Shown piece by piece: positions 1-64,000 of a stretch of 64,000 nt of DNA; position 1 is the stretch's first letter; the number at the start of each line of letters is the position of its first letter. The stretch is from positions 1 to 64,000 of the forward strand of contig JAJZPM010000008.1 in the NCBI GenBank assembly GCA_021811105.1, read 5' to 3'. The notes beneath the pieces were generated by a model. It was not told where the DNA came from and made no database searches. It saw only the letters and a list, made by a program, of their open reading frames with translations. The position numbers were made by a program, and so were the translations under genes. The DNA comes from Nitrospirota bacterium (GTDB lineage: Bacteria; Nitrospirota; Thermodesulfovibrionia; Thermodesulfovibrionales; UBA6898).

Positions 1-216
1 TGCCCTGATGTCTTCGGATAACAGGATAAGCTTCGAGATCTCCACGCCCGCTGGATTGCCGGATTCCAGCTTCTCCCCGGCTTTCTCCAAAAGGCCCCTG
101 CTCTGTCTCAGTTTATCCTGGAGGTCTCTTTCGAGGTCTGTGTCAGAGGCCCCGCAAGGCCCGGACACAAAGAGCACTGTGATGAAGATGAAAAGTTTAA
201 TTATCCCCTTTTGCAC
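1..216 (-). CDS. N-terminal part of a secreted protein (cut by window edge)
   Basis: An open frame begins with GTG at 216-214 and runs leftward off the window (72 codons visible). A strong Shine-Dalgarno (GGAGGGGG) lies 5 bases upstream of the GTG, which supports this start. Residues 5-17 are hydrophobic (IIKLFIFITVLFV) and are followed by SGPCGAS, so a signal peptide is clear, possibly with a lipobox-like Cys. The mature part (DTDLERDLQDKLRQSRGL) is charged and probably helical or coiled-coil. I do not recognise the family. Function is unknown; export across the inner membrane is inferred from the signal sequence. Confidence 0.6.
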   Translation of the reverse strand, partial: MQKGIIKLFIFITVLFVSGPCGASDTDLERDLQDKLRQSRGLLEKAGEKLESGNPAGVEISKLILLSEDIRA

Positions 217-344
217 GAATTCCCCCTCCAAGTACAAAACGTCTTTCCAATATCTCTGCTGATTTCCTCTCCGGCGTCTGATCCCCGGGAGTGTACCGTC
301 GCTAATTTAGCAACACGGGAAACCCTTTGTCAATAGAAAAATGA

Positions 345-359
345 ACCCTAACGTTGCAT
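345..359 (-). repeat. 15-bp solo copy of the IS1380-remnant end
   Basis: The 15 bases accctaacgttgcat occur here and, inverted, at 11129-11143 just after the IS1380-type transposase remnant. No transposase is visible next to this copy, so it looks like a solo terminal repeat. Confidence 0.4.
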
Positions 360-381
360 AAAGTGTGTGTATTTAGGCCGT

Positions 382-447
382 CCCGCAGTCTTTAGGCGGG
401 AATCCATTCTTAAGAAAACATGGATGCCCGACTGAGAACCTCGGGCA
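382..447. repeat. Two adjacent small hairpins in the intergenic region
   Basis: Stems are cccgc/gcggg (382-386 with 396-400) and tgcccga/tcgggca (425-431 with 441-447). They lie in the 700-base gap (217-917) between the cut-off secreted gene and the PPDK-like gene. Otherwise I see no supported gene in that gap. Confidence 0.45.
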
Positions 448-917
448 TGACGGAAAAAGAACTATGACCTGGAGGTAACATTCGGTGAACTCCAGCATAA
501 GGAGTGTCATCAGGCTCAAGAGCCCGTCAATCAAGCTTTTGTGGCTGTTAATTTACAATCTTTATGCAACTGGAAGGTGAACATATCAAAATTATCTATA
601 TCAAAATTGGAATTATCAAATCCGGGGTTTAGGCTCCGGCGAATTTGAGCATCATCGCTTAGAACGTGTATCCGCACTTCCAGAAAAATGGTCATTGTGA
701 AAGTGTCCCTTTTTACTTCATTTCCAAGATCCCTATAATCTCTCCCCTCCCATATTCTTCTATGGGTTGGTCTCTTATATCCCCGAATAGATACTCTTCG
801 GCCGGGTCTTGGCGGCCTTTTGTCTGTTTCACGGAAGGGATACTCATCTATGCGGGACATCTGTAATGATATATAATGATAAATAAGAGGGTCTTTGTGG
901 TTCGATAAGGACTGGAG

Positions 918-3900
918 ATGGGTAAAGAAAAGGCCTCATACGCTCCCGCACTACTTCCCACGGCATATGAAATCTTGCGTGAAGTCGTCAAAGACTATCC
1001 GAGCCTTCTCGACAGTACCGACCGACTGCTTATTGAGCTGAGTGCACTCCAGGACGGCCGGGAGACGGTCCTGGAGGAACTCCGCAACTATGCCCTGAGG
1101 AACTTCTATCACCATGATCATCACGAAAAAGGGCCGGAGGCGGTCATGGTCATTACAGGCATTTTTCTGGAGGCCATAACCTCTCCCGAGAGTCGTGTCC
1201 GGGCCGCTGCCGCAGACAGCCTCCTCGCTTACCTGGAAAAGGTCCTTTCAGACGGCGGGCAGGACCTTCAGAAGTATTCGGCCGTACTGTCCGAATGTTT
1301 TTCACGGCTTTCCCGGCTGCCCGACGATCATTTCCTCCTACTTACGACCAATTCCCGGCAGGTAAAAAAACTCGGCAAGTACATTCTCGAAAAAATGCCC
1401 GGGAGCCCCGATATCCGGAATTTCAACAAACTTCTTTATCGGTATCTCTCCACGACATACGAATGCTGGCTGAAGGAAGAAGACCTTTTGACTTACTGCA
1501 CGGAAAAGATGGATTTTGCACTCGGTGAGAAGGAATATCTCGAACTCCAGGAATTGTTTTATCCCGTATCCCATGCCAACCTGAGGGAATTGGTCGTCCA
1601 TCTGAAGGACCTTGAAGGCCCCGGAAATAAGGACCCCTTGGGATATTTGGAAGAGCTCTTAAAATTACCGGGTTATATGCAGATGGCCGGCTTTTACGAA
1701 GACCTCTTCGGCCTTTTGCCCAGGAAATGGGACGGAGGAAAGAACCGGACACTGAAAATGATCCTGCTTTCGAGGGTCCTTGAAACAGACGGTCTTTCGG
1801 GCATCCACGAAAATACGCTCAGGGAGATGGGCCGGACGCTCGCCGGGACGGTTAAAGCAGAGAAACCTCAACATCTGAGGGAGTTCTTGTTCGGACCTCT
1901 GGGCGTGCTGAAAAAGAGTTTCGCCATCCACCCGGAGACAACCCTTTTCTGCATTCAGGTGGTAGGCAACGAGATTTTCTCCTCGGGCGACAGCGACCTC
2001 GTGGAATGGTTCATCCAGAACTTGATCTCGATCGGATTCCAGTATCCTGAGGTCGCCGGTCTAACCGACGAGTGGCAGGTGAGGTCGAACAAGGCCCATC
2101 TGAAAAATATTCGCGTGTGGCTGGAGTTGATCGGAAAGAACCCCAAGTGGTCGAAGTCGCTTATATCCGCCCTGATAATCAATCTCAGGCTCGGCGGCGT
2201 CCATATCAACGACACCGACCTATTTCAGAAGGACATCACGACGCTCCTGAACAACGATATCAGACCTGTCTACTGGTTCGTCAAGCAGTTGGCCCAGGTA
2301 TTCCCCACCTATTTCAATGAGATCAATGCCGAAGGGGAATTGCGGGACGTCTCTACCGCGCTGGACAACGCGGCAAAAACAGCCGACCCTCTTGTCCACT
2401 TCCTGCGCAAATACTGCCATGTCGAAAGCAGTTCCCTTATCGTTGATCTCATCGAGGAAATACTCACGTTCTTTCTGACCAGGGACAAGGGGGCACTGGA
2501 ACGCTTCCTGCCCGAAGAAGTCTTTCACCGGGTCCGGACGTCGGGCCCTTTTGTCGATGATATCAGCACGGTCTTTCTTTCCCTCTTCAGAGAGCGGGGA
2601 ATGCATCGCGTGACCGATCTCCTCGGCCTGGAAGAGAAGGATGTCCATGCATTGGTCCAGGCGGTACAGGGGGTCCCCGAAAGCGAAAAGGAACGGGCAT
2701 ACCTGACTGTCAAGTTATACCGGCTTCTTCACCAGAAGTACCGGTTGAGCCCCCTGAACATCGTCGGCGAATTGAGGCGCGTAGGCGCGATGGGACTTCC
2801 CAATGCCGACGCCCTCATCGCTGTTTTGGAGGAAGGAGACCCCTACCGGCGTCTCGATGAGATCCTGAATTATCTGCAGGTCCTGAAACAAATTATCCTT
2901 TCCCCGGAGCGGTATGAAGCGGTCGAAGACATCTGGCGCAAAAGACATATCGCCGCCGGGATACCCTCGATGTACGGAAGTTACAGCGAGAAAAAATTCA
3001 ATGCCCTGTCGCTCACGTACCGCCTCGAAAATCTTGCGAACATCCTTTTTGAGGAACTGATGAATACCTTCAACCACCGGTTCATTACCCGGGCCACCCT
3101 TTTCGGAATCAGCAGGTGGATGCATTTATTTATCAGTGCCCTGCAGCTGGATGGAATCTCTTCGAACAGGCTCGAAAATATGCTGGAACTCCTCACATGC
3201 GCATTGCAGGAGATGAGGTTTTCCTTCTCGCAATACATAGACATCTTCAGGGGGTTCTCCGAGGGGGTGCAGGATATCATGAGCACCTATTACAGCGACA
3301 TCCACAGGAACAACCTAAAGACCATCATCCTGCAGATGGGTAAGGACAAGATACTGCCCAGATACCGTGACACCGGCAACGGCCGCAACGAGTTCGAGTT
3401 TGTCAATACCGTAACCGAGCGGTTTCTCAGGGATGTAGTATCGGGGTCCTTCGGGCTTCAGCAGTTCGATAATTTTATCGGCAGGGTCCTCAAGACCCTC
3501 TTCGAACAGGCGGAGGGCCTGGATGTCGGGAATCTGGATCTGCTGCTCAGTTACGACCCCGGGAAGTCCCTGTCCGTGATCCATTCCCCCAACAAGGCCG
3601 CCAATGACCGTATCCATTTGGGGAACAAAGGGTACAACCTCGTGCAGCTTGCACCACTGGGCGTGCCTGTCCCGCCCGGTTTCATTATCACGACCGAGGC
3701 CTTTCGCTGCATGGCGGCGATTTCTCAGTTTGGGCCCGTCCGGGACCATCTGAACGAAGAAATAGAAGGCCGGATGAGGGCACTCGAAAGGCTGACGGGA
3801 AAAAGATTCGGAGGGCCCGATAACCCCCTCCTTGTGTCCGTCAGAAGCGGCGCTGCCGTTTCCATGCCCGGAATGATGAATTCTTTTTTGAATGTGGGGC

Positions 3901-5093
3901 TGAATCAGGCCGCGGTCGAGGGGCTCATAAGCCGAAACGCCAGGCCGTGGTTCGCGTGGGACTGCTACCGGCGTTTTCTGCAGTGCTGGGGAATGTTTTT
4001 CGGCATCGACAGAGACGTCTTCGACGATGTCATCGATTCCTTCAAGAGGAAATATGATGTGGGTGTCAAGGTCCAGTTTACGCCGGAACAGATGAAAGAA
4101 GTCGCCCTCGCCTACCGGGACGCGATCAAAGACCACGGGGTGGCAGTAAGCGACGACCCTAAGACGCAGCTCGAGACCGCGGTCTCCCTTGTCTTGAGGT
4201 CCTGGAACTCCCCGAAGGCACAGACCTACCGCAGGGTCCTCGGGATATCCGAGGACTGGGGCACAGCGGTGATCGTCCAGGCCATGGTATACGGGAACCT
4301 CGATTCCGCTTCAGGTACCGGGGTCCTCTTTACCCGCAATCCGCGGGGTTCGGGCGACAGGGCAATGTTATGGGGCGACTACACGACGGAGGCACAGGGG
4401 GAGGACGTGGTATCGGGGCTGGTCAAGACCCTATGCATATCCAACGAGCAGCGACGTATAGAGGAACGGACGTCCGACACCTCACTCGAGGACCGCTTCC
4501 CGGAGATATACAGTTCTCTTCTGAAGATAGTCAAAAACCTTATCTATACGGAGAAGTGGGGGGCGCAGGAGATAGAGTTTACCTTTGAGGGCGAGAAAAA
4601 GGAGGACCTCTACATCCTGCAGGCCCGCGACATGGCCATAGCAAAGAAAGATTGTCTTTCGGCTTTTGCCCCTTCCCCTGAGCTGGCCTCAAGTTATCTT
4701 TCGAGCGGGATCGGGGTCGGCGGCTGCGCACTCAGCGGAAGGGTCGTCTTCGATTTCGATGACATAGAGGAGTTCAGGCGGGGAGATCCGGCCGTGCAGC
4801 TGATTTTAGTAAGGTCTGATACGGTCCCGGACGACATCGGGTATATTTCGGCGGCGGACGGGTTGCTCACTGCACGCGGCGGGGCGACCTCGCACGCCGC
4901 CATTATCGCCAAGAAGCTTGGAAAGACCTGTGTCGTGGGCTGCAATAAACTGGTCGTACTGGAAGACGATAAGAAGTTCCGGCTGAACAACAGGGTGATC
5001 AAGGCCGGTGATTTCCTGAGCATCGACGGCAGAAACGGCTCGGTCTACCTTGGCAGTCATCCGGTGGAAGAAATGAAGTTTCTGACGGAATAG
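918..5093 (+). CDS. PPDK/PEP-synthase-like protein with a very long novel N-terminal region
   Basis: The protein is 1391 residues. From about residue 890 it carries the PEP/pyruvate-binding ATP-grasp region of pyruvate phosphate dikinase: GNKGYNLVQLAPLGVPVPPG near residue 901, SVRSGAAVSMPGMM, SGTGVLFTRNPRG and EIEFTFEG...LYILQARD. It then has the swivelling phosphohistidine domain (TARGGATSHAAIIAKKLG, His at residue 1326). The C-terminal TIM barrel that binds PEP in real PPDK and PEP synthase is absent; the protein ends about 65 residues after the histidine. Residues 1-880 are helical and resemble no domain I know. A phosphotransfer or regulatory role in PEP/pyruvate metabolism is inferred; enzyme activity as classical PPDK is unlikely. 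An SD-like AAGGACTGGAG precedes the ATG. GAPDH follows after 36 bases, probably in the same operon. Confidence 0.85.
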   Translation: MGKEKASYAPALLPTAYEILREVVKDYPSLLDSTDRLLIELSALQDGRETVLEELRNYALRNFYHHDHHEKGPEAVMVITGIFLEAITSPESRVRAAAADSLLAYLEKVLSDGGQDLQKYSAVLSECFSRLSRLPDDHFLLLTTNSRQVKKLGKYILEKMPGSPDIRNFNKLLYRYLSTTYECWLKEEDLLTYCTEKMDFALGEKEYLELQELFYPVSHANLRELVVHLKDLEGPGNKDPLGYLEELLKLPGYMQMAGFYEDLFGLLPRKWDGGKNRTLKMILLSRVLETDGLSGIHENTLREMGRTLAGTVKAEKPQHLREFLFGPLGVLKKSFAIHPETTLFCIQVVGNEIFSSGDSDLVEWFIQNLISIGFQYPEVAGLTDEWQVRSNKAHLKNIRVWLELIGKNPKWSKSLISALIINLRLGGVHINDTDLFQKDITTLLNNDIRPVYWFVKQLAQVFPTYFNEINAEGELRDVSTALDNAAKTADPLVHFLRKYCHVESSSLIVDLIEEILTFFLTRDKGALERFLPEEVFHRVRTSGPFVDDISTVFLSLFRERGMHRVTDLLGLEEKDVHALVQAVQGVPESEKERAYLTVKLYRLLHQKYRLSPLNIVGELRRVGAMGLPNADALIAVLEEGDPYRRLDEILNYLQVLKQIILSPERYEAVEDIWRKRHIAAGIPSMYGSYSEKKFNALSLTYRLENLANILFEELMNTFNHRFITRATLFGISRWMHLFISALQLDGISSNRLENMLELLTCALQEMRFSFSQYIDIFRGFSEGVQDIMSTYYSDIHRNNLKTIILQMGKDKILPRYRDTGNGRNEFEFVNTVTERFLRDVVSGSFGLQQFDNFIGRVLKTLFEQAEGLDVGNLDLLLSYDPGKSLSVIHSPNKAANDRIHLGNKGYNLVQLAPLGVPVPPGFIITTEAFRCMAAISQFGPVRDHLNEEIEGRMRALERLTGKRFGGPDNPLLVSVRSGAAVSMPGMMNSFLNVGLNQAAVEGLISRNARPWFAWDCYRRFLQCWGMFFGIDRDVFDDVIDSFKRKYDVGVKVQFTPEQMKEVALAYRDAIKDHGVAVSDDPKTQLETAVSLVLRSWNSPKAQTYRRVLGISEDWGTAVIVQAMVYGNLDSASGTGVLFTRNPRGSGDRAMLWGDYTTEAQGEDVVSGLVKTLCISNEQRRIEERTSDTSLEDRFPEIYSSLLKIVKNLIYTEKWGAQEIEFTFEGEKKEDLYILQARDMAIAKKDCLSAFAPSPELASSYLSSGIGVGGCALSGRVVFDFDDIEEFRRGDPAVQLILVRSDTVPDDIGYISAADGLLTARGGATSHAAIIAKKLGKTCVVGCNKLVVLEDDKKFRLNNRVIKAGDFLSIDGRNGSVYLGSHPVEEMKFLTE

Positions 5094-5129
5094 GAAGGAA
5101 AAAATCACTTCGAAGGAGGACATACTGAG

Positions 5130-6395
5130 ATGGCCGGACAAGGGATGAAAGTGATCTCGGAAAAAAGACCCGTACTCGGCATAAACGGTCTGGGAAGGAT
5201 CGGGAAATTATCTCTCTGGCACCACATAGGAAGAAAATATTTTCCAGAGGTCGTCGTGAATATCGGCAGAAAGGCGGGGACCAGCCTGGGAGATATCGCG
5301 CTTTACATCGAGAAGGATTCCACCTATGGGACGTTGCATAAATACCTCTACGGTTACAGATCAAAAAGGGTAATCGAAAACCTCGATGAGGACAAAGGCA
5401 CCATGCTTATCGACAGCATCCCTGTAACAATCCTGAGGGAGAGCCGCAACCCCAGGGACATTCTCTGGAACGCTCACGGGGTGAAGGTGGTTGTGGAGGC
5501 CACCGGTAATTATGTCGACCCCACCATCCAGCCCGATGTCAAGGAGGGTTCCGTTCGCGGCCATATCGAGGCGGGAGTTGAAAAGGTCATTGTTTCGGCG
5601 CCCTTCAAGGTCAGGGAAAAGGGACGCGCCCTCCCTGACGATGCAAGAACTATCATTATGGGAATCAACGATGAGGTATATGACCATGCCAAACACCAGA
5701 TCGTCTCGGCGGCATCCTGCACCACTACATGTCTGGCCTATATGATCAAGCCTCTCCTCGATTACTTCGCTCCGAAGAAGATCCTCAGTGTTTCGATGGC
5801 CACGGTCCATGCCTCCACGGGGACGCAGGAGGTTCTCGACAGACTGCCCAAGGCCGGTGCTGCGGATTTACGGAAGAGCAGAAGCGTCATGAATAACATA
5901 ATCCTTACCAGTACCGGCGCCGCAAAGACCCTCGGGCAGGTCATCCCCGAGATGAACAGCATAGGATTTATTGCGGAATCGGTGCGGATCCCGATCTCGA
6001 CCGGGTCCCTCATAATCCTGGTGATCGCCTTTCACGATGAAGAAGACAATCCTCTTATCAATCGAAATCTTATCAACGGCATTTATCGCGACGCGGCCCT
6101 GAGGGAAAAAAGAGGGTATCTGAAATATACGGAAGAACAGAATGTCTCTGCCGATATAATAGGATACTTCGGTCCAGCCGCCATCATCGAAGGGAACGAG
6201 ACGCACACGCGGACAGCCGTCGTCACTCTGGATTTGAGCAAGCGGTATGAGAAACTCCCCGAAGGGACCGAGTCCGGCCTGAATATCCCTATCACCCAGG
6301 CGGTAACCTACGGCTGGTACGACAACGAACTCGGGAGCTACTGCAACATGCTGGGGGATTTGACGGTAAAGGTGGCTTCTGCGGTTTATCAGTAG
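5130..6395 (+). CDS. gap: Glyceraldehyde-3-phosphate dehydrogenase, long divergent type
   Basis: Oxidises glyceraldehyde 3-phosphate to 1,3-bisphosphoglycerate with NAD(P). At 421 residues it is longer than the usual ~335. The Rossmann start is GINGLGRIGKLS (residue ~15). The catalytic loop SAASCTTTCLAYM puts the nucleophile at Cys197. ATVHASTGTQEVLDRLPK and STGAAKTLGQVIPEMN are the phosphate-binding segments, and YGWYDNELGSYCNMLGD closes the active site. The extra length comes from insertions, for example around residues 40-80 and 310-360. A strong SD (GGAGG) lies about 10 bases upstream of the ATG. It follows the PPDK-like gene by 36 bases, which suggests joint expression at the PEP end of central carbon metabolism. 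Family assignment is firm; cofactor preference cannot be read. Confidence 0.9.
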   Translation: MAGQGMKVISEKRPVLGINGLGRIGKLSLWHHIGRKYFPEVVVNIGRKAGTSLGDIALYIEKDSTYGTLHKYLYGYRSKRVIENLDEDKGTMLIDSIPVTILRESRNPRDILWNAHGVKVVVEATGNYVDPTIQPDVKEGSVRGHIEAGVEKVIVSAPFKVREKGRALPDDARTIIMGINDEVYDHAKHQIVSAASCTTTCLAYMIKPLLDYFAPKKILSVSMATVHASTGTQEVLDRLPKAGAADLRKSRSVMNNIILTSTGAAKTLGQVIPEMNSIGFIAESVRIPISTGSLIILVIAFHDEEDNPLINRNLINGIYRDAALREKRGYLKYTEEQNVSADIIGYFGPAAIIEGNETHTRTAVVTLDLSKRYEKLPEGTESGLNIPITQAVTYGWYDNELGSYCNMLGDLTVKVASAVYQ

Positions 6396-6419
6396 GGGCG
6401 TGATATTCAAAATCGCCGT

Positions 6420-6482
6420 GTAGGGGCAACCCTGTGGTTGCCTGTTGTTCGAACCAGGGCAGGCACAGGGGCCTGCCCCTAC
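6420..6482. repeat. Dispersed palindromic repeat, gtaggggc...gcccctac type (copy 1)
   Basis: A 63-base element with inverted ends gtaggggca and tgcccctac and an inner gcaggcac/ggcctgcc segment. A closely similar copy sits at 12818-12883. It lies in the gap between gap and the carboxypeptidase gene and may also act as a transcription end. Confidence 0.65.
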
Positions 6483-6577
6483 TAAATATAATATTTTATA
6501 TGTGATACGGATTACGGAATTTATCGTAATCTCAGCTAAACTATAAGTAATTTTACAAAACACCTCCGAGAAGAATT

Positions 6578-7564
6578 ATGAAATTTCACGAACTCCGGAT
6601 AAATAGTAACGAGGCACCTTTCGAGGCTATCAAAATACCTGCATTTTTTTTACTTTTTCTCATCATGTGGTGCTGGTCATTTGTCACCGTGGTTTCCGCT
6701 GGTGAAATAAAATCGAGGGCGGCAGTTGCCATGGATGCGGTGACAGGGAGGGTGCTTTATGCAAAGAACCCTGACAATTTCCTTATGCCAGCAAGTACTA
6801 CTAAATTGATGACGGCCCTTGTGGTACTCGATCATGCAAGTCTCAGCGACGTGGTCACCGTAAGCAAAAGGGCGGCAATAACTCCCCCAACGAAGGTCGG
6901 ACTGAAAGAAGGAGACCGGGTGACCATAGAGGCACTCCTTCAAGCCGCCCTCGTTAGATCAGCGAATGATGCAGCGGTCGCGCTTGCGGAGGCAGTGGCA
7001 GGTACCGAAGAGGAGTTTGTGAACCTGATGAACAAAAAGGCGGCCGAGATCGGGGCGGAGAATACAAGGTTCATCAATGCGAACGGCCTTCCCGGCAAAG
7101 GCCAGCATATCACTGCTTACGATCTCGCGAAGATCATGAGGGTGGCGATCCAGTCACCGGTGCTGAAGGAGATACTCAATAAGCGGGTGACGGAGGTGTC
7201 GACCCAATCCGGAAGGAGGGTCCTGATCACCAATACGAACAAGCTCTTATGGCATGACGAAGATATCGTGGGAGGGAAAACAGGATATACCAGGCAGGCC
7301 AGACACTGTCTTGTCTGTGTCGGTGTGAGGGAGAACGAGACTATTATCGTCGCCGTTCTCGGCGCGCCGAGCAGAGGTATGTTATGGAAAGAGTCGGAGA
7401 ATTTGATGGCCTTTGGTTCGAAGGTGATTAACAACCAGGAGGAACCCGAGGTGTATCTTACAAAGTCCGATTACGATCCCCCAGTAGTCACCAAGGCCTC
7501 CTATACAAAGAAGAGCAAGAAAAAGAATAAGAGATCAAGGCACACCCACAGACGGATGATTTGA
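6578..7564 (+). CDS. dacA: D-alanyl-D-alanine carboxypeptidase (PBP5/6, peptidase S11)
   Basis: Trims the terminal D-Ala of peptidoglycan pentapeptides in the periplasm. The 328-residue protein has all three penicillin-binding motifs: STTK (nucleophile Ser73, Lys76), SAN (128-130) and KTG (234-236). A hydrophobic segment at residues 21-41 followed by VSAGEIK is a signal peptide with an unusually long, mostly uncharged 20-residue lead. The C-terminal ~20 residues are Lys/Arg-rich (KKSKKKNKRSRH) and replace the amphipathic anchor and PBP5 C-domain. The protein is therefore short for PBP5 and closer to the DacF/sporulation-size group. It stands alone, with repeats on both sides. Confidence 0.88.
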   Translation: MKFHELRINSNEAPFEAIKIPAFFLLFLIMWCWSFVTVVSAGEIKSRAAVAMDAVTGRVLYAKNPDNFLMPASTTKLMTALVVLDHASLSDVVTVSKRAAITPPTKVGLKEGDRVTIEALLQAALVRSANDAAVALAEAVAGTEEEFVNLMNKKAAEIGAENTRFINANGLPGKGQHITAYDLAKIMRVAIQSPVLKEILNKRVTEVSTQSGRRVLITNTNKLLWHDEDIVGGKTGYTRQARHCLVCVGVRENETIIVAVLGAPSRGMLWKESENLMAFGSKVINNQEEPEVYLTKSDYDPPVVTKASYTKKSKKKNKRSRHTHRRMI

Positions 7565-8064
7565 CACCGCCTTTCACGCAGTATTGGCCGGGGCGGCCCT
7601 GCCCGCCTAAATTTTCGAAGGGGAACTATCCGAAGACCAAACAACAGGGTGCGGTAATGTAGCGGCAAGGGCAATTTATCCACAAAAAAGTGGTGACTGT
7701 TCTCCCCTGCCCGACGGCTTTAGTACTTTGCTTCGTGCATCTGAGACAGTAGCGTCTCTGCTTCCTAAACCTTTTGCCGGTCCGGAAAGAGAAAGGCCAC
7801 CACTTGGTGAGCTTCTCTTATCTTCACCATACTCCTTTTCACGACAGACTGTCAACTTCAAACTTTAATTTTCCGTCTCCTTATAGGCAGTACTTTAGAC
7901 TAACAAAAAAAAATCTTTATTACGCGGGTCTTATCGGGGATGGCTTGGTCGGTATCAAGGATATCAACGCCAGGTTTGTCGCAAATGAGACGAGCTTGTT
8001 TTTTATTGCCCCAATATTCATATTATTGGAACACAAGGGGCCACCCCCTTTTTTTCACAAAAGG
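7565..8064. other. 500-base gap without a supported gene
   Basis: Only short overlapping frames without plausible ribosome sites or family likeness are found. An A-tract followed by a T-rich stretch at 7902-7920 is the only notable composition feature. Confidence 0.4.
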
Positions 8065-8277
8065 TCAAGGAATTGCGATATATTCAGCAATAGAAGTTGA
8101 TGGGGGGATAGGCAGATTATCCTCTAACAAACCCTTCACATGCATTTCGATTGCTCCATGCATGTTTTTCTCAGCTTCCTCCCGTGTTGAGCCTGTAGCA
8201 ATACAACCTGGCAAATCGGGCGAATAAGCCGAATAGTTGCGCTCTGCCTTTTCAATTACGATGAGAAATCGATGCAT
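8065..8277 (-). CDS. hicB: HicB-family antitoxin
   Basis: The 70-residue protein shows the HicB (UPF0150) partial RNase-H-like fold: YSAYSPDLPGCIATGSTREE followed by an amphipathic helix (AEKNMHGAIEMHVKGLLE). It neutralises HicA and normally represses its own operon. Its ATG directly follows the hicA stop codon, and the SD (AAGGAGGTG) lies inside the end of hicA, so the two are translationally coupled. It lacks the C-terminal DNA-binding domain of the longer HicB forms, so autoregulation would need another route. The pair is a type II toxin-antitoxin module. Confidence 0.88.
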   Translation of the reverse strand: MHRFLIVIEKAERNYSAYSPDLPGCIATGSTREEAEKNMHGAIEMHVKGLLEDNLPIPPSTSIAEYIAIP

Positions 8278-8472
8278 CTATTTCACCTCCTTGAGTTGCG
8301 CCTGTTTAAAAACACTGTTAAGAGTGCCAGGGGCCAAATCGTCATTCGGATGACCTGCGATAGTCACCCTGCCGGATTTTGTCCGGTGTTTATATTGACG
8401 GTGACTGCCTTTCGTGTCCACGAGGTACCAGCCGTCTGCCTCTATTAGCCTTATAATATCACGCACCTTCAT
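8278..8472 (-). CDS. hicA: HicA-family mRNA interferase toxin
   Basis: A 64-residue dsRBD-fold ribonuclease of the HicA (YcfA) family. Diagnostic segments are KVRDIIRLIEADGW at the N-terminus and GSHRQYKH in the middle, where the His is the catalytic residue, followed by VTIAGHPNDDLAPGTL. It cleaves mRNAs when not bound by HicB. It is the first gene of the leftward pair, with hicB starting right after its stop. Toxin-first order is typical for hicAB. Confidence 0.9.
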   Translation of the reverse strand: MKVRDIIRLIEADGWYLVDTKGSHRQYKHRTKSGRVTIAGHPNDDLAPGTLNSVFKQAQLKEVK

Positions 8473-8866
8473 CGGTTTTCACCCCCAGCTATCTTACCAT
8501 TAAATTGCTGTCCACAGTCATTATGCTGATTGCTCACGGTTGATAGCTGATCACTAATCGCTTTTTTAAACCAGTCCCCGATTCCTGGTCCCAAGTCCCC
8601 TTCAGTTGACTTCTGCACGTCCGCACTTCTGCCTTCAGCACTGCCGTTAAAGGTAGTTTGGAATTAGTCCCGGTTGCGGGCCGAGGCATTGCGACATGAC
8701 AATGGACAATTCTTTTGTTGCCATTTATCGTTTTCTGCCCTATTATATTTTCATTCAGAGGGATGTACATTCATGATTTTGGGCTTCCAACCATCATAAC
8801 TTTCGCGGATCACCTTTTTTCGATCTGTCGGCGAAGGGGTGAGAGGCTTTATCAAGGAGGCAGCAC
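8473..8866. other. 394-base gap; no gene seen
   Basis: It lies between the divergent hicA and the secreted-protein gene and must hold both promoters. A degenerate gctgat/gctcacg/gctgatc short-repeat tract occurs near 8524-8556. No gene is supported. Confidence 0.35.
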
Positions 8867-9811
8867 ATGTGCTACAAACGTTTTACCCTGAAAAATCATC
8901 CGCAAGAAGCAACCCCCCTGGGCCTTATCACTCTCTTTGCAGCAATCGTCATATTTGCTGCAGCTATTGCCGGGCCGCATTCCTCTGCCGCCCAGGCGCG
9001 TCCTGTAGCGGGCGAAGCCTCAGGCACCTTAACTGTCGACGGCAAGAGCATCGCGCTGCGGTATTCCTACGCGATGGCGCAGCCCAACACATTCGATAAG
9101 GGAAAAACCGACATCGCCGTCCTGCTGACTGAAGATCCGCTTGCCGGGGATGCGCTGAAAGACATCGAGGACCTTCGGGATGCTACGCACGAGATACATG
9201 GCTGGGCCTATTTCAAGATCAATGATCAGGGCAAGCCTATCCACGAGGTGATCGATCATCCTGCCGCCGGCGGCAACGTCCTCATGATGTCCGGCTTCAC
9301 CCATGCAGAATTTGCACCCAAAAAAATGAAGAAGAGCAAGGTGGCAGGTTCTTTCACGACCAGCAAAGCCGAGGACTTTGTGGGCCACAAATATGAGATC
9401 AAGGTCGATTTTTCCGCACCGCTCCTTCAGGCGAAACGTCCCGAGCCCTTGCCGGATGCAAAGACCGGAAAGGCACTCCCGAGGGACGGCGGCGAGCCGG
9501 GCAAGGCATACATGGCCTATCTCAAGGCAATCAGGGACAACGACATTGCTGCCCTTCGTAAGACGAACCTTGCCTCAAAGATGCAGAATGCAACCGACGA
9601 AGAATTGAAGCGCGGGATTGAGTTCCTGGCGGCCATGACACCCGCCGATGCCAAGGTGACCAGGGGATACGTCAAAGGGGACAAGGCAGTGCTTTATCTT
9701 GAAGGCACTCAGGAAGGGGAAAAGCAGTATGGGACTGTGGAATTCGCAAGAGAGAAAAAGGCGTGGTACATAGTGAAAGAAAACTGGAGCAATACTCCGC
9801 CGGGAAAATAA
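8867..9811 (+). CDS. Secreted protein of unknown function, two-domain
   Basis: A 314-residue protein with an N-terminal export signal (hydrophobic residues ~18-36, cleavage likely near SSAAQA). Residues 50-185 form a beta-rich domain (GTLTVDGKSIALRYSYAMAQ and a VAGSFTTSKAEDFVGHKYEI segment). Residues ~215-310 look like a DUF4878/NTF2-like fold (AYLKAIRDNDIAALRKTN...WYIVKENWSN), which often occurs in lipoproteins. The start is supported by AAGGAGG at the right distance from the ATG. The pattern of an immunity- or stress-linked periplasmic protein is possible, but no function can be claimed. Confidence 0.75.
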   Translation: MCYKRFTLKNHPQEATPLGLITLFAAIVIFAAAIAGPHSSAAQARPVAGEASGTLTVDGKSIALRYSYAMAQPNTFDKGKTDIAVLLTEDPLAGDALKDIEDLRDATHEIHGWAYFKINDQGKPIHEVIDHPAAGGNVLMMSGFTHAEFAPKKMKKSKVAGSFTTSKAEDFVGHKYEIKVDFSAPLLQAKRPEPLPDAKTGKALPRDGGEPGKAYMAYLKAIRDNDIAALRKTNLASKMQNATDEELKRGIEFLAAMTPADAKVTRGYVKGDKAVLYLEGTQEGEKQYGTVEFAREKKAWYIVKENWSNTPPGK

Positions 9812-9857
9812 TTGCGGGAAGAAAATGCACCCTATGAGACGTTCCTTTCGCGTCCGG

Positions 9858-10268
9858 CTAGGCGTTTAGCTGCCTTAGGTAGACTCCGAACAGCTTGTCC
9901 GTATTCATGATATGGTTCACGATCCAGTCCACAACGATCTGGGTTGCGGTCACCGAGAGTTCGTAGGACATGCCGCTTTCTCTTGGGAGTGACGCCTGAT
10001 GCTTTAGTTCCGCGATGTTCTTCAAGTAGACGGCATGCTGGAGCTTCTGTTCCTGAAGGCCTTTGTATCCGGCCTCCTCCATCCGCTGCTCCTCCTCGCT
10101 GAAATGGAAACGGGCATAGTCATCGAGGAACTCGATGGTCTTGTCGATCTCGGCCCGGCAGCGCTGCTCCCTGATCGCAAGAAGCAGATCGTTGATCCGC
10201 TTGAAGAGTTCCTTGTGTTGTTCGTCAATCTTAATTATGCCCACGGCCAGGTCTTCAGTCCACTCCAT
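9858..10268 (-). CDS. Bacteriohemerythrin with one substituted iron ligand
   Basis: A 136-residue four-helix hemerythrin that binds O2 at a di-iron centre. Expected ligands visible are His18 (DEQHKELF), His55 and Glu59 (FHFSEEE), His78, His119 and Asp124 (WIVNHIMNTDK). The family normally has HKxxH at the third helix; here the first His is Gln74 (QKLQHAVYL), so one of seven ligands seems replaced. SD AAAGGAGCG precedes the ATG. Such proteins store or sense oxygen in microaerobic and anaerobic bacteria. It is convergent with the secreted-protein gene and alone on its strand. Confidence 0.88.
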   Translation of the reverse strand: MEWTEDLAVGIIKIDEQHKELFKRINDLLLAIREQRCRAEIDKTIEFLDDYARFHFSEEEQRMEEAGYKGLQEQKLQHAVYLKNIAELKHQASLPRESGMSYELSVTATQIVVDWIVNHIMNTDKLFGVYLRQLNA

Positions 10269-10365
10269 GAATTGCTCGCTCCTTTATTGTCGATTCCGCC
10301 GGCTCCATATTTTTATTATACACACGCGGCCGGCCGGTCGCAGCCGTATCAAATTTTCGTCGGGG

Positions 10366-10381
10366 TGCCTGCCGGCAGGCA
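10366..10381. repeat. 16-bp perfect palindrome (copy 1)
   Basis: The sequence tgcctgccggcaggca is perfectly self-complementary. The identical 16-mer recurs at 53091-53106, and a 12-base core sits at the frameshift of the monooxygenase pseudogene near 13016. Confidence 0.6.
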
Positions 10382-10556
10382 GGCGCGCTTCGCATTAATA
10401 AAAAGCGCCCGGGGAAATGTTTTTCGAGGAATTACGAAAGTTTATAAATCGAAAACTTATTTTAATTTCTCAAAACTTGTTCTCATGGTGTAGATTAGTT
10501 TAGGTGCTTACAGATGTAGGCATTCATTATTTCATCCGGCAACTCAGAGGAAGTCA

Positions 10557-11118
10557 TTGGTTTTTAGAGAACTTCAATCGCTTCAGAGAACCCTTCCCGA
10601 TAAGATAGCGGCCTTTGAGAGGCAGCGGCTTCTGAACCTTATCGACAGCAATATCAAAAGAAGAGAAATCGAGCGCGCCATGGGGTTTGCCGAAGAACTC
10701 TTTAAGAAAGAGATCCAATTTGCTTTGATCAGCAGGACAAGGCTTCTGATAAAATGTATTTTCATAATGGACGAGGTTCTCAGGAGAATACTTTCAGCGA
10801 ATTGAAGTCGCAATGCAATCTGGATTACGTTGCCGTAAGAAGGCTTCACGGCAATCACCTTTATATGATGTCCGCCATCCTTACGCATAACCTTTTTAGG
10901 GAGCTTCATATGCTCGCGCATGAAAGAACCAGGAGAACTACCGAAAAAGGACCGCCCTTTGGGAATTCACGGAAGCTAATACTCTCAGAAGGACGCTTTT
11001 GCAGAGGGCCGGACGCCTTACCGAACCCGGCGGTACGCTTACGCTCACAATGAGCGGCAATCCGACAGTCCAAAAGGGTGTTTTGCATTATCTCCATCGA
11101 CTCAAACACGCTGCATGA
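10557..11118 (+). pseudogene. IS1380-family transposase remnant (C-terminal part, frameshifted)
   Basis: From 10739 one frame reads ...SDKMYFHNGRGSQENTFSEL and continues with RRLHGNHLYMMSAILTHNL, the hallmark C-terminal region of IS1380-type DDE transposases. Near 10945 the homology moves to another frame (TALWEFTEANTLRRTLLQRAG and LTLTMSGNPTVQKGVLHYL), ending with TGA at 11118. An in-frame stop lies just upstream of the first segment. The N-terminal two thirds are missing. The frame at 10557-10805 (82 codons) overlaps and may be older debris; I could not assign it. The element is dead. A candidate terminal repeat lies 10 bases downstream (11129). Confidence 0.8.
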
Positions 11119-11128
11119 TCTGTTTTTA

Positions 11129-11143
11129 ATGCAACGTTAGGGT
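11129..11143 (+). repeat. Candidate right terminal inverted repeat of the IS1380 remnant
   Basis: The 15-mer atgcaacgttagggt lies 10 bases after the transposase stop. Its exact inverse is at 345-359, 10.8 kb away. Confidence 0.5.
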
Positions 11144-11277
11144 ATATTAGCAGAACGGGGAGCCCTTTCCTCTACTTTTCGTAACTGACGATTGTTTTTC
11201 ACTTCGGATAATTCGTACAGCCCCAGAACACTTAACTCCGGAATGTTGCACGGGGCGCCTGTCTCTAAATCAGACTA

Positions 11278-11466
11278 TTAATCTACTGATATGTCTTCTG
11301 GCCCGATCCAGACTTCTTTCCCTTCTTTCCAAACCACAACAGGATTGCCTGCCTTTTTGTGCTTTAACAAAGCATCCCGTACGCCGCGCGCCAGAGCCTC
11401 GGTGATCCTGTCAGGATCGGCAAAGGCCTCGGTGATCTTGTCTCTATGTTCTTCTTTGACTGCCAT
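11278..11466 (-). CDS. Small conserved partner of a zeta-toxin-like ATPase
   Basis: A 62-residue protein starting at the ATG 11466-11464. The tail KHKKAGNPVVVWKEGKEVWI and the mid-part DRITEALARGVRDALLKHK match a small family that I recall next to zeta-toxin-like genes. It overlaps the end of the upstream kinase gene by 23 bases in another frame, so it is translated as the second cistron. The longer in-frame extension to 11787 lies inside the kinase gene and is not protein-like. It may be the antitoxin or cofactor of the kinase; this is inference from position and size only. No DNA-binding motif is evident. Confidence 0.7.
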   Translation of the reverse strand: MAVKEEHRDKITEAFADPDRITEALARGVRDALLKHKKAGNPVVVWKEGKEVWIGPEDISVD

Positions 11467-12052
11467 AAGTGTCTTCAATATTATGCCAGAGGGAAGAATC
11501 GTTTGCAAGCAGGCTCTTTTCTTTTTCACCATAGGCAAGTAATCGCGGCTTCCTCGCCGCCGAGTTGTCATAAAAATACCATGTATCTGCAATAGGACGA
11601 TACAGCTGAAAAAAGTTCCGAATGCCTGCATGATAACGCCGCCGGATGGTTTCTTCCGGTACATTGTGCCCGCCCATACGCACCCTTTCAGCCACGCGGC
11701 TGATAGCGAATTCTTCGTTGGGAAGCCAAAGAAAGACAAGATGAAAGTCATAATCGGATTTTCGCAGATCAGAGATCCAAGGGGCAAAAGTACGACTAGC
11801 CAGTGTTGTTTCGAAAGCGAAATTTAAGCGCTTCTTTGCGAGGTAATGTATGCGCTCAAGCATCACACGTCCCGCATGAAAAACCGCACTCTCCGGCCTA
11901 AATCCGGAAAGACCCTGGGCGATCAGGTCCGCATTCACGAACTCGGCAACCTCCAGAGTGCCCTTTAATAACGACGGAGCTGTCGTTGATTTGCCTGCGC
12001 CGTTGGGCCCGGCGATGACAATAAGGTGGAGTTGTTGTGCCTTTAATGGCAT
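11444..12052 (-). CDS. Zeta-toxin-like P-loop kinase/ATPase
   Basis: A 202-residue zeta-toxin family protein. The Walker A is IAGPNGAGKSTTAPSLL (residues ~12-28), followed by EFVNADLIAQGLS, where the Asp is in the substrate site of zeta toxins, and NFAFETTLASRTF. The lid helix carries arginines (RVAERVRMGGHNVPEETIRRRY). Plasmid zeta toxins phosphorylate UDP-N-acetylglucosamine and poison wall synthesis; chromosomal relatives are less certain. A small gene overlaps its 3' end by 23 bases. No epsilon-type antitoxin is present. The module lies beside an IS remnant and a REP-like repeat, which fits an accessory region. Confidence 0.82.
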   Translation of the reverse strand: MPLKAQQLHLIVIAGPNGAGKSTTAPSLLKGTLEVAEFVNADLIAQGLSGFRPESAVFHAGRVMLERIHYLAKKRLNFAFETTLASRTFAPWISDLRKSDYDFHLVFLWLPNEEFAISRVAERVRMGGHNVPEETIRRRYHAGIRNFFQLYRPIADTWYFYDNSAARKPRLLAYGEKEKSLLANDSSLWHNIEDTYGSQRRT

Positions 12053-12123
12053 CTATTTCCTCGTCCTTACTTTCTTGCGTGATCCATACTCATGTTTACT
12101 CTCTGCAGCCACTAATAATTAAT

Positions 12124-12197
12124 AGGGACACATCCCATTTTTTTCGACTCGACTTAATTTCCTTTGTAGAGCACATCTAAAAATGGGATGTGTCCCT
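12124..12197. repeat. REP-like long inverted repeat
   Basis: Arms agggacacatcccattttt (12124-12142) and aaaaatgggatgtgtccct (12179-12197) are exact complements of 19 bases, separated by 36 bases. Similar gggacacatccca palindromes are known as REP elements mobilised by RAYT (Y1-type) transposases; no such transposase is in the window. Confidence 0.75.
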
Positions 12198-12250
12198 GTT
12201 TAAAATTGTTTTTTCAGCCTATCAATAATCTTATCTGAATTCTTCTTAAT

Positions 12251-12601
12251 TTGACATTCCCATGCAATTATCGTCCGCCAGCCTTGCTTTTTTTAGACGT
12301 TGATGCCTGCGGGGAGATCCTGGAAAGAAACTTCGGCGACTGGAACGGAGCTTATTTCCCCGTGGTAAGGAGAGTTGAAGTCAAATATAAAAACCCGGCA
12401 AAGGGAAGACTATTTTCAACGGGCTTTATTGACGCAGACAGAGCCATGAAGGCAAAGAAAGAACTCTCGAAAAAGGGACGGACCCTTGTGGACGTCATGG
12501 TAAAAATCGTGGATGAAGGGAAGAACATCACCTTTGAAAGCACATTCACATGGTTTATTGCAAAACCGAAAAAAGTAAAGACCGTGAATCGTGAAAAGTG
12601 A
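12251..12601 (+). pseudogene. Truncated hotdog-fold thioesterase-like protein (DUF4442 type)
   Basis: Residues ~22-110 (GEILERNFGDWNGAYFPVV and VEVKYKNPAKGRLFSTGF then TFESTFTWFIAKPK) resemble the C-terminal two thirds of DUF4442/PaaI-like acyl-CoA thioesterases. The N-terminal helix and the active-site half expected before residue 20 are not seen; the visible start (MTFPCNYRPPALLF) is not family-like and no good ribosome site is present. The REP-like repeat lies 54 bases upstream and a heptad-type tract (tgaatcgtgaaaagtgaatcg) follows the 3' end. I read it as a 5'-deleted gene, though a short functional protein cannot be excluded. Confidence 0.55.
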
Positions 12602-12817
12602 ATCGTGAAGAGTGAAATGAATCGAGATTTCAGCCATCACAAGGATCAGAAACACCTTCTGAGATCTCCCAGGTCATCCCCGATGATGTGTTCGTAATAA
12701 TTTCGTTGCCGTAATCTGCCGGGAAACGCCGGCCAATCCTGTTGTTCAACGCCGATGCGATATTTAACTGTGGTAAACGATTTGTAATGATGGACCACAG
12801 CCGATAACGATAATTTT

Positions 12818-12883
12818 GTAGGGGCAACCCCCCTGTGGTTGCCCGCTGTTTGAATCAGGGCAGGCACAGGGGCCTGCCCCTAC
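12818..12883. repeat. Dispersed palindromic repeat, gtaggggc...gcccctac type (copy 2)
   Basis: A 66-base copy of the element at 6420-6482, with the same inverted ends and the internal cagggcaggcacaggggcctg segment. It lies just before the end of the monooxygenase pseudogene. Confidence 0.65.
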
Positions 12884-12903
12884 GGTTAATACAACAATCC
12901 CGT

Positions 12904-13202
12904 CTACCCGGGCAGCTTGGCCTCAAGCACGTCGATCTTCTCGATGACAGGCGGCTGCGCAAGCAGTTCAGCGGCCTTCGCCATCAACGCCGCGGCAACA
13001 CGGCCGGAGAGGTGTGCCTGCCGGCATCGTCAGGGAAGGCGTCGAAGATACCGAAGGTCGACGGTCCCAGACGGATCGCGAACCAGGCGGTCGTAGCCGG
13101 TTCCTCCCGGACTATGGCAAGCCCGCCGCGAAGAAAGTTTTCCACTTCAGCCTCTTTTCCGGGCTTCGCCTCGAGCCGAACAAACAGCGCTACTTTCACC
13201 AT
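12904..13202 (-). pseudogene. Antibiotic-biosynthesis-monooxygenase (ABM) domain protein, frameshifted
   Basis: The ATG at 13202-13200 has SD AAAGGAG. The first part (VKVALFVRLEAKPGKEAEVE ... TFGIFDAFPDDAGR) is a clear ABM/YgiN-like ferredoxin-fold domain. At about 13015-13020 the homology changes frame and continues as HLSGRVAAALMAKAAELLAQ then PPVIEKIDVLEAKLPG to the stop at 12904. Joining the two gives a ~98-residue protein of normal family length. The change falls exactly on a tgcctgccggca palindrome core. Either a recent single-base indel or a sequence error; the reading is otherwise intact. Family members include small dimeric oxygenases of quinones and haem. Confidence 0.75.
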
Positions 13203-13345
13203 GTCTTTGCTCCTTTGCTGACAGAGATTATTTCCGGTGGCCGCTCTACGCGAATGCATAAGCCAGAAACCCCGATTGTTCGGCCTTCTGCGGACGCCCC
13301 TTAAGAAGATATTACCAGGAAAACGCGGCATCGCATAGGAGCGCT

Positions 13346-14794
13346 TTACGGGACTGCGAGCATCTCCATGAACTGCTCGACGGGAAGTGCTTCAAGACGG
13401 CCGCGGTCGAGGAAGAGTCCGGTCAACTCTTCGACCTTCTTCTCCGGAAGCGATGCGGCCGCGTTGTCTTTGAACTTCCCAATCAACAGGGGTATCGCCT
13501 CTTCCCGCCTCCTCCGATGCCCGATCGGATATTCGACCTCGATCTTTTCCGTCTGCGTCCCATCCCTGAAGAACACCTGGACCGCGTTGGCGATCGAGCG
13601 CTTGTCCGGTTCAAGGTATTCCCTGCTGTAGCGCTTGTCCTCGACCACCTCCATTTTGTTCCGCAGCGCGTCTATACGGGGGTCGGATGCGGCGGAATCG
13701 CTGTAGTGGTCTGCGGTGAGTTCGCCGAAGATGAGGCCGACCGCCGTCATGTACTGGATGCAGTGATCGCGGTCCGCAGGGTTGTAGAGGGGGCCGGTCT
13801 TGCTGATGATCCTTATCGCCGATTCCTGCGTCGTGATGACGATCTTCTCGATCTCCTTCAGTCTGCCCTTCACCTTCTCATGAAGGCGAAAGGCACATTT
13901 CACAGCGGTCTGCGCATGGAATTCGGCCGGGAAGGAGACCTTAAAAAGAACATTTTCTATCACGTACGACCCATAGGGGCGCGGAAACGTAAAACGTTTT
14001 CCTTTGAACAGGACGTCATAAAACCCCCATGTCTTTGCGGTGAGCGCGGACGGATACCCGATCTCGCCCTGCATCGTCATCATCGCCAGTCTCACACCCC
14101 GGCTTGTCGCGTCCCCGGCTGCCCAGGATTTGCGCGGCCCGGCATTCGGCGCGTGGCGATAAGTGCGGAGGCTCTGTCCGTCGACCCAGACCTGCGAAAG
14201 GGAATTAATGATCTCTTTTTTGCCGCCCCCGAGAATTGCCGTCGCGACCGCTGCGGTCGCTGCCTTCACCAGGACCACGTGGTCGAGTCCAACCCTGTTG
14301 AAGCTGTTCTCAAGCGCAATCACGCCCTGGATCTCATGGGCTTTGATCGCCGCGACGAGGATATCGCGCACCGTCAGGGCCTTGCCTCCGGAAGTCGACC
14401 TTCTGCTCACGTAGTCGGCGACGGCGAGGATGCCGCCGAGATTGTCGGAGGGGTGGTTCCATTCAGCCGCAAGCCAGGCATCGTTGAAATCCAGCCACCG
14501 GATAAGCATGCCGATGTCGAAGGCCGCCTTGACCGGATCGAGCTCTAATGCTGTCCCGGGGACACGGACGCCCTTCGGCACGGAACTGCCCGGCACAACA
14601 GGTCCCAGGAGTTTGGTGCACTCGGGGTATTTGAGCGCGAGAAGGGCGCAGCCGATGCTGTCCATCAGGATGTAGCGTGCAGTGTCGAAGGCGAGATCGC
14701 TTTCGATTTTATAATTCATCACGTAGTCGGCGATATCGACCATCTCCCTGTCGGGATCGGGTCTAATGTTCTGCTCTTCGGTGGGCGATGTCAT
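13346..14794 (-). CDS. prpD: MmgE/PrpD family protein, probable 2-methylcitrate dehydratase
   Basis: A 482-residue PrpD-type dehydratase. Typical segments are [40 protein letters not shown], and [15 protein letters not shown]. It would dehydrate 2-methylcitrate to 2-methyl-cis-aconitate in propionyl-CoA oxidation, or citrate as a side activity. The next gene upstream (transcribed first) is a PrpB-type lyase, 81 bases away, which supports the methylcitrate-cycle role. No 2-methylcitrate synthase (prpC) lies within the window; an aconitase at 28.2 kb could supply the hydration step. Family assignment is strong, substrate moderate. Confidence 0.85.
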
Positions 14795-14875
14795 TGGCGC
14801 CGTTCCTTACTGTAATTCTGTCGCCATAATAAATTTTTACGCACTCTATGCCTGTCTGTATGACGCATCACGGTT

Positions 14876-15775
14876 TTATTCTTCTTTCCCGAAAAGCCTG
14901 TCCAGTTTTTTTTCATACCCGTAGTAGCCGAGAAAGTCGTAAAGCTCTTCTCTCGTCTGCATGGTCCCAACGACATCTCTCTGCGTTCCCTTTTCGCGGA
15001 TCGCCTGATAGACCTTGAGCGCAGCCGCATTCATCGCGCGAAAGGCGGACAGGGGATAAAGGACCGCGCTTACGCCGGCGCCCGCGAGTTCTTCGCGGGT
15101 AAAAAGCGGGGTGACACCGAACTCGGTGATGTTTGCCATGACAGGGACGTCGGCGGCATCGGCGAATTTCTTATAGTCTTCGAGCCGGCCGAGGGCCTCG
15201 GGAAAGATCATATCCGCTCCCGCATCGCGGTATCTCAACGCACGCGCGACTGCTGCTTCGAGCCCCTCCACGGCGGCCGCATCGGTCCTCGCGATGACTA
15301 CGAATTCAGGGTCAGTCCTCGCGTCGACCGCCGCCTTGATCCTGTCTTCCATCTCCTGGAGGCTTACTACCTTCTTGCCCGGCCTCTGGCCGCAGCGTTT
15401 TGCCGCAACCTGGTCTTCGATATGGATGCCGGCGGCGCCCGCCCTGATCATCTCCTGCACCGTCCTTGCAACCATGAAGGCATGGCCCCAGCCGGTGTCT
15501 GCATCCACAAGAAGCGGCAGTTTGGTAACGCCGGTAATCCGCCTCACGTCGGTGAGGACGTCGCTGAGGGTCGTAATGCCGAGGTCCGGAAGTCCATAAG
15601 AGGCGTTCGCGACCCCTGCGCCGGAAAGATAGATCGCGCGAAAACCGACACGCTCCGCCATGATCGCGGCGTAGGCATTGACGCTCCCGGCGATTTGGAG
15701 CGGCTTTTCTTCAGAAAGGGCCCGCCGCAATTGTGCGCCCGGCGAATATCCGTCTCCTCCGGCCATTCCCCTCAC
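14876..15775 (-). CDS. prpB: 2-methylisocitrate lyase
   Basis: A 299-residue isocitrate-lyase/PEP-mutase superfamily TIM barrel. The catalytic loop is [15 protein letters not shown] with the KRCG motif of true methylisocitrate lyases, and the Mg-binding [10 protein letters not shown] and IHIEDQV segments are intact. It splits 2-methylisocitrate to pyruvate and succinate. It overlaps the upstream ComA-like gene by 4 bases (15772-15775), so they are in one transcript. A later in-frame ATG (MAGGDGY) is an alternative start. The KRCG motif makes PrpB more likely than PEP mutase or oxaloacetase. Confidence 0.9.
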
Positions 15776-16647
15776 CCCTTGTAGGTCGCTACGCGGCCCC
15801 AGACATTCTTCGTCCCCCAGATGCCCGAGCGGAGCGACTCCAGAAGCACGATCTGGCTGTGGTCGATGAAGAGGTTCATCTCGGGACCGTAGTTCTTGAT
15901 ATACCAGTTGAAGACCTCCGGGTCCGCAGCCTCGAATATCGTCTTTTCGGTCCCGAGCTCACGGATGAACTTCGCGATCACATCGGTCCTCCACGTTTTG
16001 ACCTGCTCGGTGATGCCCTCCGACTCGATCATGATCATGTACGCGCCTGCATCGAGGTGCTTCTTTGCGCGCATCACCGCCCAGTCGACGTCGCCCAGCC
16101 CTTCCGCCTCGAGTTCCTCGATGCTGCTGGCGCCGCCTGCGCCGAACTGTATTCCGACCTCGGCCTTCGCCTTCATTCCCGTCTTCCTCACCCTCTCGGT
16201 CAGGCGGACGAGGTCGTCGGCCGGCACGCTGAGAAATCCCGAGGAGATCTCGACGATATCAAACCCGAGACGCTTGCATTCCTCGATGTAGCGGACGACC
16301 GCATCATTCCCCTGCGTGAGGACGTGCTCGATGAACCCTCCGGTGTCCACCTTCACGTCATATCTGTGGCAGAGGTCTATCAGCTCCTTAATCGCCTTGC
16401 GGGGCATCAGGCTGAAAGAACCTCCCGCAAACTTCAGGATATCGACATAGACGCCCATCGTCTCCAGAATATCCTCGAGGTAGCGCCTTCCCATCGGCGT
16501 ATAGTAAGGCCCGCGTATCTCGGTGATTCCCTGCTTCCGCGGTTTTGTCTCGCGTTCGTTGAGCCGTATGAACGGAAAGGCCCGCCCGTCTTCCGCCTTT
16601 GTCCCCCGGCTTGCTCTTTTTTCAGGCATTGTCGTTTCTCCCTTCAT
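15772..16647 (-). CDS. ComA-like (phosphosulfolactate synthase family) protein
   Basis: A 291-residue TIM-barrel protein of the ComA family (PF02679). Segments seen are [52 protein letters not shown] and [12 protein letters not shown]. In methanogens and Xanthobacter, ComA joins PEP and sulfite to phosphosulfolactate, the first step of coenzyme M synthesis; plant and bacterial relatives have unknown or heat-stress roles. Here it is in an operon with prpB, prpD, a carbamate kinase and a COG2403 protein, with no ComB, ComC or ComDE nearby, so its substrate is uncertain. An in-frame ATG (MPEKRAS) six codons later is an alternative start. Overlaps prpB by 4 bases. Confidence 0.8.
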
Positions 16648-16686
16648 ATAAGTTCAACAATTATTATCCGATATTCTCGTCTGCAG

Positions 16687-17676
16687 TCAACCAGCCGCCC
16701 TTATCCTCGTCCCCGCCCTTCCCTGCATTGCTTCATTGACGAGCTCGGGACTCGTGATGACCACCTCTTTGCCTCCGGCCCGCAGAAACCCGATCGCCGC
16801 CTCGATCTTCGGGCCCATGCTTCCCTCGGGGAAATGCCCCTGCCGGTGATACGCGACGAGCTCCTCCAGCCCCACGTCCCGCAATGCCTTCTGCCCTTCT
16901 TTCCCGTAGTCCAGGTAGACGCAGTCGACCTGCGTGAGGTTAATGAAACACTCCGCTCCCAACTCCGCAGCGAGGAGGCTAGTGGCAAGGTCCTTGTCGA
17001 CGACCGCGTCCACACCCCTGAGGTCGCCTGACGGCAGTTCAATCACAGGCACGCCTCCGCCCCCTGCCGCGATCACCACCACGCCTAGCGATGCGAGTTG
17101 TCTGATGACATCCGTTTCGACGATCCGGAGTGGCCGGGGGGAGGGTACGACTCTCCGGTATCCCCTGCCGCTGTCTTCCTTCAACGTCCACCCCTTCGTC
17201 TTTTCCAGAGCAAACGCTTCTTCGCGGCTGTAAAAAGGGCCGATCGGCTTCGAAGGGTCTTCGAATGCGCGGTCGTTGCGGTCGACGATCACCTGGGTGA
17301 TGATCGTGGCCACGTCCCTTACTTCATGAATACTCCTGAGGCCGTTATAAAGTGTCTGCTGGATCATAAACCCGATGCCGCCCTCGGAATCCGCGTCGCA
17401 GATATAGAGCGGCATCGGCGGGACTGTATTCTTCGCAGCCTCGTTCCGTATGACTATATTGCCGACGATCGGACCGTTGCCATGGGTGATGACGATCCTC
17501 CACCCTTCCCCGACCATGCGGGCTATCTGGGCTGAGCATGACCGGACGTGCTCGAACTGCTCTTCGATCGTCCCCTTGTCGCCGCGCTTGATGAGCGCAT
17601 TTCCCCCTAGAGAGATCACGCAAAGTCTCCCGGTCCGAGTCCCGCTACCGATACTCATGGAACTGGCTGTCGACAA
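16687..17676 (-). CDS. arcC: Carbamate kinase family protein
   Basis: A 329-residue amino-acid-kinase-fold protein. Motifs are VISLGGNALIKRGDKGT, ITHGNGPIVGNI (phosphate loop), AAGGGGVPVIE and DKDLATSLLAAELGAE, then PEGSMGPKIEAAI with the ATP-contacting Lys. It makes ATP from carbamoyl phosphate, or the reverse. No arginine deiminase or ornithine transcarbamylase is present, so the source of carbamoyl phosphate is not obvious. The start overlaps the end of the upstream COG2403 gene by 32 bases; an internal ATG (MSIGSG) would reduce the overlap. The tight link suggests the two act together. Confidence 0.85.
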   Translation of the reverse strand: MSTASSMSIGSGTRTGRLCVISLGGNALIKRGDKGTIEEQFEHVRSCSAQIARMVGEGWRIVITHGNGPIVGNIVIRNEAAKNTVPPMPLYICDADSEGGIGFMIQQTLYNGLRSIHEVRDVATIITQVIVDRNDRAFEDPSKPIGPFYSREEAFALEKTKGWTLKEDSGRGYRRVVPSPRPLRIVETDVIRQLASLGVVVIAAGGGGVPVIELPSGDLRGVDAVVDKDLATSLLAAELGAECFINLTQVDCVYLDYGKEGQKALRDVGLEELVAYHRQGHFPEGSMGPKIEAAIGFLRAGGKEVVITSPELVNEAMQGRAGTRIRAAG

Positions 17677-18982
17677 AACCCTCGATACTCCCCTTGAGTT
17701 CCTTCCCGTCCATCTCCTCGATCTCGTAGCCCACGTGGACCGAATCTCTGTTCAGTCCGAGCAGTCTTCTCAGGTCTATGGGGGTGGCGACGACGACGAG
17801 ATCGCACGGCACACTCTCGATCGTCTCCCTGAGTTCCTGCATCTGCCCGGGCGCATACCCCATCGCTGGCAGAATATTCTTCAGCTGCGGATATCTCTCG
17901 AATGTCTCTTTTATAGATCCCTTCGCGTACGGCCGGGGATCGACAACCTCCCTGGCGGAATATTTCTCCGCAGCCAGATATCCTGCCCCGTATGTCATGC
18001 CGCCGTGGGTCAGGGTCGGACCGTCTTCGATCACAAGGACCTTCTTGTCCGCAATCTTCTCTCCGGCATCGACGGTAATCCGCGAAGCTGTATAGGCGAT
18101 GATTGCGTCGGGGTTGACCATCCTCACATGGTCCGCCACGAGCCGCACCTTTTCTTTTTCCGCGCTGTCGACCTTGTTGATCACCGCGATATCGGCCCTC
18201 CTGAGGTTCGTCTCTCCCGGATGATACAGAAGCTCGTGGCCGGGCCGATGAGGGTCGAGGACAACGACCTCGAGTCCCGGCCTGATGAACGGCATATCGT
18301 TGTTCCCCCCGTCCCAGACGATGACATCCGCTTCTTTCTCAGCGTCCCTGAGGACTATCTCATAATCGACCCCGGCGTAGGCCGTGACACCCGCATTGAC
18401 AAGGGGCTCGAACTCTTCCCGCTCTTCTATGGTGCAGTTCCATGCGTCCAGATCTTCCATTGCACTGAACCGCTGCGCGCGGCCCTTCAGGAGATCGCAG
18501 TATGGCATCGGATGGCGAATCGCCGCCGGCGTGAGGCCTTTCCCTTTCAGTATCCCCAGGACATACCGCGTCATGCCGCTCTTCCCGCAGCCGGTCCTGA
18601 CCGCGCAGACCGATATCACGGGACGTTCCGGCGCAAGCATGGTCTTCTCCGGTCCGAGGAGGACAAAATCTGCCCCGAGCGAAAGACAAAGTGATGCTTT
18701 ATGCATCACATATTCGTGGGAGACGTCGCTGTATGCGAATATCACTTGTTCGACCCCATGTCCTCCGATAAGCGTCTCGAGCTCCTCCTCGGGATGGATG
18801 GGTATGCCGCTGGGGTAAAGATAACCGGCAAGTTCGTGCGGGTAGGTCCTTCTTTCGATGAAAGGGATCTGGGCCGCGGTGAAGGCAACCACCTCATAAG
18901 AGGGGTTGTTTCTGTACACCATGTTGAAATTATGGAAGTCGCGTCCGGCGGCCCCCATGATGAGTATTTTTTGCCTCTTCAT
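17645..18982 (-). CDS. COG2403 predicted GTPase, cyclic 2,3-diphosphoglycerate synthetase-like
   Basis: A 445-residue protein. The N-terminal Rossmann-like part starts KILIMGAAGRDFHNFNMVYR. The central P-loop is CAVRTGCGKSGMTRY (about residue 130), and downstream are DVIVWDGGNND and ADIAVINKVDSA, G3- and G4-like GTPase motifs. It resembles the predicted GTPase group COG2403, which includes archaeal cyclic 2,3-diphosphoglycerate synthetase. Its bacterial function is unknown. It is adjacent to, and overlaps, a carbamate kinase gene and shares its last base pair zone with the aminotransferase start (18982), so these are co-transcribed. A phosphotransfer or ligase role on a small carboxylate is a guess. 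Confidence 0.8.
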   Translation of the reverse strand: MKRQKILIMGAAGRDFHNFNMVYRNNPSYEVVAFTAAQIPFIERRTYPHELAGYLYPSGIPIHPEEELETLIGGHGVEQVIFAYSDVSHEYVMHKASLCLSLGADFVLLGPEKTMLAPERPVISVCAVRTGCGKSGMTRYVLGILKGKGLTPAAIRHPMPYCDLLKGRAQRFSAMEDLDAWNCTIEEREEFEPLVNAGVTAYAGVDYEIVLRDAEKEADVIVWDGGNNDMPFIRPGLEVVVLDPHRPGHELLYHPGETNLRRADIAVINKVDSAEKEKVRLVADHVRMVNPDAIIAYTASRITVDAGEKIADKKVLVIEDGPTLTHGGMTYGAGYLAAEKYSAREVVDPRPYAKGSIKETFERYPQLKNILPAMGYAPGQMQELRETIESVPCDLVVVATPIDLRRLLGLNRDSVHVGYEIEEMDGKELKGSIEGFVDSQFHEYR

Positions 18983-20268
18983 CAGCCGCCTCCGCAGACG
19001 GCCTTCAGCGCCGATTCCAGTATATCGAGTCCCGCGTCAAGCTCCTCACTCTTCACCGAAAGAGGAGGGCAAAACCTTATGATGTTCTTGTCAACGCCGC
19101 ATTCAAGCAATATCAGGCACCTCTCAAGGCAGAAGTCCATCACCTTCCTGAGTCCTTCGGTGTCCGGCTGGTCCCCGTCCCCGACGAACTCGATTCCGAT
19201 CATGAGCCCGAGCCCCCTCACGTCGCCGAGCGAAGGGAACCTCTGCTGGATGCCGCGCAGCCTTTTCATCGCATGCTCCCCCATCCGTTGTGCGTTTTCG
19301 AGGAGACCCTCTTTCTGGATCACTTCTATGGTCGCGATTGCAGCGGCACAGGAGACAGGGTTGCCGCCGAATGTCGTACCATGCGCGCCTTTCGGCCATT
19401 TCTCCATGATTTCCTTTGTGGATACGATCGCGCTCAGCGGCATTCCCGAGGCGATCCCCTTTGCCACGGTCATGATGTCGGGGACCACCCCGAAATGCTC
19501 CGATGCGAACCATCTTCCCGTCCTTCCCATGCCTGCCTGCACCTCGTCGAGTATGAGGAGGATATTCCACCGGTTGCAGAGTTCCCGCAGTTTTTTGAGA
19601 AACTCCTTCGGGGGGGCCACATATCCTCCCTCGCCGAGCACCGGCTCGATGACGATACAGGCGACCTCATCCGGAGGTATAAGGTGCTTGAAGAGCCGCT
19701 CAAGGTGCGTATAACAGTCCATGCCGCAGGTGGCCGGCCTCTGGCCGAAAAAACATCTGAAGCAATACGGAAAGGGCGAATGGTACACGGAAGGGACGAA
19801 GGGCTGATAGCTCTTCCGGTACCGCATGCTCGACGTCGTGAGACTCATCGAACCGAAGGTGCGGCCGTGGAACCCGCCGGTGAAGGCCACAATGCCCTGT
19901 CTGCCCGTGCTGAACCTTGCCAGCTTAAGCGCGCCTTCGACCGCCTCGGCCCCGGAATTTGCGAAGAAGAACATATCGAGCCCCGGCGGCGTCACCTCTC
20001 TCATTTTTTCGGCGAGCAGGAGGAGCGGTTCATAATAAAAAATGCATCCGGAATGGATGAGTGCCTCCGCCTGTTTCCTGATCGCCCCGACCACCGCCGG
20101 ATGGTTATGTCCTATGTTCGTCGTGGCAAGCCCTGAAGTAAAGTCCATGTATCTCTTGCCGTGGATGTCCTCGAGGTAAATTCGATCAGCCTTCTTTACA
20201 AGGATGTCTGTGTGGATCACGAGGGCGTTCGTCAGCACGCCTTTCGCCCTCATGACATGGTCGCCCAT
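18982..20268 (-). CDS. Class III aminotransferase (GABA/omega-amino acid type)
   Basis: A 428-residue PLP enzyme of fold type I, subgroup II. Motifs are FFANSGAEAVEGALKLAR (cofactor phosphate), GFHGRTFGSMSLT, LILDEVQAGMGRTG and TVAKGIASGMPLSAIVS with the Schiff-base Lys. The segment FPYCFRCFFGQRPATCGMDC is Cys-rich and typical of the 4-aminobutyrate transaminase-like group. It moves an omega-amino group to 2-oxoglutarate or pyruvate. It stands between a semialdehyde-type dehydrogenase (16 bases upstream) and COG2403, so an omega-amino acid to dicarboxylate route is likely. GABA is the best guess; acetylornithine or beta-alanine are alternatives. Confidence 0.88.
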   Translation of the reverse strand: MGDHVMRAKGVLTNALVIHTDILVKKADRIYLEDIHGKRYMDFTSGLATTNIGHNHPAVVGAIRKQAEALIHSGCIFYYEPLLLLAEKMREVTPPGLDMFFFANSGAEAVEGALKLARFSTGRQGIVAFTGGFHGRTFGSMSLTTSSMRYRKSYQPFVPSVYHSPFPYCFRCFFGQRPATCGMDCYTHLERLFKHLIPPDEVACIVIEPVLGEGGYVAPPKEFLKKLRELCNRWNILLILDEVQAGMGRTGRWFASEHFGVVPDIMTVAKGIASGMPLSAIVSTKEIMEKWPKGAHGTTFGGNPVSCAAAIATIEVIQKEGLLENAQRMGEHAMKRLRGIQQRFPSLGDVRGLGLMIGIEFVGDGDQPDTEGLRKVMDFCLERCLILLECGVDKNIIRFCPPLSVKSEELDAGLDILESALKAVCGGG

Positions 20269-20283
20269 TTCCCCTTCCTCCTT

Positions 20284-21774
20284 CTATCTGTCTATCTGGG
20301 CCTTCTGGAGCCTTCCGCTGAAGTCCCGGTAGACGACCTTCCACTTCGTGAACATGTCGAGGCTGCCGCCCCTTCCGCCCGCCTCCTCGTGTCCGAAGCC
20401 GCTTCTCTTCGTACCGCCGAAGGGCAGCTGGATTTCGGCCCCGATCGTGGATGAATTGATATAGACGATCCCTGTATCGAGCTCTCTCTCCGCGAACGCT
20501 GATTTGTTCACGTCCCGCGTATATATAGACGAAACGAGGCCATATGCCGTATTGTTCACTATCCGGACGGCATCCTCCAGGTCCTCCGCCCTGAGTACCG
20601 AAACGACCGGCCCGAAGATCTCTTCCTGCGCGATCCGCATCTCCGGCGTCACCCCGGAAAAAATCGTAGGTTCGATAAAATAGCCCTTTTCGCAGCCGCC
20701 TTCCCTGCAGGCATGGCCACCGGTGACGAGCTTCGCCCCTTCCTCCTTGCCGGTCCCGATATACTTCAGCACTTTTTCCATCTGGGCCTTGTTGATGACG
20801 GGCCCCACGTCTGTCTCCGGTATGAGCCCGTTTCCCAGTCTCAGCCTCCCCGCAGCCGCGGCAAACATCTCAAGAAATTTATCGTGCACCGCACGGTGGA
20901 CTACCAGGCGGCTCAAAGAGGTGCATCTCTGGCCGCTCGTGCCGAAGCCTCCCCAGACTGCGCCCTCGAGGGCAAGGGCGAGGTCGGCGTCGTCCATGAT
21001 GATGATCGCGTTTTTGCCTCCCATCTCGCAGGAAACCCTCTTCCCTCGTTCAGCGCAGGTCTTCGCTATGCCCAGACCTACTGCGGTCGAACCGGTAAAG
21101 GAAATCCCGTCGATGCCGTCATGGGACGCGAGATAGTCACCCGTCTCTTCTCCGCTGCCGTTGATCAGGTTCAGTACCCCTGCAGGGAGACCCGCCTCGC
21201 GGAGTATCTCCACAAGCATCGCGGCGCAGGCGGGCGTATGGCTGCTCGGCTTGAAGACAACAGTGTTACCCGATACAAGGGCCGGCATCAGCTTCCATGC
21301 AGGTATCGCGACCGGGAAGTTCCACGGAGTGATCAGACCGCAGACGCCTATAGGGACTCGGATTGACTTACAGTCCTTATCGGGCAGTTCGGAAGGTATG
21401 GTCTCACCCGAAAGCCTACGCCCTTCGCCAGCCATGTAATACGCCATGTCGATCGCTTCCTGCACGTCGCCCAACGCCTCTGCCAGTACCTTGCCCATCT
21501 CCCTCGTGAGAAGCTCGCCTAACTCCCTTTTCCGCTTTGTAAGGATCTCACCGGCCTTATACAGTATTTCCCCCCTTTTCGGAGCGGGGGTGAGACGCCA
21601 CATCCGATATGCGTCCCTGGCTGCATTCACCGCATTGTCGACATCGGTCCGGGAGGACTTGCTGACCGCCGCAACCACCTCAGATGTGTCAGCCGGATTG
21701 ATGCTCTCGAAGGTCTCCCCTGTAGCGGAGTCGGTCCACTCACCCCCGATAAAATTCTGCACCGTCTTTTCCAT
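20284..21774 (-). CDS. NAD(P)-dependent aldehyde dehydrogenase (semialdehyde type)
   Basis: A 496-residue ALDH superfamily member. Visible are the oxyanion Asn segment LITPWNFPVAIPAWK, cofactor loop GISFTGSTAVGLGIA, general base Glu in SCEMGGKNAI and the nucleophile Cys in SGQRCTSLSRL. The C-terminus (PFGGTKRSGFGHEEAGGRG then WKVVYRDFSGRLQKAQID) is of the type found in ketoglutarate- and succinate-semialdehyde dehydrogenases. As first gene of the leftward cluster, 16 bases ahead of the aminotransferase, it would oxidise the semialdehyde made by that enzyme. The exact substrate cannot be read. Confidence 0.9.
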   Translation of the reverse strand: MEKTVQNFIGGEWTDSATGETFESINPADTSEVVAAVSKSSRTDVDNAVNAARDAYRMWRLTPAPKRGEILYKAGEILTKRKRELGELLTREMGKVLAEALGDVQEAIDMAYYMAGEGRRLSGETIPSELPDKDCKSIRVPIGVCGLITPWNFPVAIPAWKLMPALVSGNTVVFKPSSHTPACAAMLVEILREAGLPAGVLNLINGSGEETGDYLASHDGIDGISFTGSTAVGLGIAKTCAERGKRVSCEMGGKNAIIIMDDADLALALEGAVWGGFGTSGQRCTSLSRLVVHRAVHDKFLEMFAAAAGRLRLGNGLIPETDVGPVINKAQMEKVLKYIGTGKEEGAKLVTGGHACREGGCEKGYFIEPTIFSGVTPEMRIAQEEIFGPVVSVLRAEDLEDAVRIVNNTAYGLVSSIYTRDVNKSAFAERELDTGIVYINSSTIGAEIQLPFGGTKRSGFGHEEAGGRGGSLDMFTKWKVVYRDFSGRLQKAQIDR

Positions 21775-21997
21775 TGCGCGCCTCCCGCGATCAGGCCGGA
21801 AAATTTGAGCGATTCTTTATTGTTTCCTCACTATGGTCAAATTTTCGCGCAAGCCCTCATTGTTGTCAAGGAGAACGGGAGGATCCTATTCGTCCACAGC
21901 GTGTTCCGTAGGGTTAGGGATTGTTGACGCGGGACCGTTTTCGCGCTAAAAGGTAACTACCAGGGGAATATCATACTGCCACAGGAAGTAACCGCAG

Positions 21998-22034
21998 CAA
22001 AAAAACCGCATGAGGAACATGACGGGGTTTTTTC
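21998..22034. terminator. Bidirectional terminator-like hairpin
   Basis: An A-tract, a ccgcatg/catgacgg stem and a T-tract (gggttttttc) make a terminator on either strand. On the minus strand it would end transcripts coming through the NHL-repeat gene. Confidence 0.6.
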
Positions 22035-22059
22035 ATAATTTCTTCACTATTACGTTTTA

Positions 22060-22136
22060 TGCTATAAACAGGGTGAAAAAACCCTTTTTCGAATCCCTCC
22101 TTCAGGTAGCCAGTCCCCCCTGGCTACCTGTTTTTT
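22060..22136 (+). ncRNA. Candidate small RNA locus (promoter-like site plus strong terminator)
   Basis: An extended -10-like TGcTATAAA at 22060-22068 is followed about 60 bases later by a perfect 10-bp stem with six Ts. No open reading frame lies between. The segment just before the stem contains ccctcc, which could pair with Shine-Dalgarno sequences. No -35 is convincing. This is a structural inference; no known RNA family is recognised. Confidence 0.35.
22103..22136 (+). terminator. Strong rho-independent terminator, rightward
   Basis: Stem caggtagcca (22103-22112) pairs perfectly with tggctacctg (22121-22130), loop gtcccccc, followed by TTTTTT. Neither neighbouring gene is transcribed in this direction. 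Confidence 0.85.
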
Positions 22137-22196
22137 GTCCGCGCAGAAAACATCAATAAACCGCGTACAGGGAAGGGAGATTCTCTTGGGGCAGGG

Positions 22197-23218
22197 CTAC
22201 CGGGCTACCGACTGTTCCTTCTTAGGCTCGTCCTTCAGATACTGAAAGATCTGAATTCTCTTATTTATCTGGTCAGTTATATAAATCCTGTCCTGGGCGT
22301 CGGTATAAATCGAGGAAGGCGGCATAAACTCCCCTGGGTCGACGCCGGTGTTCCCGACAGCGAGAAGCGTGTTGCCGTCAAAATCGAATATCTGAAAATT
22401 TCCAAAAGCGGCATCGAGGACGTAAATATTGCCGTCGGAATCGACGGCAACGCCTTTTGGCCTCGCAAAATTCCCCGGAAAGGTGCCCACCCCGCCGAAC
22501 TGCTTCAAAAACTTTCCGTTTTGGTCGAATATCTGCAACCTGAAGTTCCCGGAGTCGACCACATAGACGCGGCCCTCTTTGTCGACCGCCACTCCGTAAG
22601 GTATGTTAAATTCGCCGTGTTCACGACCCCGGCTGCCTATCGAGGAGATCAGCCCGCCGTCAGTATTGAAAATATCGACGACATTCCTTCTTGCATCCGA
22701 CACGATCAGCCTGCCCCTTATTTTGTCTACTGCAATCCCGCCGGGCGTGTCTACTTGCCTGCGCCGAAGTTCATGACGGCGCGCCCGGAGGTGTCGTACA
22801 CATAAATCCTCTTTCTCGCCACGTCGCCTACATATACCCGCTCGTCGGTCGCGGCGATTCCCGCCGGGACCCTGAGTTCGTCACGGCCGAAGATCTTGAA
22901 TTCGCCTTTCGCAAAGTCAAACGAATACACTCCTCCGATGTCGGTCACGAACAACTTCTGGCCGGCGAACGCCACCCCGAATGGTTTGACGAACCTGACG
23001 TCTCCTTGCACACCGAACAGCAGGCTCTTTATCCTGCCGGATTCCATTTTGGCATCTGCACTGCCCAGGACGAGATTGACGAACTTTATTCTCGGCTTTT
23101 CAGGCGGAAGGGGCCAGTACATTTCGGGCACTTTTTCGACATATTCCTTGGGAGCACAGGACAGTACGGAAAGGAAGGTCAGCAACAGCAAAAAAAGTCT
23201 TGATCGCGTGCAGATCAT
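22197..23218 (-). pseudogene. NHL-repeat (six-bladed propeller) lipoprotein, frameshifted
   Basis: The ATG at 23218 gives MICTRSRLFLLLLTFLSVLS followed by Cys, a lipoprotein signal. The mature start EMYWPLPPEKPRIKFVN is typical of NHL propeller lipoproteins of deltaproteobacteria and Nitrospirota. The first frame stops at 22751 after VMNFGAGK; the adjacent frame resumes at once with VDTPGGIAVDKIRGRLIVSD and carries further NHL blades (FNIPYGVAVDKEGRVYVVDS, ARPKGVAVDSDGNIYVLD) to the stop at 22197. Together they make ~340 residues, a normal family length. A single-base indel near 22752 or a sequence error explains the break. A GTG at 22703 could start the second half alone. Role: extracytoplasmic scaffold or sensor, unknown. 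Confidence 0.78.
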
Positions 23219-23492
23219 CTGCGCGGGAAAACAGTTGTCCGGCGTTTCATGGACTATGATACCAGACCGGCGGAAGGAGATGCAATCGTGCAACATCAGG
23301 GTTTCCCTTCTTATCTCCGCTCCTTCTATGGTATGCTTAAAATAATCTGCCGGCCGCGCACAATTTGTTAATACCTTATGGAGATGCCGATATCGTTTAT
23401 TCGCGCATGAATTGATATGACAAGACCCGGATCAACAGCTTGCTTCACCACACAAGGGGCAGCACTGACCTCATGAATACGGCATTCTACCG

Positions 23493-24203
23493 GTGCGGGT
23501 AGCGCTTGTCACCGGAGCTTCGAGGGGACTCGGAAGAGAGATCGCCCTCGCGCTTGCCGGCAGGGGTCATGCCGTCTTCGTAAACTATCTGTACGCGGAA
23601 CGCGAGGCAGCGGAAGTAGTCCGGAAGGCAGGTCCGGACGCGGTCGCCGTAAAAGCCGACGTGACGGACCCCGGCCAGGTACAGGCGATGGCCGACCGGA
23701 TCAGTCAAGAGGCGGGCAGACTCGACGTAATCGTGAACAATGCCGGCGTCACGAAAGACAACCTCCTCGTCAGACAATCCGAGAAGGAATGGGACCTGCT
23801 GATCAGGACAAACCTAAACGGCTGTTTTCACGTGATACGCTCGTTGGCCCCGCTTATGGTAAAATCCGGAGGCGGACATATCGTCAACATATCGTCGCGT
23901 TCGGGGCTTATCGGCAAAGCGGGTCAGGCTGCATACAGCGCTGCCAAGGCCGCTTTGCTCGGCGTCACCCGCACCTCTGCTGCGGAACTCGCCCTGTATA
24001 ATATACGCGTCAACGCGGTGCTGCCGGGATACATGAAGACGGAAATGGGAACGTCGGCGGAAAAGGCGATCGAGACGGCAAAGGAAGCGAGTCTCCTGAA
24101 GAGACTATCGGCCCCTGCCGAGGTCGCTGACTTTGTTGCATACCTGGTAGGTACCGAAAGTGTAACGGGACAGGTCTTCAGCCTCGACAGTCGCGTGCAG
24201 TAG
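23493..24203 (+). CDS. FabG-like short-chain dehydrogenase/reductase, probably linked to biotin synthesis
   Basis: A 236-residue SDR. Motifs are [15 protein letters not shown] (cofactor), [11 protein letters not shown], and the catalytic Ser/Tyr/Lys in [10 protein letters not shown] and [11 protein letters not shown], as in 3-oxoacyl-ACP reductases. The start is a GTG with a weak ribosome site; no in-frame ATG is better. bioD follows 21 bases later in the same direction, so the enzyme may supply a reductive step in pimeloyl-ACP synthesis. That link is inferred from position. The usual FabG C-terminus (GGM) is altered to SLDSRVQ. Confidence 0.85.
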
Positions 24204-24929
<726 letters not shown>

Positions 24930-24932
24930 AAA

Positions 24933-24963
24933 GAATCCCCCCTTTTTGTCCAAGGGGGGATTC
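24933..24963. terminator. Hairpin between convergent bioD and dapA
   Basis: Stem gaatcccccc (24933-24942) pairs perfectly with ggggggattc (24954-24963), with a T-rich loop. It lacks a clear T-tract after the stem but sits where both transcripts should end. Confidence 0.55.
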
Positions 24964-24990
24964 TCAAGCAGCTTGCCGGCTTTCCTTCTT

Positions 24991-25866
24991 TTATCTAACA
25001 AGCCGGTAAGACTTCAGCACGTTTTTCAGCTTCTCCTTATTCGGCCCCGACATCTCGCAGAGCGGCAGCCGGAACTCCTCCCTGATCCTGCCCATCATCG
25101 CAAGCGCGGTCTTCACCGGGATCGGGTTCGTCTCGATGAACATCGACGCGTTCAGAGGCTCGAGCATGAAATGGATCTTCCTGGCCTCATCGAACTTCCC
25201 CTGTTCCCATAAGGCACACATCTTCGATACAAGTTTGGGGGCGACGTTCGCAGAGACCGAGATCACGCCCTTCCCGCCGAGAGCCATGAGAGGAAGTGTC
25301 GTGAAGTCGTCGCCTGAAAGCACGGTGATACGGTCACCGCAGAGACGGATCACCTCGCTCACCTGCTTCATGTCGCCCGTCGCCTCTTTGATCGCCACGA
25401 TGTTCTTGATCCCGGAAAGACGCGCCACGGTCGCAGGCAGCATGTTCACCGCGGTCCTGCCCGGGACATTGTATAGGACGATCGGGATCTTCACCGCCTC
25501 GGCGACCGCCTTGTAATGCCGGTAGAGACCCTCCTGGGTAGGTTTGTTGTAATACGGCGCAACGAGGAGCGCGCCGTCGGCTCCTGCCTTCTTCGCATGC
25601 TTCGTGATCATGATCGTCTCGTCGGTCGAGTTCGCGCCGGTGCCGGCTATGACCGGGACCCTTCCTTTGACCTTCTTTATCGTGAACTCGATGACCCTGT
25701 CGTGCTCCTTGTAATCGAGCGTGGCCGATTCCCCGGTGGTGCCGCACGGGACGATTGCATTGGTCCCCTCCTTGATATGCCATTCGATAAGGTCTCCGAG
25801 GGTTTTTTCATCAACCTTTCCGTTCTTAAACGGCGTGACTATCGCGACAATTGAGCCTTTGAACAT
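24991..25866 (-). CDS. dapA: 4-hydroxy-tetrahydrodipicolinate synthase
   Basis: Condenses pyruvate with aspartate semialdehyde, the first committed lysine/DAP step. From the ATG at 25866 (SD AGGAGG) it is 291 residues, the normal DapA length; a longer in-frame extension upstream lies inside dapF and is not protein-like. Motifs: MFKGSIVAIVTPFKNGKVDE, CGTTGESATLD, the Tyr of LYNVPGRTAVNM and the Schiff-base Lys in IVAIKEATGDM. It is the third gene of lysA-dapF-dapA, 26 bases after dapF. Confidence 0.95.
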   Translation of the reverse strand: MFKGSIVAIVTPFKNGKVDEKTLGDLIEWHIKEGTNAIVPCGTTGESATLDYKEHDRVIEFTIKKVKGRVPVIAGTGANSTDETIMITKHAKKAGADGALLVAPYYNKPTQEGLYRHYKAVAEAVKIPIVLYNVPGRTAVNMLPATVARLSGIKNIVAIKEATGDMKQVSEVIRLCGDRITVLSGDDFTTLPLMALGGKGVISVSANVAPKLVSKMCALWEQGKFDEARKIHFMLEPLNASMFIETNPIPVKTALAMMGRIREEFRLPLCEMSGPNKEKLKNVLKSYRLVR

Positions 25867-25892
25867 ACGTCCTCCTGTGAAAAGCTGATTAT

Positions 25893-26783
25893 TTATATCT
25901 CCATCCGGCCTTCGAATACTTCCTCGGCAGGACCCGTCATGTATACGTGATTGTCTGCGCCCCACTCGATTTCGAGGTCGCCTCCCAGGACCGAGACCGT
26001 CACTTTTTTCCCGGTGAATCTGTTGAGGTTCGCGGCGACCGCGGCCGCCGACGCGCCGGTGCCGCAGGCCATGGTCTCGCCGGCCCCTCTTTCCCATACG
26101 CGCATCTTCAGCCGGTCGGGCCCGAGCACCTGGATGAACTCGACGTTTATCCTGTTCGGGAACAGGTCATGCCTTTCAATGACCGGCCCGTACCTGCCTA
26201 CCTCGAAGGAGCCGACGTCGCGAACAAAGATCACCGCATGGGGATTACCCATCGAGACACAGGTAATTGCAAACTCTCTGTCCTCTACTTTTAAAGGAAA
26301 ATCTATAATTCGTGGGTCCTCGGGCGTCGGGTGTGAAGTGTCCTTTGAGCTATGAGCTAAGAGCTTTGAGCTTTGAGCTATCTTCACCGGTATCTTTTCC
26401 GGTTCAAGTACCGGCTCGCCCATGTCCACCCTCACCATGCCCCTATGCCTTTCGGGCCGTATGATGCCTGCGGCGGTCTCGACCGAAAGCATGTCGCCCT
26501 GCGAGATCTTCCTGTCCCATATATACTTGGCGAAACAGCGGATACCGTTTCCGCACATCTCGACCTCTCCTCCATCTGCGTTGAAGATCTTCATCTTGAA
26601 ATCAGCGATCTCTGAAGGATACAGGAGGAGCACCTGGTCCGCGCCGACTCCGAAGCGCCTGTGGCAGAGCCTCTTGCTGAGGTCGCCCATCGCCGGAAGC
26701 CGTTCACTGACGGCCTTGTCCCTGCAGTCGATCAGGACGAAGTCGTTGCCGAGACCATGCATCTTCGTGAATTCGAGTTTCAC
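25893..26783 (-). CDS. dapF: Diaminopimelate epimerase with an in-frame repeat insertion
   Basis: Interconverts LL- and meso-diaminopimelate. The GTG start at 26783 overlaps the lysA stop by 4 bases (GTGA), giving 296 residues that begin VKLEFTKMHGLGNDFVLID. The two catalytic Cys motifs are intact: EMCGNGIRCFAKY and MACGTGASAAAV. Between the domains, an insert of ~25 residues (IAQSSKLLAHSSKDTSH region) absent from ordinary DapF is encoded largely by five tandem heptads at 26347-26381. It probably forms a surface loop and seems tolerated. Confidence 0.94.
   Translation of the reverse strand: MKLEFTKMHGLGNDFVLIDCRDKAVSERLPAMGDLSKRLCHRRFGVGADQVLLLYPSEIADFKMKIFNADGGEVEMCGNGIRCFAKYIWDRKISQGDMLSVETAAGIIRPERHRGMVRVDMGEPVLEPEKIPVKIAQSSKLLAHSSKDTSHPTPEDPRIIDFPLKVEDREFAITCVSMGNPHAVIFVRDVGSFEVGRYGPVIERHDLFPNRINVEFIQVLGPDRLKMRVWERGAGETMACGTGASAAAVAANLNRFTGKKVTVSVLGGDLEIEWGADNHVYMTGPAEEVFEGRMEI
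26347..26381 (-). repeat. Five tandem 7-mers inside dapF
   Basis: Reading the plus strand: gagctat, gagctaa, gagcttt, gagcttt, gagctat. The same style of degenerate heptad occurs in several intergenic regions, but here it is in frame in an essential-type gene. Confidence 0.85.
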
Positions 26784-28036
26784 CTGAGATATCCCGGGAC
26801 CTGTTCGTCTTTGACGAGGTCTTCGTAAGTGCCGCGTTTTCGTATCAGGCTGTGAGTCCTGCCTTTGACCATCACCTCTGCTGCTGCAGGTCTGCTGTTG
26901 TAATTCGAACTCATCGACATGCCGTATGCCCCTGCGCTCATCACCGCGAGGTATTCTCCCCTGTTCACCTTTTCGATATGCCTCCTCTTCGCCAGGAAGT
27001 CGCCGGACTCGCATATCGGGCCGACGACATCGGCCGTGATCTTTCCACGCCTGTTTTTGACGACCGGTATGATGTGGTGATACGCGCCGTAGAGGGATGG
27101 CCTCATAAGGTCGTTCATGCCCGCATCCACGATCACGTAGTCCTTCCCTCCGCCCTTCTTGAGGTAGAGCGTCTTCGTAACGAGGATTCCGGCATTGCCG
27201 ACGATCGACCTGCCCGGCTCCATCACAAGGGTGATCTTTCGTCCGTCGACAAGCGGAAGCAGCCCCTTCGCAAGATCTCCGGGTTCCGGCGGAGCCTCAT
27301 CCAGATAAGGGATCCCGAGACCGCCGCCGATGTCGAGATACCGGATGTCGAACTTGCGCCTCTTCAGTTCGTCGACGAGATCGAGTATCCTCTTCATCGC
27401 ATCGACAAAAGGCGACAGTTTCGTGATCTGGGAGCCGATATGCTTATGTACGCCGACGACTTTGACATGTTTCAGCCCTGAGGCGAGCCGGTAGTTCTCG
27501 AGCGCATGCCCGATCGCGATCCCGAATTTGTTTTCCTTCAGTCCCGTCGATATGTAGGGGTGGGTCTGGGGGTCGATGTCCGGGTTGATCCTGAGCGCGA
27601 TGGGAGCCTTCCTCTTCATCGTGCCTGCGACCCTGTCGATCTCCCTCAGTTCGTCCTCGGATTCGACGTTGAACATCAGTATTCGCGTGGTCAGCGCAAA
27701 GCGGATCTCATCCTCGGTCTTGCCCACCCCGGCATAGACGATCTTGTCGGAAGGAATGCCGGCCTGGAGCGCCCGGTAGAGTTCCCCGCCCGACACGATG
27801 TCCGCGCCCCCGCCGTTTTTCGCAAGGGCCCTCAATATCGCGCCGTTGGTGTTCGCCTTGAGCGCATAACAGATGATATGGGGAAACGCCTTGTATGCCT
27901 CATCATAGGCCCTGAAGTGCCTCTCGATAGTCCGATAGCTGTATATATAGAGAGGCGTGCCGTATTTCTCCGCAAGCACCCTGACCGGCACGTCCTCCGC
28001 GTAAAGCTCTTTTCCTTTATATTCGAAAAAATGCAT
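26780..28036 (-). CDS. lysA: Diaminopimelate decarboxylase
   Basis: The last lysine step, meso-DAP to lysine plus CO2. A 418-residue alanine-racemase-fold PLP enzyme: cofactor Lys in CYALKANTNGAILRALAK, GGGADIVSGGELYRA, HKHIGSQITKLSPF, GGGLGIPY and PGRSIVGNAG. The active-site Cys is in GPICESGDFLAK. It is first in a leftward operon with dapF and dapA. Divergent from acnA across a 210-base region that should carry both promoters. Confidence 0.95.
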   Translation of the reverse strand: MHFFEYKGKELYAEDVPVRVLAEKYGTPLYIYSYRTIERHFRAYDEAYKAFPHIICYALKANTNGAILRALAKNGGGADIVSGGELYRALQAGIPSDKIVYAGVGKTEDEIRFALTTRILMFNVESEDELREIDRVAGTMKRKAPIALRINPDIDPQTHPYISTGLKENKFGIAIGHALENYRLASGLKHVKVVGVHKHIGSQITKLSPFVDAMKRILDLVDELKRRKFDIRYLDIGGGLGIPYLDEAPPEPGDLAKGLLPLVDGRKITLVMEPGRSIVGNAGILVTKTLYLKKGGGKDYVIVDAGMNDLMRPSLYGAYHHIIPVVKNRRGKITADVVGPICESGDFLAKRRHIEKVNRGEYLAVMSAGAYGMSMSSNYNSRPAAAEVMVKGRTHSLIRKRGTYEDLVKDEQVPGYLR

Positions 28037-28127
28037 ATTGCTCTCCGGAAATCCTATTTTCGCTTGATTTTACTATATTTTTTACCATAAGCCCCGACTG
28101 AAAGTCAAAAGAGCGCGCCAGTGTGCA

Positions 28128-28155
28128 GTAGGGGTGTATCGCGATGCGACCCTAC
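28128..28155. repeat. Short palindrome of the gtagggg...ccctac type
   Basis: gtaggggtg and cgaccctac flank a tatcgcgatg centre; ends match the larger elements at 6420 and 12818. It sits in the lysA-acnA divergent region. Confidence 0.5.
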
Positions 28156-28248
28156 ACTCCGTTGCATACACGGCGGGCGACGATGTTGATTCATCCCGCG
28201 CGGGACAGGTAAAATATTGTGTTACTAATTTCACTTGCGAGGTATTCC

Positions 28249-30195
28249 GTGGGAAAAAACATAGTAGAGAAGATATTCGAGGCGCACCGCGCATACGGCG
28301 AGCTCAGTGCGGGCTCTCCCATAGGCCTGAAGGTCGATCAGGTCTACACCCAGGACGCCACCGGCACCATGACGTGGCTCCAGTTCGAGGCCATGGAACT
28401 CGACCGCGTAAAAGTCCCACTTGCGGTCTCATATGTCGATCATAACATGCTCCAGCAGAATTTCATGAACCCCGACGACCATATATTCCTTCAGACCGTA
28501 GCAGCGAAATACGGCGCGTATTTTTCTAAACCCGGAAACGGCATATGCCACCAGGTGCACCTCGAGCAGTTCGCAGCGCCCGGCAAGGTCGCGCTCGGCA
28601 CGGACAGCCACACGCCCACCGGCGGCGGCATGGGGATGATCGCTATCGGAGTCGGAGGGCTCGATGCAGCCACCGTCATGGGGGGCTCGCCGTTCGAACT
28701 GACGATGCCGAAGGTCGTGAAGATACACCTCACCGGCAGACTCAACCGGCCGTGCGTCACGGCTATGGACGTGATACTGGAGGTCCTCAGAAGACTTACG
28801 GTCAAAGGAGGAGTCGGCAAGATAATGGAATACGGCGGCCCGGGCGTCAGGGACCTCAACGTCACCGAGCGTGCCACGATCACTAACATGGGAGCTGAGC
28901 TTGGGGCGACGACCTCGATATTCCCGAGCGACAAGAGGACGAAATTCTATCTGGCCGCAATCGGCCGCGCCTCCGACTGGATTGAACTCGCGGCCGACAG
29001 AAACGCCAGGTACGAAGACAGGGTCGACATCGACCTCGGCAGTATAGAGCCGATGATCGCGCAGCCGCACAGCCCCGACAACGTCGTGACCGTTAAGAGC
29101 CTCGCAGGCACGAAGGTGGATCAGGTCTGCATCGGCAGCTGCACGAATTCCTCGTATCAGGCGATGAAGACTGTTGCTTTGCTGCTCAAAGGCCGGGCCG
29201 TTGCGGAAAATCTGAACCTCCTGATCAATCCCGGGTCCAAACAGGTCTACGAGCTGATCGCGAAAGAAGGGCTTACCTCCGACATGATCGCCGCGGGGGC
29301 GCGGATGCTCGAATCCTCCTGCGGGCCCTGCATCGGCATGGGCGGAGCGCCGGGCAGCGGCCAGGTGGCGGTGCGCTCCTACAACAGGAACTTCAAGGGA
29401 CGAAGCGGCACCAAAGACGCCCTCGTCTATCTTGCGAGCCCCGTCTCGTGCGCGGTCTTCGCGATCAAGGGTGAGATGACCGACCCGCGCGAAGCAGGCA
29501 TCGACGTCAAGGCCTTCAAAGAACCTTCTAGATACCTGATCAACCGCAACTTCATCATCCTGCCGAAAGAAGATACCTCTTCGGTGCGGGTCATCAAAGG
29601 GCCTAACATCAAGGAGGTCTCGGTCAAAGAGCCGTTGAAAGACACGATCGCGGCCGAGGTGCTTCTTACGCTCGGCGATAACATCACGACGGACGACATC
29701 ATGCCGGCCGGCTCGAAGGTCCTTCCCTTCAGGTCGAACATCCCGGCGATCTCCGAGTTTGTCTTCGAGAATATCGACAGCACGTTCAGCAAGAGGGCTC
29801 AGGAGGCGAAGGCCAGGGGAGGCGGGATACTCATAGGCGGGGAGAATTACGGACAGGGGTCCTCGAGAGAGCACGCCGCGATCGCCCCGATGTTTCTGGG
29901 CGTTCAGGCGGTGATCGCAAAATCATTTGCGAGGATACACAGATCGAACCTGATCAACTTCGGCATACTGCCGCTCGTCTTCGACAATCCGGAGGATTAC
30001 GGCAAGGCAGAAACCGGCGACCGGCTCGTGATCGGGAACCTCTTCGCCTCGCTTGACGGCTGGCAGATGTATGTGGTCGAGAATGCGACCAAAGGCCTCA
30101 CCTTCAATGTCAAGTCGAACCTCAACAGCAGGGAGAAGGAGATCATCAGGAAGGGCGGACTTCTGCCGTACACGAGGGAACACGCCGGCGCCTAA
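28249..30195 (+). CDS. acnA: Aconitate hydratase
   Basis: Isomerises citrate and isocitrate through cis-aconitate in the TCA cycle, and could act on 2-methyl-cis-aconitate. The protein starting GKNIVEKIFEAHRAYG is ~648 residues, the shorter bacterial AcnA/mitochondrial-like type. [4Fe-4S] ligands are in CIGSCTNSS and SSCGPCIGMGGAPGSGQ; the C-terminal swivel has GGENYGQGSSREHAA and SFARIHRSNLINFGILPL. I chose the GTG at 28249, which has GAGG six bases upstream and matches family N-termini; a GTG at 28219 adds ten unlikely residues. The tRNA pair follows. Confidence 0.93.
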   Translation: MGKNIVEKIFEAHRAYGELSAGSPIGLKVDQVYTQDATGTMTWLQFEAMELDRVKVPLAVSYVDHNMLQQNFMNPDDHIFLQTVAAKYGAYFSKPGNGICHQVHLEQFAAPGKVALGTDSHTPTGGGMGMIAIGVGGLDAATVMGGSPFELTMPKVVKIHLTGRLNRPCVTAMDVILEVLRRLTVKGGVGKIMEYGGPGVRDLNVTERATITNMGAELGATTSIFPSDKRTKFYLAAIGRASDWIELAADRNARYEDRVDIDLGSIEPMIAQPHSPDNVVTVKSLAGTKVDQVCIGSCTNSSYQAMKTVALLLKGRAVAENLNLLINPGSKQVYELIAKEGLTSDMIAAGARMLESSCGPCIGMGGAPGSGQVAVRSYNRNFKGRSGTKDALVYLASPVSCAVFAIKGEMTDPREAGIDVKAFKEPSRYLINRNFIILPKEDTSSVRVIKGPNIKEVSVKEPLKDTIAAEVLLTLGDNITTDDIMPAGSKVLPFRSNIPAISEFVFENIDSTFSKRAQEAKARGGGILIGGENYGQGSSREHAAIAPMFLGVQAVIAKSFARIHRSNLINFGILPLVFDNPEDYGKAETGDRLVIGNLFASLDGWQMYVVENATKGLTFNVKSNLNSREKEIIRKGGLLPYTREHAGA

Positions 30196-30243
30196 CCGGG
30201 GTTTGTGTTCATCGGCGAAACGCAGCGTACGGTCCCGGGAAAT

Positions 30244-30273
30244 TTGACAATAAAACGCGGTACGTTGTATTTT
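30244..30273 (+). promoter_or_regulatory. Sigma-70-type promoter for the tRNA pair
   Basis: TTGACA at 30244-30249 and TATTTT at 30268-30273 with an 18-base spacer, ending 17 bases before tRNA-Lys. Confidence 0.6.
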
Positions 30274-30290
30274 AATAGTCTGTTATTTCG

Positions 30291-30366
30291 GGGCCGCTAG
30301 CTCAGTTGGTAGAGCAACGCCCTTTTAAGGCGTGGGTCGATGGTTCGAATCCATCGCGGCTCACCA
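30291..30366 (+). tRNA. tRNA-Lys (anticodon TTT)
   Basis: Full cloverleaf: acceptor gggccgc/gcggctc with one G-T pair, anticodon stem acgcc/ggcgt with loop cttttaa, T-loop ggttcgaatcc, and encoded CCA at 30364-30366. The anticodon TTT reads AAA/AAG lysine codons. Confidence 0.97.
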
Positions 30367-30369
30367 GAT

Positions 30370-30447
30370 GTCCCCATCGTCTAGCCCGGCCTAGGACATC
30401 GCCCTTTCAAGGCGGTAACGCGGGTTCGAATCCCGCTGGGGACGCCA
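30370..30447 (+). tRNA. tRNA-Glu (anticodon TTC)
   Basis: Acceptor gtcccca/tggggac, anticodon loop ctttcaa (TTC), T-arm gcgggttcgaatcccgc, encoded CCA at 30445-30447. It follows tRNA-Lys by 3 bases, so both come from one transcript. Confidence 0.97.
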
Positions 30448-30455
30448 ACAAATTC

Positions 30456-30484
30456 AAGGGGTTGCGGAAGCAGCCCCTTTCTCA
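30456..30484 (+). terminator. Terminator of the tRNA transcript
   Basis: aaggggttgc pairs with gcagcccctt (one G-T) around a ggaa loop, followed by a T-rich tctcattt. Confidence 0.7.
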
Positions 30485-30514
30485 TTTCCTGCACCCTGAC
30501 CACAACCTGGCAAA

Positions 30515-31033
30515 TTATGGCTTATCCTGCACCTCGAACTTTCCTGCATATTTCGCCCTGCCGATACATTTTTCAAAAATGAACTGACAGATTCTCGTTC
30601 CGGGGTATAAGGCTAAACGACTATGTCCCAGGTTCACAATTTCCAAAACCTGATGGTTCGATATGCCGGGATGCATAAATCCTGCCGTCACATGGATAGC
30701 CAAACCAAAACGGGCAAACCTGCTCCTCCCTTCAAGCCATCCACAATAATTTTCTGCTAATGTAATCTTCTCTCTCGTTATTCCCAAAATCATCTCTTGG
30801 GGCTTGATGATGATTGTATCTCCATCCTGTAATGAGACAAATTCGGTGAGATCCTCGAAGTTGGAGTCATCCCTGATATGGAATATGCCTCTATGTCTTT
30901 TGAAAATCCTGAACTGGTTTCCTAACGTAAGATCAACTGAGCCGGCACCTATCTGTGACCCATCCAACGGCTCTATTTTGATGAGTCCCCGGTCAATTGC
31001 TTTTCTAATTTCGCTTCGAGTGAGTATAGCCAT
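30515..31033 (-). CDS. dcd: dCTP deaminase
   Basis: A 172-residue trimeric dUTPase-fold enzyme that deaminates dCTP to dUTP on the way to dTMP. Segments: GAGSVDLTLGNQFRIFK, catalytic EGRSRFARFGLAIHVTAGF with the Ser-Arg pair, and HPGISNHQVLEIVN. The conserved start is MAILTRSEIRKAI. It converges on the tRNA-Glu terminator. Bifunctional dCTP deaminase/dUTPase cannot be excluded by sequence alone. Confidence 0.9.
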   Translation of the reverse strand: MAILTRSEIRKAIDRGLIKIEPLDGSQIGAGSVDLTLGNQFRIFKRHRGIFHIRDDSNFEDLTEFVSLQDGDTIIIKPQEMILGITREKITLAENYCGWLEGRSRFARFGLAIHVTAGFMHPGISNHQVLEIVNLGHSRLALYPGTRICQFIFEKCIGRAKYAGKFEVQDKP

Positions 31034-31109
31034 AAAAATATTAAAAAGAACTCAGAGAAATTATAAAATAGGTCTCCATTTCTTCATGCCGCCGGTTCCG
31101 CAGGCGTCG

Positions 31110-31334
31110 TCATATCTTTGTGAATTCTCGCTTCGCTCTTATTCCAATCTCCTCGAGCTCCTTTTTGAGCCTGTCTATTTCAGACTCCACTTCCTGGATG
31201 CTTACGCATTCCGGTGTTATGTATATAAGACCGCGTTCATCACTGCCATAAGCCTTCACATATACGCGCACGCAGGGTGCGGGTATATCGCCTTCCCCTG
31301 ATTTGAGAACATCGAGATCAAGCGAGTATGTCAT
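31110..31334 (-). CDS. Small hypothetical protein with C-terminal coiled coil
   Basis: A 74-residue frame from ATG 31334 (SD-like GGAGAG just upstream) or 79 residues from a TTG at 31349. The first half reads SLDLDVLKSGEGDIPAPCVR and YGSDERGLIYITPECV; the second half is a clear coiled coil (VESEIDRLKKELEEIGIRAK). It is unlike out-of-frame noise in composition. It lies 76 bases ahead of dcd on the same strand. No family is recognised. Confidence 0.55.
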   Translation of the reverse strand: MTYSLDLDVLKSGEGDIPAPCVRVYVKAYGSDERGLIYITPECVSIQEVESEIDRLKKELEEIGIRAKREFTKI

Positions 31335-31518
31335 TTCTCTCCATATCAACTTTCTCCGGCTGGATTTCGCACAAAAATTCCCTTCCCTTTTGCGAGGATC
31401 CCTATTAATTGAACTATCACGATCGCATCAGAAGGCTTGCCGACAGGGGTCAATGCTTCTGCCGGTGGCCGCCTGCTCATCCTCGGCCACTGTTGATGAG
31501 ATTGCCGAAGCATGCCGC

Positions 31519-31734
31519 TCAGGTCTTTTTACTCAGTTTTTTCATGATGCTGGGGAACTGATCTTTAAACCCGGGGAAGGCCTTCCCCAGGAAGAGTTTC
31601 AGGCACTTCATCTCCAGCATTAAGTCCTGGACATCTTTTTCCATGCAGCACAACTCATCGAGCTTCTCCGTCACAGTTATCAATTCCTGTTTAATGATAT
31701 GTAAGCTTTCCTCCGGCATTTTTTCTTTCTCCAT
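31519..31734 (-). CDS. Small conserved helical protein
   Basis: From ATG 31734 (SD AAAGGTG) 71 residues. A helical hairpin is predicted: SLHIIKQELITVTEKLDELC then DVQDLMLEMKCLKLFLG, ending FPGFKDQFPSIMKKL, a motif I recall from uncharacterised Nitrospirota/deltaproteobacterial proteins. A longer in-frame extension to 31980 looks non-coding (it includes a cacctttccgtttcc spacer tract). Possible cytosolic coiled-coil adaptor; function unknown. Confidence 0.6.
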   Translation of the reverse strand: MEKEKMPEESLHIIKQELITVTEKLDELCCMEKDVQDLMLEMKCLKLFLGKAFPGFKDQFPSIMKKLSKKT

Positions 31735-31996
31735 TTCTTTCACCTTTCCGTTTCCCCATTGCCGTTTTTCACTTGCCATTTGCCCTATACTTTTTCTCCG
31801 CCCGGCATTGTCCGTGAACGTCTTCCGCGCAGATAGGGTATCTGTTACCATTGTATAGGGTAAAGGTCTTGCACGCAAACTACGTCTATCACCTTTAACG
31901 GCTGCCCAGGATTGTCGGGAAGGTTGGAGAAAAGCAGGGGTGTCGAGATGATGTGCAACACCAGGCAAATCAAGAAACAAAACCGGGCACTGTTTG

Positions 31997-32899
31997 CTAC
32001 CCCCGGGAAAAAATATAACCTATCAGCTTATAGATCAGTTTCGCAATGACGAACTGTGGATGTATGAGGCCCGGTATCGGCGACAGCTCCGTGATATCGA
32101 ACCCGACTATCCTCCGGCATTCGGACAGACGGCGAAGGAAAGAGACTGTCTCCTGCCATCCGAACCCGCCCGGCTCGGGTGTCCCCACTGCGGGCATAAG
32201 CCCGGGATCGAAGAAATCGCAGTCGATGGTGAGATAGACGTTTTCCCTGAGAGGACCGATGACGGCATCGTGCCATGCATATCGATCCGCACCGTAACGC
32301 GCGCCCTTGAGATTGAGATCGAATGCATAAAATGTATTGATCTTCTTTTGCCTTATGAAATCGGCCTCTTCCCTGCACTGACTCCTTATGCCGGCCTGCA
32401 CGATATTTTTATTGAACTCGTATACACGGGCCATGACGCAGGCGTGGCTGTATCTGTTCCCTTCGTATTCTTCCCTGAGGTCTGAATGGGCGTCTAACTG
32501 GAGGACCGAGAGGTCGGGATATCGCTCAGAGTGGGCACGGACAGAGCCTATGGAAATCGTATGCTCGCCGCCGATGCAGACGACGGTCTTGCCTCCTCCG
32601 ATCAGGCCGTGGACGTGTTTCCGTATCGCTTCCACTGCAACGGCATCATTGCCGCCGGGGTCCATGGGTTTAAGCGTGGCTATCCCGCCCGTCAATGTAT
32701 AAATTTCGGCATCCAATTCCTCATCGTACAGCTCCACCTGTCCGGAAGCCTCCAGGATCGCTTCAGGACCCGATGCCGTGCCCTTTCCGTAACTTGTTGT
32801 GTGCTCATACGGTACGGGAAGGACCATCACCCTGGACCGTTCGAGTCCCGACCATTGTTCCGGCAGGGAGAGAAAATTGTCCGGCGGAAGGAGAATCAC
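31997..32899 (-). CDS. speB: Agmatinase (ureohydrolase family)
   Basis: Hydrolyses agmatine to putrescine and urea. 300 residues with all Mn-binding motifs: [33 protein letters not shown] and FDITELSP. It is third in a leftward operon pdaD, DHS-like, speB and overlaps the DHS-like gene by 4 bases (32896-32899). The gene order makes agmatine the natural substrate, rather than arginine or formiminoglutamate. Confidence 0.93.
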
Positions 32900-33993
32900 T
32901 CTTTCTTTTTCACTTCCAAATATTTTTCGAGAAGCCGCTGATAGAGGTCCCCGCGCCGGTCGTACAGCCGGGAAGGAGGCCGTGGCACCCGGGAGGCGAC
33001 GGCGTACGCGGTCAGAAGCGGCAGGGCTATGGTCGTATCCGCATAACAGACAACGGCATCCGGGAGCTGATCGGGGTCGACCTTGCCCCAGGTCACAGCC
33101 TCGCTCGGCGTGGCGCCTGAGAGGCCGCCGGTATCAGGACGGGCGTCAGTGAGCTGCAGATAGTAATCATGGCCCGCCTCTTCAATCCCCAGAACTTCCT
33201 GAATATGCGGCTCGGTCTGGAGCACAAAATTCTTTGGAGATCCGCCCCCAAGCATGAGGATGCCGCTCTTTCCTTTTTCCTTCGCACCGAGCACTATTGC
33301 GGCGGTTTCGTTTATATCCCTGGCCACGTCCAGCCGGAGCCCGCTGCCGTCCAGCACAAGTCTGGCAACATTCAGCCCGATGGAACTGTCCCCGGGGGAT
33401 GACGTGTATATCGGCACGCCCGCCCTGTAAGCCGCTGCCAGAACACTCACCCTGCCCACGCCGGGGAGGGCTTCCAGCTCGTTGACGTATCTGCCGATCC
33501 TGTAATGGAGCTCAGCCGTCGACATATCCCTGTTGAATTCAGGTTCCTTCAGGATCTTCATATAAAAGGCGTCGGTCGACAGCAGGACTTTATAATCAAA
33601 CAGGATGTCGTAGATGCGGATGACACCTTCCTGCCGGAGTTTCCGATCATCGAGAAAGGGACTGCCAGGGTGCATGGTGAGCCCCAGTGCAAAGTGGGTG
33701 TCATGGTAGAGGTTCGCACCGGTGCTCACGATCCAGTCGACAAACCCGGACTCTATCAGAGGAATAAGAGAAGACATGCCGAGCCCGGCAGGAGTCAGGG
33801 CGCCGGTGATGCTCAGCCCAACGGTCACATCGGGCTCGAGCATCTTGCGCGTAAAAAGCCTGCATGCCTCACGGAGGCGGCCGGCGTTATAGGCCAAAAA
33901 AGTCTCCTCGATCAATTCAGCGGCAGAGATCCCGTTGACGATCTTCTTCGGCCTGATCGGCTTTGTCCTGAGGTAGCCGCTCCCGCTCACCAT
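32896..33993 (-). CDS. Deoxyhypusine synthase-like protein, probable polyamine (homospermidine-type) synthase
   Basis: A 365-residue member of the deoxyhypusine synthase family. NAD-site segments are [33 protein letters not shown] and [13 protein letters not shown]. The catalytic Lys of eukaryotic DHS is conserved as Lys254 ([14 protein letters not shown]), and [13 protein letters not shown] is intact. Bacteria have no eIF5A to modify, so the acceptor is probably a free diamine such as putrescine, giving homospermidine or a related polyamine, as in plant homospermidine synthase, which evolved from DHS. Lies between pdaD (4 bases away) and speB (4-base overlap), which supports a polyamine role. 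Confidence 0.85.
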
Positions 33994-33997
33994 GCAC

Positions 33998-34540
33998 TCA
34001 CGGTATCAGGACGGCGGCAGCCACGACGGTCGTCCAGACCCCGCTCTTGCCGACGCTCGTTTGTGTGATATTGCGCGTCTTGACTATCTGGTCGCTCAAC
34101 TTCCACTGGTCGAGACGCTTGTTGTAGCTCTCGTCGACGTCAAACTCAAGCCCGAGGATCGTCGCCAGCATCTGGGCCGCAATGTCCTCGGCATAGTCGC
34201 CGGTCGTCTTGTCGTCGTCGCCGAAGCTGTGGTGCTCCGAGAGATAACCGAAGTGGTCCCGGTCCCTGGGTATAGCCACGCCTACGGAGGAGCCTATGAG
34301 ACGGTGGCGTTCGTTCGTCGATGCCTCGGCAAGGACCGCATGGACGATCTGTCCCGGCGTCAGCTCCTTTAGCCCGCTGCGCACGGTAACAATTTCACAG
34401 CGGGGAGGAAAGATGCTCGATACTCTGACAATATTGAAAGGGGCGATCTGCGCGGCACGGAGCGCGAGCTCGAAGCTCACGAGTTTCTCCTTGTTCTGAC
34501 CGACCCCTTTCGTTAGGAACATTTTGGAAGCTACATACAT
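33998..34540 (-). CDS. pdaD: Pyruvoyl-dependent arginine decarboxylase
   Basis: A 180-residue proenzyme that self-cleaves to form a pyruvoyl cofactor and makes agmatine from arginine. The cleavage site VRVSSIFPP puts the scissile bond between Ser41 and Ser42. Other family segments are [34 protein letters not shown] and the C-terminal [12 protein letters not shown]. First gene of pdaD, DHS-like, speB. The archaeal-type enzyme replaces the PLP-dependent SpeA. Confidence 0.92.
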
Positions 34541-34732
34541 GTTATGCCTCTCTCTTTGGGAAACCCTTCCCGCCTCTGATTTCTACCACCCGTTTTTCGG
34601 GACCGGCAATACCCTGCGACTGCATTTCATGATAACATCACAGGATCAGTTTTTTACAGAAAATATTTCAGAGCAAAGGCTTAGAGGACTACATCCGGGT
34701 TCACTATTCACGAGGCTTAGCGGACAACGGGG

Positions 34733-35203
34733 TCACGGATTGTTGACGAGCCGCACCACGGTCCTGGGACCGGGGATCTCGATCTTCTTCTCATGAAAGC
34801 GCGCAAGCACCGACTGGTAAACCTCAGCCTGGGCTGTCACAAAATCTTCGACGCTCACCCAGTGCTTGATCGCCAGGGTGATGCATGAGTCCCCCAGTTC
34901 GGCAATACCGATGACAGGCGCAGGGTCCTTCAGGACACGGGGGTTCTGCTGCAGGACCGTACCGACTGTATCGAGCGCAAGAGCGGTATCTGTCCCGTAG
35001 GCAATACCGACCGACAGATTAAGCTGACGGACCCTCCCATAGTTATGGAGTATCTCTCCCACAATCTTCCTGTTTGGAACAATGACACGGGAATTGTCCG
35101 TATGCAGGAGAGTAGTTGAAAAGAGGGCTATATCGGTCACCCGGCCGTAGACACCGAGCAGCTCGATATACTCCCCGACGGTATAGTGCTTTGCAAAAAT
35201 TCC
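34733..35203 (-). pseudogene. MscS-type mechanosensitive channel, N-terminally truncated
   Basis: The frame carries the MscS beta and C-terminal domains (YTVGEYIELLGVYGRVTDIA, LLHTDNSRVIVPNRKIVGE, LNLSVGIAYGTDTALALD) but lacks the transmembrane helices including the pore helix. Upstream homology stops at about 35203, where a tandem heptad (acctctc acctctc, 35205-35218) begins and the next gene ends. In-frame a stop follows directly. A GTG at 35140 could start a 135-residue soluble product, but a working channel is not possible. Confidence 0.75.
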
Positions 35204-35216
35204 TACCTCTCACCTC

Positions 35217-35804
35217 TCACGTCTGCGAAGATGCGTCCTCCGTCTTCCTGGAGTTGAGGAGTTTCCGGAATCCCTTTTTTGTCAGGAAAAAGAGGAGTGC
35301 AACGGCAACGATGATACTCAGGAGTGGAAGGGTGATAGCAAGGATGCTCAGAACCGAGGCAATGCCCAGCTCGGCAGTTGCAACGGCGTGATTGCCGGTC
35401 CCTCCTGTCAGTACTGTTGACGCAGCTCTTACCACCGCTGTGGAGCTGTGGAAAAGGGCAGCTGTCCCGCCTCCGGCGATAATGGCGAGCGACCATTTCA
35501 GCAGAGGGTCCATACGGAGCATGCCCGACGCAGCAACCAGAATGCCGGCTACAACCGCCGCGGGCCCGGCGATCGTGTCCATGATATTGTCGACCCAGGG
35601 GATATAATACGCCGCTACCTCAAAGACGGCCGCAGCGGCAAAGGCCAGAAAGGCCGGGTAGGTGCCGATCCATTCAAAGCCCTGGGATAAGGTCATATGC
35701 CCGGAAAGGGAAGCGATGCTCATGGCCAAAAGAGGAATGAACACTCTGAAGCCGCACGCAGCACTCAGTCCCAGGCCGAGACAGATACTCAGGAGCGTTT
35801 CCAT
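35217..35804 (-). CDS. DUF4126 integral membrane protein
   Basis: A 195-residue protein with about five to six membrane segments, e.g. LLSICLGLGLSAACGFRVFI, AFLAFAAAAVFEVAAYYIP and SILAITLPLLSIIVAVALLF. The motif GFRVFIPLL and YYIPWVDNIMDTIAGPAAV are the DUF4126 signature. Function unknown; found in many envelope clusters. Its last codons run into the heptad tract at the MscS truncation, so its extreme C-terminus may be altered. Confidence 0.82.
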   Translation of the reverse strand: METLLSICLGLGLSAACGFRVFIPLLAMSIASLSGHMTLSQGFEWIGTYPAFLAFAAAAVFEVAAYYIPWVDNIMDTIAGPAAVVAGILVAASGMLRMDPLLKWSLAIIAGGGTAALFHSSTAVVRAASTVLTGGTGNHAVATAELGIASVLSILAITLPLLSIIVAVALLFFLTKKGFRKLLNSRKTEDASSQT

Positions 35805-36295
35805 TCCCCTTCCCTTAACTGAACCGTATTATGCCTGGTGCCGGCATGTTTACCCTGCCGATCACCTCTCCGGCACTGAAGACTCTGCCTTTTCTATGGT
35901 GCATACTGTCCTCTTTTCTCTATCATTTTATCAGATATCCGCAGGATGTGAGTGTCTGCGTAAGGCAGATTTCACGCCGGCACTTCGCCCCAAACCCCAG
36001 GCACTTTTGCTGAGCGCCGATCTCCTTACTCCTCACTATTTACTATTCACTGCAGTCCACTATTTACTTCAGTTACTCACTTTACCTCTACCGATACCTT
36101 TCTTTCTTTAAACTGGTCACCGTTCACGTTTCACGCCGGCGTGTGATACAACACGACAGTCGGATAGATCAGCGGTTTGTAACGATAGGAGCGACCTTTT
36201 GGGGAGGGTGCTGGTAGTTGTTTATGCATACGCCGAAAGGGAAGAGATAAGGCTTATTTCGGCGAGAAAGGCAAGCCCGCGGGAAAGGAGAATAT
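35805..36295. other. 491-base gap with degenerate heptad tracts
   Basis: No gene supported. The stretch 36026-36093 is built of actattt/actattc/actcac-type degenerate short repeats. Confidence 0.45.
36026..36093. repeat. Degenerate heptad spacer tract
   Basis: Units like ctcacta, tttacta, ttcactg, ccactat, ttacttc repeat loosely with 7-base spacing. Comparable tracts occur at 12588-12615, 31738-31785, 35205-35220, 36608-36668 and 54945-54962. Confidence 0.55.
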
Positions 36296-36571
36296 ATGAA
36301 GAAAAGTGAGGAGATGCAGAAGGAATATGATTTCAGTAAAGGAAAGAGGGGGCCGGTAATACCCCAGCAGGGAAAAACAATGATCACTATCTGCATTGAC
36401 ACTGATATACTCGAGTGGTTCAGGGATGAAGCCGAGCGTGAGGGCCAGGGCTATCAGACAGCCATTAATCAGGCGCTTCGTAATTATATCAGGCAGGACA
36501 GGCGGCCTATTCAGGATATAGTCAGGGAAGCGGTGCGTCTGGATTTGTCAAAAATAAAGAAGGCTGGCTGA
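36296..36571 (+). CDS. BrnA-like antitoxin (orphan)
   Basis: A 91-residue BrnA-type ribbon-helix-helix protein. The diagnostic part is TMITICIDTDILEWFRDEAE followed by GYQTAINQALRNYI. BrnA binds DNA and neutralises the BrnT toxin. No BrnT (usually just upstream) is present, so it is an orphan or a stand-alone regulator. SD AAAGGAGA precedes the ATG. The C-terminus (RRPIQDIVREAVRLDLSKIK) is longer than usual. Confidence 0.75.
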   Translation: MKKSEEMQKEYDFSKGKRGPVIPQQGKTMITICIDTDILEWFRDEAEREGQGYQTAINQALRNYIRQDRRPIQDIVREAVRLDLSKIKKAG

Positions 36572-36951
36572 CCTGCCCGAGTTAGTCCCCTCCCATTCAC
36601 CTTTCTCTGTCGTTTAACTTTTCACCTTTAACCTGTTAACCGTCATTGCTTCCATCTCTACCTCTACCTGTTTTTGCCCTTTACTCCTTACGCGGAGGGC
36701 GCAGCACGGCAGAAAGACGCCGGTATTTTCTTTTTTTGCGAGATTTGATGTATATTATTATCCTGCCTGAATTAAAGTGCGAATGTTCGGAAGAGCCTGA
36801 AAGATAAGGACCTCCTCTCTGATTCAACCGCCTTGGGCTGTTTAAATCGATAACACTTGTTCCTAAAGAAAGAGGTATGAGAGCAGCATGTCGGAAATAA
36901 CATTTGATACGCGGATTGCTCATTTTCCGAGAGCTCAGGAGGGTTACTAAA
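36572..36951. other. 380-base gap before the ABC-F gene
   Basis: No gene is supported. It starts with a spacer of short repeats (ttttcacctttaacctgtta and catctctacctctacctg, 36608-36668) and should hold the ABC-F promoter. Confidence 0.35.
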
Positions 36952-38820
36952 ATGATCCAGGTAAACAACTTAGATAAATGTTATGGCCGTCAGGTTATTT
37001 TTGATAAGGCGGGTTTTACCCTCAATCCGGGTGAACGAGTCGGCCTTGTCGGCAGAAACGGGCACGGCAAAACCACTCTCTTTAAAATGATACTGGGGCA
37101 GGAGCACCCTGATTCAGGATGTATCAGTATTCCCAGCGGATATAAGGTAGGACATCTTTCACAGCATATCAGCTTCACGGAAGACACTGTGTTGAAGGAG
37201 GCGTGTCTGAGTCTCCGGGACAACGAGGACGGTATCGATGAGACATATAAGGCGGAAATCATTCTTATGGGACTCGGCTTTACCCCGGAAGATTTAACGC
37301 TCAATCCATCGGATCTCTCAGGGGGATACCAGGTCCGTCTTAATCTCGCAAAAGTGCTTGTCTCAGACCCTAATCTTCTCCTGCTCGATGAGCCTACCAA
37401 TTATCTGGATATCCTCTCTCTTCGCTGGCTTTCACAGTTTTTGCGCAACTGGAAGAAGGAGCTCATCATTATTACCCATGACCGTGATTTCATGGATGGG
37501 GTGACTACGCACACTATGGCAATACACCGCTGCAAATTGCGGAAAGAAGCCGGCCCGACCGAAAAAGTATATCAGCAACTGCTGATGGAGGAAGAAATAC
37601 ACGAAAAGACAAGGGTCAACGATGATAAGAAGCGCAAGGAAACAGAGGACTTCATAAACAGGTTCAGGGCAAAGGCAACGAAGGCCAGGGCTGTTCAGTC
37701 GCGGATAAAGGCCCTGCAGAAAAAAGAGCGCCTCGAAAAACTGACGGAGATAAAGGACCTTGATTTCGCGTTCAGATCAGCATCCTTTACCGGGAAGGTG
37801 CTCATGGAAGTGAATGACATCTCTTTTTCTTTTGACGATGACAGCACTCCCCTGATTGACGGATTGACTTTTTCAGTCGGGAAAAAGGACCGTATCGCCA
37901 TCATCGGGAAAAACGGCAAGGGAAAAACGACACTGCTGAATCTGCTCGCAAAAGAACTGAAAACGAAAGCCGGCTCTGTGAGGCATCATGATCAATTGCA
38001 GACCGCCTATTTCGGCCAGACCAATATAAACCGCCTTCATCTGCAGAAAACCGTTGAAGAAGAGATTATGGACGTGCATCCCGACGGCAGCCGGGGTGCG
38101 GCCCGCAAAATATGCGGCATTATGATGTTTCCCGGGGACCATGCGTTGAAAAAGATCAGCGTCCTTTCCGGAGGGGAAAAGAGCCGTGTGCTATTAGGCA
38201 AGCTGCTCGTCAGCCCCTCAAACATGCTCATGCTCGATGAGCCGACAAACCATCTGGATATGGAATCCAATGATTCCCTGGTCGAGGCGATAGATGAGTT
38301 TGGCGGCGCGGCAATTATAGTCACTCACAGTGAAATGATGCTCCACGCACTCGCCACCCGTCTGATAGTCTTTGATGACGGGAAAGTAACTTTATTTGAA
38401 GGAACGTATCAGGACTTCCTTGACCGTGTCGGCTGGAAAAGTGAAAATGAATCCGGTGCGTCGCGTGTGAAAAAAAACTCCCGGAACAATTCTATCAATA
38501 AAAAACAACTCCGGCGTGAGCGGGCAGAGCTGCTGAATAAAAAATCAAAAACAATGGGCGCCCTCCAAAAAAGCATCGATGAAGCGGAAAAAGAAGTTTT
38601 AACGCTGGAAGAAAAGATCGAACTTGAAAACAGGGAAATTAGAGAGGCCTCCCTCAGGGGTGAAGGGGAAACCATTAAAATACTCACAAAAAAGCTCCAA
38701 CATTCAAAATCCGAACTCGACTCTCTTTTTGCAAAGCTTGACCTTTTGCGAACGGAGATCGAAGGCAGGACAAAAGAATTTGAGGAAGAGCTCGAAAATT
38801 TACTGACCGTTTCAAGGTGA
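36952..38820 (+). CDS. ABC-F ribosome-associated ATPase (Uup/EttA class)
   Basis: A soluble 622-residue protein with two ATPase domains. Walker A: GLVGRNGHGKTTLF and AIIGKNGKGKTTLL; signatures LSGGYQVRLNLA and LSGGEKSRVLLG; Walker B: LLLLDEPTNYLD and LMLDEPTNHLD. The linker (residues ~225-275) is Lys/Arg-rich as in P-site tRNA interaction motifs, and the last ~110 residues form a coiled coil like the Uup C-terminal domain. It has no membrane part and probably acts on stalled ribosomes. The start at 36952 has SD GGAGGG; the frame open from 36904 adds 16 residues without support. It ends 9 bases inside the convergent mnmD. Confidence 0.93.
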   Translation: MIQVNNLDKCYGRQVIFDKAGFTLNPGERVGLVGRNGHGKTTLFKMILGQEHPDSGCISIPSGYKVGHLSQHISFTEDTVLKEACLSLRDNEDGIDETYKAEIILMGLGFTPEDLTLNPSDLSGGYQVRLNLAKVLVSDPNLLLLDEPTNYLDILSLRWLSQFLRNWKKELIIITHDRDFMDGVTTHTMAIHRCKLRKEAGPTEKVYQQLLMEEEIHEKTRVNDDKKRKETEDFINRFRAKATKARAVQSRIKALQKKERLEKLTEIKDLDFAFRSASFTGKVLMEVNDISFSFDDDSTPLIDGLTFSVGKKDRIAIIGKNGKGKTTLLNLLAKELKTKAGSVRHHDQLQTAYFGQTNINRLHLQKTVEEEIMDVHPDGSRGAARKICGIMMFPGDHALKKISVLSGGEKSRVLLGKLLVSPSNMLMLDEPTNHLDMESNDSLVEAIDEFGGAAIIVTHSEMMLHALATRLIVFDDGKVTLFEGTYQDFLDRVGWKSENESGASRVKKNSRNNSINKKQLRRERAELLNKKSKTMGALQKSIDEAEKEVLTLEEKIELENREIREASLRGEGETIKILTKKLQHSKSELDSLFAKLDLLRTEIEGRTKEFEEELENLLTVSR

Positions 38821-39513
38821 CCGGTGTTTTACTCCCTTGAGCACTGATTTTTTCCCACCAAAACCAGGGCGCTGCTCCACAGAAAACCCCGCAGCGGCAA
38901 GTCCCCGTCTAACAGCTCCGGCAACAGTAAAGGTTGCACAGGTCCCACCGGTCACTGTTTTTTCTCCGATCGCCATAAGAAGCTCATGCCGCCACATGGC
39001 AGGGTTTTTCTTTGGTCCATGACCATCCAGAAACCATGCGTCACAGGGAATTGTGAGTGCGTGGACCATTTCGAGGGCCTCCCCGATCCAGAGATTCAGG
39101 GTCAGGCTGCCGAAAGGCCGGGTTAGCTGTATCCGGTGCCACCCCGGTCTCGAAATTTCGATGCGGCTGTAAGCCCGGACAAGCAGATCAATAAGCGGAC
39201 CTGCCTCTGTTGTGAACCCCCCGAGAATGGACGCCATTCGCTCAAAAGTGATTGGATGCAGTTCAACGGAATTGTAGGTAATCGCCCTGCCCGTGATGCC
39301 GGACTTGTCCAGAAAATCCATAAGGGCAATGAGCAGACGGCCTGCGCCGAAGCCTGTTTCACCTATTCTGAATTCTTTCCTTCCCTGCCCGGCCGGGACA
39401 TCCGTTATGCCGCTGCCCTGAAAATAGATATACCTGGCTTCTTCAATGGCATTGACAACATCGAAGTAGCGGTCATCATAATGTTCGTTCACCAGATGAG
39501 GTGGAATCTGCAC
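38812..39513 (-). CDS. mnmD: Stand-alone MnmD-type tRNA wobble-uridine methyltransferase
   Basis: A 233-residue SAM enzyme of the DUF752/MnmD family. Segments: FRIGETGFGAGRLLIALMDF (SAM loop), YNSVELHPITFERM, and CDAWFLDGHGPKKNPAMWR. It adds the final methyl of mnm5(s2)U34 in tRNA. The FAD-dependent MnmC(o) domain found in E. coli is absent, as in many other bacteria. The DUF752 motif usually reads DGFAPAKNP; here DGHGPKKNP. It overlaps the end of the ABC-F gene by 9 bases in convergent direction. Confidence 0.85.
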   Translation of the reverse strand: MQIPPHLVNEHYDDRYFDVVNAIEEARYIYFQGSGITDVPAGQGRKEFRIGETGFGAGRLLIALMDFLDKSGITGRAITYNSVELHPITFERMASILGGFTTEAGPLIDLLVRAYSRIEISRPGWHRIQLTRPFGSLTLNLWIGEALEMVHALTIPCDAWFLDGHGPKKNPAMWRHELLMAIGEKTVTGGTCATFTVAGAVRRGLAAAGFSVEQRPGFGGKKSVLKGVKHRSP

Positions 39514-39737
39514 AGTTATGAATTCCGATTAAAGGGATTTATCAGTTCATAAAAGCCGGTGCCCCTGCGATCAGGCACATCCCGGGACCGGTTGTCCCGG
39601 GCATCCTCGAAGGGGAGCGCTTTGTCTATGGAGTCGACCCGTGTTAATTCTTCGTAAGACATGGGCCATTTTAACACGGTAAGGATATAAAATTGGTCCA
39701 GGCGGTATGGGATCGGCCATAGCAAACACCAACTGTT

Positions 39738-40172
39738 TTACCGGTGATTCAGCTGCCCGCCATAGAATCCCTCCGCAGCTGCTCCGGCTATGAAAAGGGT
39801 ATTGCCGGCCAGATAAACCCAGTGGCCGAAACCCGGGGAACCATGCTGAAACATGCCGGGATACGTAAGCCGCCAGATCGCAAGAGGGGCGCTTGTCGCC
39901 AGCAGAGCAAAGGCAATGGCAATTTTTCGTTGAAACAGGGGCACCTGGGCACCTTTGTATTTGTCTTTCCAGGTCCGCCAACCGGTCCACGTGGTAGGGA
40001 CCAGAGAGACCACGCCGACCGCAAGCGCGACGTTGGTGGACATCTCAAAACAATCGGGATAACTGAAGAGATGCAGAACCTGGAAGAGAAATGAGACCCC
40101 AAACAGGGATATGGGGAAGTGCGTCAGGAATACGTGCCAGTGGATTTTATAGCCCACGAAATTTCCTTTCAT
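39738..40172 (-). CDS. DUF2231-like membrane protein
   Basis: A 144-residue protein with four membrane helices. The start HWHVFLTHFPISLFGVSFLF has the conserved His near a HFP motif, typical of DUF2231. Other helices are LAVGVVSLVPTTWTGW, IAFALLATSAPLAIW and HWVYLAGNTLFIAGAAA. A GTG five codons in (40157) has a better SD (AAAGGA) than the first ATG. Conserved His residues suggest a haem or redox role; not proven. Confidence 0.7.
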   Translation of the reverse strand: MKGNFVGYKIHWHVFLTHFPISLFGVSFLFQVLHLFSYPDCFEMSTNVALAVGVVSLVPTTWTGWRTWKDKYKGAQVPLFQRKIAIAFALLATSAPLAIWRLTYPGMFQHGSPGFGHWVYLAGNTLFIAGAAAEGFYGGQLNHR

Positions 40173-40260
40173 TATGCAAAAGCCTTGTTCGGCAGATAGT
40201 TGTCCCGGATGTCTTCAAAAAATTATGCCGGAACGGCTTCGGAGTCCCTTCGAAGCAGGT

Positions 40261-40389
40261 TTAAGCCCCCTCTTCTTTCTTCTTCTCCGCCGTCTCTTCC
40301 TTCTTGCGCGGAGACGCCAGGGCTTCGAATACGCCGGCTACCACTGCAATCCCGATGATTCCCGCCATCAAGCACGTTCTGATCTTCAT
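40261..40389 (-). CDS. Small membrane-anchored Lys-rich peptide
   Basis: A 42-residue frame with SD AAGGTG before the ATG at 40389. Residues 5-26 form one hydrophobic helix (CLMAGIIGIAVVAGVFEALA), followed by a KKEETAEKKKEEG tail. It lies between the DUF2231-like and ferritin-VIT1 genes on the same strand. Possible secreted or single-span small protein; function unknown. Confidence 0.5.
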   Translation of the reverse strand: MKIRTCLMAGIIGIAVVAGVFEALASPRKKEETAEKKKEEGA

Positions 40390-40453
40390 GCCTTCACCTT
40401 ACCATGGTCTGATTCATTGTTCAATGCCGGCACCTCCGCCTGCTGACGATGCA

Positions 40454-41581
40454 TCAGGCGATGCTCACCCCGATGATATGGCCCATGAGAAAGGTCACCG
40501 CCGCTGCAGCGAACCCTATGAGCATCTGCCTGAGGCCTGAGTAAAGGACCGGCTTGCCGGTAAAGAGGGTGATCGAGGCGCCGAGGAAGAAAAGGCCGAG
40601 TCCGCTCAGGACCGCACTGGCCGCGATAGCCGGTGTCCCCGCGAGAAAGAGATAGGGGGACAGAGGAATAAAGGCCCCCAGGGCGAAGAGGAGAAAAGAG
40701 GTGAAGGCCGCCTCCCAGGCCGATCCGCCGAGTTCCCCTGGCGTCACGCCGAGTTCCTCCCGGGCGAGAGTCTTGATCGCACTTTCCTTGTCGCTCATGA
40801 TGCTGGTGGCAAAAGATCTGGCGGCCGCTTCATCGAGCCCGCGGGACTCGTAGATCAGGACAAGTTCCTCGATCTCCTCTTGCGGGGCAGCCTCTACCTC
40901 CGCCTCCTCGGTCCGGATCTGCTTCTCGTAAAGCTCCCGCGAGCTCTGGACCGATATCCACTCTCCGAGGGCCATCGATATGCCGCCCGCGAAGAGGCCG
41001 GCGATCCCTGTGAGGAGGATACTCCTTGAGGCCACCGACGCGCCTGCCACGCCCATTAGGAGGCCGAAATTCGAGAGAAGCCCGTCGCTCGCGCCGAGCA
41101 CCGCGGCCCTCAGGGCATTTCCTCCGGCCGCGCGGTGGCGGCCTTCGATCCTCGCAAGCATCCCTCCTTCCATGCCCCCCTTCGTCGTGACCGCGAGGTG
41201 CCGGAGAAGCCGCGCATGAGAAAGTTCGGTCGCTGCGATCTCACCGGTCTCCCCCTGACTGAGGTATGCGCCGGAGGTGTTCTTCTCGATTGTTGAGAGA
41301 GTAGGAAGGACAGATTCCACCCCGAGACGCGTGACGAGCCAACCCAGCAGGCGTGTCCGCCATGAGGTCCTGAAGGGAGGAATCGATATGCCGAGGTCCT
41401 GGAGCCTCACTTTAAACGTCTCTGCATGTCCCTCTTCCACCGCGGCCAACCTTTGATAAATCGCCGAGAGCCTTTCGTCCTTCTCGTGTTTCGCCATGAG
41501 CCGGTAGAGTTCGGCGCCGTTCATCTCGTCGCGCCAGTTTGCGATGTACTGTTCGATCTGCCTGTCCATTTTTTCTTTCAT
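40454..41581 (-). CDS. Ferritin-like plus VIT1/CCC1 membrane protein (MbfA type)
   Basis: A 375-residue fusion. Residues 1-150 are an erythrin/ferritin-like four-helix domain with ExxH motifs (EMNGAELYRLMAKHEKDE, AVEEGHAETFK, AATELSHARLLRHL). Residues 175-375 are a VIT1/CCC1-like transporter domain: VLGASDGLLSNFGLLMGVAG, AGGISMALGEWISVQSSREL and two late helices. MbfA in rhizobia exports iron under peroxide stress; Fe/Mn export is likely here. The chosen ATG 41581 starts MKEKMDRQIEQYIANW; an in-frame extension to 41632 seems unlikely. Confidence 0.85.
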   Translation of the reverse strand: MKEKMDRQIEQYIANWRDEMNGAELYRLMAKHEKDERLSAIYQRLAAVEEGHAETFKVRLQDLGISIPPFRTSWRTRLLGWLVTRLGVESVLPTLSTIEKNTSGAYLSQGETGEIAATELSHARLLRHLAVTTKGGMEGGMLARIEGRHRAAGGNALRAAVLGASDGLLSNFGLLMGVAGASVASRSILLTGIAGLFAGGISMALGEWISVQSSRELYEKQIRTEEAEVEAAPQEEIEELVLIYESRGLDEAAARSFATSIMSDKESAIKTLAREELGVTPGELGGSAWEAAFTSFLLFALGAFIPLSPYLFLAGTPAIAASAVLSGLGLFFLGASITLFTGKPVLYSGLRQMLIGFAAAAVTFLMGHIIGVSIA

Positions 41582-41720
41582 TATGCCCAGTCCTATTGTA
41601 CCAATTCCGGAGAGAGGTCGCTTCAATGACACCTGAGGTATACCAGCAAAAAGATCGATGTCAAATCCGCTGTATAATAGAGTTACGGAGTTTTCCGATT
41701 GCGAGAGAAGGCGGCAATGC

Positions 41721-41900
41721 TTGATACCCTATATCGATTACAGTAAATGCGAGGGCTGCGGGGCCTGTGCCGAACTCTATCCGTTGTTTTTCGAGATGAG
41801 AGACGGCAGGGCATGGGTGATAAACCATGAGAAGTTTGTCGCCGAGAAGCACAGGGATGTTGTCTATAGCTGTCCGTTCCGGGCGATCACCGTGGAATAG
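41721..41900 (+). CDS. Small [4Fe-4S] ferredoxin
   Basis: A 59-residue ferredoxin from a TTG start (SD GAAGGCGG). Cys ligands are in SKCEGCGACAELYP and the C-terminal SCPFRAITVE, four in total, so one cluster. An in-frame ATG at 41658 would add 21 improbable residues. It resembles the single-cluster ferredoxins of thermophiles and sulfate reducers. No partner enzyme is adjacent; the C-terminus overlaps the end of a truncated membrane gene. Confidence 0.75.
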   Translation: MIPYIDYSKCEGCGACAELYPLFFEMRDGRAWVINHEKFVAEKHRDVVYSCPFRAITVE

Positions 41901-42073
41901 CGCGGAGGGGTAAAGAGGAAGTAGGAAGGGAAAAGCTTCCCGACAACCTCGCCTGCGGCGTCCCGCGGATATGATCTGAAGATAACGGGCGTCAGGATGA
42001 ACGTGAAAAGGGACATGCCGCCGACCCAGAGGCTGAGGGCGATCACATAGAGGTATCCCGCCGTCGTCTTCAT
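41864..42073 (-). pseudogene. DUF4149-type membrane protein, C-terminally truncated
   Basis: From ATG 42073: KTTAGYLYVIALSLWVGGMS and TFILTPVIFRSYPRDAAGEV match the first half of DUF4149/TMEM205-like proteins. After LFPSYFLFTP the frame loses hydrophobic character and stops, about 70 residues instead of ~150. The end lies inside the ferredoxin gene. Looks like a deletion remnant. Confidence 0.6.
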
Positions 42074-42160
42074 ACTACAAGTATATCTCAGTTCATCCCG
42101 CAACCGTGAAAGAGATGGATACCGTTCTGAGCGGCCGCAAGGCGGCCATCCGGGGTCTTC

Positions 42161-43162
42161 CTAACCCCGAAGAAGCATGCCTTTCAATTTTTCGGCATAG
42201 GCCCTGCCCTTGTTGTCGCCGGCAACGATCTCTATATCCTCCGGCCTGCTTACTCCGAGCCCGAGTTCGACCGCCCTGCTGATCTGCTCCTGCTCGAAGA
42301 TCTTCCTTCCCATGATCGCCTCGTTGCTGCCGAGGTCCTTGAGGACCGCCAGTCCGACCGCATCGATGGCGATCCGGTCCGTGCCCGCGAGAATGAGATC
42401 CGCCCGCTTACGCTTCCCGGTCATGGGGCCGCCGTCGACAAACGCCTCGACGGCATCGAGCAAGATCAGGGAGGGAGAATAGGCCTGGTTGATCTCCGCA
42501 ATCATCTTCCGCATCGACCGGAAGGACGAGTGAAGCTCGGTCATATTGCGCTTGTGGGTGACTCCGACGGAAAGCTTCAGGGACATTGTGAAGACGCCGC
42601 CGTAGCCGTGCGTCTTGAGGCAGCAGGTCGAGACAACGCATTCGGCATCCAGGACCGGTTTGGCGACATCGAAGCCGTTGTTCCAGTGGATCTGCTCCGG
42701 CCGAATCCGGACCCATTGACCGGGTGGAAGGTCTTCGAAGTTGATCAGTCCGACATTATGCTCCCTGCAGATCCCGACGACGCCTTTTCCCTTTATCACC
42801 TCTGTCGTTGCCGGGGGCCCGCTGCGCTCGCCGATCATCAGCGACGATGCGCCCATCCGCTTGAGATGGCCGATGAGATTGACGAGGGTATCGTTGTGCG
42901 TGGAGCCTGGGTACGGATCGGCGGTGTTGAAGTTCGGCTTGATCAGCACCTGCTTCCCCTTTACCGGGTTTACCCCGAGGAGGTCTATGGCGGTTTTCAC
43001 GCCGTGCGCCCGGTCGGATGTGCAGACGAGGGTTACCCGCGCGGATTTCTGCCGTATATTCCGGCCCGGCGAGCCGGCTGCCGGACGTTCCCTATCATGA
43101 AGATCCGACATGGAAAGCATCGCAGCCGAAGCCCCTATCATGAACTCCCTTCGGTTGATCAT
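42161..43162 (-). CDS. DUF362 protein with Tat-like signal
   Basis: A 333-residue DUF362 protein. It begins NRREFMIGASAAMLSM, a twin-arginine-like signal. The DUF362 core has VLIKPNFNTADPYPGSTHND, DAECVVSTCCLKTHGYGGV and LLDAVEAFVDGGPMTGKRK, ending with AIDAVGLAVLKDLGSNEAI. DUF362 proteins often carry Fe-S clusters or are linked to them; only two adjacent Cys (STCCLKTH) are seen here, so no cluster is claimed. Location periplasmic if the Tat signal is real. Confidence 0.82.
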   Translation of the reverse strand: MINRREFMIGASAAMLSMSDLHDRERPAAGSPGRNIRQKSARVTLVCTSDRAHGVKTAIDLLGVNPVKGKQVLIKPNFNTADPYPGSTHNDTLVNLIGHLKRMGASSLMIGERSGPPATTEVIKGKGVVGICREHNVGLINFEDLPPGQWVRIRPEQIHWNNGFDVAKPVLDAECVVSTCCLKTHGYGGVFTMSLKLSVGVTHKRNMTELHSSFRSMRKMIAEINQAYSPSLILLDAVEAFVDGGPMTGKRKRADLILAGTDRIAIDAVGLAVLKDLGSNEAIMGRKIFEQEQISRAVELGLGVSRPEDIEIVAGDNKGRAYAEKLKGMLLRG

Positions 43163-43316
43163 AGGTGTCCTTCTCCCTTAATGCTACCATACCGGGCACT
43201 GCAAACCAAAGAAGAGAGGGCCAGCAAGCGGCGCCCCTGTGCCCGGCGACAGACGCCGGTCAGGTGCCGCCGCTGTTCACCGTTGCCGCCTTCTTCTGAT
43301 GTGATAGAATCTCCTT

Positions 43317-44414
43317 ATGGACGACATCGGACTGAGAGTCTCCGGCGGCATTCTCATATACAGGCTTTATGATGTGGCCTGGGACATAGACCTGAAGAAG
43401 GTCGAAGAAAAGGTGACGGAGTTCAAGCGTCAGAGCATTGACAGAAAACGCTTCAGCAAGGCATTTGAATTCGCAAACCCGCCGCTTTCCCTGAAACTTA
43501 AGACATTTGAAAAGACCATCGATGGAAGGCAATACCCCGTCAACACCTATGCGAAGGCATACGACTACGGGGTCCTGAGCATCATATTCGAGATACCGTT
43601 CAAAGAACTTTCAATGGCAGACTTCGAGGCCCTGGCGAGAAATGTGGAGGACCCCTTAAAAGAAGACTTCCCGAATGAGCTCGAACGTCTCATCGAGGAC
43701 CTCGGCAATGCCCTTCACCAGCTCAGCCGGAGCAGGTTTGAAGAAGACTACATAGTCTATTACCTCAAACAGCTGAACCCTGAAAGAACCCCGGGAGACT
43801 TCCGCAGGACCTGTGACGTCGGGAACCTCCTTCTCTACGAGGAGGGGGAAAGCCCCCCGAGCGATGAGACAAAAGCGGAACTGCTTTCTTTCAGCTTCTC
43901 TTATTCGGACAACGACCTCGTCGTCCTGAGCTGGGACAGGGCGATCGTCATTGAGCCCAGCGGGAGCATGGACATTCCCGACCTTCTTGAGTTTGCCAAT
44001 GCGCAGCTTCTTGAGCTCAGGGTGTATGACGATATGGTCGACAGGGAGCTTGATATCATCAACAACCGTGTCATGACGCAGGTCTCTCCGTCCATATGGA
44101 AGATCAAACATTACGAGGAACTGGCTGCGAGGGTGATGCGGACGGTTACGGACCTCACCGGCGTCACGGAAAAGATCGACAACTCCCTCAAGGTGACCGA
44201 GGATGTCTACTATGCAAGGGTTTACACATCCGCCCTTTCACTCTTTAAGGTGCGGCAGTGGGAGACGAGCATAGAAAGAAAAATAACCATAGCGTCGAGG
44301 GTCTATGACATGCTCTGCCGGGAGATATCGAACAGGAGAACAGAGCTTCTTGAATTCATAATTGTCATTCTGATCGTAATAGAGATTGTGCTGTTTCTTA
44401 TTGCCGAGCTGTAA
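43317..44414 (+). CDS. DUF155 (RMD1/YagE-like) protein with C-terminal membrane anchor
   Basis: A 365-residue member of the DUF155 family (yeast Rmd1/Sad1-interacting factor, human RMND1). The core has SDNDLVVLSWDRAIVIEPSG, then ITIASRVYDMLCREISNRRT, closing with one membrane helix (FIIVILIVIEIVLFLIAEL). Eukaryotic RMND1 supports mitochondrial translation at the inner membrane; the bacterial role is unknown. The next gene begins 38 bases later. Confidence 0.8.
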   Translation: MDDIGLRVSGGILIYRLYDVAWDIDLKKVEEKVTEFKRQSIDRKRFSKAFEFANPPLSLKLKTFEKTIDGRQYPVNTYAKAYDYGVLSIIFEIPFKELSMADFEALARNVEDPLKEDFPNELERLIEDLGNALHQLSRSRFEEDYIVYYLKQLNPERTPGDFRRTCDVGNLLLYEEGESPPSDETKAELLSFSFSYSDNDLVVLSWDRAIVIEPSGSMDIPDLLEFANAQLLELRVYDDMVDRELDIINNRVMTQVSPSIWKIKHYEELAARVMRTVTDLTGVTEKIDNSLKVTEDVYYARVYTSALSLFKVRQWETSIERKITIASRVYDMLCREISNRRTELLEFIIVILIVIEIVLFLIAEL

Positions 44415-44452
44415 GATCGGAACGGTGAAAGATAACTTGTAAAATAACATAG

Positions 44453-44779
44453 ATGAAAGAGGCACTAAAGGAAAAATTCCTGAGCGAGCTGACACCCCCG
44501 GAAAGGATCTTTTTTCTCAGGAAGGCGAAAGAGGCGGTCGCCCAGAAGGGATATCCGGCCGGGGAAGACCTTTTCTATTACTGTTACTTCCTCACACTGA
44601 GGGAACGCATGAGGAGCATCGGGACTGCGGGGGGTCAAGGATACGAGAGGGTCCTCCTTGTGCAAGGGACAAAGGAGATTGAAGAGACGATAAAGATGTA
44701 CGAGGAGCGACTGGAAAAAAGAAAAACACTATCACCTGACCCTGAGGCCCTCCGCTTCATAGAATATCTCTCTGAATGA
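44453..44779 (+). CDS. Hypothetical protein, charged helical
   Basis: A 108-residue soluble protein: MKEALKEKFLSELTPPERIF, PAGEDLFYYCYFLTLRERM and a C-terminal coiled-coil stretch (EIEETIKMYEERLEKRK). Composition and position 38 bases after the DUF155 gene, in the same direction, support a real gene. No family recognised. Confidence 0.6.
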   Translation: MKEALKEKFLSELTPPERIFFLRKAKEAVAQKGYPAGEDLFYYCYFLTLRERMRSIGTAGGQGYERVLLVQGTKEIEETIKMYEERLEKRKTLSPDPEALRFIEYLSE

Positions 44780-44814
44780 AAGCAGGATAACCCCTGAGAG
44801 ACGGCCTTCAGCCT

Positions 44815-45336
44815 TCAATACCGGTCGGACGGAGGAGGAGGCGCTGGATAGTCTGGCGGTGGCGGTGGAGTATACGACCTCCTGGGCGCGGAACGCCTGT
44901 AGCCCGGGATCTGATTGCCCTTCGCGTACATGCACTGCAGATAAGCATAGTCATAACGCCGCTGGGCCTCATAGTAAGAGCCGGCCGCATAGCTGCTGCC
45001 CACCGCGCTGCCGTAAAGGAGTCCGGCACCGCCGCCTATCGCAGCGCCGGCGCCCATATCGCCCGAAGCGCTCCCAATGGCGGCCCCTGCTGCAGCGCCC
45101 AGGATTGTACCGACCACAGCACTCCTTACCGCAGATTCCTGTGCAGCCTGCTGACCTGTAACTCCACCTATCTGGTTGTAGGCAAACTGGCGGCAATCAG
45201 CGTCGTCTGAGCGAAACTCTTCGAAACTTTTGCCTTCACCCGGCAACGACATTACGCTAGGGCCGGTCGGCATCGTCGCGCAGGCCTGAAGCGCTGCGAC
45301 CACCACTATAAGTGAAAATATCAGCACACGACGCAT
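44815..45336 (-). CDS. Glycine-zipper lipoprotein
   Basis: A 173-residue outer-membrane-type lipoprotein. The signal is RRVLIFSLIVVVAALQAC (lipid Cys), followed by DDADCRQFAYNQIGG and a glycine zipper (TILGAAAGAAIGSASGDMGA and AAIGGGAGLLYGSAVGSS). The C-terminus is proline-rich (PPPPPDYPAPPPPSDRY). SD GGGAGGTGATGCC precedes the ATG at 45336. It starts 4 bases after the upstream Gly/Tyr-rich gene ends, forming a two-gene operon. A longer upstream in-frame extension is not coding. Confidence 0.85.
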   Translation of the reverse strand: MRRVLIFSLIVVVAALQACATMPTGPSVMSLPGEGKSFEEFRSDDADCRQFAYNQIGGVTGQQAAQESAVRSAVVGTILGAAAGAAIGSASGDMGAGAAIGGGAGLLYGSAVGSSYAAGSYYEAQRRYDYAYLQCMYAKGNQIPGYRRSAPRRSYTPPPPPDYPAPPPPSDRY

Positions 45337-45340
45337 GGCA

Positions 45341-45877
45341 TCACCTCCCAGACTCCGATGGCGGCTGCGCCGGCACCTTCTGCCATCCACCCGGACATCC
45401 CTTGACGTAGGGATAGTAGGCCTTTGACTCGCGGCAGTAATACCAGAAATCCGAAGGTTCGGAAGAAGACTCGTCTCGTTCGATGTATTCCTGGGGCTCT
45501 GACGGCACAGTATACGATGGCGCATACGGGTAATAAGTATAAGGGTAACTATATGGATAGTAATACGGGTAGGAATAAGAGTAATAGGGATAGTAGTAAG
45601 GGTACCCCCAGCCCCAGTACGGTCCGAACCATACATCGACATCATAACCTCGATGGTGACCGTAATAGCCGCCACGATAATACCCACCGGAATGGCCACC
45701 ACCCCTGTAATAGCCATCTGAATGGCCTCCGCGGTAGTAGCCACCTGAATGGCCGCCGCCGCGACTGTAGCCGCCGGAATGACCACCGCCACCCCGGGTT
45801 GCAGCCGATGCCATGCCGCTTGCCAATAGGCTCATCGCTACCACAACCGCAACCAATAAAAACCTTAGCGTTCGCAT
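45341..45877 (-). CDS. Secreted Gly/Tyr-rich repeat protein
   Basis: A 178-residue protein from ATG 45877 (SD GGAAGG). The signal peptide ends near MASAA. Then come HSGGYYRGG-type repeats (residues ~30-75), a Tyr/Pro-rich region (YPYYYPYSYPYTYYPYAP), and a conserved end FWYYCRESKAYYPYVKGCPG found in other bacterial exported proteins. Likely a surface or outer-membrane-associated structural protein, co-transcribed with the glycine-zipper lipoprotein. Confidence 0.8.
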   Translation of the reverse strand: MRTLRFLLVAVVVAMSLLASGMASAATRGGGGHSGGYSRGGGHSGGYYRGGHSDGYYRGGGHSGGYYRGGYYGHHRGYDVDVWFGPYWGWGYPYYYPYYSYSYPYYYPYSYPYTYYPYAPSYTVPSEPQEYIERDESSSEPSDFWYYCRESKAYYPYVKGCPGGWQKVPAQPPSESGR

Positions 45878-45907
45878 TCTTTTGCCTTCCTGGTTACAAG
45901 CTATCAT

Positions 45908-46328
45908 GGTTTCGATAAGATGTCAATAAAGCTGAAGAGGTGTGACTGCGCAAAAAGCAATCCGATTGAGCATAAAAAACGGCTTATGCTATAGATTCCG
46001 CTCTTATCCACTTTTTTACATCAGTGCTCAAGATCCCTCCGATCACGAGACTCTTCTTGCCGCCGTCAGCATATCGCGGATCACAAATTTTTCACGCGGC
46101 CCTATATCGGGCGCGAGTTCTGAAGACATCGGGGATCCATCTGCGGAACTCTCAATCCCCATACCTTCGTCAAAACGAGCGATAGCCCGATTTTCGCACA
46201 TTACCGGGGCATGCGGGCCTACCCCGCCGGATAGGCGGCTTCTGCGGCGCATGGCCGGGTTGCTAATCTGCAACGCCCGCAATAACATTTTTATAGGAAT
46301 AAATGTACTGTGAAAGGAGGAAACGACG
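45908..46328. other. 421-base gap; no firm gene
   Basis: A leftward frame at 46043-46198 (ending ELAPDIGPREKFVIRDMLTA) has protein-like composition but no ribosome site or known family. Otherwise nothing is seen. Confidence 0.35.
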
Positions 46329-46634
46329 ATGACAAAAAAGACTGCATTCAGGAAACCTGCGATGTTTGTTCTTGGCGGCCTGGTCGGCACGGGTACGGCA
46401 TTGCTTTTTGCCCCCGCGTCGGGGAAAGAGACGAGAGAAAAGATAGGCGACTTTGCGGGCGACGTGAAGGGTCGGGCACAGTGCTACGCACTGCGGGGCA
46501 GAGATAAAGTGGCCGGCGCCGCAAAGAGGACAAGGGATTATCTCACGCAGAGGAAATCGCTTATCGGCACCTCGTTCGATGCCGGGAAAAAAGCTTATGT
46601 TGCCGAAAAGAAGCGGCTGACAAAGGTTCATTGA
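46329..46634 (+). CDS. YtxH-domain protein
   Basis: A 101-residue YtxH-like protein: PAMFVLGGLVGTGTALLFAP then SGKETREKIGDFAGDVKGRA, the typical gas-vesicle-like membrane segment followed by a KxTR amphipathic helix. SD AAAGGAGG. Members are usually stress-induced envelope proteins. Stands alone. Confidence 0.82.
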   Translation: MTKKTAFRKPAMFVLGGLVGTGTALLFAPASGKETREKIGDFAGDVKGRAQCYALRGRDKVAGAAKRTRDYLTQRKSLIGTSFDAGKKAYVAEKKRLTKVH

Positions 46635-47022
46635 TTGCCGGTATGGGACCTGTTGCGGCGACAATGCAGGCGGGAAAGCAGGCTATACCTTTCCCGCTTC
46701 GGCTTGTCCGGGACCTTTTTCCCTCTGCCAGCCTGTTTCGGCCGCAATAAGAACTGATCGACCCTCGGTGAGACATAGCGGGACTCTTCAGTCCAGGCCA
46801 GCGCTTAATCACACCCGGCCGCTCCATCCCTCCCGCCGGTCTTCCAAAAGACTCCCGAGAACTGTAGACTCACCCCACTGTGCTGCGTAAACCCCACCGC
46901 TGTCTTTGCGGCAGCCTTTCGATGGCAGCCGCCGGTCGCCGCCCCCCCTTGACAGGATTTGTTATAATTACAAGGGGTCCGGTCATAATTCATAAAAATT
47001 AATTTGCACAAGGAGCGGGCGA
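46635..47022. other. 388-base gap upstream of the export operon
   Basis: No gene seen. It contains a promoter-like site near 46960 and AT-rich sequence before the adaptor start. Confidence 0.35.
46960..46968 (+). promoter_or_regulatory. Extended -10 promoter for the export operon
   Basis: TGtTATAAT, a perfect extended -10, lies about 55 bases before the adaptor ATG. No proper -35 is seen; the TTGACA at 46949 is only 8 bases away and is not part of it. Confidence 0.4.
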
Positions 47023-48240
47023 ATGCCGAACGAAGACCTTTCGAAACTGAAGATAGAGAAATCAGCGGCAGTCTCCTCTCCTCGCAAGCGCAAGAGACTC
47101 TACCGTGCGATCGCGGCGGCGCTTGCTCTTCTCCTTCTCGGCATCCTGTATCTCAAAGGGGTCTTCACCCCGGCCGTCCAGGTCGAGGTCGCCTCCGTAT
47201 CGGAGATGTATCCTTCACAGGCATTCACCCTGCTGAACGCCTCTGGGTACGTAGTTGCCCAGAGGAAGGCCGCGGTCGCTTCGAAGGCGACCGGCCGACT
47301 CGTGGAACTTTCGGTCGAAGAGGGAAGCAGGGTAAAGAAAGGCGAGGTGATCGCCCGTCTCGAAAGCGGGGACGTGGCCGCTGCAAAGGACCAGGCAGCG
47401 GCGAACCTGAACGTCTCGAAATACAGTCTTGATCAGGCAAGGGCCGAGTTGAGCGACGCCACGCTCGAATACAAAAGAAGCAAAGAGCTTGTCGCCAAGG
47501 GCTATATCGCACAGACCGACTTCGATTCCGCTGAGGCACGGTACAAAAAGGCGGCCGCAGGGGTTGCGGCCGGGGAGGCGGCAGTAAAAGCGAACAAGGC
47601 GGCGCTGCAGGCCGCCGACGTGGCGATCGAGTATACCCTGATCCGTGCGCCCTTCGACGCGGTAGTCCTGACGAAGGACGCGGACATCGGCGACATGGTC
47701 ACTCCTTTCGGCGCTGCCGCCAACGCAAAGGCCGCGGTCGTCACGATCGCGGACATGAGCTCGCTCCGGGTAGAGGTCGATGTCTCGGAATCGAATATAG
47801 AAAAGGTGAAGGTGGGCGAGCCCTGCGAGATACAGCTGGACGCGCTGCCCGAATCGCGCTTCCGCGGCAAGGTCCATATGATCGTCCCTACTGCTGACAG
47901 GACAAAGGCTACAGTGCTCGTGAAGGTCGCCTTCGTCGACAAGGACAGGCGGGTCCTTCCCGAGATGTCCGCGAAGGTCGCTTTTCTCGAAAGACCGGTA
48001 GCTGCGGAGGAAGAAAAGCCGAGGACAGTGGTGAACCCTTCGGCCGTAATCGCGAAAGGCGATAAGAAGGTCGTCTTTGTAGTCAGGGGCGACAGGGTAG
48101 CCGAAACGCCGGTCGAGCTCGGCCCTCCCTTGGGCGACATGGTCGAGGTCCTGGGCGGGGTGAAGGTCGGAGAAAAGGTGGTGTTGAAGCCCTCGCGGAA
48201 ACTGAAGACCGGCGCAAAGATCAAGACGACCGTGCAATAA
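47023..48240 (+). CDS. Membrane fusion (periplasmic adaptor) protein, MacA/HlyD-like
   Basis: A 405-residue adaptor: membrane anchor AIAAALALLLLGILYL, a lipoyl half-motif SKATGRLVELSVEEGSRVKKGE, an alpha-hairpin (residues ~120-200), IRAPFDAVVLTKDADIGDMV and beta-barrel domains. It joins the inner-membrane pump below to an outer-membrane channel not in the window. SD CAAGGAGC. First of four genes: adaptor, ATPase, two permeases. Confidence 0.9.
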   Translation: MPNEDLSKLKIEKSAAVSSPRKRKRLYRAIAAALALLLLGILYLKGVFTPAVQVEVASVSEMYPSQAFTLLNASGYVVAQRKAAVASKATGRLVELSVEEGSRVKKGEVIARLESGDVAAAKDQAAANLNVSKYSLDQARAELSDATLEYKRSKELVAKGYIAQTDFDSAEARYKKAAAGVAAGEAAVKANKAALQAADVAIEYTLIRAPFDAVVLTKDADIGDMVTPFGAAANAKAAVVTIADMSSLRVEVDVSESNIEKVKVGEPCEIQLDALPESRFRGKVHMIVPTADRTKATVLVKVAFVDKDRRVLPEMSAKVAFLERPVAAEEEKPRTVVNPSAVIAKGDKKVVFVVRGDRVAETPVELGPPLGDMVEVLGGVKVGEKVVLKPSRKLKTGAKIKTTVQ

Positions 48241-48283
48241 TGAACCTCATCGTTGAATCAAGTAGAGGGCGAAGACATTTTGT

Positions 48284-48360
48284 AAAATCCCTCCTAACCT
48301 CCCTTTGCCAAAGGGAGGTATTATCACCCCCCTCCTTGGCAAGGAGGGGCGTGGGGAGAA
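48284..48360. repeat. Dispersed repeat, tccctcctaacctcccttt type (copy 1)
   Basis: ctccctttgccaaagggag and cccctccttggcaaggagggg are two hairpins in the adaptor-ATPase gap. Related copies lie at 53018-53214, 59092-59171 and 63558-63604. Confidence 0.7.
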
Positions 48361-48397
48361 TTTCCGGAACTGCGCATTTAATCCCGAGAAGCGTAAG

Positions 48398-49108
48398 ATG
48401 AAAACCCGGACCGGACCTATAGTCGAGGTCAGGAACATCTATAAGTCGTACCGCCGCGGGACCCAGACCGTGCCGGTGCTCGAGGACATCACCTTCGATA
48501 TCCAAGAAGGCGAGTTTCTGGCGCTTATGGGACCTTCCGGGTCAGGCAAGAGCACCCTCCTGAACCTCATCGCCGGCATAGACAAGGCCGACTCGGGCAC
48601 GATCACGGTCGGAGGCATCGAGATTACCTCTCTTTCCGAGACCGAACTCGCCGGATGGAGGGCGACGAACGTCGGGTTCATCTTCCAGTTCTATAACCTC
48701 ATCCCTGTCCTGACCGCCTTCGAAAACGTCGAACTCCCGCTCCTGCTGACGGGACTGTCGAGGTCCGGGAGGAGGGAACACGTCGATCTGGCGCTCAAGG
48801 CGGTCAGTCTCTCCGACCGGGCCGACCATTATCCTTCGCAGCTTTCAGGGGGACAGCAGCAAAGGGTGGCGATCGCGCGCGCGATCATCACCGACCCGAC
48901 AATCCTTGTCGCGGATGAGCCGACCGGTGACCTCGACCGGCATTCCGCCGAAGAGATACTCGACCTGATGGAGAGGCTCGTCCACGAGCTCGGCAAGACG
49001 GTCATCATGGTCACGCACGACCCGCGGGCAGCGGGGAAGGCGCATATCATCAAGCACCTCGAAAAGGGCGTCCTGAACAGCGATGTTCATTCTGAAGATA
49101 CTCTTTAA
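48398..49108 (+). CDS. ABC transporter ATPase, LolD/MacB type
   Basis: A 236-residue ATPase: Walker [20 protein letters not shown]-loop [19 protein letters not shown], signature [17 protein letters not shown], Walker [13 protein letters not shown]. It energises the two FtsX/MacB-type permeases that follow; its 3' end overlaps the first by 26 bases. The ATG at 48398 gives the family-like start; an extension into the repeat at 48305 is rejected. Confidence 0.92.
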
Positions 49109-50240
49109 GAACGCCTTCCGCCACAAGCTCCGTACGTCTTTGACGGTGCTCGGCATTACGATCGCAGTCCTTGCGTTCGGTCTGCTCCGTACAGTCGTCG
49201 GCGCATGGTACGCCGGCGTCGAGGCCTCGTCCGCTACGCGGCTGGTCACGAGGAACGCGGTATCGCTCGTCTTTTTTCTTCCCATCTCCTACAAGGAGAA
49301 GATCCGCCAGGTGCCGGGGGTGACCGAGGTCGGCTACTCAGACTGGTTCGGGGGCGTGTATAAGGACGAAAAAAACTTCTTCCCTAACTTTGCGACCGAC
49401 GCGAAGACCGCCATAGATCTATTCCCGGAATTCATTATTCCCGCGGACCAGAAGACCGCCTTTCTCCGCGACAGAAAAGGCGCGGTCGTCGGCAGGAAAA
49501 CCGCCGAGAGGTTCGGCTGGAAGCTGGGCGACATCGTGACGCTCAAGGGGACGATCTTCCCTGGAAACTGGGAGTTCGTCATCCGCGGGATATACCGCGG
49601 GGCGCAGAAGAGCACCGACGAAACACAATTCTTCTTCCACTGGAGCTATCTGAATGAATCGTTGAAAAAGACCGCCCCGTACCGCGCGGACAAGGTCGGC
49701 TGGTTCCTGATAGGGGTGAAAAGCCCTGACGTGGCGCCGGATGTCGCCGTTACGATAGACAAGATGTTCAAGAACTCCCTGGCCGAGACGATCACCGAGA
49801 CCGAAAAGGCGTTCCAGCTGAGTTTCATATCGATGACCGAGGCGATCGTAGTGGTCATACGGCTGGTCTCGTTCATCGTGATCGTCATCATCATGGCGGT
49901 CATGGCCAACACCATGGCGATGACCGTGAGGGAGCGGACGGGCGAGTACGCGATCATGAAGACGCTCGGTTTCGGAGGATGGCATATCTCCGGACTCATC
50001 TTCGGCGAGTCGCTCGTGATTGCGGCGATAGGCTGCGCATCCGGCATCGCCCTAACCTTCCCTGCGGCCAAGGCCTTCGGCGATTCACTGAGTCAGTTCT
50101 TCCCTGTCTTCATCGTCGCCAGGAGCACAATCTACATGGACATGGCTGCGGGACTGATCGTTGCGACCGTCGCCGCAGTCTTCCCGATCTGGCGTGCAAT
50201 CACCCTGAGGATCGCCGACGGGCTCAGGAGAATAGGCTGA
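49083..50240 (+). CDS. ABC permease 1, FtsX/MacB type
   Basis: A 385-residue protein with four membrane helices: an N-terminal helix ([20 protein letters not shown]), a large periplasmic domain (residues ~50-265), and three helices at the C-terminus, the last ending [16 protein letters not shown]. The MacB periplasmic-core fold is likely. No lipobox. Overlaps the ATPase by 26 bases and the second permease by 1 base (TGATG). Confidence 0.9.
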
Positions 50241-51406
50241 TGGCCATCCCGGTTTCCTACAGCTTCAGGAACCTCTGGACGAGGAGGCTCACGACAATAT
50301 TGACCGCGTCAGGAATGGCCCTGGTGGTCTTTGTGTTTGCCTCGGTCATGATGCTTGCCGAGGGGCTGCGCAAAACTCTGGTGGAGACCGGTTCCTATGA
50401 CAACGTAATCGTCATCCGCAAGGGGTCGCAGTCCGAGATGCAGTCCGGCGTAGACCGGGCGTCTGCGTCCATTGTCGAGACCGCGCCCGAAATCGCGATC
50501 GGCGCGGACGGCAGGCCCTTCCTCGCAAAGGAACTGGTGGTGATTATCAACCTCCTCAAGCGGGGTAGCGATAAACCCTCGAACATCACGATCAGGGGCA
50601 TCGGGGAATATTCCCTTGCGTTGCGGCCCCAGGTGAAGCTCGTGGAAGGACGGATGCCGAAGTCCGGTGCGTCCGAGATCATTGCAGGGGAGAGCGTGGC
50701 GAAGCGGTTCAGGGGAGCGGGCATCGGCGAGACGATCCGGTTCGCCATGCGGGACTGGACCGTAGTGGGTATATTCGATGCGGGCAGGACCGGCTACAGC
50801 TCGGAGATCTGGGGCGACGTCGACCAGCTTATGCAGGCGTTCCGCAGACCCGCGTATTCGTCGGTGCTGTTTAAGCTGCGCGATTCTTCGGAGTTTCAGA
50901 AGGTGAAAGACTGGATCGAACACGATCCCCGTCTGACCCTCGAGGCAAAACGCGAAACAAGATATTACGCCGACCAGTCCGAGATGATGGCCAAGTTTCT
51001 CCGGATCCTCGGGATCACGCTCACGATCATCTTTTCACTCGGTGCGGTCATAGGCGCGATGATCACGATGTACGCGGCGGTGGCGACCCGCACTGCGGAG
51101 ATCGGGACGCTCCGTGCGCTCGGTTTTCAGCGTAGGAACATCCTCGCGGCGTTCCTGATCGAATCGATGCTCCTCGGCCTGAGCGGCGGGCTTATGGGAT
51201 TGTTCTTCGCCTCCTTTATGCAGCTCATCACGATCTCGACGGTCAACTGGCAGACTTTTTCCGAACTCGCCTTTTCCTTTACCCTCACGCGGGGGATCAT
51301 CGTCAACTCCCTCCTGTTCTCCCTGATCATGGGGTTTGTGGGAGGCGTGCTTCCGGCGGTCAGGGCCTCGCGGATGAACATCGTCGATGCGCTCAGGACA
51401 AGCTGA
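50240..51406 (+). CDS. ABC permease 2, FtsX/MacB type
   Basis: A 388-residue second permease starting at the ATG that overlaps the first permease's stop. Helices: LTTILTASGMALVVFVFASV at the N-terminus, then ILGITLTIIFSLGAVIGAMI, LIESMLLGLSGGLMGLFFAS and a last one ending GGVLPAVRASRMNIVDALR. With permease 1 it would form a heteromeric pump, unlike homodimeric MacB. Substrate unknown; lipoproteins, peptides or toxic compounds are possible. A longer upstream extension lies inside permease 1. Confidence 0.9.
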   Translation: MAIPVSYSFRNLWTRRLTTILTASGMALVVFVFASVMMLAEGLRKTLVETGSYDNVIVIRKGSQSEMQSGVDRASASIVETAPEIAIGADGRPFLAKELVVIINLLKRGSDKPSNITIRGIGEYSLALRPQVKLVEGRMPKSGASEIIAGESVAKRFRGAGIGETIRFAMRDWTVVGIFDAGRTGYSSEIWGDVDQLMQAFRRPAYSSVLFKLRDSSEFQKVKDWIEHDPRLTLEAKRETRYYADQSEMMAKFLRILGITLTIIFSLGAVIGAMITMYAAVATRTAEIGTLRALGFQRRNILAAFLIESMLLGLSGGLMGLFFASFMQLITISTVNWQTFSELAFSFTLTRGIIVNSLLFSLIMGFVGGVLPAVRASRMNIVDALRTS

Positions 51407-51766
51407 GCAAGACCGCCGGTTTTCCGAGCGAGGCCCTAAGACCTCCAAGCACCAGACTTGTGAATAACAGGCCGAACGTAATATAGGCCGCCATGAGCGT
51501 CCCGGTATAGGGTTCATAAAGACCCTTCAGCAATCCCGGTACTATTCTTACGACAATAAAGTGCAAGCGTCGGCACCACCGCCGGTTTCCAGTCCGTACC
51601 TGCTTTCACAGCCTCTCCACCTTTCTTCTCTTCCCTAACCATACCCCAAGTATCCTTTCCGGGCCTGCGGCCCTAGTAACAGGCAAGCCTCCCGGCAACT
51701 CAAAAACCCGCGTCCCGCACCAAAAATCGTGTTCGCATTATTTTGCGGACTTATCAGCAGGGTGCA
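51407..51766. other. 360-base gap; nothing supported
   Basis: No gene, RNA or strong palindrome seen. Confidence 0.3.
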
Positions 51767-51958
51767 ATGAAAAAATGGGCGAAGGTCATAGATGGCCCGA
51801 TGTTCACCGAAAGGCTGGAGGGCACTAAAGAGTGCGAGGGTTACTGTTTGCACAAAGATGATTTACACCCATGTCCGGCGAAATGTGAATGTGCGTACGT
51901 TCGTGAAATTGTGCAAGTGATCTTGAACTGGCCTAAACAAGGATTAGCTGTGAAATAG
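51767..51958 (+). CDS. Small Cys-rich protein
   Basis: A 63-residue frame with clustered Cys: ECEGYCLHKDDLHPCPAKCE. The spacing suggests a metal-binding or disulfide-rich fold. Weak ribosome site (CAGGGTG). The next gene, a DUF2934 protein, starts 80 bases on. Uncertain. Confidence 0.45.
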   Translation: MKKWAKVIDGPMFTERLEGTKECEGYCLHKDDLHPCPAKCECAYVREIVQVILNWPKQGLAVK

Positions 51959-52038
51959 CGAAATGGGTTGTTCCGGCGTCTTGCAATCCCGGGAAAATAG
52001 CGATATGCTTTATGGAACATTTTCAGCAGGAGGTTATT

Positions 52039-52311
52039 ATGAATAAAGAGGACGAGATAAGGAAAGTGGCTTACGAACTCTACGAGCGGAGCGGCATGAT
52101 CCCGGGCCGGGAGGTCGAAAACTGGCTCAAAGCGGAAAAAATCGTACTGGCGCGATATGCGGAGCGGGCAAAGACAGCGGCAGATGCGCCTCCGGCCAAA
52201 AAGGCCGCCACAAAGACAAAAACCTCCAAGACAGAATCCGCGAAGACACGGCAAGTGAAGGCCGAACCCAGGAAGGCCGAGCAAAAAAAAGCAAGCCCCA
52301 AGAAAAAGTAA
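52039..52311 (+). CDS. DUF2934 protein with Lys/Ala-rich tail
   Basis: A 90-residue protein with SD AGGAGG. Residues 1-45 match DUF2934 (IRKVAYELYERSGMIPGREV, ENWLKAEKIV). The last 40 residues are a histone-like Lys/Ala/Thr-rich tail (KAATKTKTSKTESAK), suggesting nucleic-acid binding. Function unknown. Confidence 0.78.
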   Translation: MNKEDEIRKVAYELYERSGMIPGREVENWLKAEKIVLARYAERAKTAADAPPAKKAATKTKTSKTESAKTRQVKAEPRKAEQKKASPKKK

Positions 52312-52460
52312 AGAACGGACGGTTAAGAAGACGGGCGACGTCGTCTGGTTTTGAGTGGCAGATGAGAGTATCCCCCGGGACTCTTGACTCTTCCCACGCA
52401 TGCCTGGAGTCTTTTTTGCTAAGATCTCCGTAATAACCTGCACCAAATAAAGGAGAAGAT

Positions 52461-52985
52461 ATGAAAAATGCCGACGAAAAAGACCTGAAGACGATCGTTG
52501 CACGAAGAATTGAATTTTTCAAAAAAAAGCCGGAGTCCGCGATATACCGGCCGAAGGTGACATCGAAGCACATCAGAGGCCTGTATACCGAAACAGCGGT
52601 CAGGGAACACCTGGTAAAGGCAGATTACGGGGAAGCCGCCGGCGGAACCAATCAGGCCCCCAATCCGATAGAACTCCTCCTGGCCGCTTTCGCGGCCTGT
52701 ATCGAGAGCGCCTTCTACGAGTTCGCGGCCCACGAAGGCCTTGCGGTACGTTCGGTAACGGCCGAGGTTGAAGGCACGCTGGACCTCAGGGGGCTCTTTA
52801 TGATCGACGACGTGGCCGCGGGCTTTCAAGACCTCACCTATACCCTGAACATCGAGTCACCGGATGACGAAGAGAAAGTGAGAAGCCTTGCGGAAAAAGT
52901 GGTCGGCCACTGTCCCGTGGTGGACAGCCTGATAAACCGGACGCCTGTATCCGGTGTGATCAATATAATCAAAGCCGGCAGTTAA
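52461..52985 (+). CDS. OsmC-family protein
   Basis: A 174-residue OsmC/Ohr fold protein. Segments: GTNQAPNPIELLLAAFAACI with the first reactive Cys and VVGHCPVVDSLINRTP with the second. OsmC proteins reduce organic and inorganic peroxides. SD AAAGGAGA. Stands alone in front of a repeat region. Confidence 0.88.
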   Translation: MKNADEKDLKTIVARRIEFFKKKPESAIYRPKVTSKHIRGLYTETAVREHLVKADYGEAAGGTNQAPNPIELLLAAFAACIESAFYEFAAHEGLAVRSVTAEVEGTLDLRGLFMIDDVAAGFQDLTYTLNIESPDDEEKVRSLAEKVVGHCPVVDSLINRTPVSGVINIIKAGS

Positions 52986-53017
52986 TAAGAAGTTCATAAG
53001 TATGAAGACATTCGATT

Positions 53018-53214
53018 AAAAAATCCCTCCTAACCTCCCTTTGCTAAAGGGAGGAAAGTTGCCCCTTTGGAGTAACGCCCCCAGGCTCCCTGCCTGCCGG
53101 CAGGCACGGCGCCTCTCCCCCTCTTTCCGCACTCAGGCGGATTCGCCGAGGAGAAAAGATAAGAGGGGGTAAAAGGGGAGTTATGATCCAGGAGAGGTGT
53201 GCGGGGAGATTTTA
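53018..53214. repeat. Dispersed repeat, tccctcctaacctcccttt type (copy 2, long)
   Basis: Starts with aatccctcctaacctcccttt and ends gtgcggggagatttta; in between are the 16-bp palindrome (53091-53106) and further GA/CT-rich hairpins. It fills most of the gap 52986-53419, which has no gene. Confidence 0.65.
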
Positions 53215-53318
53215 TGTCCAATGTTCTTTTAACTATGCACTTGGTAATTTATAAAGGACCATAAGTATTCACTAGATTTCGTAGTCGTGCAGAAATAGAT
53301 GGATGCTGCCTCATGATA

Positions 53319-53359
53319 TGGGTAAAAATTCCCCACCCCTTGGGGAATTTTTCTACCCC
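53319..53359. repeat. Long perfect inverted repeat upstream of the sigma-54 promoter
   Basis: aaaaattcccc (53324-53334) pairs exactly with ggggaattttt (53342-53352), loop acccctt, with gggta/taccc extending the stem. It may be a bidirectional terminator for the OsmC transcript or an activator site about 95-125 bases before the promoter start. Confidence 0.6.
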
Positions 53360-53419
53360 AATCTGCCTTCTTGATCCGAAAAAAATCCGACGGGGCCTGT
53401 AATTCCGGCATTTTTTTCA

Positions 53420-53435
53420 TGGCACTCTATTTGCT
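53420..53435 (+). promoter_or_regulatory. Sigma-54 promoter (-24/-12) of the methyltransferase island
   Basis: TGGCAC-tctat-TTGCT matches the RpoN consensus TGGCACNNNNNTTGCW at every fixed position, with the GG and GC at the standard 12-base separation. Predicted start of transcription near 53446, only a few bases before the ATG at 53453. Confidence 0.75.
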
Positions 53436-53452
53436 TTTTATTTTTAATACTT

Positions 53453-53797
53453 ATGCTTGAAACCCTGTTGTGCTCGAGCAATCCGATACTCGTCAGAAGT
53501 CTTTACGCCATCCTGAGAGACGAAGGCTACGGCGTCGATACCGCCGACCATCCTTCCCTTGCTGTGCAGCTGGCACTCAAAAAGAGTTACGCGGCGCTGA
53601 TCATCGATTCGGAACCCTTCGGCCTTTCGGTCGAAGACGCGATAAGGATAATCAAGATCATCCTGCCCGGGATAGTGGTAATCTTCGTGGGATATGATAG
53701 TCTTGAGTCAGACGTCCTGAGCATCGAGGCCCCCATAGACCTCGAACAGTTCAAGAGGGCGGTCCACCGCATCGGCAACATGCATACCATGCATTAG
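53453..53797 (+). CDS. Receiver-like (response-regulator fold) protein
   Basis: A 114-residue single-domain protein: LLCSSNPILVRSLYAILRDE and ALKKSYAALIIDSEPFGLSV, with a candidate phosphoacceptor Asp in LIIDSEP, and IEAPIDLEQFKRAVHRIG at the end in place of the usual KP. The conserved acidic pair near the N-terminus is missing, so normal phosphorylation is doubtful. No output domain. First gene behind the sigma-54 promoter, 22 bases ahead of the first methyltransferase. Confidence 0.7.
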   Translation: MLETLLCSSNPILVRSLYAILRDEGYGVDTADHPSLAVQLALKKSYAALIIDSEPFGLSVEDAIRIIKIILPGIVVIFVGYDSLESDVLSIEAPIDLEQFKRAVHRIGNMHTMH

Positions 53798-53819
53798 AAA
53801 TCACGAGAAAGGGGAATTT

Positions 53820-54860
53820 ATGGAACCAAGAGAGATCATTCTGAAGGCGTTTGAATTAGGGAAACCGGAACGAGTCCCTGTCACGCTCTTCGGCGGCGGC
53901 ATGTGGAGCATCAAGGACTACGGCTCGTCTTTCGAGGAACTGGGCAAAGACGCCGTTAAAATGGCCGACATGTGCGTAACCGAGGCGGACAGGATCAGGA
54001 GCGACGTCATCTATGTCGGCTCGGGGTACAACAACTTCCATGCGTCCGCGCTCGGGGCCAAATTCGGGGCGGGCATAAAATACCGTGAGATCGGCGCACC
54101 GGACCTCACCCAGCATTTCGTCCATACGGAAGAGGACATCGCAAAACTCGATATGGACGATCTGTTCAAAGACCCCGTCATAAAAAACGTCCTCGATGCG
54201 ACTCGGATCGTCAGCCAGAAGATAGGGAAAAAGTATCTGGTGACCATGACCTGCTGGGGGCCCTTCACCCTGGCAGCCCGCTTCGTGGGCGAAGAGGACT
54301 TCATGAAATTTACCTTCAAGAAACCGGCCTTCGTCGAAAAGATGGTCAACTTCTGCGCGGACCTGCTGATCCATCTCTATGGACCGCTGGTTGCGGACGG
54401 CACGCTTGAATGCCTCAGCATCGCCGACCCCACCGCGTCGGGAGACGTCATCAACCCGAAACAGATGGCGAAATTCGGGGTGCCGCCGCTGAAGAAGATG
54501 AGCGACTGGGCGAAGTCGAAGAGCGTCCATACCATCCTGCATATATGCGGCAATACGAGCGACCGGATCGAGCAGTTCATCGATACCGGCTGCAGCGTCA
54601 TTTTTTTCGACCAGAAGGTAGACATCGCCAAGGCGAAAGAGGTGCTCGGCGGAAAGATGTGCTTCGGCGGCAACGTCGCGCCCGTCCACGTGCTCCTCAA
54701 CAAGACTGCGGCGGAGGTGGAGGCGGCCTGCAAAGAGGTGATCGAGATCGCCGGAAAGGATGGCGGCTTCATACTCGTTCCCGGTTGCGACATACCGCCG
54801 ACGATCCCCTACGAAAACATCAAGGCGTTCCACGATGCCGCCTTCAACTGGAAGTATTGA
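53820..54860 (+). CDS. UroD/MtaA-family methyltransferase 1 (candidate O-demethylase MT I)
   Basis: A 346-residue uroporphyrinogen-decarboxylase-fold protein of the MtaA/CmuA/MtoB group. The zinc-site motifs are THILHICGNTSDR (His, Cys) and LVPGCDIPPTIPYENI (Cys). MtaA moves methyl groups between corrinoid protein and coenzyme M; MtoB, OdmB and MtvB take methyl from aryl methyl ethers. Which side this protein serves is unknown; the two UroD genes in the cluster may divide these roles or act on different donors. SD AAAGGGG. Second gene of the island. Confidence 0.85.
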   Translation: MEPREIILKAFELGKPERVPVTLFGGGMWSIKDYGSSFEELGKDAVKMADMCVTEADRIRSDVIYVGSGYNNFHASALGAKFGAGIKYREIGAPDLTQHFVHTEEDIAKLDMDDLFKDPVIKNVLDATRIVSQKIGKKYLVTMTCWGPFTLAARFVGEEDFMKFTFKKPAFVEKMVNFCADLLIHLYGPLVADGTLECLSIADPTASGDVINPKQMAKFGVPPLKKMSDWAKSKSVHTILHICGNTSDRIEQFIDTGCSVIFFDQKVDIAKAKEVLGGKMCFGGNVAPVHVLLNKTAAEVEAACKEVIEIAGKDGGFILVPGCDIPPTIPYENIKAFHDAAFNWKY

Positions 54861-54896
54861 AGATTGACCGAATATTGCATAAGGACGAGAGCAGAC

Positions 54897-55103
54897 ATGC
54901 TGAAAAAAGCCATAGAATCGGCAAGATACAATTCTGATTCACGTAACTATTCACTATTCACTTTTTTGATGGAAGGGAGGTGAAGTCGCTCACTGGGTAA
55001 AGACCCGAGGCCCTCTTCAGAGGGGGAGGTAAATAATGGTGCTTGAAAGCATAACACACAGCATCCGGCCGAAGCGCCGGAAAATGCAAGGGAGGAAAAA
55101 GAG
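54897..55103 (+). other. Region with two very short frames between UroD-1 and the AhpD-like gene
   Basis: A 28-codon frame at 54897-54983 (LKKAIESARYN...) runs into a heptad tract (actattcactattcac) and may be the stub of a lost gene. A 29-codon frame at 55036-55125 has a good SD (GGAGG) and a strongly basic product (SIRPKRRKMQGRKKRW), overlapping the next gene's start; a leader peptide is possible. Both are low confidence. Confidence 0.3.
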
Positions 55104-55550
55104 ATGGCAGCAGAGAAAAAAATGACAGTGGAAGAAGTCAACGAGTACATGAAGAAACAGTGCGGGTTCGTACCGAGAATGTTCCAGATCATCAACACGG
55201 TCACCCCGGAGCCTGGCAGGACCTTCGCTGATTTCTATGCGAGCATCTTCGGTGACGGCGCCCTGTCGCGCAAGGTGAAGGAGCTGATGTTCATGTCAGG
55301 CGGCGTCGCGTATTGTTCGCCGCGCTGCATCATCCACGTGATACCCGCCATCAACGCAGGCGCCACCACGGGAGAGATCTTCGAGGCGGCATCGGTGGGA
55401 ATGATCCTGGCGGGCTTCGTCCCCGGCGGACCAGGCATCCCCTACGCGTTCGAATACGCGCTCAAGTGTCTCGACATCGAAGCCAAGTACAGAAAGGGCG
55501 AGAAGTGGGAATACCTGCCGCAGCCGAAGTTCGATCACGGGGTATTCTAG
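55104..55550 (+). CDS. AhpD/carboxymuconolactone decarboxylase-like protein
   Basis: A 148-residue all-helical CMD-like protein. KVKELMFMSGGVAYCSPRC carries a C-x3-C pair where AhpD has the redox CxxC, then IIHVIPAINAGATTGEIFEA gives the conserved His and Glu. SD GGGAGG. Its place within the methyltransferase island suggests a redox or scaffold role for the corrinoid system. Function is not known. Confidence 0.78.
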   Translation: MAAEKKMTVEEVNEYMKKQCGFVPRMFQIINTVTPEPGRTFADFYASIFGDGALSRKVKELMFMSGGVAYCSPRCIIHVIPAINAGATTGEIFEAASVGMILAGFVPGGPGIPYAFEYALKCLDIEAKYRKGEKWEYLPQPKFDHGVF

Positions 55551-55565
55551 GACAATAGATAAGCG

Positions 55566-55619
55566 GTAAGGGCGAACTGCTCTCTTCAGCGAGTCGCCGT
55601 GGCGACAGTTCGCCCTTAC
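55566..55619. repeat. 14-bp stem palindrome between AhpD-like and mtrH-like genes
   Basis: gtaagggcgaactg pairs with cagttcgcccttac, enclosing gtcgccgtggcgac. Ends resemble the gtagggg/cccctac elements. Confidence 0.65.
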
Positions 55620-55627
55620 AAAAAAAG

Positions 55628-55661
55628 AGGCAGCCTCCTTTACGAAAAAGGAAGGCTGCCC
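55628..55661. repeat. Second intercistronic hairpin
   Basis: aggcagcctcctt and aaggaaggctgcc form a stem with one bulge, 50 bases before the mtrH-like start. It may modulate expression or mRNA processing. Confidence 0.5.
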
Positions 55662-55710
55662 AGTGATTTGATAACGTATTGTATCACAAATTCCCTTAAA
55701 AGGAGAGCTG

Positions 55711-56667
55711 ATGTTCAGATTTCAAAAAGCGCAGAAAACTTTCACCTTCAGCGGTATAAAGATAGGCGGACAGCCGGGCGAGAACCCGCCCCTCATGATC
55801 TCATCGATGTTCCACAATAAAGACAAGATCGTCCGGGACCGCAAGGGGGACTTCGACCGCGAGAGGGCAAAGGAGATCATAAAAAAGCAGGAGGAGCTTT
55901 CCGAGGTCACCGGTATTCCCGGAATGGTGGCGATGGTGGCCAACTCCCCGGAAGAGGCAAAGATCTATACGGACTTTTTCCTGGAGACGACGAATATGCC
56001 CTTCGGCATCGATATGTGGGTTGCGGAGCAGCGGGCAAAGGCGACGGAGTATGTCTCAAAGCTCGGCGTCCAGGACAAGTTTCTGTATAACAGCATCACC
56101 CCCTGGGACAAGGACATCAAGGGCCAGATCCTGCGGCTGAAAGACCTCGGGATCAGGCACGTGGTGGTACAGGCGTTCGACGACCAGGACCAGTCGCCCG
56201 CCGGCAGGGTAAAGTCCCTCGAATCCATCCTGGCGCAGGGCGCCGATTCGTTCGAGACGATCATCGTCGACACATCGGTCATGAACCTGCCGTCGACATC
56301 GTTTTCCCTTGTTGCAAACAGGCTGATCAAGGAGAAGCACGGACTCCCCTGCGGCGGCGCTTACTCCAACGGGACGCATATGTGGAAGGAGATAAAGACG
56401 ACATGGGGAATGGACGGCTTCAAGGCGATGGACGCGGTGGTGCAGGGTATGGCATCGGCACTCTGGTCCGACTTCAACTTCTGCGGTCCAGCGGTAACCG
56501 CGCCGAGGGTCTTCCCTGCGGTCGCGAGCGCACATATACTTCTTTCGACGCTGGTCTATGATGAAAACGGCATTATCTACGACAACCCGCGGCTCCCGAT
56601 ACGAAAGCATTTCGGCGACTTTATCGCGAAACTCCTGGAAGGCGGAGCGAGGAAAAAAGGAAAATAA
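55711..56667 (+). CDS. MtrH-type methyltransferase (MtoA/MT II-like), methyl-corrinoid to tetrahydrofolate
   Basis: A 318-residue MtrH/MtoA family protein. Segments: FTFSGIKIGGQPGENPPLMI, GMVAMVANSPEEAKIYTDFF, MPFGIDMWVAEQRAKATEYV and GLPCGGAYSNGTHMWKEIK. MtrH proteins bind the pterin and move the methyl group between it and a corrinoid protein. In bacteria the acceptor is tetrahydrofolate, leading to the acetyl-CoA or C1 pathway. SD AAAGGAGAG. Lies after two hairpins in the island. Confidence 0.88.
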   Translation: MFRFQKAQKTFTFSGIKIGGQPGENPPLMISSMFHNKDKIVRDRKGDFDRERAKEIIKKQEELSEVTGIPGMVAMVANSPEEAKIYTDFFLETTNMPFGIDMWVAEQRAKATEYVSKLGVQDKFLYNSITPWDKDIKGQILRLKDLGIRHVVVQAFDDQDQSPAGRVKSLESILAQGADSFETIIVDTSVMNLPSTSFSLVANRLIKEKHGLPCGGAYSNGTHMWKEIKTTWGMDGFKAMDAVVQGMASALWSDFNFCGPAVTAPRVFPAVASAHILLSTLVYDENGIIYDNPRLPIRKHFGDFIAKLLEGGARKKGK

Positions 56668-56699
56668 AAAATTTACATACGGAAGGAGAACCACGGTTC

Positions 56700-57725
56700 A
56701 TGAATTCAAGAGAACGAGTATTGAAACTCTTTAAGAAGGAGGCGATCGACAGGGTACCCTGCTTCAGCGGCATGGGGAACATCACCGAAACCGGGATCAA
56801 CAAACTCGGCTACCGGTTTGCGGGGATCCATCTCGATGCCAAACAGATGGCGGACACCGCCGCTACGACCTACAAGCTCTTCGGATACGAATGCGGCGTC
56901 GTGCCGGTCGACCTCTGCGTCGAGGCCGAGGCGATGGGGTGCGTCATTAATGTCTATCCCCATGCGGAAGGCATACTCTACCCGACGATTAAAGAAAAGC
57001 TGATCCACGGCGAAGACGAGATGAACATCTCGCTTCCGTCCGACCTGGCGTCGAGGGGCAGGGTCCCCCTGCTGAAGGAGGCGATCCGGCTGCTGAAGGC
57101 CGACATCGGAAGCGAAGTCGCGATCGGCTCCTACGTACTCGGGCCTTTCACCCTTGCCGGCCAGATCATGGAGCTGAACGACCTGCTGAAGCTCTCTTTT
57201 AAGAAGGCGGACAAGGTCGCTAAACTCCTTGATGTGATGGCGGATGCCCTGATCATCGTCGCAAAGGAGTATGAAAATGCAGGTGCCGATTACATCACCG
57301 TCAGGGAGATGGGCGCTACAAGCGACGTTCTCAGCCCGAGAGTCTTCAAGAACCTCATCCTGCCGCCGCTCCAGAAGGTGATCAAGTCGATCTCGGGGCA
57401 CTCCGTGCTGCATATCTGCGGCAAGACGAACGATATCGTCACCTCGATGATGGAGGCGGGCCCCACCGCGATAAGCGTCGAGCAGAAAAACGACGTAGCC
57501 GAATCACGAAAGAAGCTCGGCGGGGACGCGCTGATCTTCGGCAACTTCGACCCTTACAATGTGCTCGTCTCGGGCAACGAGGAACTCGTCCGTTCGACGA
57601 TCAGGAAATGCATCGACGACGGCGTGAGCGCGGTCTGGCCCGGGTGTGACATCTGGCCGACGGTGCCGCCCCAGAACATGATTGCAATGATGGATGAAAT
57701 AAACACATATGGAGGTAAAAAATAA
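56700..57725 (+). CDS. UroD/MtaA-family methyltransferase 2
   Basis: A 341-residue second UroD-fold methyltransferase. Zinc motifs: SVLHICGKTNDIVTS and WPGCDIWPTVPPQNM. It begins MNSRERVLKLFKKEAIDRVP, an MtaA-type start. It is directly upstream of the corrinoid protein, sharing one base (TAATG), so it is the more likely partner for methyl loading. Distantly related to the UroD gene at 53820. Confidence 0.87.
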   Translation: MNSRERVLKLFKKEAIDRVPCFSGMGNITETGINKLGYRFAGIHLDAKQMADTAATTYKLFGYECGVVPVDLCVEAEAMGCVINVYPHAEGILYPTIKEKLIHGEDEMNISLPSDLASRGRVPLLKEAIRLLKADIGSEVAIGSYVLGPFTLAGQIMELNDLLKLSFKKADKVAKLLDVMADALIIVAKEYENAGADYITVREMGATSDVLSPRVFKNLILPPLQKVIKSISGHSVLHICGKTNDIVTSMMEAGPTAISVEQKNDVAESRKKLGGDALIFGNFDPYNVLVSGNEELVRSTIRKCIDDGVSAVWPGCDIWPTVPPQNMIAMMDEINTYGGKK

Positions 57726-58411
57726 TGGCTGACGAAACAAGGAAAAAAGAGATTCTCGACAAGCTGAGAAACGGCGTGATCCAGTACGACGAGGACGCCT
57801 GCAGGGAGGGCGCCCAGGAGGCGGTCGCGGAGGGGCTCGATGCGAATGAGGCTATCTTCGACGGTCTCGTCTCGGGCATGGAGGAGGTCGGCAGGCTCTT
57901 CGAGGCCCAGGAGTATTTTGTGCCTGAGATCCTGATGTGCGCAGACGCGCTCTATGCAGGCCTCGAGATCCTGAAGCCCCATTGCAGGCAGATGGACCTC
58001 GGGGTGAAGGGCTCCGTCGTCATCGGCACGGTCGAAGGAGACGTCCACGACATCGGCAAGAACCTTGTCAAGATGATGTTCGACGTTGCGGGCTTCACGG
58101 TCTACGACCTCGGCAGGGATGTCCCGCTCGACAAGTTCGTCGAAGAGCAGCTGAAGACCGATTCCGAACTCGTCTGCCTCTCGGCGATGATGACGACCTC
58201 GATGGTCGGTATGCCGAAGGTGATCGAGAAGATCAAGGAGAAGAACCCGAACTGCATGATCATGATCGGGGGCGCACCGACATCCAAGGAGCTCGCCGAC
58301 AAATGGGGCGCGGACGGTTACGCCGAAGACGCCAGCAATGCGCTGAAAGAGGCGATCAAGATGGTCGCGTTCCTGAAAAAACTGAGGGACGAAAAGGCGC
58401 AGAAGAAGTAG
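57725..58411 (+). CDS. Corrinoid protein (MtaC/MtoC-like)
   Basis: A 228-residue B12-binding methyl carrier. Residues ~5-90 are the helical cap domain (FVPEILMCADALYAGLEIL); residues 95-215 are the Rossmann-like cobalamin domain with the base-off motif GTVEGDVHDIGKN (lower ligand His108), CLSAMMTTSM and CMIMIGGAP. It accepts a methyl from the substrate methyltransferase and hands it to the MtrH-type protein. It starts on the last base of the preceding stop codon. Confidence 0.93.
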   Translation: MADETRKKEILDKLRNGVIQYDEDACREGAQEAVAEGLDANEAIFDGLVSGMEEVGRLFEAQEYFVPEILMCADALYAGLEILKPHCRQMDLGVKGSVVIGTVEGDVHDIGKNLVKMMFDVAGFTVYDLGRDVPLDKFVEEQLKTDSELVCLSAMMTTSMVGMPKVIEKIKEKNPNCMIMIGGAPTSKELADKWGADGYAEDASNALKEAIKMVAFLKKLRDEKAQKK

Positions 58412-58418
58412 ACAGCCC

Positions 58419-59057
58419 GTGGATGCGAAACAGCTGAAGCAGTTTCTGCAGGCAGAGGGCGCGACACTCGTCGGCGTGGGCGATGTGACAAAAGCACTGC
58501 CGAAGGAGATCGTCCATCTCAACAGGGGCATTGCGATCGCGCTCAACCGGAGCCTGACAAAAGAGGCCGTCGATAAGCTCGTCCGCCTCCAGACCCTCAC
58601 CGAGGGCTGGCTGAAGGCGAACGGCCACCGCAGCCTTTCGATCCCGCCGGATTCGGACCGGAGGAAGGACAAGCTGATCACGAAGCTCTACAGGCTCTTC
58701 TGCCACAAGACCGCGGCGACATGCTCGGGTCTCGGATGGATAGGCAAGAACGGCCTGATCATCAACGAGCAGTACGGTTCGAAGCTGACCTGGGCCACCG
58801 TCCTTACGGACGCCCCTCTCGGCGCCGACAGGCCGTGCGTCTCTTCCCGGTGCGGCGACTGCGATCTGTGCGTGAGGCACTGCCCCTCGGGCGCGGTTCA
58901 GGGACATCTCTGGTCGCTCCGCAACCCGCTGAGGGAGATCGTCGCGTACGACAAGTGCAGGTCCCTGAAGTCGGGCCGGACGGCGCTGAAGGGAAAACCG
59001 AACTGCGGGTTCTGCGTCACCGTCTGTCCCTATTCACGGAACGGAGCAAAAAAATAA
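58419..59057 (+). CDS. QueG-like double-cluster ferredoxin protein
   Basis: A 212-residue protein from a GTG start, 8 bases after the corrinoid gene. The C-terminal part has two [4Fe-4S] motifs, SSRCGDCDLCVRHCPSGAV and KPNCGFCVTVCPYSR. KTAATCSGLGWIGKNGLIIN resembles the segment preceding them in epoxyqueuosine reductase, a B12 enzyme, but the larger N-terminal B12-binding region is short. May supply electrons for corrinoid reactivation. Confidence 0.82.
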   Translation: MDAKQLKQFLQAEGATLVGVGDVTKALPKEIVHLNRGIAIALNRSLTKEAVDKLVRLQTLTEGWLKANGHRSLSIPPDSDRRKDKLITKLYRLFCHKTAATCSGLGWIGKNGLIINEQYGSKLTWATVLTDAPLGADRPCVSSRCGDCDLCVRHCPSGAVQGHLWSLRNPLREIVAYDKCRSLKSGRTALKGKPNCGFCVTVCPYSRNGAKK

Positions 59058-59091
59058 TGTTAATAGCATCAAGGAAGAAAGACAATTATGC

Positions 59092-59171
59092 AAAATCTCC
59101 CCTGCCCCTCTTTGCCAAAAAGTCCCGAAAGCTTTCGGGATTTAGCAAAGGGAGGTTAGGAGGGATTTTTT
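59092..59171. repeat. Dispersed repeat, tccctcctaacctcccttt type (copy 3)
   Basis: aaaatctcccctgcccctctttgcc and its partner ggcaaag-like arm aaagggaggttaggagggatttt enclose a nested tcccgaaagctttcggga palindrome. Inside the methyltransferase island, between the QueG-like gene and the activator. Confidence 0.7.
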
Positions 59172-59242
59172 GATCATATTGTTCTGAAATAAGATTACAA
59201 GAGATGTTAAATACAGCCGATTATATTAGGAGGTAATGATAC

Positions 59243-61228
59243 ATGAGCCGTAGGTTTAAGGTAATATTCCAGCCGGCAGGCCGGCGTGGGGAGATAGAGG
59301 AAGGGACCACGATCCTGAAGGCGGCCCAGAGTCTCGGCGTCGACCTCGAGGCGCTCTGCGGAGACAAGAAGGTCTGCGGGAAATGCAAGGTCAGGATCGA
59401 AGAAGGATATTTTGAAAAAGACAATATGTTGTCCGGCATGCAGCACGTCACGCCGCTGGAGCCGACCCCGGACGAGATGAAGCATATCAAGCCCGAAGAC
59501 GGGCCCGGCATCAGGCTGGCCTGCTCCTGCGAGATCCACGGCGACCTCAAGGTCTTCGTGCCGGAGCGGTCGAGGGCCGGCAAACAGGTCGTGAGGAAGG
59601 CGGCAAAGGAACTTTCGATCGCGCTCGATCCCGCGGTCAAGAAATATACCCTGACGCTGACCGCTCCGACGCTTCACGACATGACGACCGGCGACTACGA
59701 GCGTGTCGTCAAGGCCATGGACGACACTTACGGCATCAAAGGTTTAAAGTTCGATTTTGAAGTGCTCCTCCAGCTTCAGGACGCGCTGCGGGCCGGCGAA
59801 TGGACCATTACCGTCACGGTCTGGATGGGCATGGAGATCATCAAGGTCGAGCCGGGCCATGTGGATGTCTGCTACGGTCTTGCGGTCGACATCGGGACCA
59901 CTACCTGCGTCGGCTATCTCTGCGACTTATCGACCGGCAAGGTGATCAACACCGAGTCGATGATGAACCCCCAGGTCCCCTACGGCGAAGACGTGATGTC
60001 GAGGATCACTTACGCCATGACCAACCCCGAAGGACTGAATACGATGCAGCACGCGATAATCACCGGCCTGAACGAGATCATCGAAAAGGTGGTCTCTGAG
60101 GTGAAAAAGAACGGCCCTCATCCGGGTTTTGCGATAGACGACCTCACGATCGTCTTCAATACCGCAATGCACCATATCTTCCTCGGGCTGAACCCGGTCT
60201 ACATCGGCCGCTCTCCCTTCATCCCTGCGGTGCAGCGGTCGCTAGACATCAGGGCACGGGACCTTGGCATTAAGATCAACCCGAGCGCCTACCTGCATGT
60301 ACTGCCGATCGAGGCCGGGTTCGTCGGCGCGGACAACGTCGGCGTGCTCATCGCCCAGGAGCAGTACTTCCAGGACGAGATGGTCCTGGTCATCGATATC
60401 GGCACGAACGGCGAACTCCTGCTCGGCAACAAAAACAGGGTATGCTCGACCTCGTGCGCGACCGGCCCCGCCTTCGAAGGAGCGCAGATAAAGTTCGGCA
60501 TGAGGGCTGCGCCCGGCGCGATCGAGAAGGTGAAGATCGATCCGGCTACCAAAGAGCCGATGTACAAGGTGATCGGGAAGGCCGACTGGCACACACATAT
60601 CGAGGGCAAAATCAACGCAAAGGGCATCTGCGGGTCTGCCATCATCGACGTGATCGCCGAGATGTTCCTGGCCGGGATCGTCGACAAGACCGGGAAGTTC
60701 GTGATGGACCTAGGCACGAACAGGGTCAGGAGAGATTCAAATGGGAAACCGGAGTATGTCCTGGCGTGGGCGGAAGAGACATCGATCAATCAGGACATCA
60801 CCGTGACCCAGGCGGATGTCCGGGCCCTCCAGTTGGCAAAAGGCGCGCTCTACACAGGGACGAAGCTGATGATGCAGAAAATGGGCGTCACCAAACTCGA
60901 CCGGGTGGAGCTTGCCGGCGCCTTCGGCAGCCACATCGACCGCGAGGCGTCGCTCACCCTCGGCATGTTCCCGGACGTCCCGATCGACAAAGTAGTGGTC
61001 GTGGGCAACGCCGCGGGCGACGGGGCAAGGATGGCGCTTCTGAACAAGGCCAAGAGGCAAGAGGCGGACGAGCGGGCGCGCTGGGTCGAGTTCGTCGAGA
61101 TCGCGACCGAGCCGGCGTTCGAGAAGGAGTTCATGCAGGCGATGCATATCCCTCATATGAAGGACAAGTTCCCGAACCTCAGGGCTATGATCGAGAAATC
61201 CGGCAGCACGGTGCAGATCAAAGGATGA
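59243..61228 (+). CDS. Reductive activator of corrinoid protein (RACo/MtoD type)
   Basis: A 661-residue protein. An N-terminal [2Fe-2S] ferredoxin domain has Cys39, Cys45, Cys48 and Cys94 (LCGDKKVCGKCKVRI and RLACSCE). A middle linker domain (residues ~115-215) precedes an ASKHA ATPase fold (LAVDIGTTTCVGYLCDLSTG, LVIDIGTNGELLLG, ELAGAFGSHIDREAS). It reduces inactive Co(II) corrinoid to Co(I) using ATP. SD AGGAGG. Essential companion of corrinoid methyltransferase systems. Confidence 0.93.
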   Translation: MSRRFKVIFQPAGRRGEIEEGTTILKAAQSLGVDLEALCGDKKVCGKCKVRIEEGYFEKDNMLSGMQHVTPLEPTPDEMKHIKPEDGPGIRLACSCEIHGDLKVFVPERSRAGKQVVRKAAKELSIALDPAVKKYTLTLTAPTLHDMTTGDYERVVKAMDDTYGIKGLKFDFEVLLQLQDALRAGEWTITVTVWMGMEIIKVEPGHVDVCYGLAVDIGTTTCVGYLCDLSTGKVINTESMMNPQVPYGEDVMSRITYAMTNPEGLNTMQHAIITGLNEIIEKVVSEVKKNGPHPGFAIDDLTIVFNTAMHHIFLGLNPVYIGRSPFIPAVQRSLDIRARDLGIKINPSAYLHVLPIEAGFVGADNVGVLIAQEQYFQDEMVLVIDIGTNGELLLGNKNRVCSTSCATGPAFEGAQIKFGMRAAPGAIEKVKIDPATKEPMYKVIGKADWHTHIEGKINAKGICGSAIIDVIAEMFLAGIVDKTGKFVMDLGTNRVRRDSNGKPEYVLAWAEETSINQDITVTQADVRALQLAKGALYTGTKLMMQKMGVTKLDRVELAGAFGSHIDREASLTLGMFPDVPIDKVVVVGNAAGDGARMALLNKAKRQEADERARWVEFVEIATEPAFEKEFMQAMHIPHMKDKFPNLRAMIEKSGSTVQIKG

Positions 61229-61250
61229 AGTGAAAGGATGGGAGCAGTGC

Positions 61251-61565
61251 ATGACTAAAGTGCGCATCAATTCCGGTATCTGCGGATTTACCGCAACGGT
61301 GACGGCCGAAAAGATCGACAAAAAGAAGGTACGAATCACGATCGAGTCCGACTGCGAGATGGTACAGAAACTCGCTGCTGAGCTGCCCGTCCTCGATATG
61401 ATGTCGGCCTTCACGGCCCACCTGAACAACCCGGTCTACCGTGCGGCGAGCAAACACATCAGGCATGTCGCCTGCCCGGTGCCCTCCGGGATACTCAAGG
61501 CGCTCGAGGCCGAACTGGGTCTCAGCATCCCGCGAGATGCGGGTATAATTTTTATAAAGGAGTGA
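61251..61565 (+). CDS. DUF6951-like small protein
   Basis: A 104-residue protein: VRINSGICGFTATVTAEKID and KHIRHVACPVPSGILKALEA, with Cys in SGICG, SDCEM and HVACP. I recall DUF6951 members near corrinoid activators. SD GGGAG. Starts 22 bases after the activator; possibly a metal or corrinoid-binding helper. Role not known. Confidence 0.7.
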   Translation: MTKVRINSGICGFTATVTAEKIDKKKVRITIESDCEMVQKLAAELPVLDMMSAFTAHLNNPVYRAASKHIRHVACPVPSGILKALEAELGLSIPRDAGIIFIKE

Positions 61566-61580
61566 TCATATCTTACAAAC

Positions 61581-62273
61581 GTGAAAGCAATGTCCTTAAT
61601 TCTGATATCAATCGCATATCTGGCATACGCGGCTTTCTGGGTGCGGCTCAGCCTGCATGCGGTCGTATGGCTCCGGGCAGCGAGGCAACATGCGACGGGA
61701 CCGTCAGCGCCCCCGGGAAAACCGCTTCATGCGTCCGCCATGACGCTGATCGATCTTTTTTTGTTCAGAAGGCTTTTCGCTTCGAACAAACCCCTTTGGC
61801 TCGGCTCATGGGCGTTTCATACCGCTTTTTTCATCGTGATCCTCCGCCATCTCAGGTACTTTCTGGAGCCGGTCCCCGACTGCATCGTGCGGGTCCAGCC
61901 CTTCGGGGTTTTTGCGGGCTATCTTATGGCCTTCTCACTGGCGTATGTCATATTTCTGAGGACGGTCACAAAGACCAGGTATGTCTCCTATCAGAACTAT
62001 CTCATCCTCGGCCTCGTATTCCTCATAAGCGCCACCGGGCTTCTCATGCGAAATTATTTCCCGCCGGACCTTGTGGACGTGAAGAGCTTTGTGATGGGCC
62101 TCGTGGCAATAAGGCCGGCGCCCCTGCCGGCAGGATTTTTTTTCTCTCTACATTTGTTCCTTGTGCTCCTTCTGGTGCCGTTTCTTCCGTTTCATCTCTT
62201 CACCGCGCCGTTTGTCGCTTTCGAGGCTAGAAAGCGTGAATTCCGGCTGGACAAGGTGATGCATGACCGGTAA
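61581..62273 (+). CDS. NarI/DsrM-type membrane cytochrome b
   Basis: A 230-residue protein with five helices. Haem-ligand candidates: RLSLHAVVW, SWAFHTAFFIVILRHLRYFL and FSLHLFLVLLLVPFLPFHLF. It resembles NarI, DsrM and HdrE-like quinol-oxidising cytochromes. The overlap of 11 bases with the HdrD-like gene shows that the two form one enzyme. It would pass electrons between the quinone pool and the Fe-S subunit. Confidence 0.85.
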   Translation: MKAMSLILISIAYLAYAAFWVRLSLHAVVWLRAARQHATGPSAPPGKPLHASAMTLIDLFLFRRLFASNKPLWLGSWAFHTAFFIVILRHLRYFLEPVPDCIVRVQPFGVFAGYLMAFSLAYVIFLRTVTKTRYVSYQNYLILGLVFLISATGLLMRNYFPPDLVDVKSFVMGLVAIRPAPLPAGFFFSLHLFLVLLLVPFLPFHLFTAPFVAFEARKREFRLDKVMHDR

Positions 62274-63504
62274 CGGAGAAAAAAAGAAGGCTGTGCCGGA
62301 CGACCGGTCTTTCACAAAAGAGCTTTCGCCCCTGCAGCTCATCGAGATCGACACCTGTACACAGTGCGGGGAGTGCCTCAAGTACTGCCCTGTGCAGGAC
62401 GTTACCGGCAACCCGCTGATATCTCCTCCGGAGAAGATACGGATCTTCCGCGAATTCATCAAGGCCACTGACGGGTTGAAGGCGAGGCTCTTCGGGCCGC
62501 GGGATATCGACCGGAAACTCCTCGAAGACTTCACAAAGGCGGTCTATGAATGCACCACCTGCGGCGCCTGCGGGCAGCACTGCACGGTCGGAATCTTCAC
62601 CCAGAGACTCTGGCCCATGCTCAGGAAGGAGATGGTGAGAAGGGGCCTCGGCCCCATCGGACCTCAGGTGAATTTGCCGAAGGTAATCGGGGAAACGGGG
62701 AACCCATACGACAGGCCTGCAGCGGAGAGGTTTTCCCCGTGGTTCCCCGAAGACGTGAAAGTCGTGGACAGGGCGGATATCGCGTATTATGCCGGATGCA
62801 CCGGCGCATATGAGGCGACTCCGATGGTGAGGGGCGACGTACTCGTGCTCGGGGCGATCGGCGAGCCTTTTACTATGTTGCCGGCCGAAGACGAGGTCTG
62901 TTGCGGATTTCCGCTCTTCATCACAGGACAGCACGATATGCTCGAAGACCTTGTCTCCAGGCTCGTTGCCGCATATCAGGCGAAGGGGGTCAAAACACTC
63001 CTTTGTTCGTGTCCCTGCTGCGTGAATATCATGTCCCGCGACTGGCCTCTTTTCTACAAGAAAGAGCTGCCGTTCAGGATACGTCACATTACCCAGTTCG
63101 TAGCGGCCGCCATGGAAAACGGGAAGCTTACTATCCGGAAAGAGCTGCGCCAGAGGTTGATCTACCACGACCCCTGTTATCTGAGCAGGGGCGTGGGGAT
63201 CATGGAAGAGCCGAGGGCCGTGCTCAGGGGTATTCCAGGCGCTGAACTTCTTGAATTCAACAGAAACCGTCTGGAATCGAGATGCTGCGGCGCAGGAGGG
63301 GCGGCGCGAAAGATTTTCAGCGGGAACGCGATTGAGATGGGAAGACACACTATAGCCGAGGCGGTCGAAAAGAAGGCGGACAAGCTCGTCCTGAGTTGTC
63401 CGGCCTGCTATGCAAAAGTCAACGAGGCGATGGTCGGATACGACAAACAGATCGAGATCGTGGATATCATGGAACTGGTTGCGAAGATGCTGGGAAATAC
63501 ATAG
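62263..63504 (+). CDS. HdrD/DsrK-like Fe-S oxidoreductase with CCG domains
   Basis: A 413-residue protein: two [4Fe-4S] motifs, CTQCGECLKYCPVQDV and CTTCGACGQHCTVGIF, then two CCG domains, the first ending LLCSCPCCVNI and the second with SRCCGAGGAARK and LSCPACYAKV. CCG domains hold the special cluster that reduces disulfides in HdrB/HdrD. With the cytochrome b it could reduce a heterodisulfide or thiol-disulfide and link it to quinones, or run in reverse to provide low-potential electrons for the activator. Overlaps the upstream gene by 11 bases. Confidence 0.87.
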   Translation: MTGNGEKKKAVPDDRSFTKELSPLQLIEIDTCTQCGECLKYCPVQDVTGNPLISPPEKIRIFREFIKATDGLKARLFGPRDIDRKLLEDFTKAVYECTTCGACGQHCTVGIFTQRLWPMLRKEMVRRGLGPIGPQVNLPKVIGETGNPYDRPAAERFSPWFPEDVKVVDRADIAYYAGCTGAYEATPMVRGDVLVLGAIGEPFTMLPAEDEVCCGFPLFITGQHDMLEDLVSRLVAAYQAKGVKTLLCSCPCCVNIMSRDWPLFYKKELPFRIRHITQFVAAAMENGKLTIRKELRQRLIYHDPCYLSRGVGIMEEPRAVLRGIPGAELLEFNRNRLESRCCGAGGAARKIFSGNAIEMGRHTIAEAVEKKADKLVLSCPACYAKVNEAMVGYDKQIEIVDIMELVAKMLGNT

Positions 63505-63557
63505 TAACAATGCACAGTTATTTAGGAGTGCCCGAGCAGGATGACATTGATCTTGGT

Positions 63558-63604
63558 AACTCCCCCAAACCCCCTCTTAAGCTAAGAGGGGGCGAGGGGG
63601 CGTT
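63558..63604. repeat. GA/CT-rich palindromic repeat
   Basis: aactcccccaaaccccctctta pairs with aagagggggcgagggggcgtt. Same style as the repeats at 48.3, 53.0 and 59.1 kb. Confidence 0.6.
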
Positions 63605-63623
63605 ATGAAAATGCGAGGTAGCG

Positions 63624-64000
63624 ATGAGCCATTTTAAAATCAGGTGCAGCAACTGCGGCAAGGAGCTCGGCGAGGTGTACTGCGCCTTCTGCGAACACTG
63701 CAAAGACGCACTGCTTGTCACAGAATACAAGGAAAGGAATTTCCGGACGGACAACGGGAAGGGCATCTGGAGGTTCAACTGGCTCCCGGTTCATACGCCG
63801 TTCTTTGAGCAGTCGGGCACGGTAGTGTACCAGTCTGGCGGGCTTGCGGACCGGATGGGGCTCGGCGATCTCTTTATCGCCTTCAACGGCTTCTGGCCGG
63901 AAAAGGGGGCGCACCTCCAGACCTGCACCTTCAAGGAATTCGAGGCGGCAGTCGTGCTCCAGAATGCGAAGGAAAACGGGGTAAGCGGCCTGATCGTTGC
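63624..64000 (+). CDS. Cysteate synthase/threonine synthase-like PLP protein (cut by window edge)
   Basis: An open frame of 125 visible codons runs off the right edge. A zinc-ribbon-like start FKIRCSNCGKELGEVYCAFC with CxxC pairs, then GIWRFNWLPVHTPFF, VYQSGGLADRMGLGDLFIAF and NGFWPEKGAHLQTCTFKEFE match the N-terminal part of methanogen cysteate synthase, a threonine-synthase paralogue that makes cysteate from phosphoserine and sulfite in an alternative coenzyme M route. Plain threonine synthase is the main alternative. SD GAGGTAG. Follows the HdrD-like gene after a 119-base repeat gap. Confidence 0.75.
   Translation, partial: MSHFKIRCSNCGKELGEVYCAFCEHCKDALLVTEYKERNFRTDNGKGIWRFNWLPVHTPFFEQSGTVVYQSGGLADRMGLGDLFIAFNGFWPEKGAHLQTCTFKEFEAAVVLQNAKENGVSGLIV

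What the first reader, a model, noticed from the sequence alone, without database searches (positions are those of the whole stretch)
11278..12052. Zeta-toxin-like kinase with an overlapping 62-residue partner
The kinase has Walker A and the ligand Asp; the partner overlaps by 23 bases in another frame and has a conserved GNPVVVWKEGKEVWI tail. No epsilon antitoxin is present. The small protein may be a new antitoxin type for chromosomal zeta-like kinases.
Basis: inference. Interest (0 to 1): 0.5.

Follow-up and report, generated by a model that had tools for sequence, protein, structure and literature searches.

The report
Zeta-like kinase with new downstream antitoxin
A bacterial kinase gene related to known growth-arresting toxins is followed, in many distant bacteria, by a small unnamed gene that most likely makes its antidote, pointing to a widespread but unclassified toxin-antitoxin pair that has not yet been tested in the laboratory.

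Summary
On the minus strand a 202-aa zeta-fold kinase (11444-12052) overlaps by 23 nt a 62-aa gene (11278-11466) under purifying selection. The small protein has no match of note in Pfam, NCBIfam, PADLOC, PHROGs or the PDB.

It is not a local oddity. Scanning GTDB genomes with the small family, 62 of 80 kept loci (about ten phyla) have a zeta-like kinase or a fragment directly upstream; one is a natural fusion. Searching Nitrospirota kinase-first, 19 of 19 full-length close kinases and 42 of 44 sister-clade kinases carry a downstream small protein; the two small families are homologous. Distant kinases (<42% identity) carry none (0 of 24); 16 of 25 loci in that bin have a Phd-like upstream gene instead. 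Kinases are often broken beside an intact small gene. In Nitrospirota-type loci the kinase gene's end holds a promoter-like element stronger than the protein sequence requires (noticed after the fact).

Best reading: a toxin-first type II module with an unclassified helix-helix-hairpin antitoxin without a recognised DNA-binding domain. Toxicity, neutralisation and substrate are inferred; the docking model is inconclusive. A zeta-fold toxin with a downstream antitoxin has a precedent (AvrRxo1:Arc1): a new variant, not a new kind.

The parts
11444..12052 (-). Zeta-fold P-loop kinase, 202 aa, putative toxin (first gene)
   Evidence: ORF; Pfam Zeta_toxin 4.8e-10, AAA_33 7.7e-9; best Foldseek matches of a homologue's model are zeta/PezT chains
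11278..11466 (-). 62-aa small protein, putative antitoxin (second gene): helix 2-14, helix 18-39, beta hairpin 43-47/50-54
   Evidence: ORF; dN/dS about 0.1 against L002; AlphaFold2 mean pLDDT 85.3
11444..11466 (-). 23-nt gene overlap; kinase stop lies inside the small gene
   Evidence: the same 23-nt arrangement in many relatives, other overlaps in some
11984..12010 (-). Walker A, GPNGAGKST (kinase residues 15-23)
   Evidence: sequence; G15, N17, G18, G20, K21 invariant in 37 kinases
11927..11929 (-). Asp42 of FVNAD, expected catalytic base (role recalled from zeta/PezT work)
   Evidence: invariant in 37 kinases
11305..11349 (-). conserved hairpin GNPVVVWKEGKEVWI of the small protein (residues 40-54)
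   Evidence: alignment of 17 family members; hairpin in the model
11480..11508 (-). promoter-like element inside the kinase gene: TTGCAA, 17 nt, CATAAT preceded by TG; ends 13 nt before the small ATG
   Evidence: one of 4 promoter-like sites in the scanned 1.2 kb, 1.6 expected; element scores above synonymous recodings in 26 Nitrospirota-type loci (post hoc)

Best explanation
A toxin-first, two-gene type II toxin-antitoxin module. The first gene makes a zeta-fold kinase that, when free, phosphorylates an essential small molecule or nucleic acid and arrests growth (inferred). The second, overlapping gene makes a 62-aa helix-helix-hairpin protein that binds the kinase and blocks it (inferred; a stable partnership is well supported, the site of binding is not known). 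Coupled translation through the overlap, and in Nitrospirota-type loci perhaps an extra promoter inside the end of the kinase gene, keep the antidote in excess (inferred from sequence). The small protein has no recognised DNA-binding domain, so classic autorepression by the antitoxin is unlikely.
For: Small-first survey: kinase or fragment directly upstream in 62 of 80 loci from about ten phyla. Kinase-first survey in Nitrospirota, 101 loci read out of 117 listed rows: small gene downstream of 19 of 19 full-length kinases at >=60% identity, 42 of 44 at 42-60%, 0 of 24 below 42%; in that last bin 16 of 25 loci have an upstream Phd-like gene by sequence pattern, one of which was checked in Pfam (PhdYeFM 1.8e-10). 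Partner type is clustered on the kinase tree: 7 changes against 29.8 in shuffles; Phd kinases form one clade, 100/100. The two small families are homologous: hhalign 96.6-97.1%, score 53.5 against at most 17.3 in 100 column shuffles. Natural fusion in L160. Kinase and small distances correlate, r 0.85. Broken or lost kinases beside an intact small gene, and no full-length close kinase without it. Promoter-like element above synonymous recodings, 0 of 500.
Against: No toxicity or rescue data for this family in what I read; one solitary zeta homologue elsewhere was reported non-lethal (review PMC4803016, passage). 11 of the 80 small-first loci show neither kinase nor C-terminal remnant, two of them (L162, L169) with under 600 nt of upstream sequence. 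The kinases with the small partner are not one clade: that label needs 6 changes, at least 4 forced, though L160 (fused) is mislabelled there. The retention asymmetry is weak alone: the kinase is over three times longer and would usually break first by chance. Docking in the fusion model cannot be judged: pTM 0.72, linker pLDDT below 50, no PAE. The fold is as close to polynucleotide kinases (Z 14.1) as to zeta (Z 14.0), so a non-toxic kinase is possible. The promoter signal was tested only after it was seen, related loci share codons, His and Asn codon choice at the site is only mildly skewed (CAT 12 of 13 against 54 of 78 elsewhere; AAT 11 of 13 against 73 of 127), and outside Nitrospirota-type loci only 2 of 26 reach score 11.
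Confidence: 0.7

Rival explanations
1. The small protein is an obligate subunit, chaperone or activator of a non-toxic kinase (for example a nucleic-acid end or nucleotide kinase) rather than an inhibitor.
For: Equal structural closeness to bacterial polynucleotide kinase; Pnkp1 is one of the 16 PDB sequence matches of the kinase profile; coupling alone does not say inhibitor.
Against: Patchy presence (31 of 395 genomes), Phd-like antitoxin genes in place of it beside more distant kinases, kinase decay with the small gene kept, and the promoter-like element ahead of the small gene alone are not expected of a subunit.
Confidence: 0.2
2. The small family has a role of its own and sits beside the kinase only by shared mobility.
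For: 18 of 80 loci lack a kinase HMM match; some orphans sit after other genes, such as a possible HEPN gene in L165 (my reading).
Against: Position and strand are fixed in the great majority; fusion in L160; 61 of 63 full-length kinases at >=42% identity carry it (duplicates removed).
Confidence: 0.06
3. A canonical epsilon/zeta module whose epsilon has diverged beyond recognition.
For: Zeta fold of the kinase.
Against: The small protein is downstream, 62 aa, helix-helix-hairpin, with no epsilon/PezA match.
Confidence: 0.03

Closest known systems
epsilon/zeta and PezAT toxin-antitoxin systems
   Same: Zeta-fold kinase with Walker A and the conserved Asp.
   Different: Antitoxin comes second, is 62 aa with a hairpin, no epsilon/PezA homology found; kinase shorter (202 aa against 270-272 residues in the zeta chains matched).
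AvrRxo1:Arc1 (zeta-fold toxin with downstream antitoxin, shown in E. coli; PMC4938570, passages)
   Same: Toxin gene first; small antitoxin second; antitoxin gene intact even beside toxin pseudogenes.
   Different: Arc1 is described as 3 to 4 short helices, 98 aa in several listed species, with a double-tyrosine motif that this small protein lacks by inspection; toxin much larger.
EzeT (antitoxin domain fused to a zeta kinase; PMC4826407 and PMC4803016, passages)
   Same: Zeta kinase whose antitoxin can be in cis; L160 here is a fusion too.
   Different: EzeT's antitoxin domain is N-terminal; here it is a separate gene or, in L160, C-terminal.
Phd- or ParD-like upstream antitoxin with zeta-like kinase (e.g. 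Rv0367c-Rv0366c; PMC6362051, passages)
   Same: Zeta-like kinase with a non-epsilon partner.
   Different: Partner upstream with a ribbon-helix-helix or Phd domain; the Phd kinases seen here are a different kinase clade.
Synechocystis pSYSG zeta kinase plus 59-aa gene (L181; probably sll8004-ssl8003, names inferred from order and size)
   Same: Pair with 4-nt overlap; the 59-aa protein matches the small-family models.
   Different: PMC4963859 (passages) lists these genes only as related to TA modules that did not meet its criteria; the passages show no test of them.

Membership tests
epsilon/zeta (PezAT) | zeta-fold P-loop kinase | tested here: met
   Pfam Zeta_toxin above its cut-off; Foldseek ranks 1-5 are zeta/PezT for the model of the homologue L160; tied with polynucleotide kinase by VIA-align
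epsilon/zeta (PezAT) | Walker A lysine and catalytic Asp | tested here: met
   invariant in 37 kinases; catalytic role recalled
epsilon/zeta (PezAT) | epsilon or PezA antitoxin as partner | tested here: not met
   small protein has no epsilon/PezA match; it is downstream and helix-helix-hairpin
epsilon/zeta (PezAT) | phosphorylates UDP-N-acetylglucosamine | not testable with these tools
   needs enzyme assay
AvrRxo1:Arc1 | antitoxin gene downstream of a zeta-fold toxin | tested here: met
   gene order only; that the gene is an antitoxin is inferred
AvrRxo1:Arc1 | Arc1 motif KExFD...(Y/L)ExxYY | tested here: not met
   absent from the 62-aa sequence by inspection; motif
type II toxin-antitoxin module | two small adjacent co-oriented genes inherited as a pair | tested here: met
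type II toxin-antitoxin module | first protein toxic, second neutralises it by binding | not testable with these tools
   no wet data; fusion L160 and its model are indirect
type II toxin-antitoxin module | antitoxin carries a DNA-binding domain for autorepression | tested here: inconclusive
   no DNA-binding family matched, fold search without significant match; epsilon itself also lacks this role
Phd-zeta modules | upstream Phd/YefM-type antitoxin | tested here: not met
   pattern absent upstream in all 76 loci read at >=42% identity (duplicates removed); nearest upstream ORFs of the window match nothing in Pfam

The most novel reading that the evidence does not exclude
A large unnamed antitoxin superfamily (helix-helix-hairpin, no DNA-binding domain) is the standard downstream partner of a major branch of zeta-fold kinases across about ten phyla, expressed in excess from a promoter inside the toxin gene in at least one lineage, and guarding kinases that act on a substrate other than UDP-N-acetylglucosamine.
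Probability: 0.4. Interest if true: 0.68.

Novelty: new variant of a known kind. Interest (0 to 1): 0.54.

Why it matters
Many zeta-like kinases are annotated as toxins without a known antidote. A homologous small partner for a large set of these kinases would turn 'solitary' genes into testable pairs, give the small genes a name and function, and show how one kinase fold recruited several unrelated kinds of antitoxin.

Tried and rejected
Epsilon, PezA, Phd, ParD, HTH or RHH identity of the small protein: no match (sister-clade and other partners). PDB sequence search with the small profile: best E 0.027, taken as chance. Fold search with the small model: nothing at E 0.001 or better; the highest probability in the 50 rows shown is 0.21. 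Phage origin: none of 4 pattern matches in viral contigs was a relative; two distant kinases among phage records. No plasmid record matched the window's small protein at E 0.01.

A wider 'helix-GxP-hairpin' superfamily including the upstream partner of E. coli plasmid-type zeta genes and the partners in L095, L096 and L100: profile probability only 8.9 and 25.4, so not claimed. The Parabacteroides plasmid partner (L184) does not match convincingly either (score at most 4.5). A third component (upstream nucleotidyltransferase) was seen in 2 of 167 loci by pattern. A first column-shuffle control for hhalign gave impossible values (score 209) and was discarded as faulty; the repeat with fresh files and trimmed columns is the one quoted. 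In one search the L008 row was cut at wrong coordinates and is ignored. Alignments A4, A6 and A8 misplaced small proteins or kinase tails and were not folded; A7 was. One search counted L092 and L093 as well as their duplicates; 19 of 19 and 61 of 63 are after removing them. labels L160 'other' because its small domain is in the same ORF, and only 127 of its 141 rows differ. The scan found 89 relatives and kept 80.

Prior print: searches (listings), and passages of Makarova 2009 and TASmania, show no description of this downstream partner; most subscription papers are not in the library.

Full report
What is there. On the minus strand of the window a 202-aa P-loop kinase (11444-12052) overlaps by 23 nt a 62-aa gene (11278-11466) in another frame. 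The kinase matches Pfam Zeta_toxin (4.8e-10) and AAA_33 (7.7e-9). The small protein has no meaningful match in Pfam, NCBIfam, PADLOC or PHROGs. It is a real gene: against L002 dN is 0.148 and dS 1.361 outside the overlap. The genome search found one copy of each. The genome is probably Nitrospirota, judged from the names of its closest relatives.

The small gene goes with the kinase. In the window's phylum the small protein matched 31 of 395 genomes, the window's own included, at 34 places. Of 33 places read, 20 have an intact kinase upstream, 7 a broken one, 1 is cut by a contig end and 5 have no kinase HMM match. A scan of GTDB genomes with the family alignment found 89 relatives and kept 80: 46 have an intact separate kinase directly upstream, 1 is fused to it, 13 have a broken one, 2 are cut by a contig end and 18 have no match. 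Of those 18, six keep a C-terminal kinase remnant by tblastn (L106, L118, L120, L133, L149, L168; E from 6e-10 to 0.009), one starts at a contig end (L132), and 11 show nothing, two of them (L162, L169) with under 600 nt of upstream sequence. The two surveys share some genomes. Record titles and tree labels name Nitrospirota, Thermodesulfobacteriota, Planctomycetota, Cyanobacteriota, Chloroflexota, Pseudomonadota, Armatimonadota, Acidobacteriota, Myxococcota and candidate phyla.

The kinase goes with the small gene. A kinase search of the phylum matched 99 of 390 genomes; I read 101 loci out of its 117 listed rows. Full-length kinases at 60% identity or more to the window's: 19 of 19 have the small gene downstream (18 of 18 without the window). 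At 42-60%: 42 of 44; of the two exceptions L195 has a 242-aa downstream ORF whose start resembles the small family (my reading), and L200 has none. Below 42%: 0 of 24; 16 of the 25 loci in that bin have a Phd-like upstream gene by sequence pattern, one of which was checked and matches Pfam PhdYeFM at 1.8e-10; the other nine have other neighbours. Broken kinases still have the small gene in 5 of 7 and 6 of 6 cases. On a tree of 141 kinases the partner types need 7 changes against 29.8 in shuffles, and the 17 Phd kinases form one clade; the small-bearing kinases are not one clade (6 changes, at least 4 forced), and near-copies inflate the clustering. Four named cyanobacterial plasmids carry the same arrangement, annotated 'zeta toxin family protein' plus 'hypothetical protein', and all four small proteins match the family models.

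Two families of small partner are one. The sister-clade partner (mostly 50-80 aa, usually a 4-nt ATGA overlap) aligns with the window's family over the long helix and hairpin: hhalign probability 96.6, 97.1 on trimmed columns, score 53.5 against a maximum of 17.3 in 100 column shuffles and 19.2 reversed.

Structure. The small protein is predicted as helix 2-14, helix 18-39 and a hairpin 43-47/50-54, mean pLDDT 85.3, pTM 0.57, with residues 21-60 above 90 on average. No PDB fold match is significant; it is small, so this is weak evidence for novelty. One betaproteobacterial locus (L160) encodes kinase and small domain as one 248-aa protein. Its model has mean pLDDT 89.8 and pTM 0.72, with a low-confidence linker at 190-200; both domains are confident, their relative position is not established. 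The kinase part is best matched by zeta and PezT chains in Foldseek, and equally by polynucleotide kinases and zeta in VIA-align, Z about 14, rmsd 3.3, 150-171 residues. By sequence profile no PezT or zeta chain was reached at E 0.01, so the substrate cannot be assumed.

How it probably works. Gene order, overlap, absence where Phd-like antitoxins stand, fusion, and decay of the kinase while the small gene persists all fit a toxin followed by its antitoxin. The decay argument is weak alone, because the kinase is a longer target. A sigma-70-like element (TTGCAA, 17 nt, TG-CATAAT) lies in the last kinase codons, 13 nt before the small ATG; it is one of 4 such sites in the scanned stretch, 1.6 expected. 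Having noticed that it recurs, I tested it: in 26 Nitrospirota-type loci the mean score (hexamer matches plus 2 for TG) is 10.42; 500 synonymous recodings of the same proteins average 8.28 (sd 0.55) and none reaches it; 18 of 26 loci score 11 or more against 5.24 expected, 11 at most. The test is post hoc and related loci share codons by descent, so the true significance is smaller. Codon choice at the site is only mildly skewed: CAT 12 of 13 against 54 of 78 elsewhere, AAT 11 of 13 against 73 of 127. Where the WHN residues are replaced, several loci still offer TATTAT or TATAAT there (L006, L007, L012, L023, L024, L027, L028), but L015, L021, L025 and L026 do not. Elsewhere the signal is weak: 2 of 26 loci at 11 or more, 11 of 500 recodings reach the mean. 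If real, it would give the antidote its own transcript with a very short leader (inferred). Kinase and small distances correlate with r 0.85, 0 of 2000 permutations, but shared ancestry and duplicate rows inflate this.

Compared with what is known. A zeta-fold toxin with a downstream antitoxin has a tested precedent, AvrRxo1:Arc1, where the antitoxin gene also stays intact beside toxin pseudogenes (PMC4938570, passages); Arc1 is a different protein. EzeT carries an N-terminal cis-antitoxin (PMC4826407, PMC4803016, passages). Rv0366c has an upstream ribbon-helix-helix partner (PMC6362051, passages). The Synechocystis type II survey lists the pSYSG genes here only as related to TA modules and not meeting its criteria (PMC4963859, passages). 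I found no description of this downstream partner in the searches named under Tried and rejected.

Verdict. The antitoxin reading is the best one (0.7) but rests on comparative evidence; toxicity and neutralisation remain to be shown.

Noticed in passing
window 8065-8472, minus strand: A HicA toxin gene (Pfam 1.5e-22) followed by a HicB-like antitoxin gene (2.2e-13): a second toxin-antitoxin pair about 3 kb from the finding.
   Followed up: yes
window 12125-12142 (+) and 12179-12196 (-): An exact 18-nt inverted repeat, GGGACACATCCCATTTTT, just upstream of the kinase gene; two copies against 0.02 expected by chance. Possibly the end of a small mobile element.
   Followed up: partly
window 10754-11053, plus strand: Likely remnant of a DDE transposase (DDE_Tnp_1_4 4.1e-5, below the family cut-off), so the pair may lie in a region with mobile debris.
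   Followed up: no
L165:2033-2620 and L163:1734-2620: Syntrophaceae relatives of the small protein sit without a kinase after a possible HEPN gene (L165) and near a possible nucleotidyltransferase gene (L163); domain names are my reading. May be partner exchange.
   Followed up: no
L226:747-1582, L223, L211: Zeta-like genes on an E. coli plasmid and in two genomes of the window's phylum have an upstream small partner with a GxPIYY...PDG stretch (83 aa in L226, which matches no Pfam family at its cut-off); not shown to be related to the small protein here.
   Followed up: partly
L097, L098 and most of L206-L225 (window's phylum, one family): Repeated operons of a Phd/YefM-like antitoxin gene (about 132 aa) followed by a zeta-like kinase, mostly with a 4-nt overlap.
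   Followed up: partly
L195: Downstream of a sister-clade kinase lies a 242-aa ORF starting at the usual -4 position whose first 40 residues resemble the small family: perhaps a small-domain fusion.
   Followed up: no
L181:1188-1475 (Synechocystis pSYSG) and L062: A minimal nucleotidyltransferase gene (NTP_transf_2, 2e-16 in L181) precedes the kinase in these two loci, of 167 searched by pattern.
   Followed up: partly
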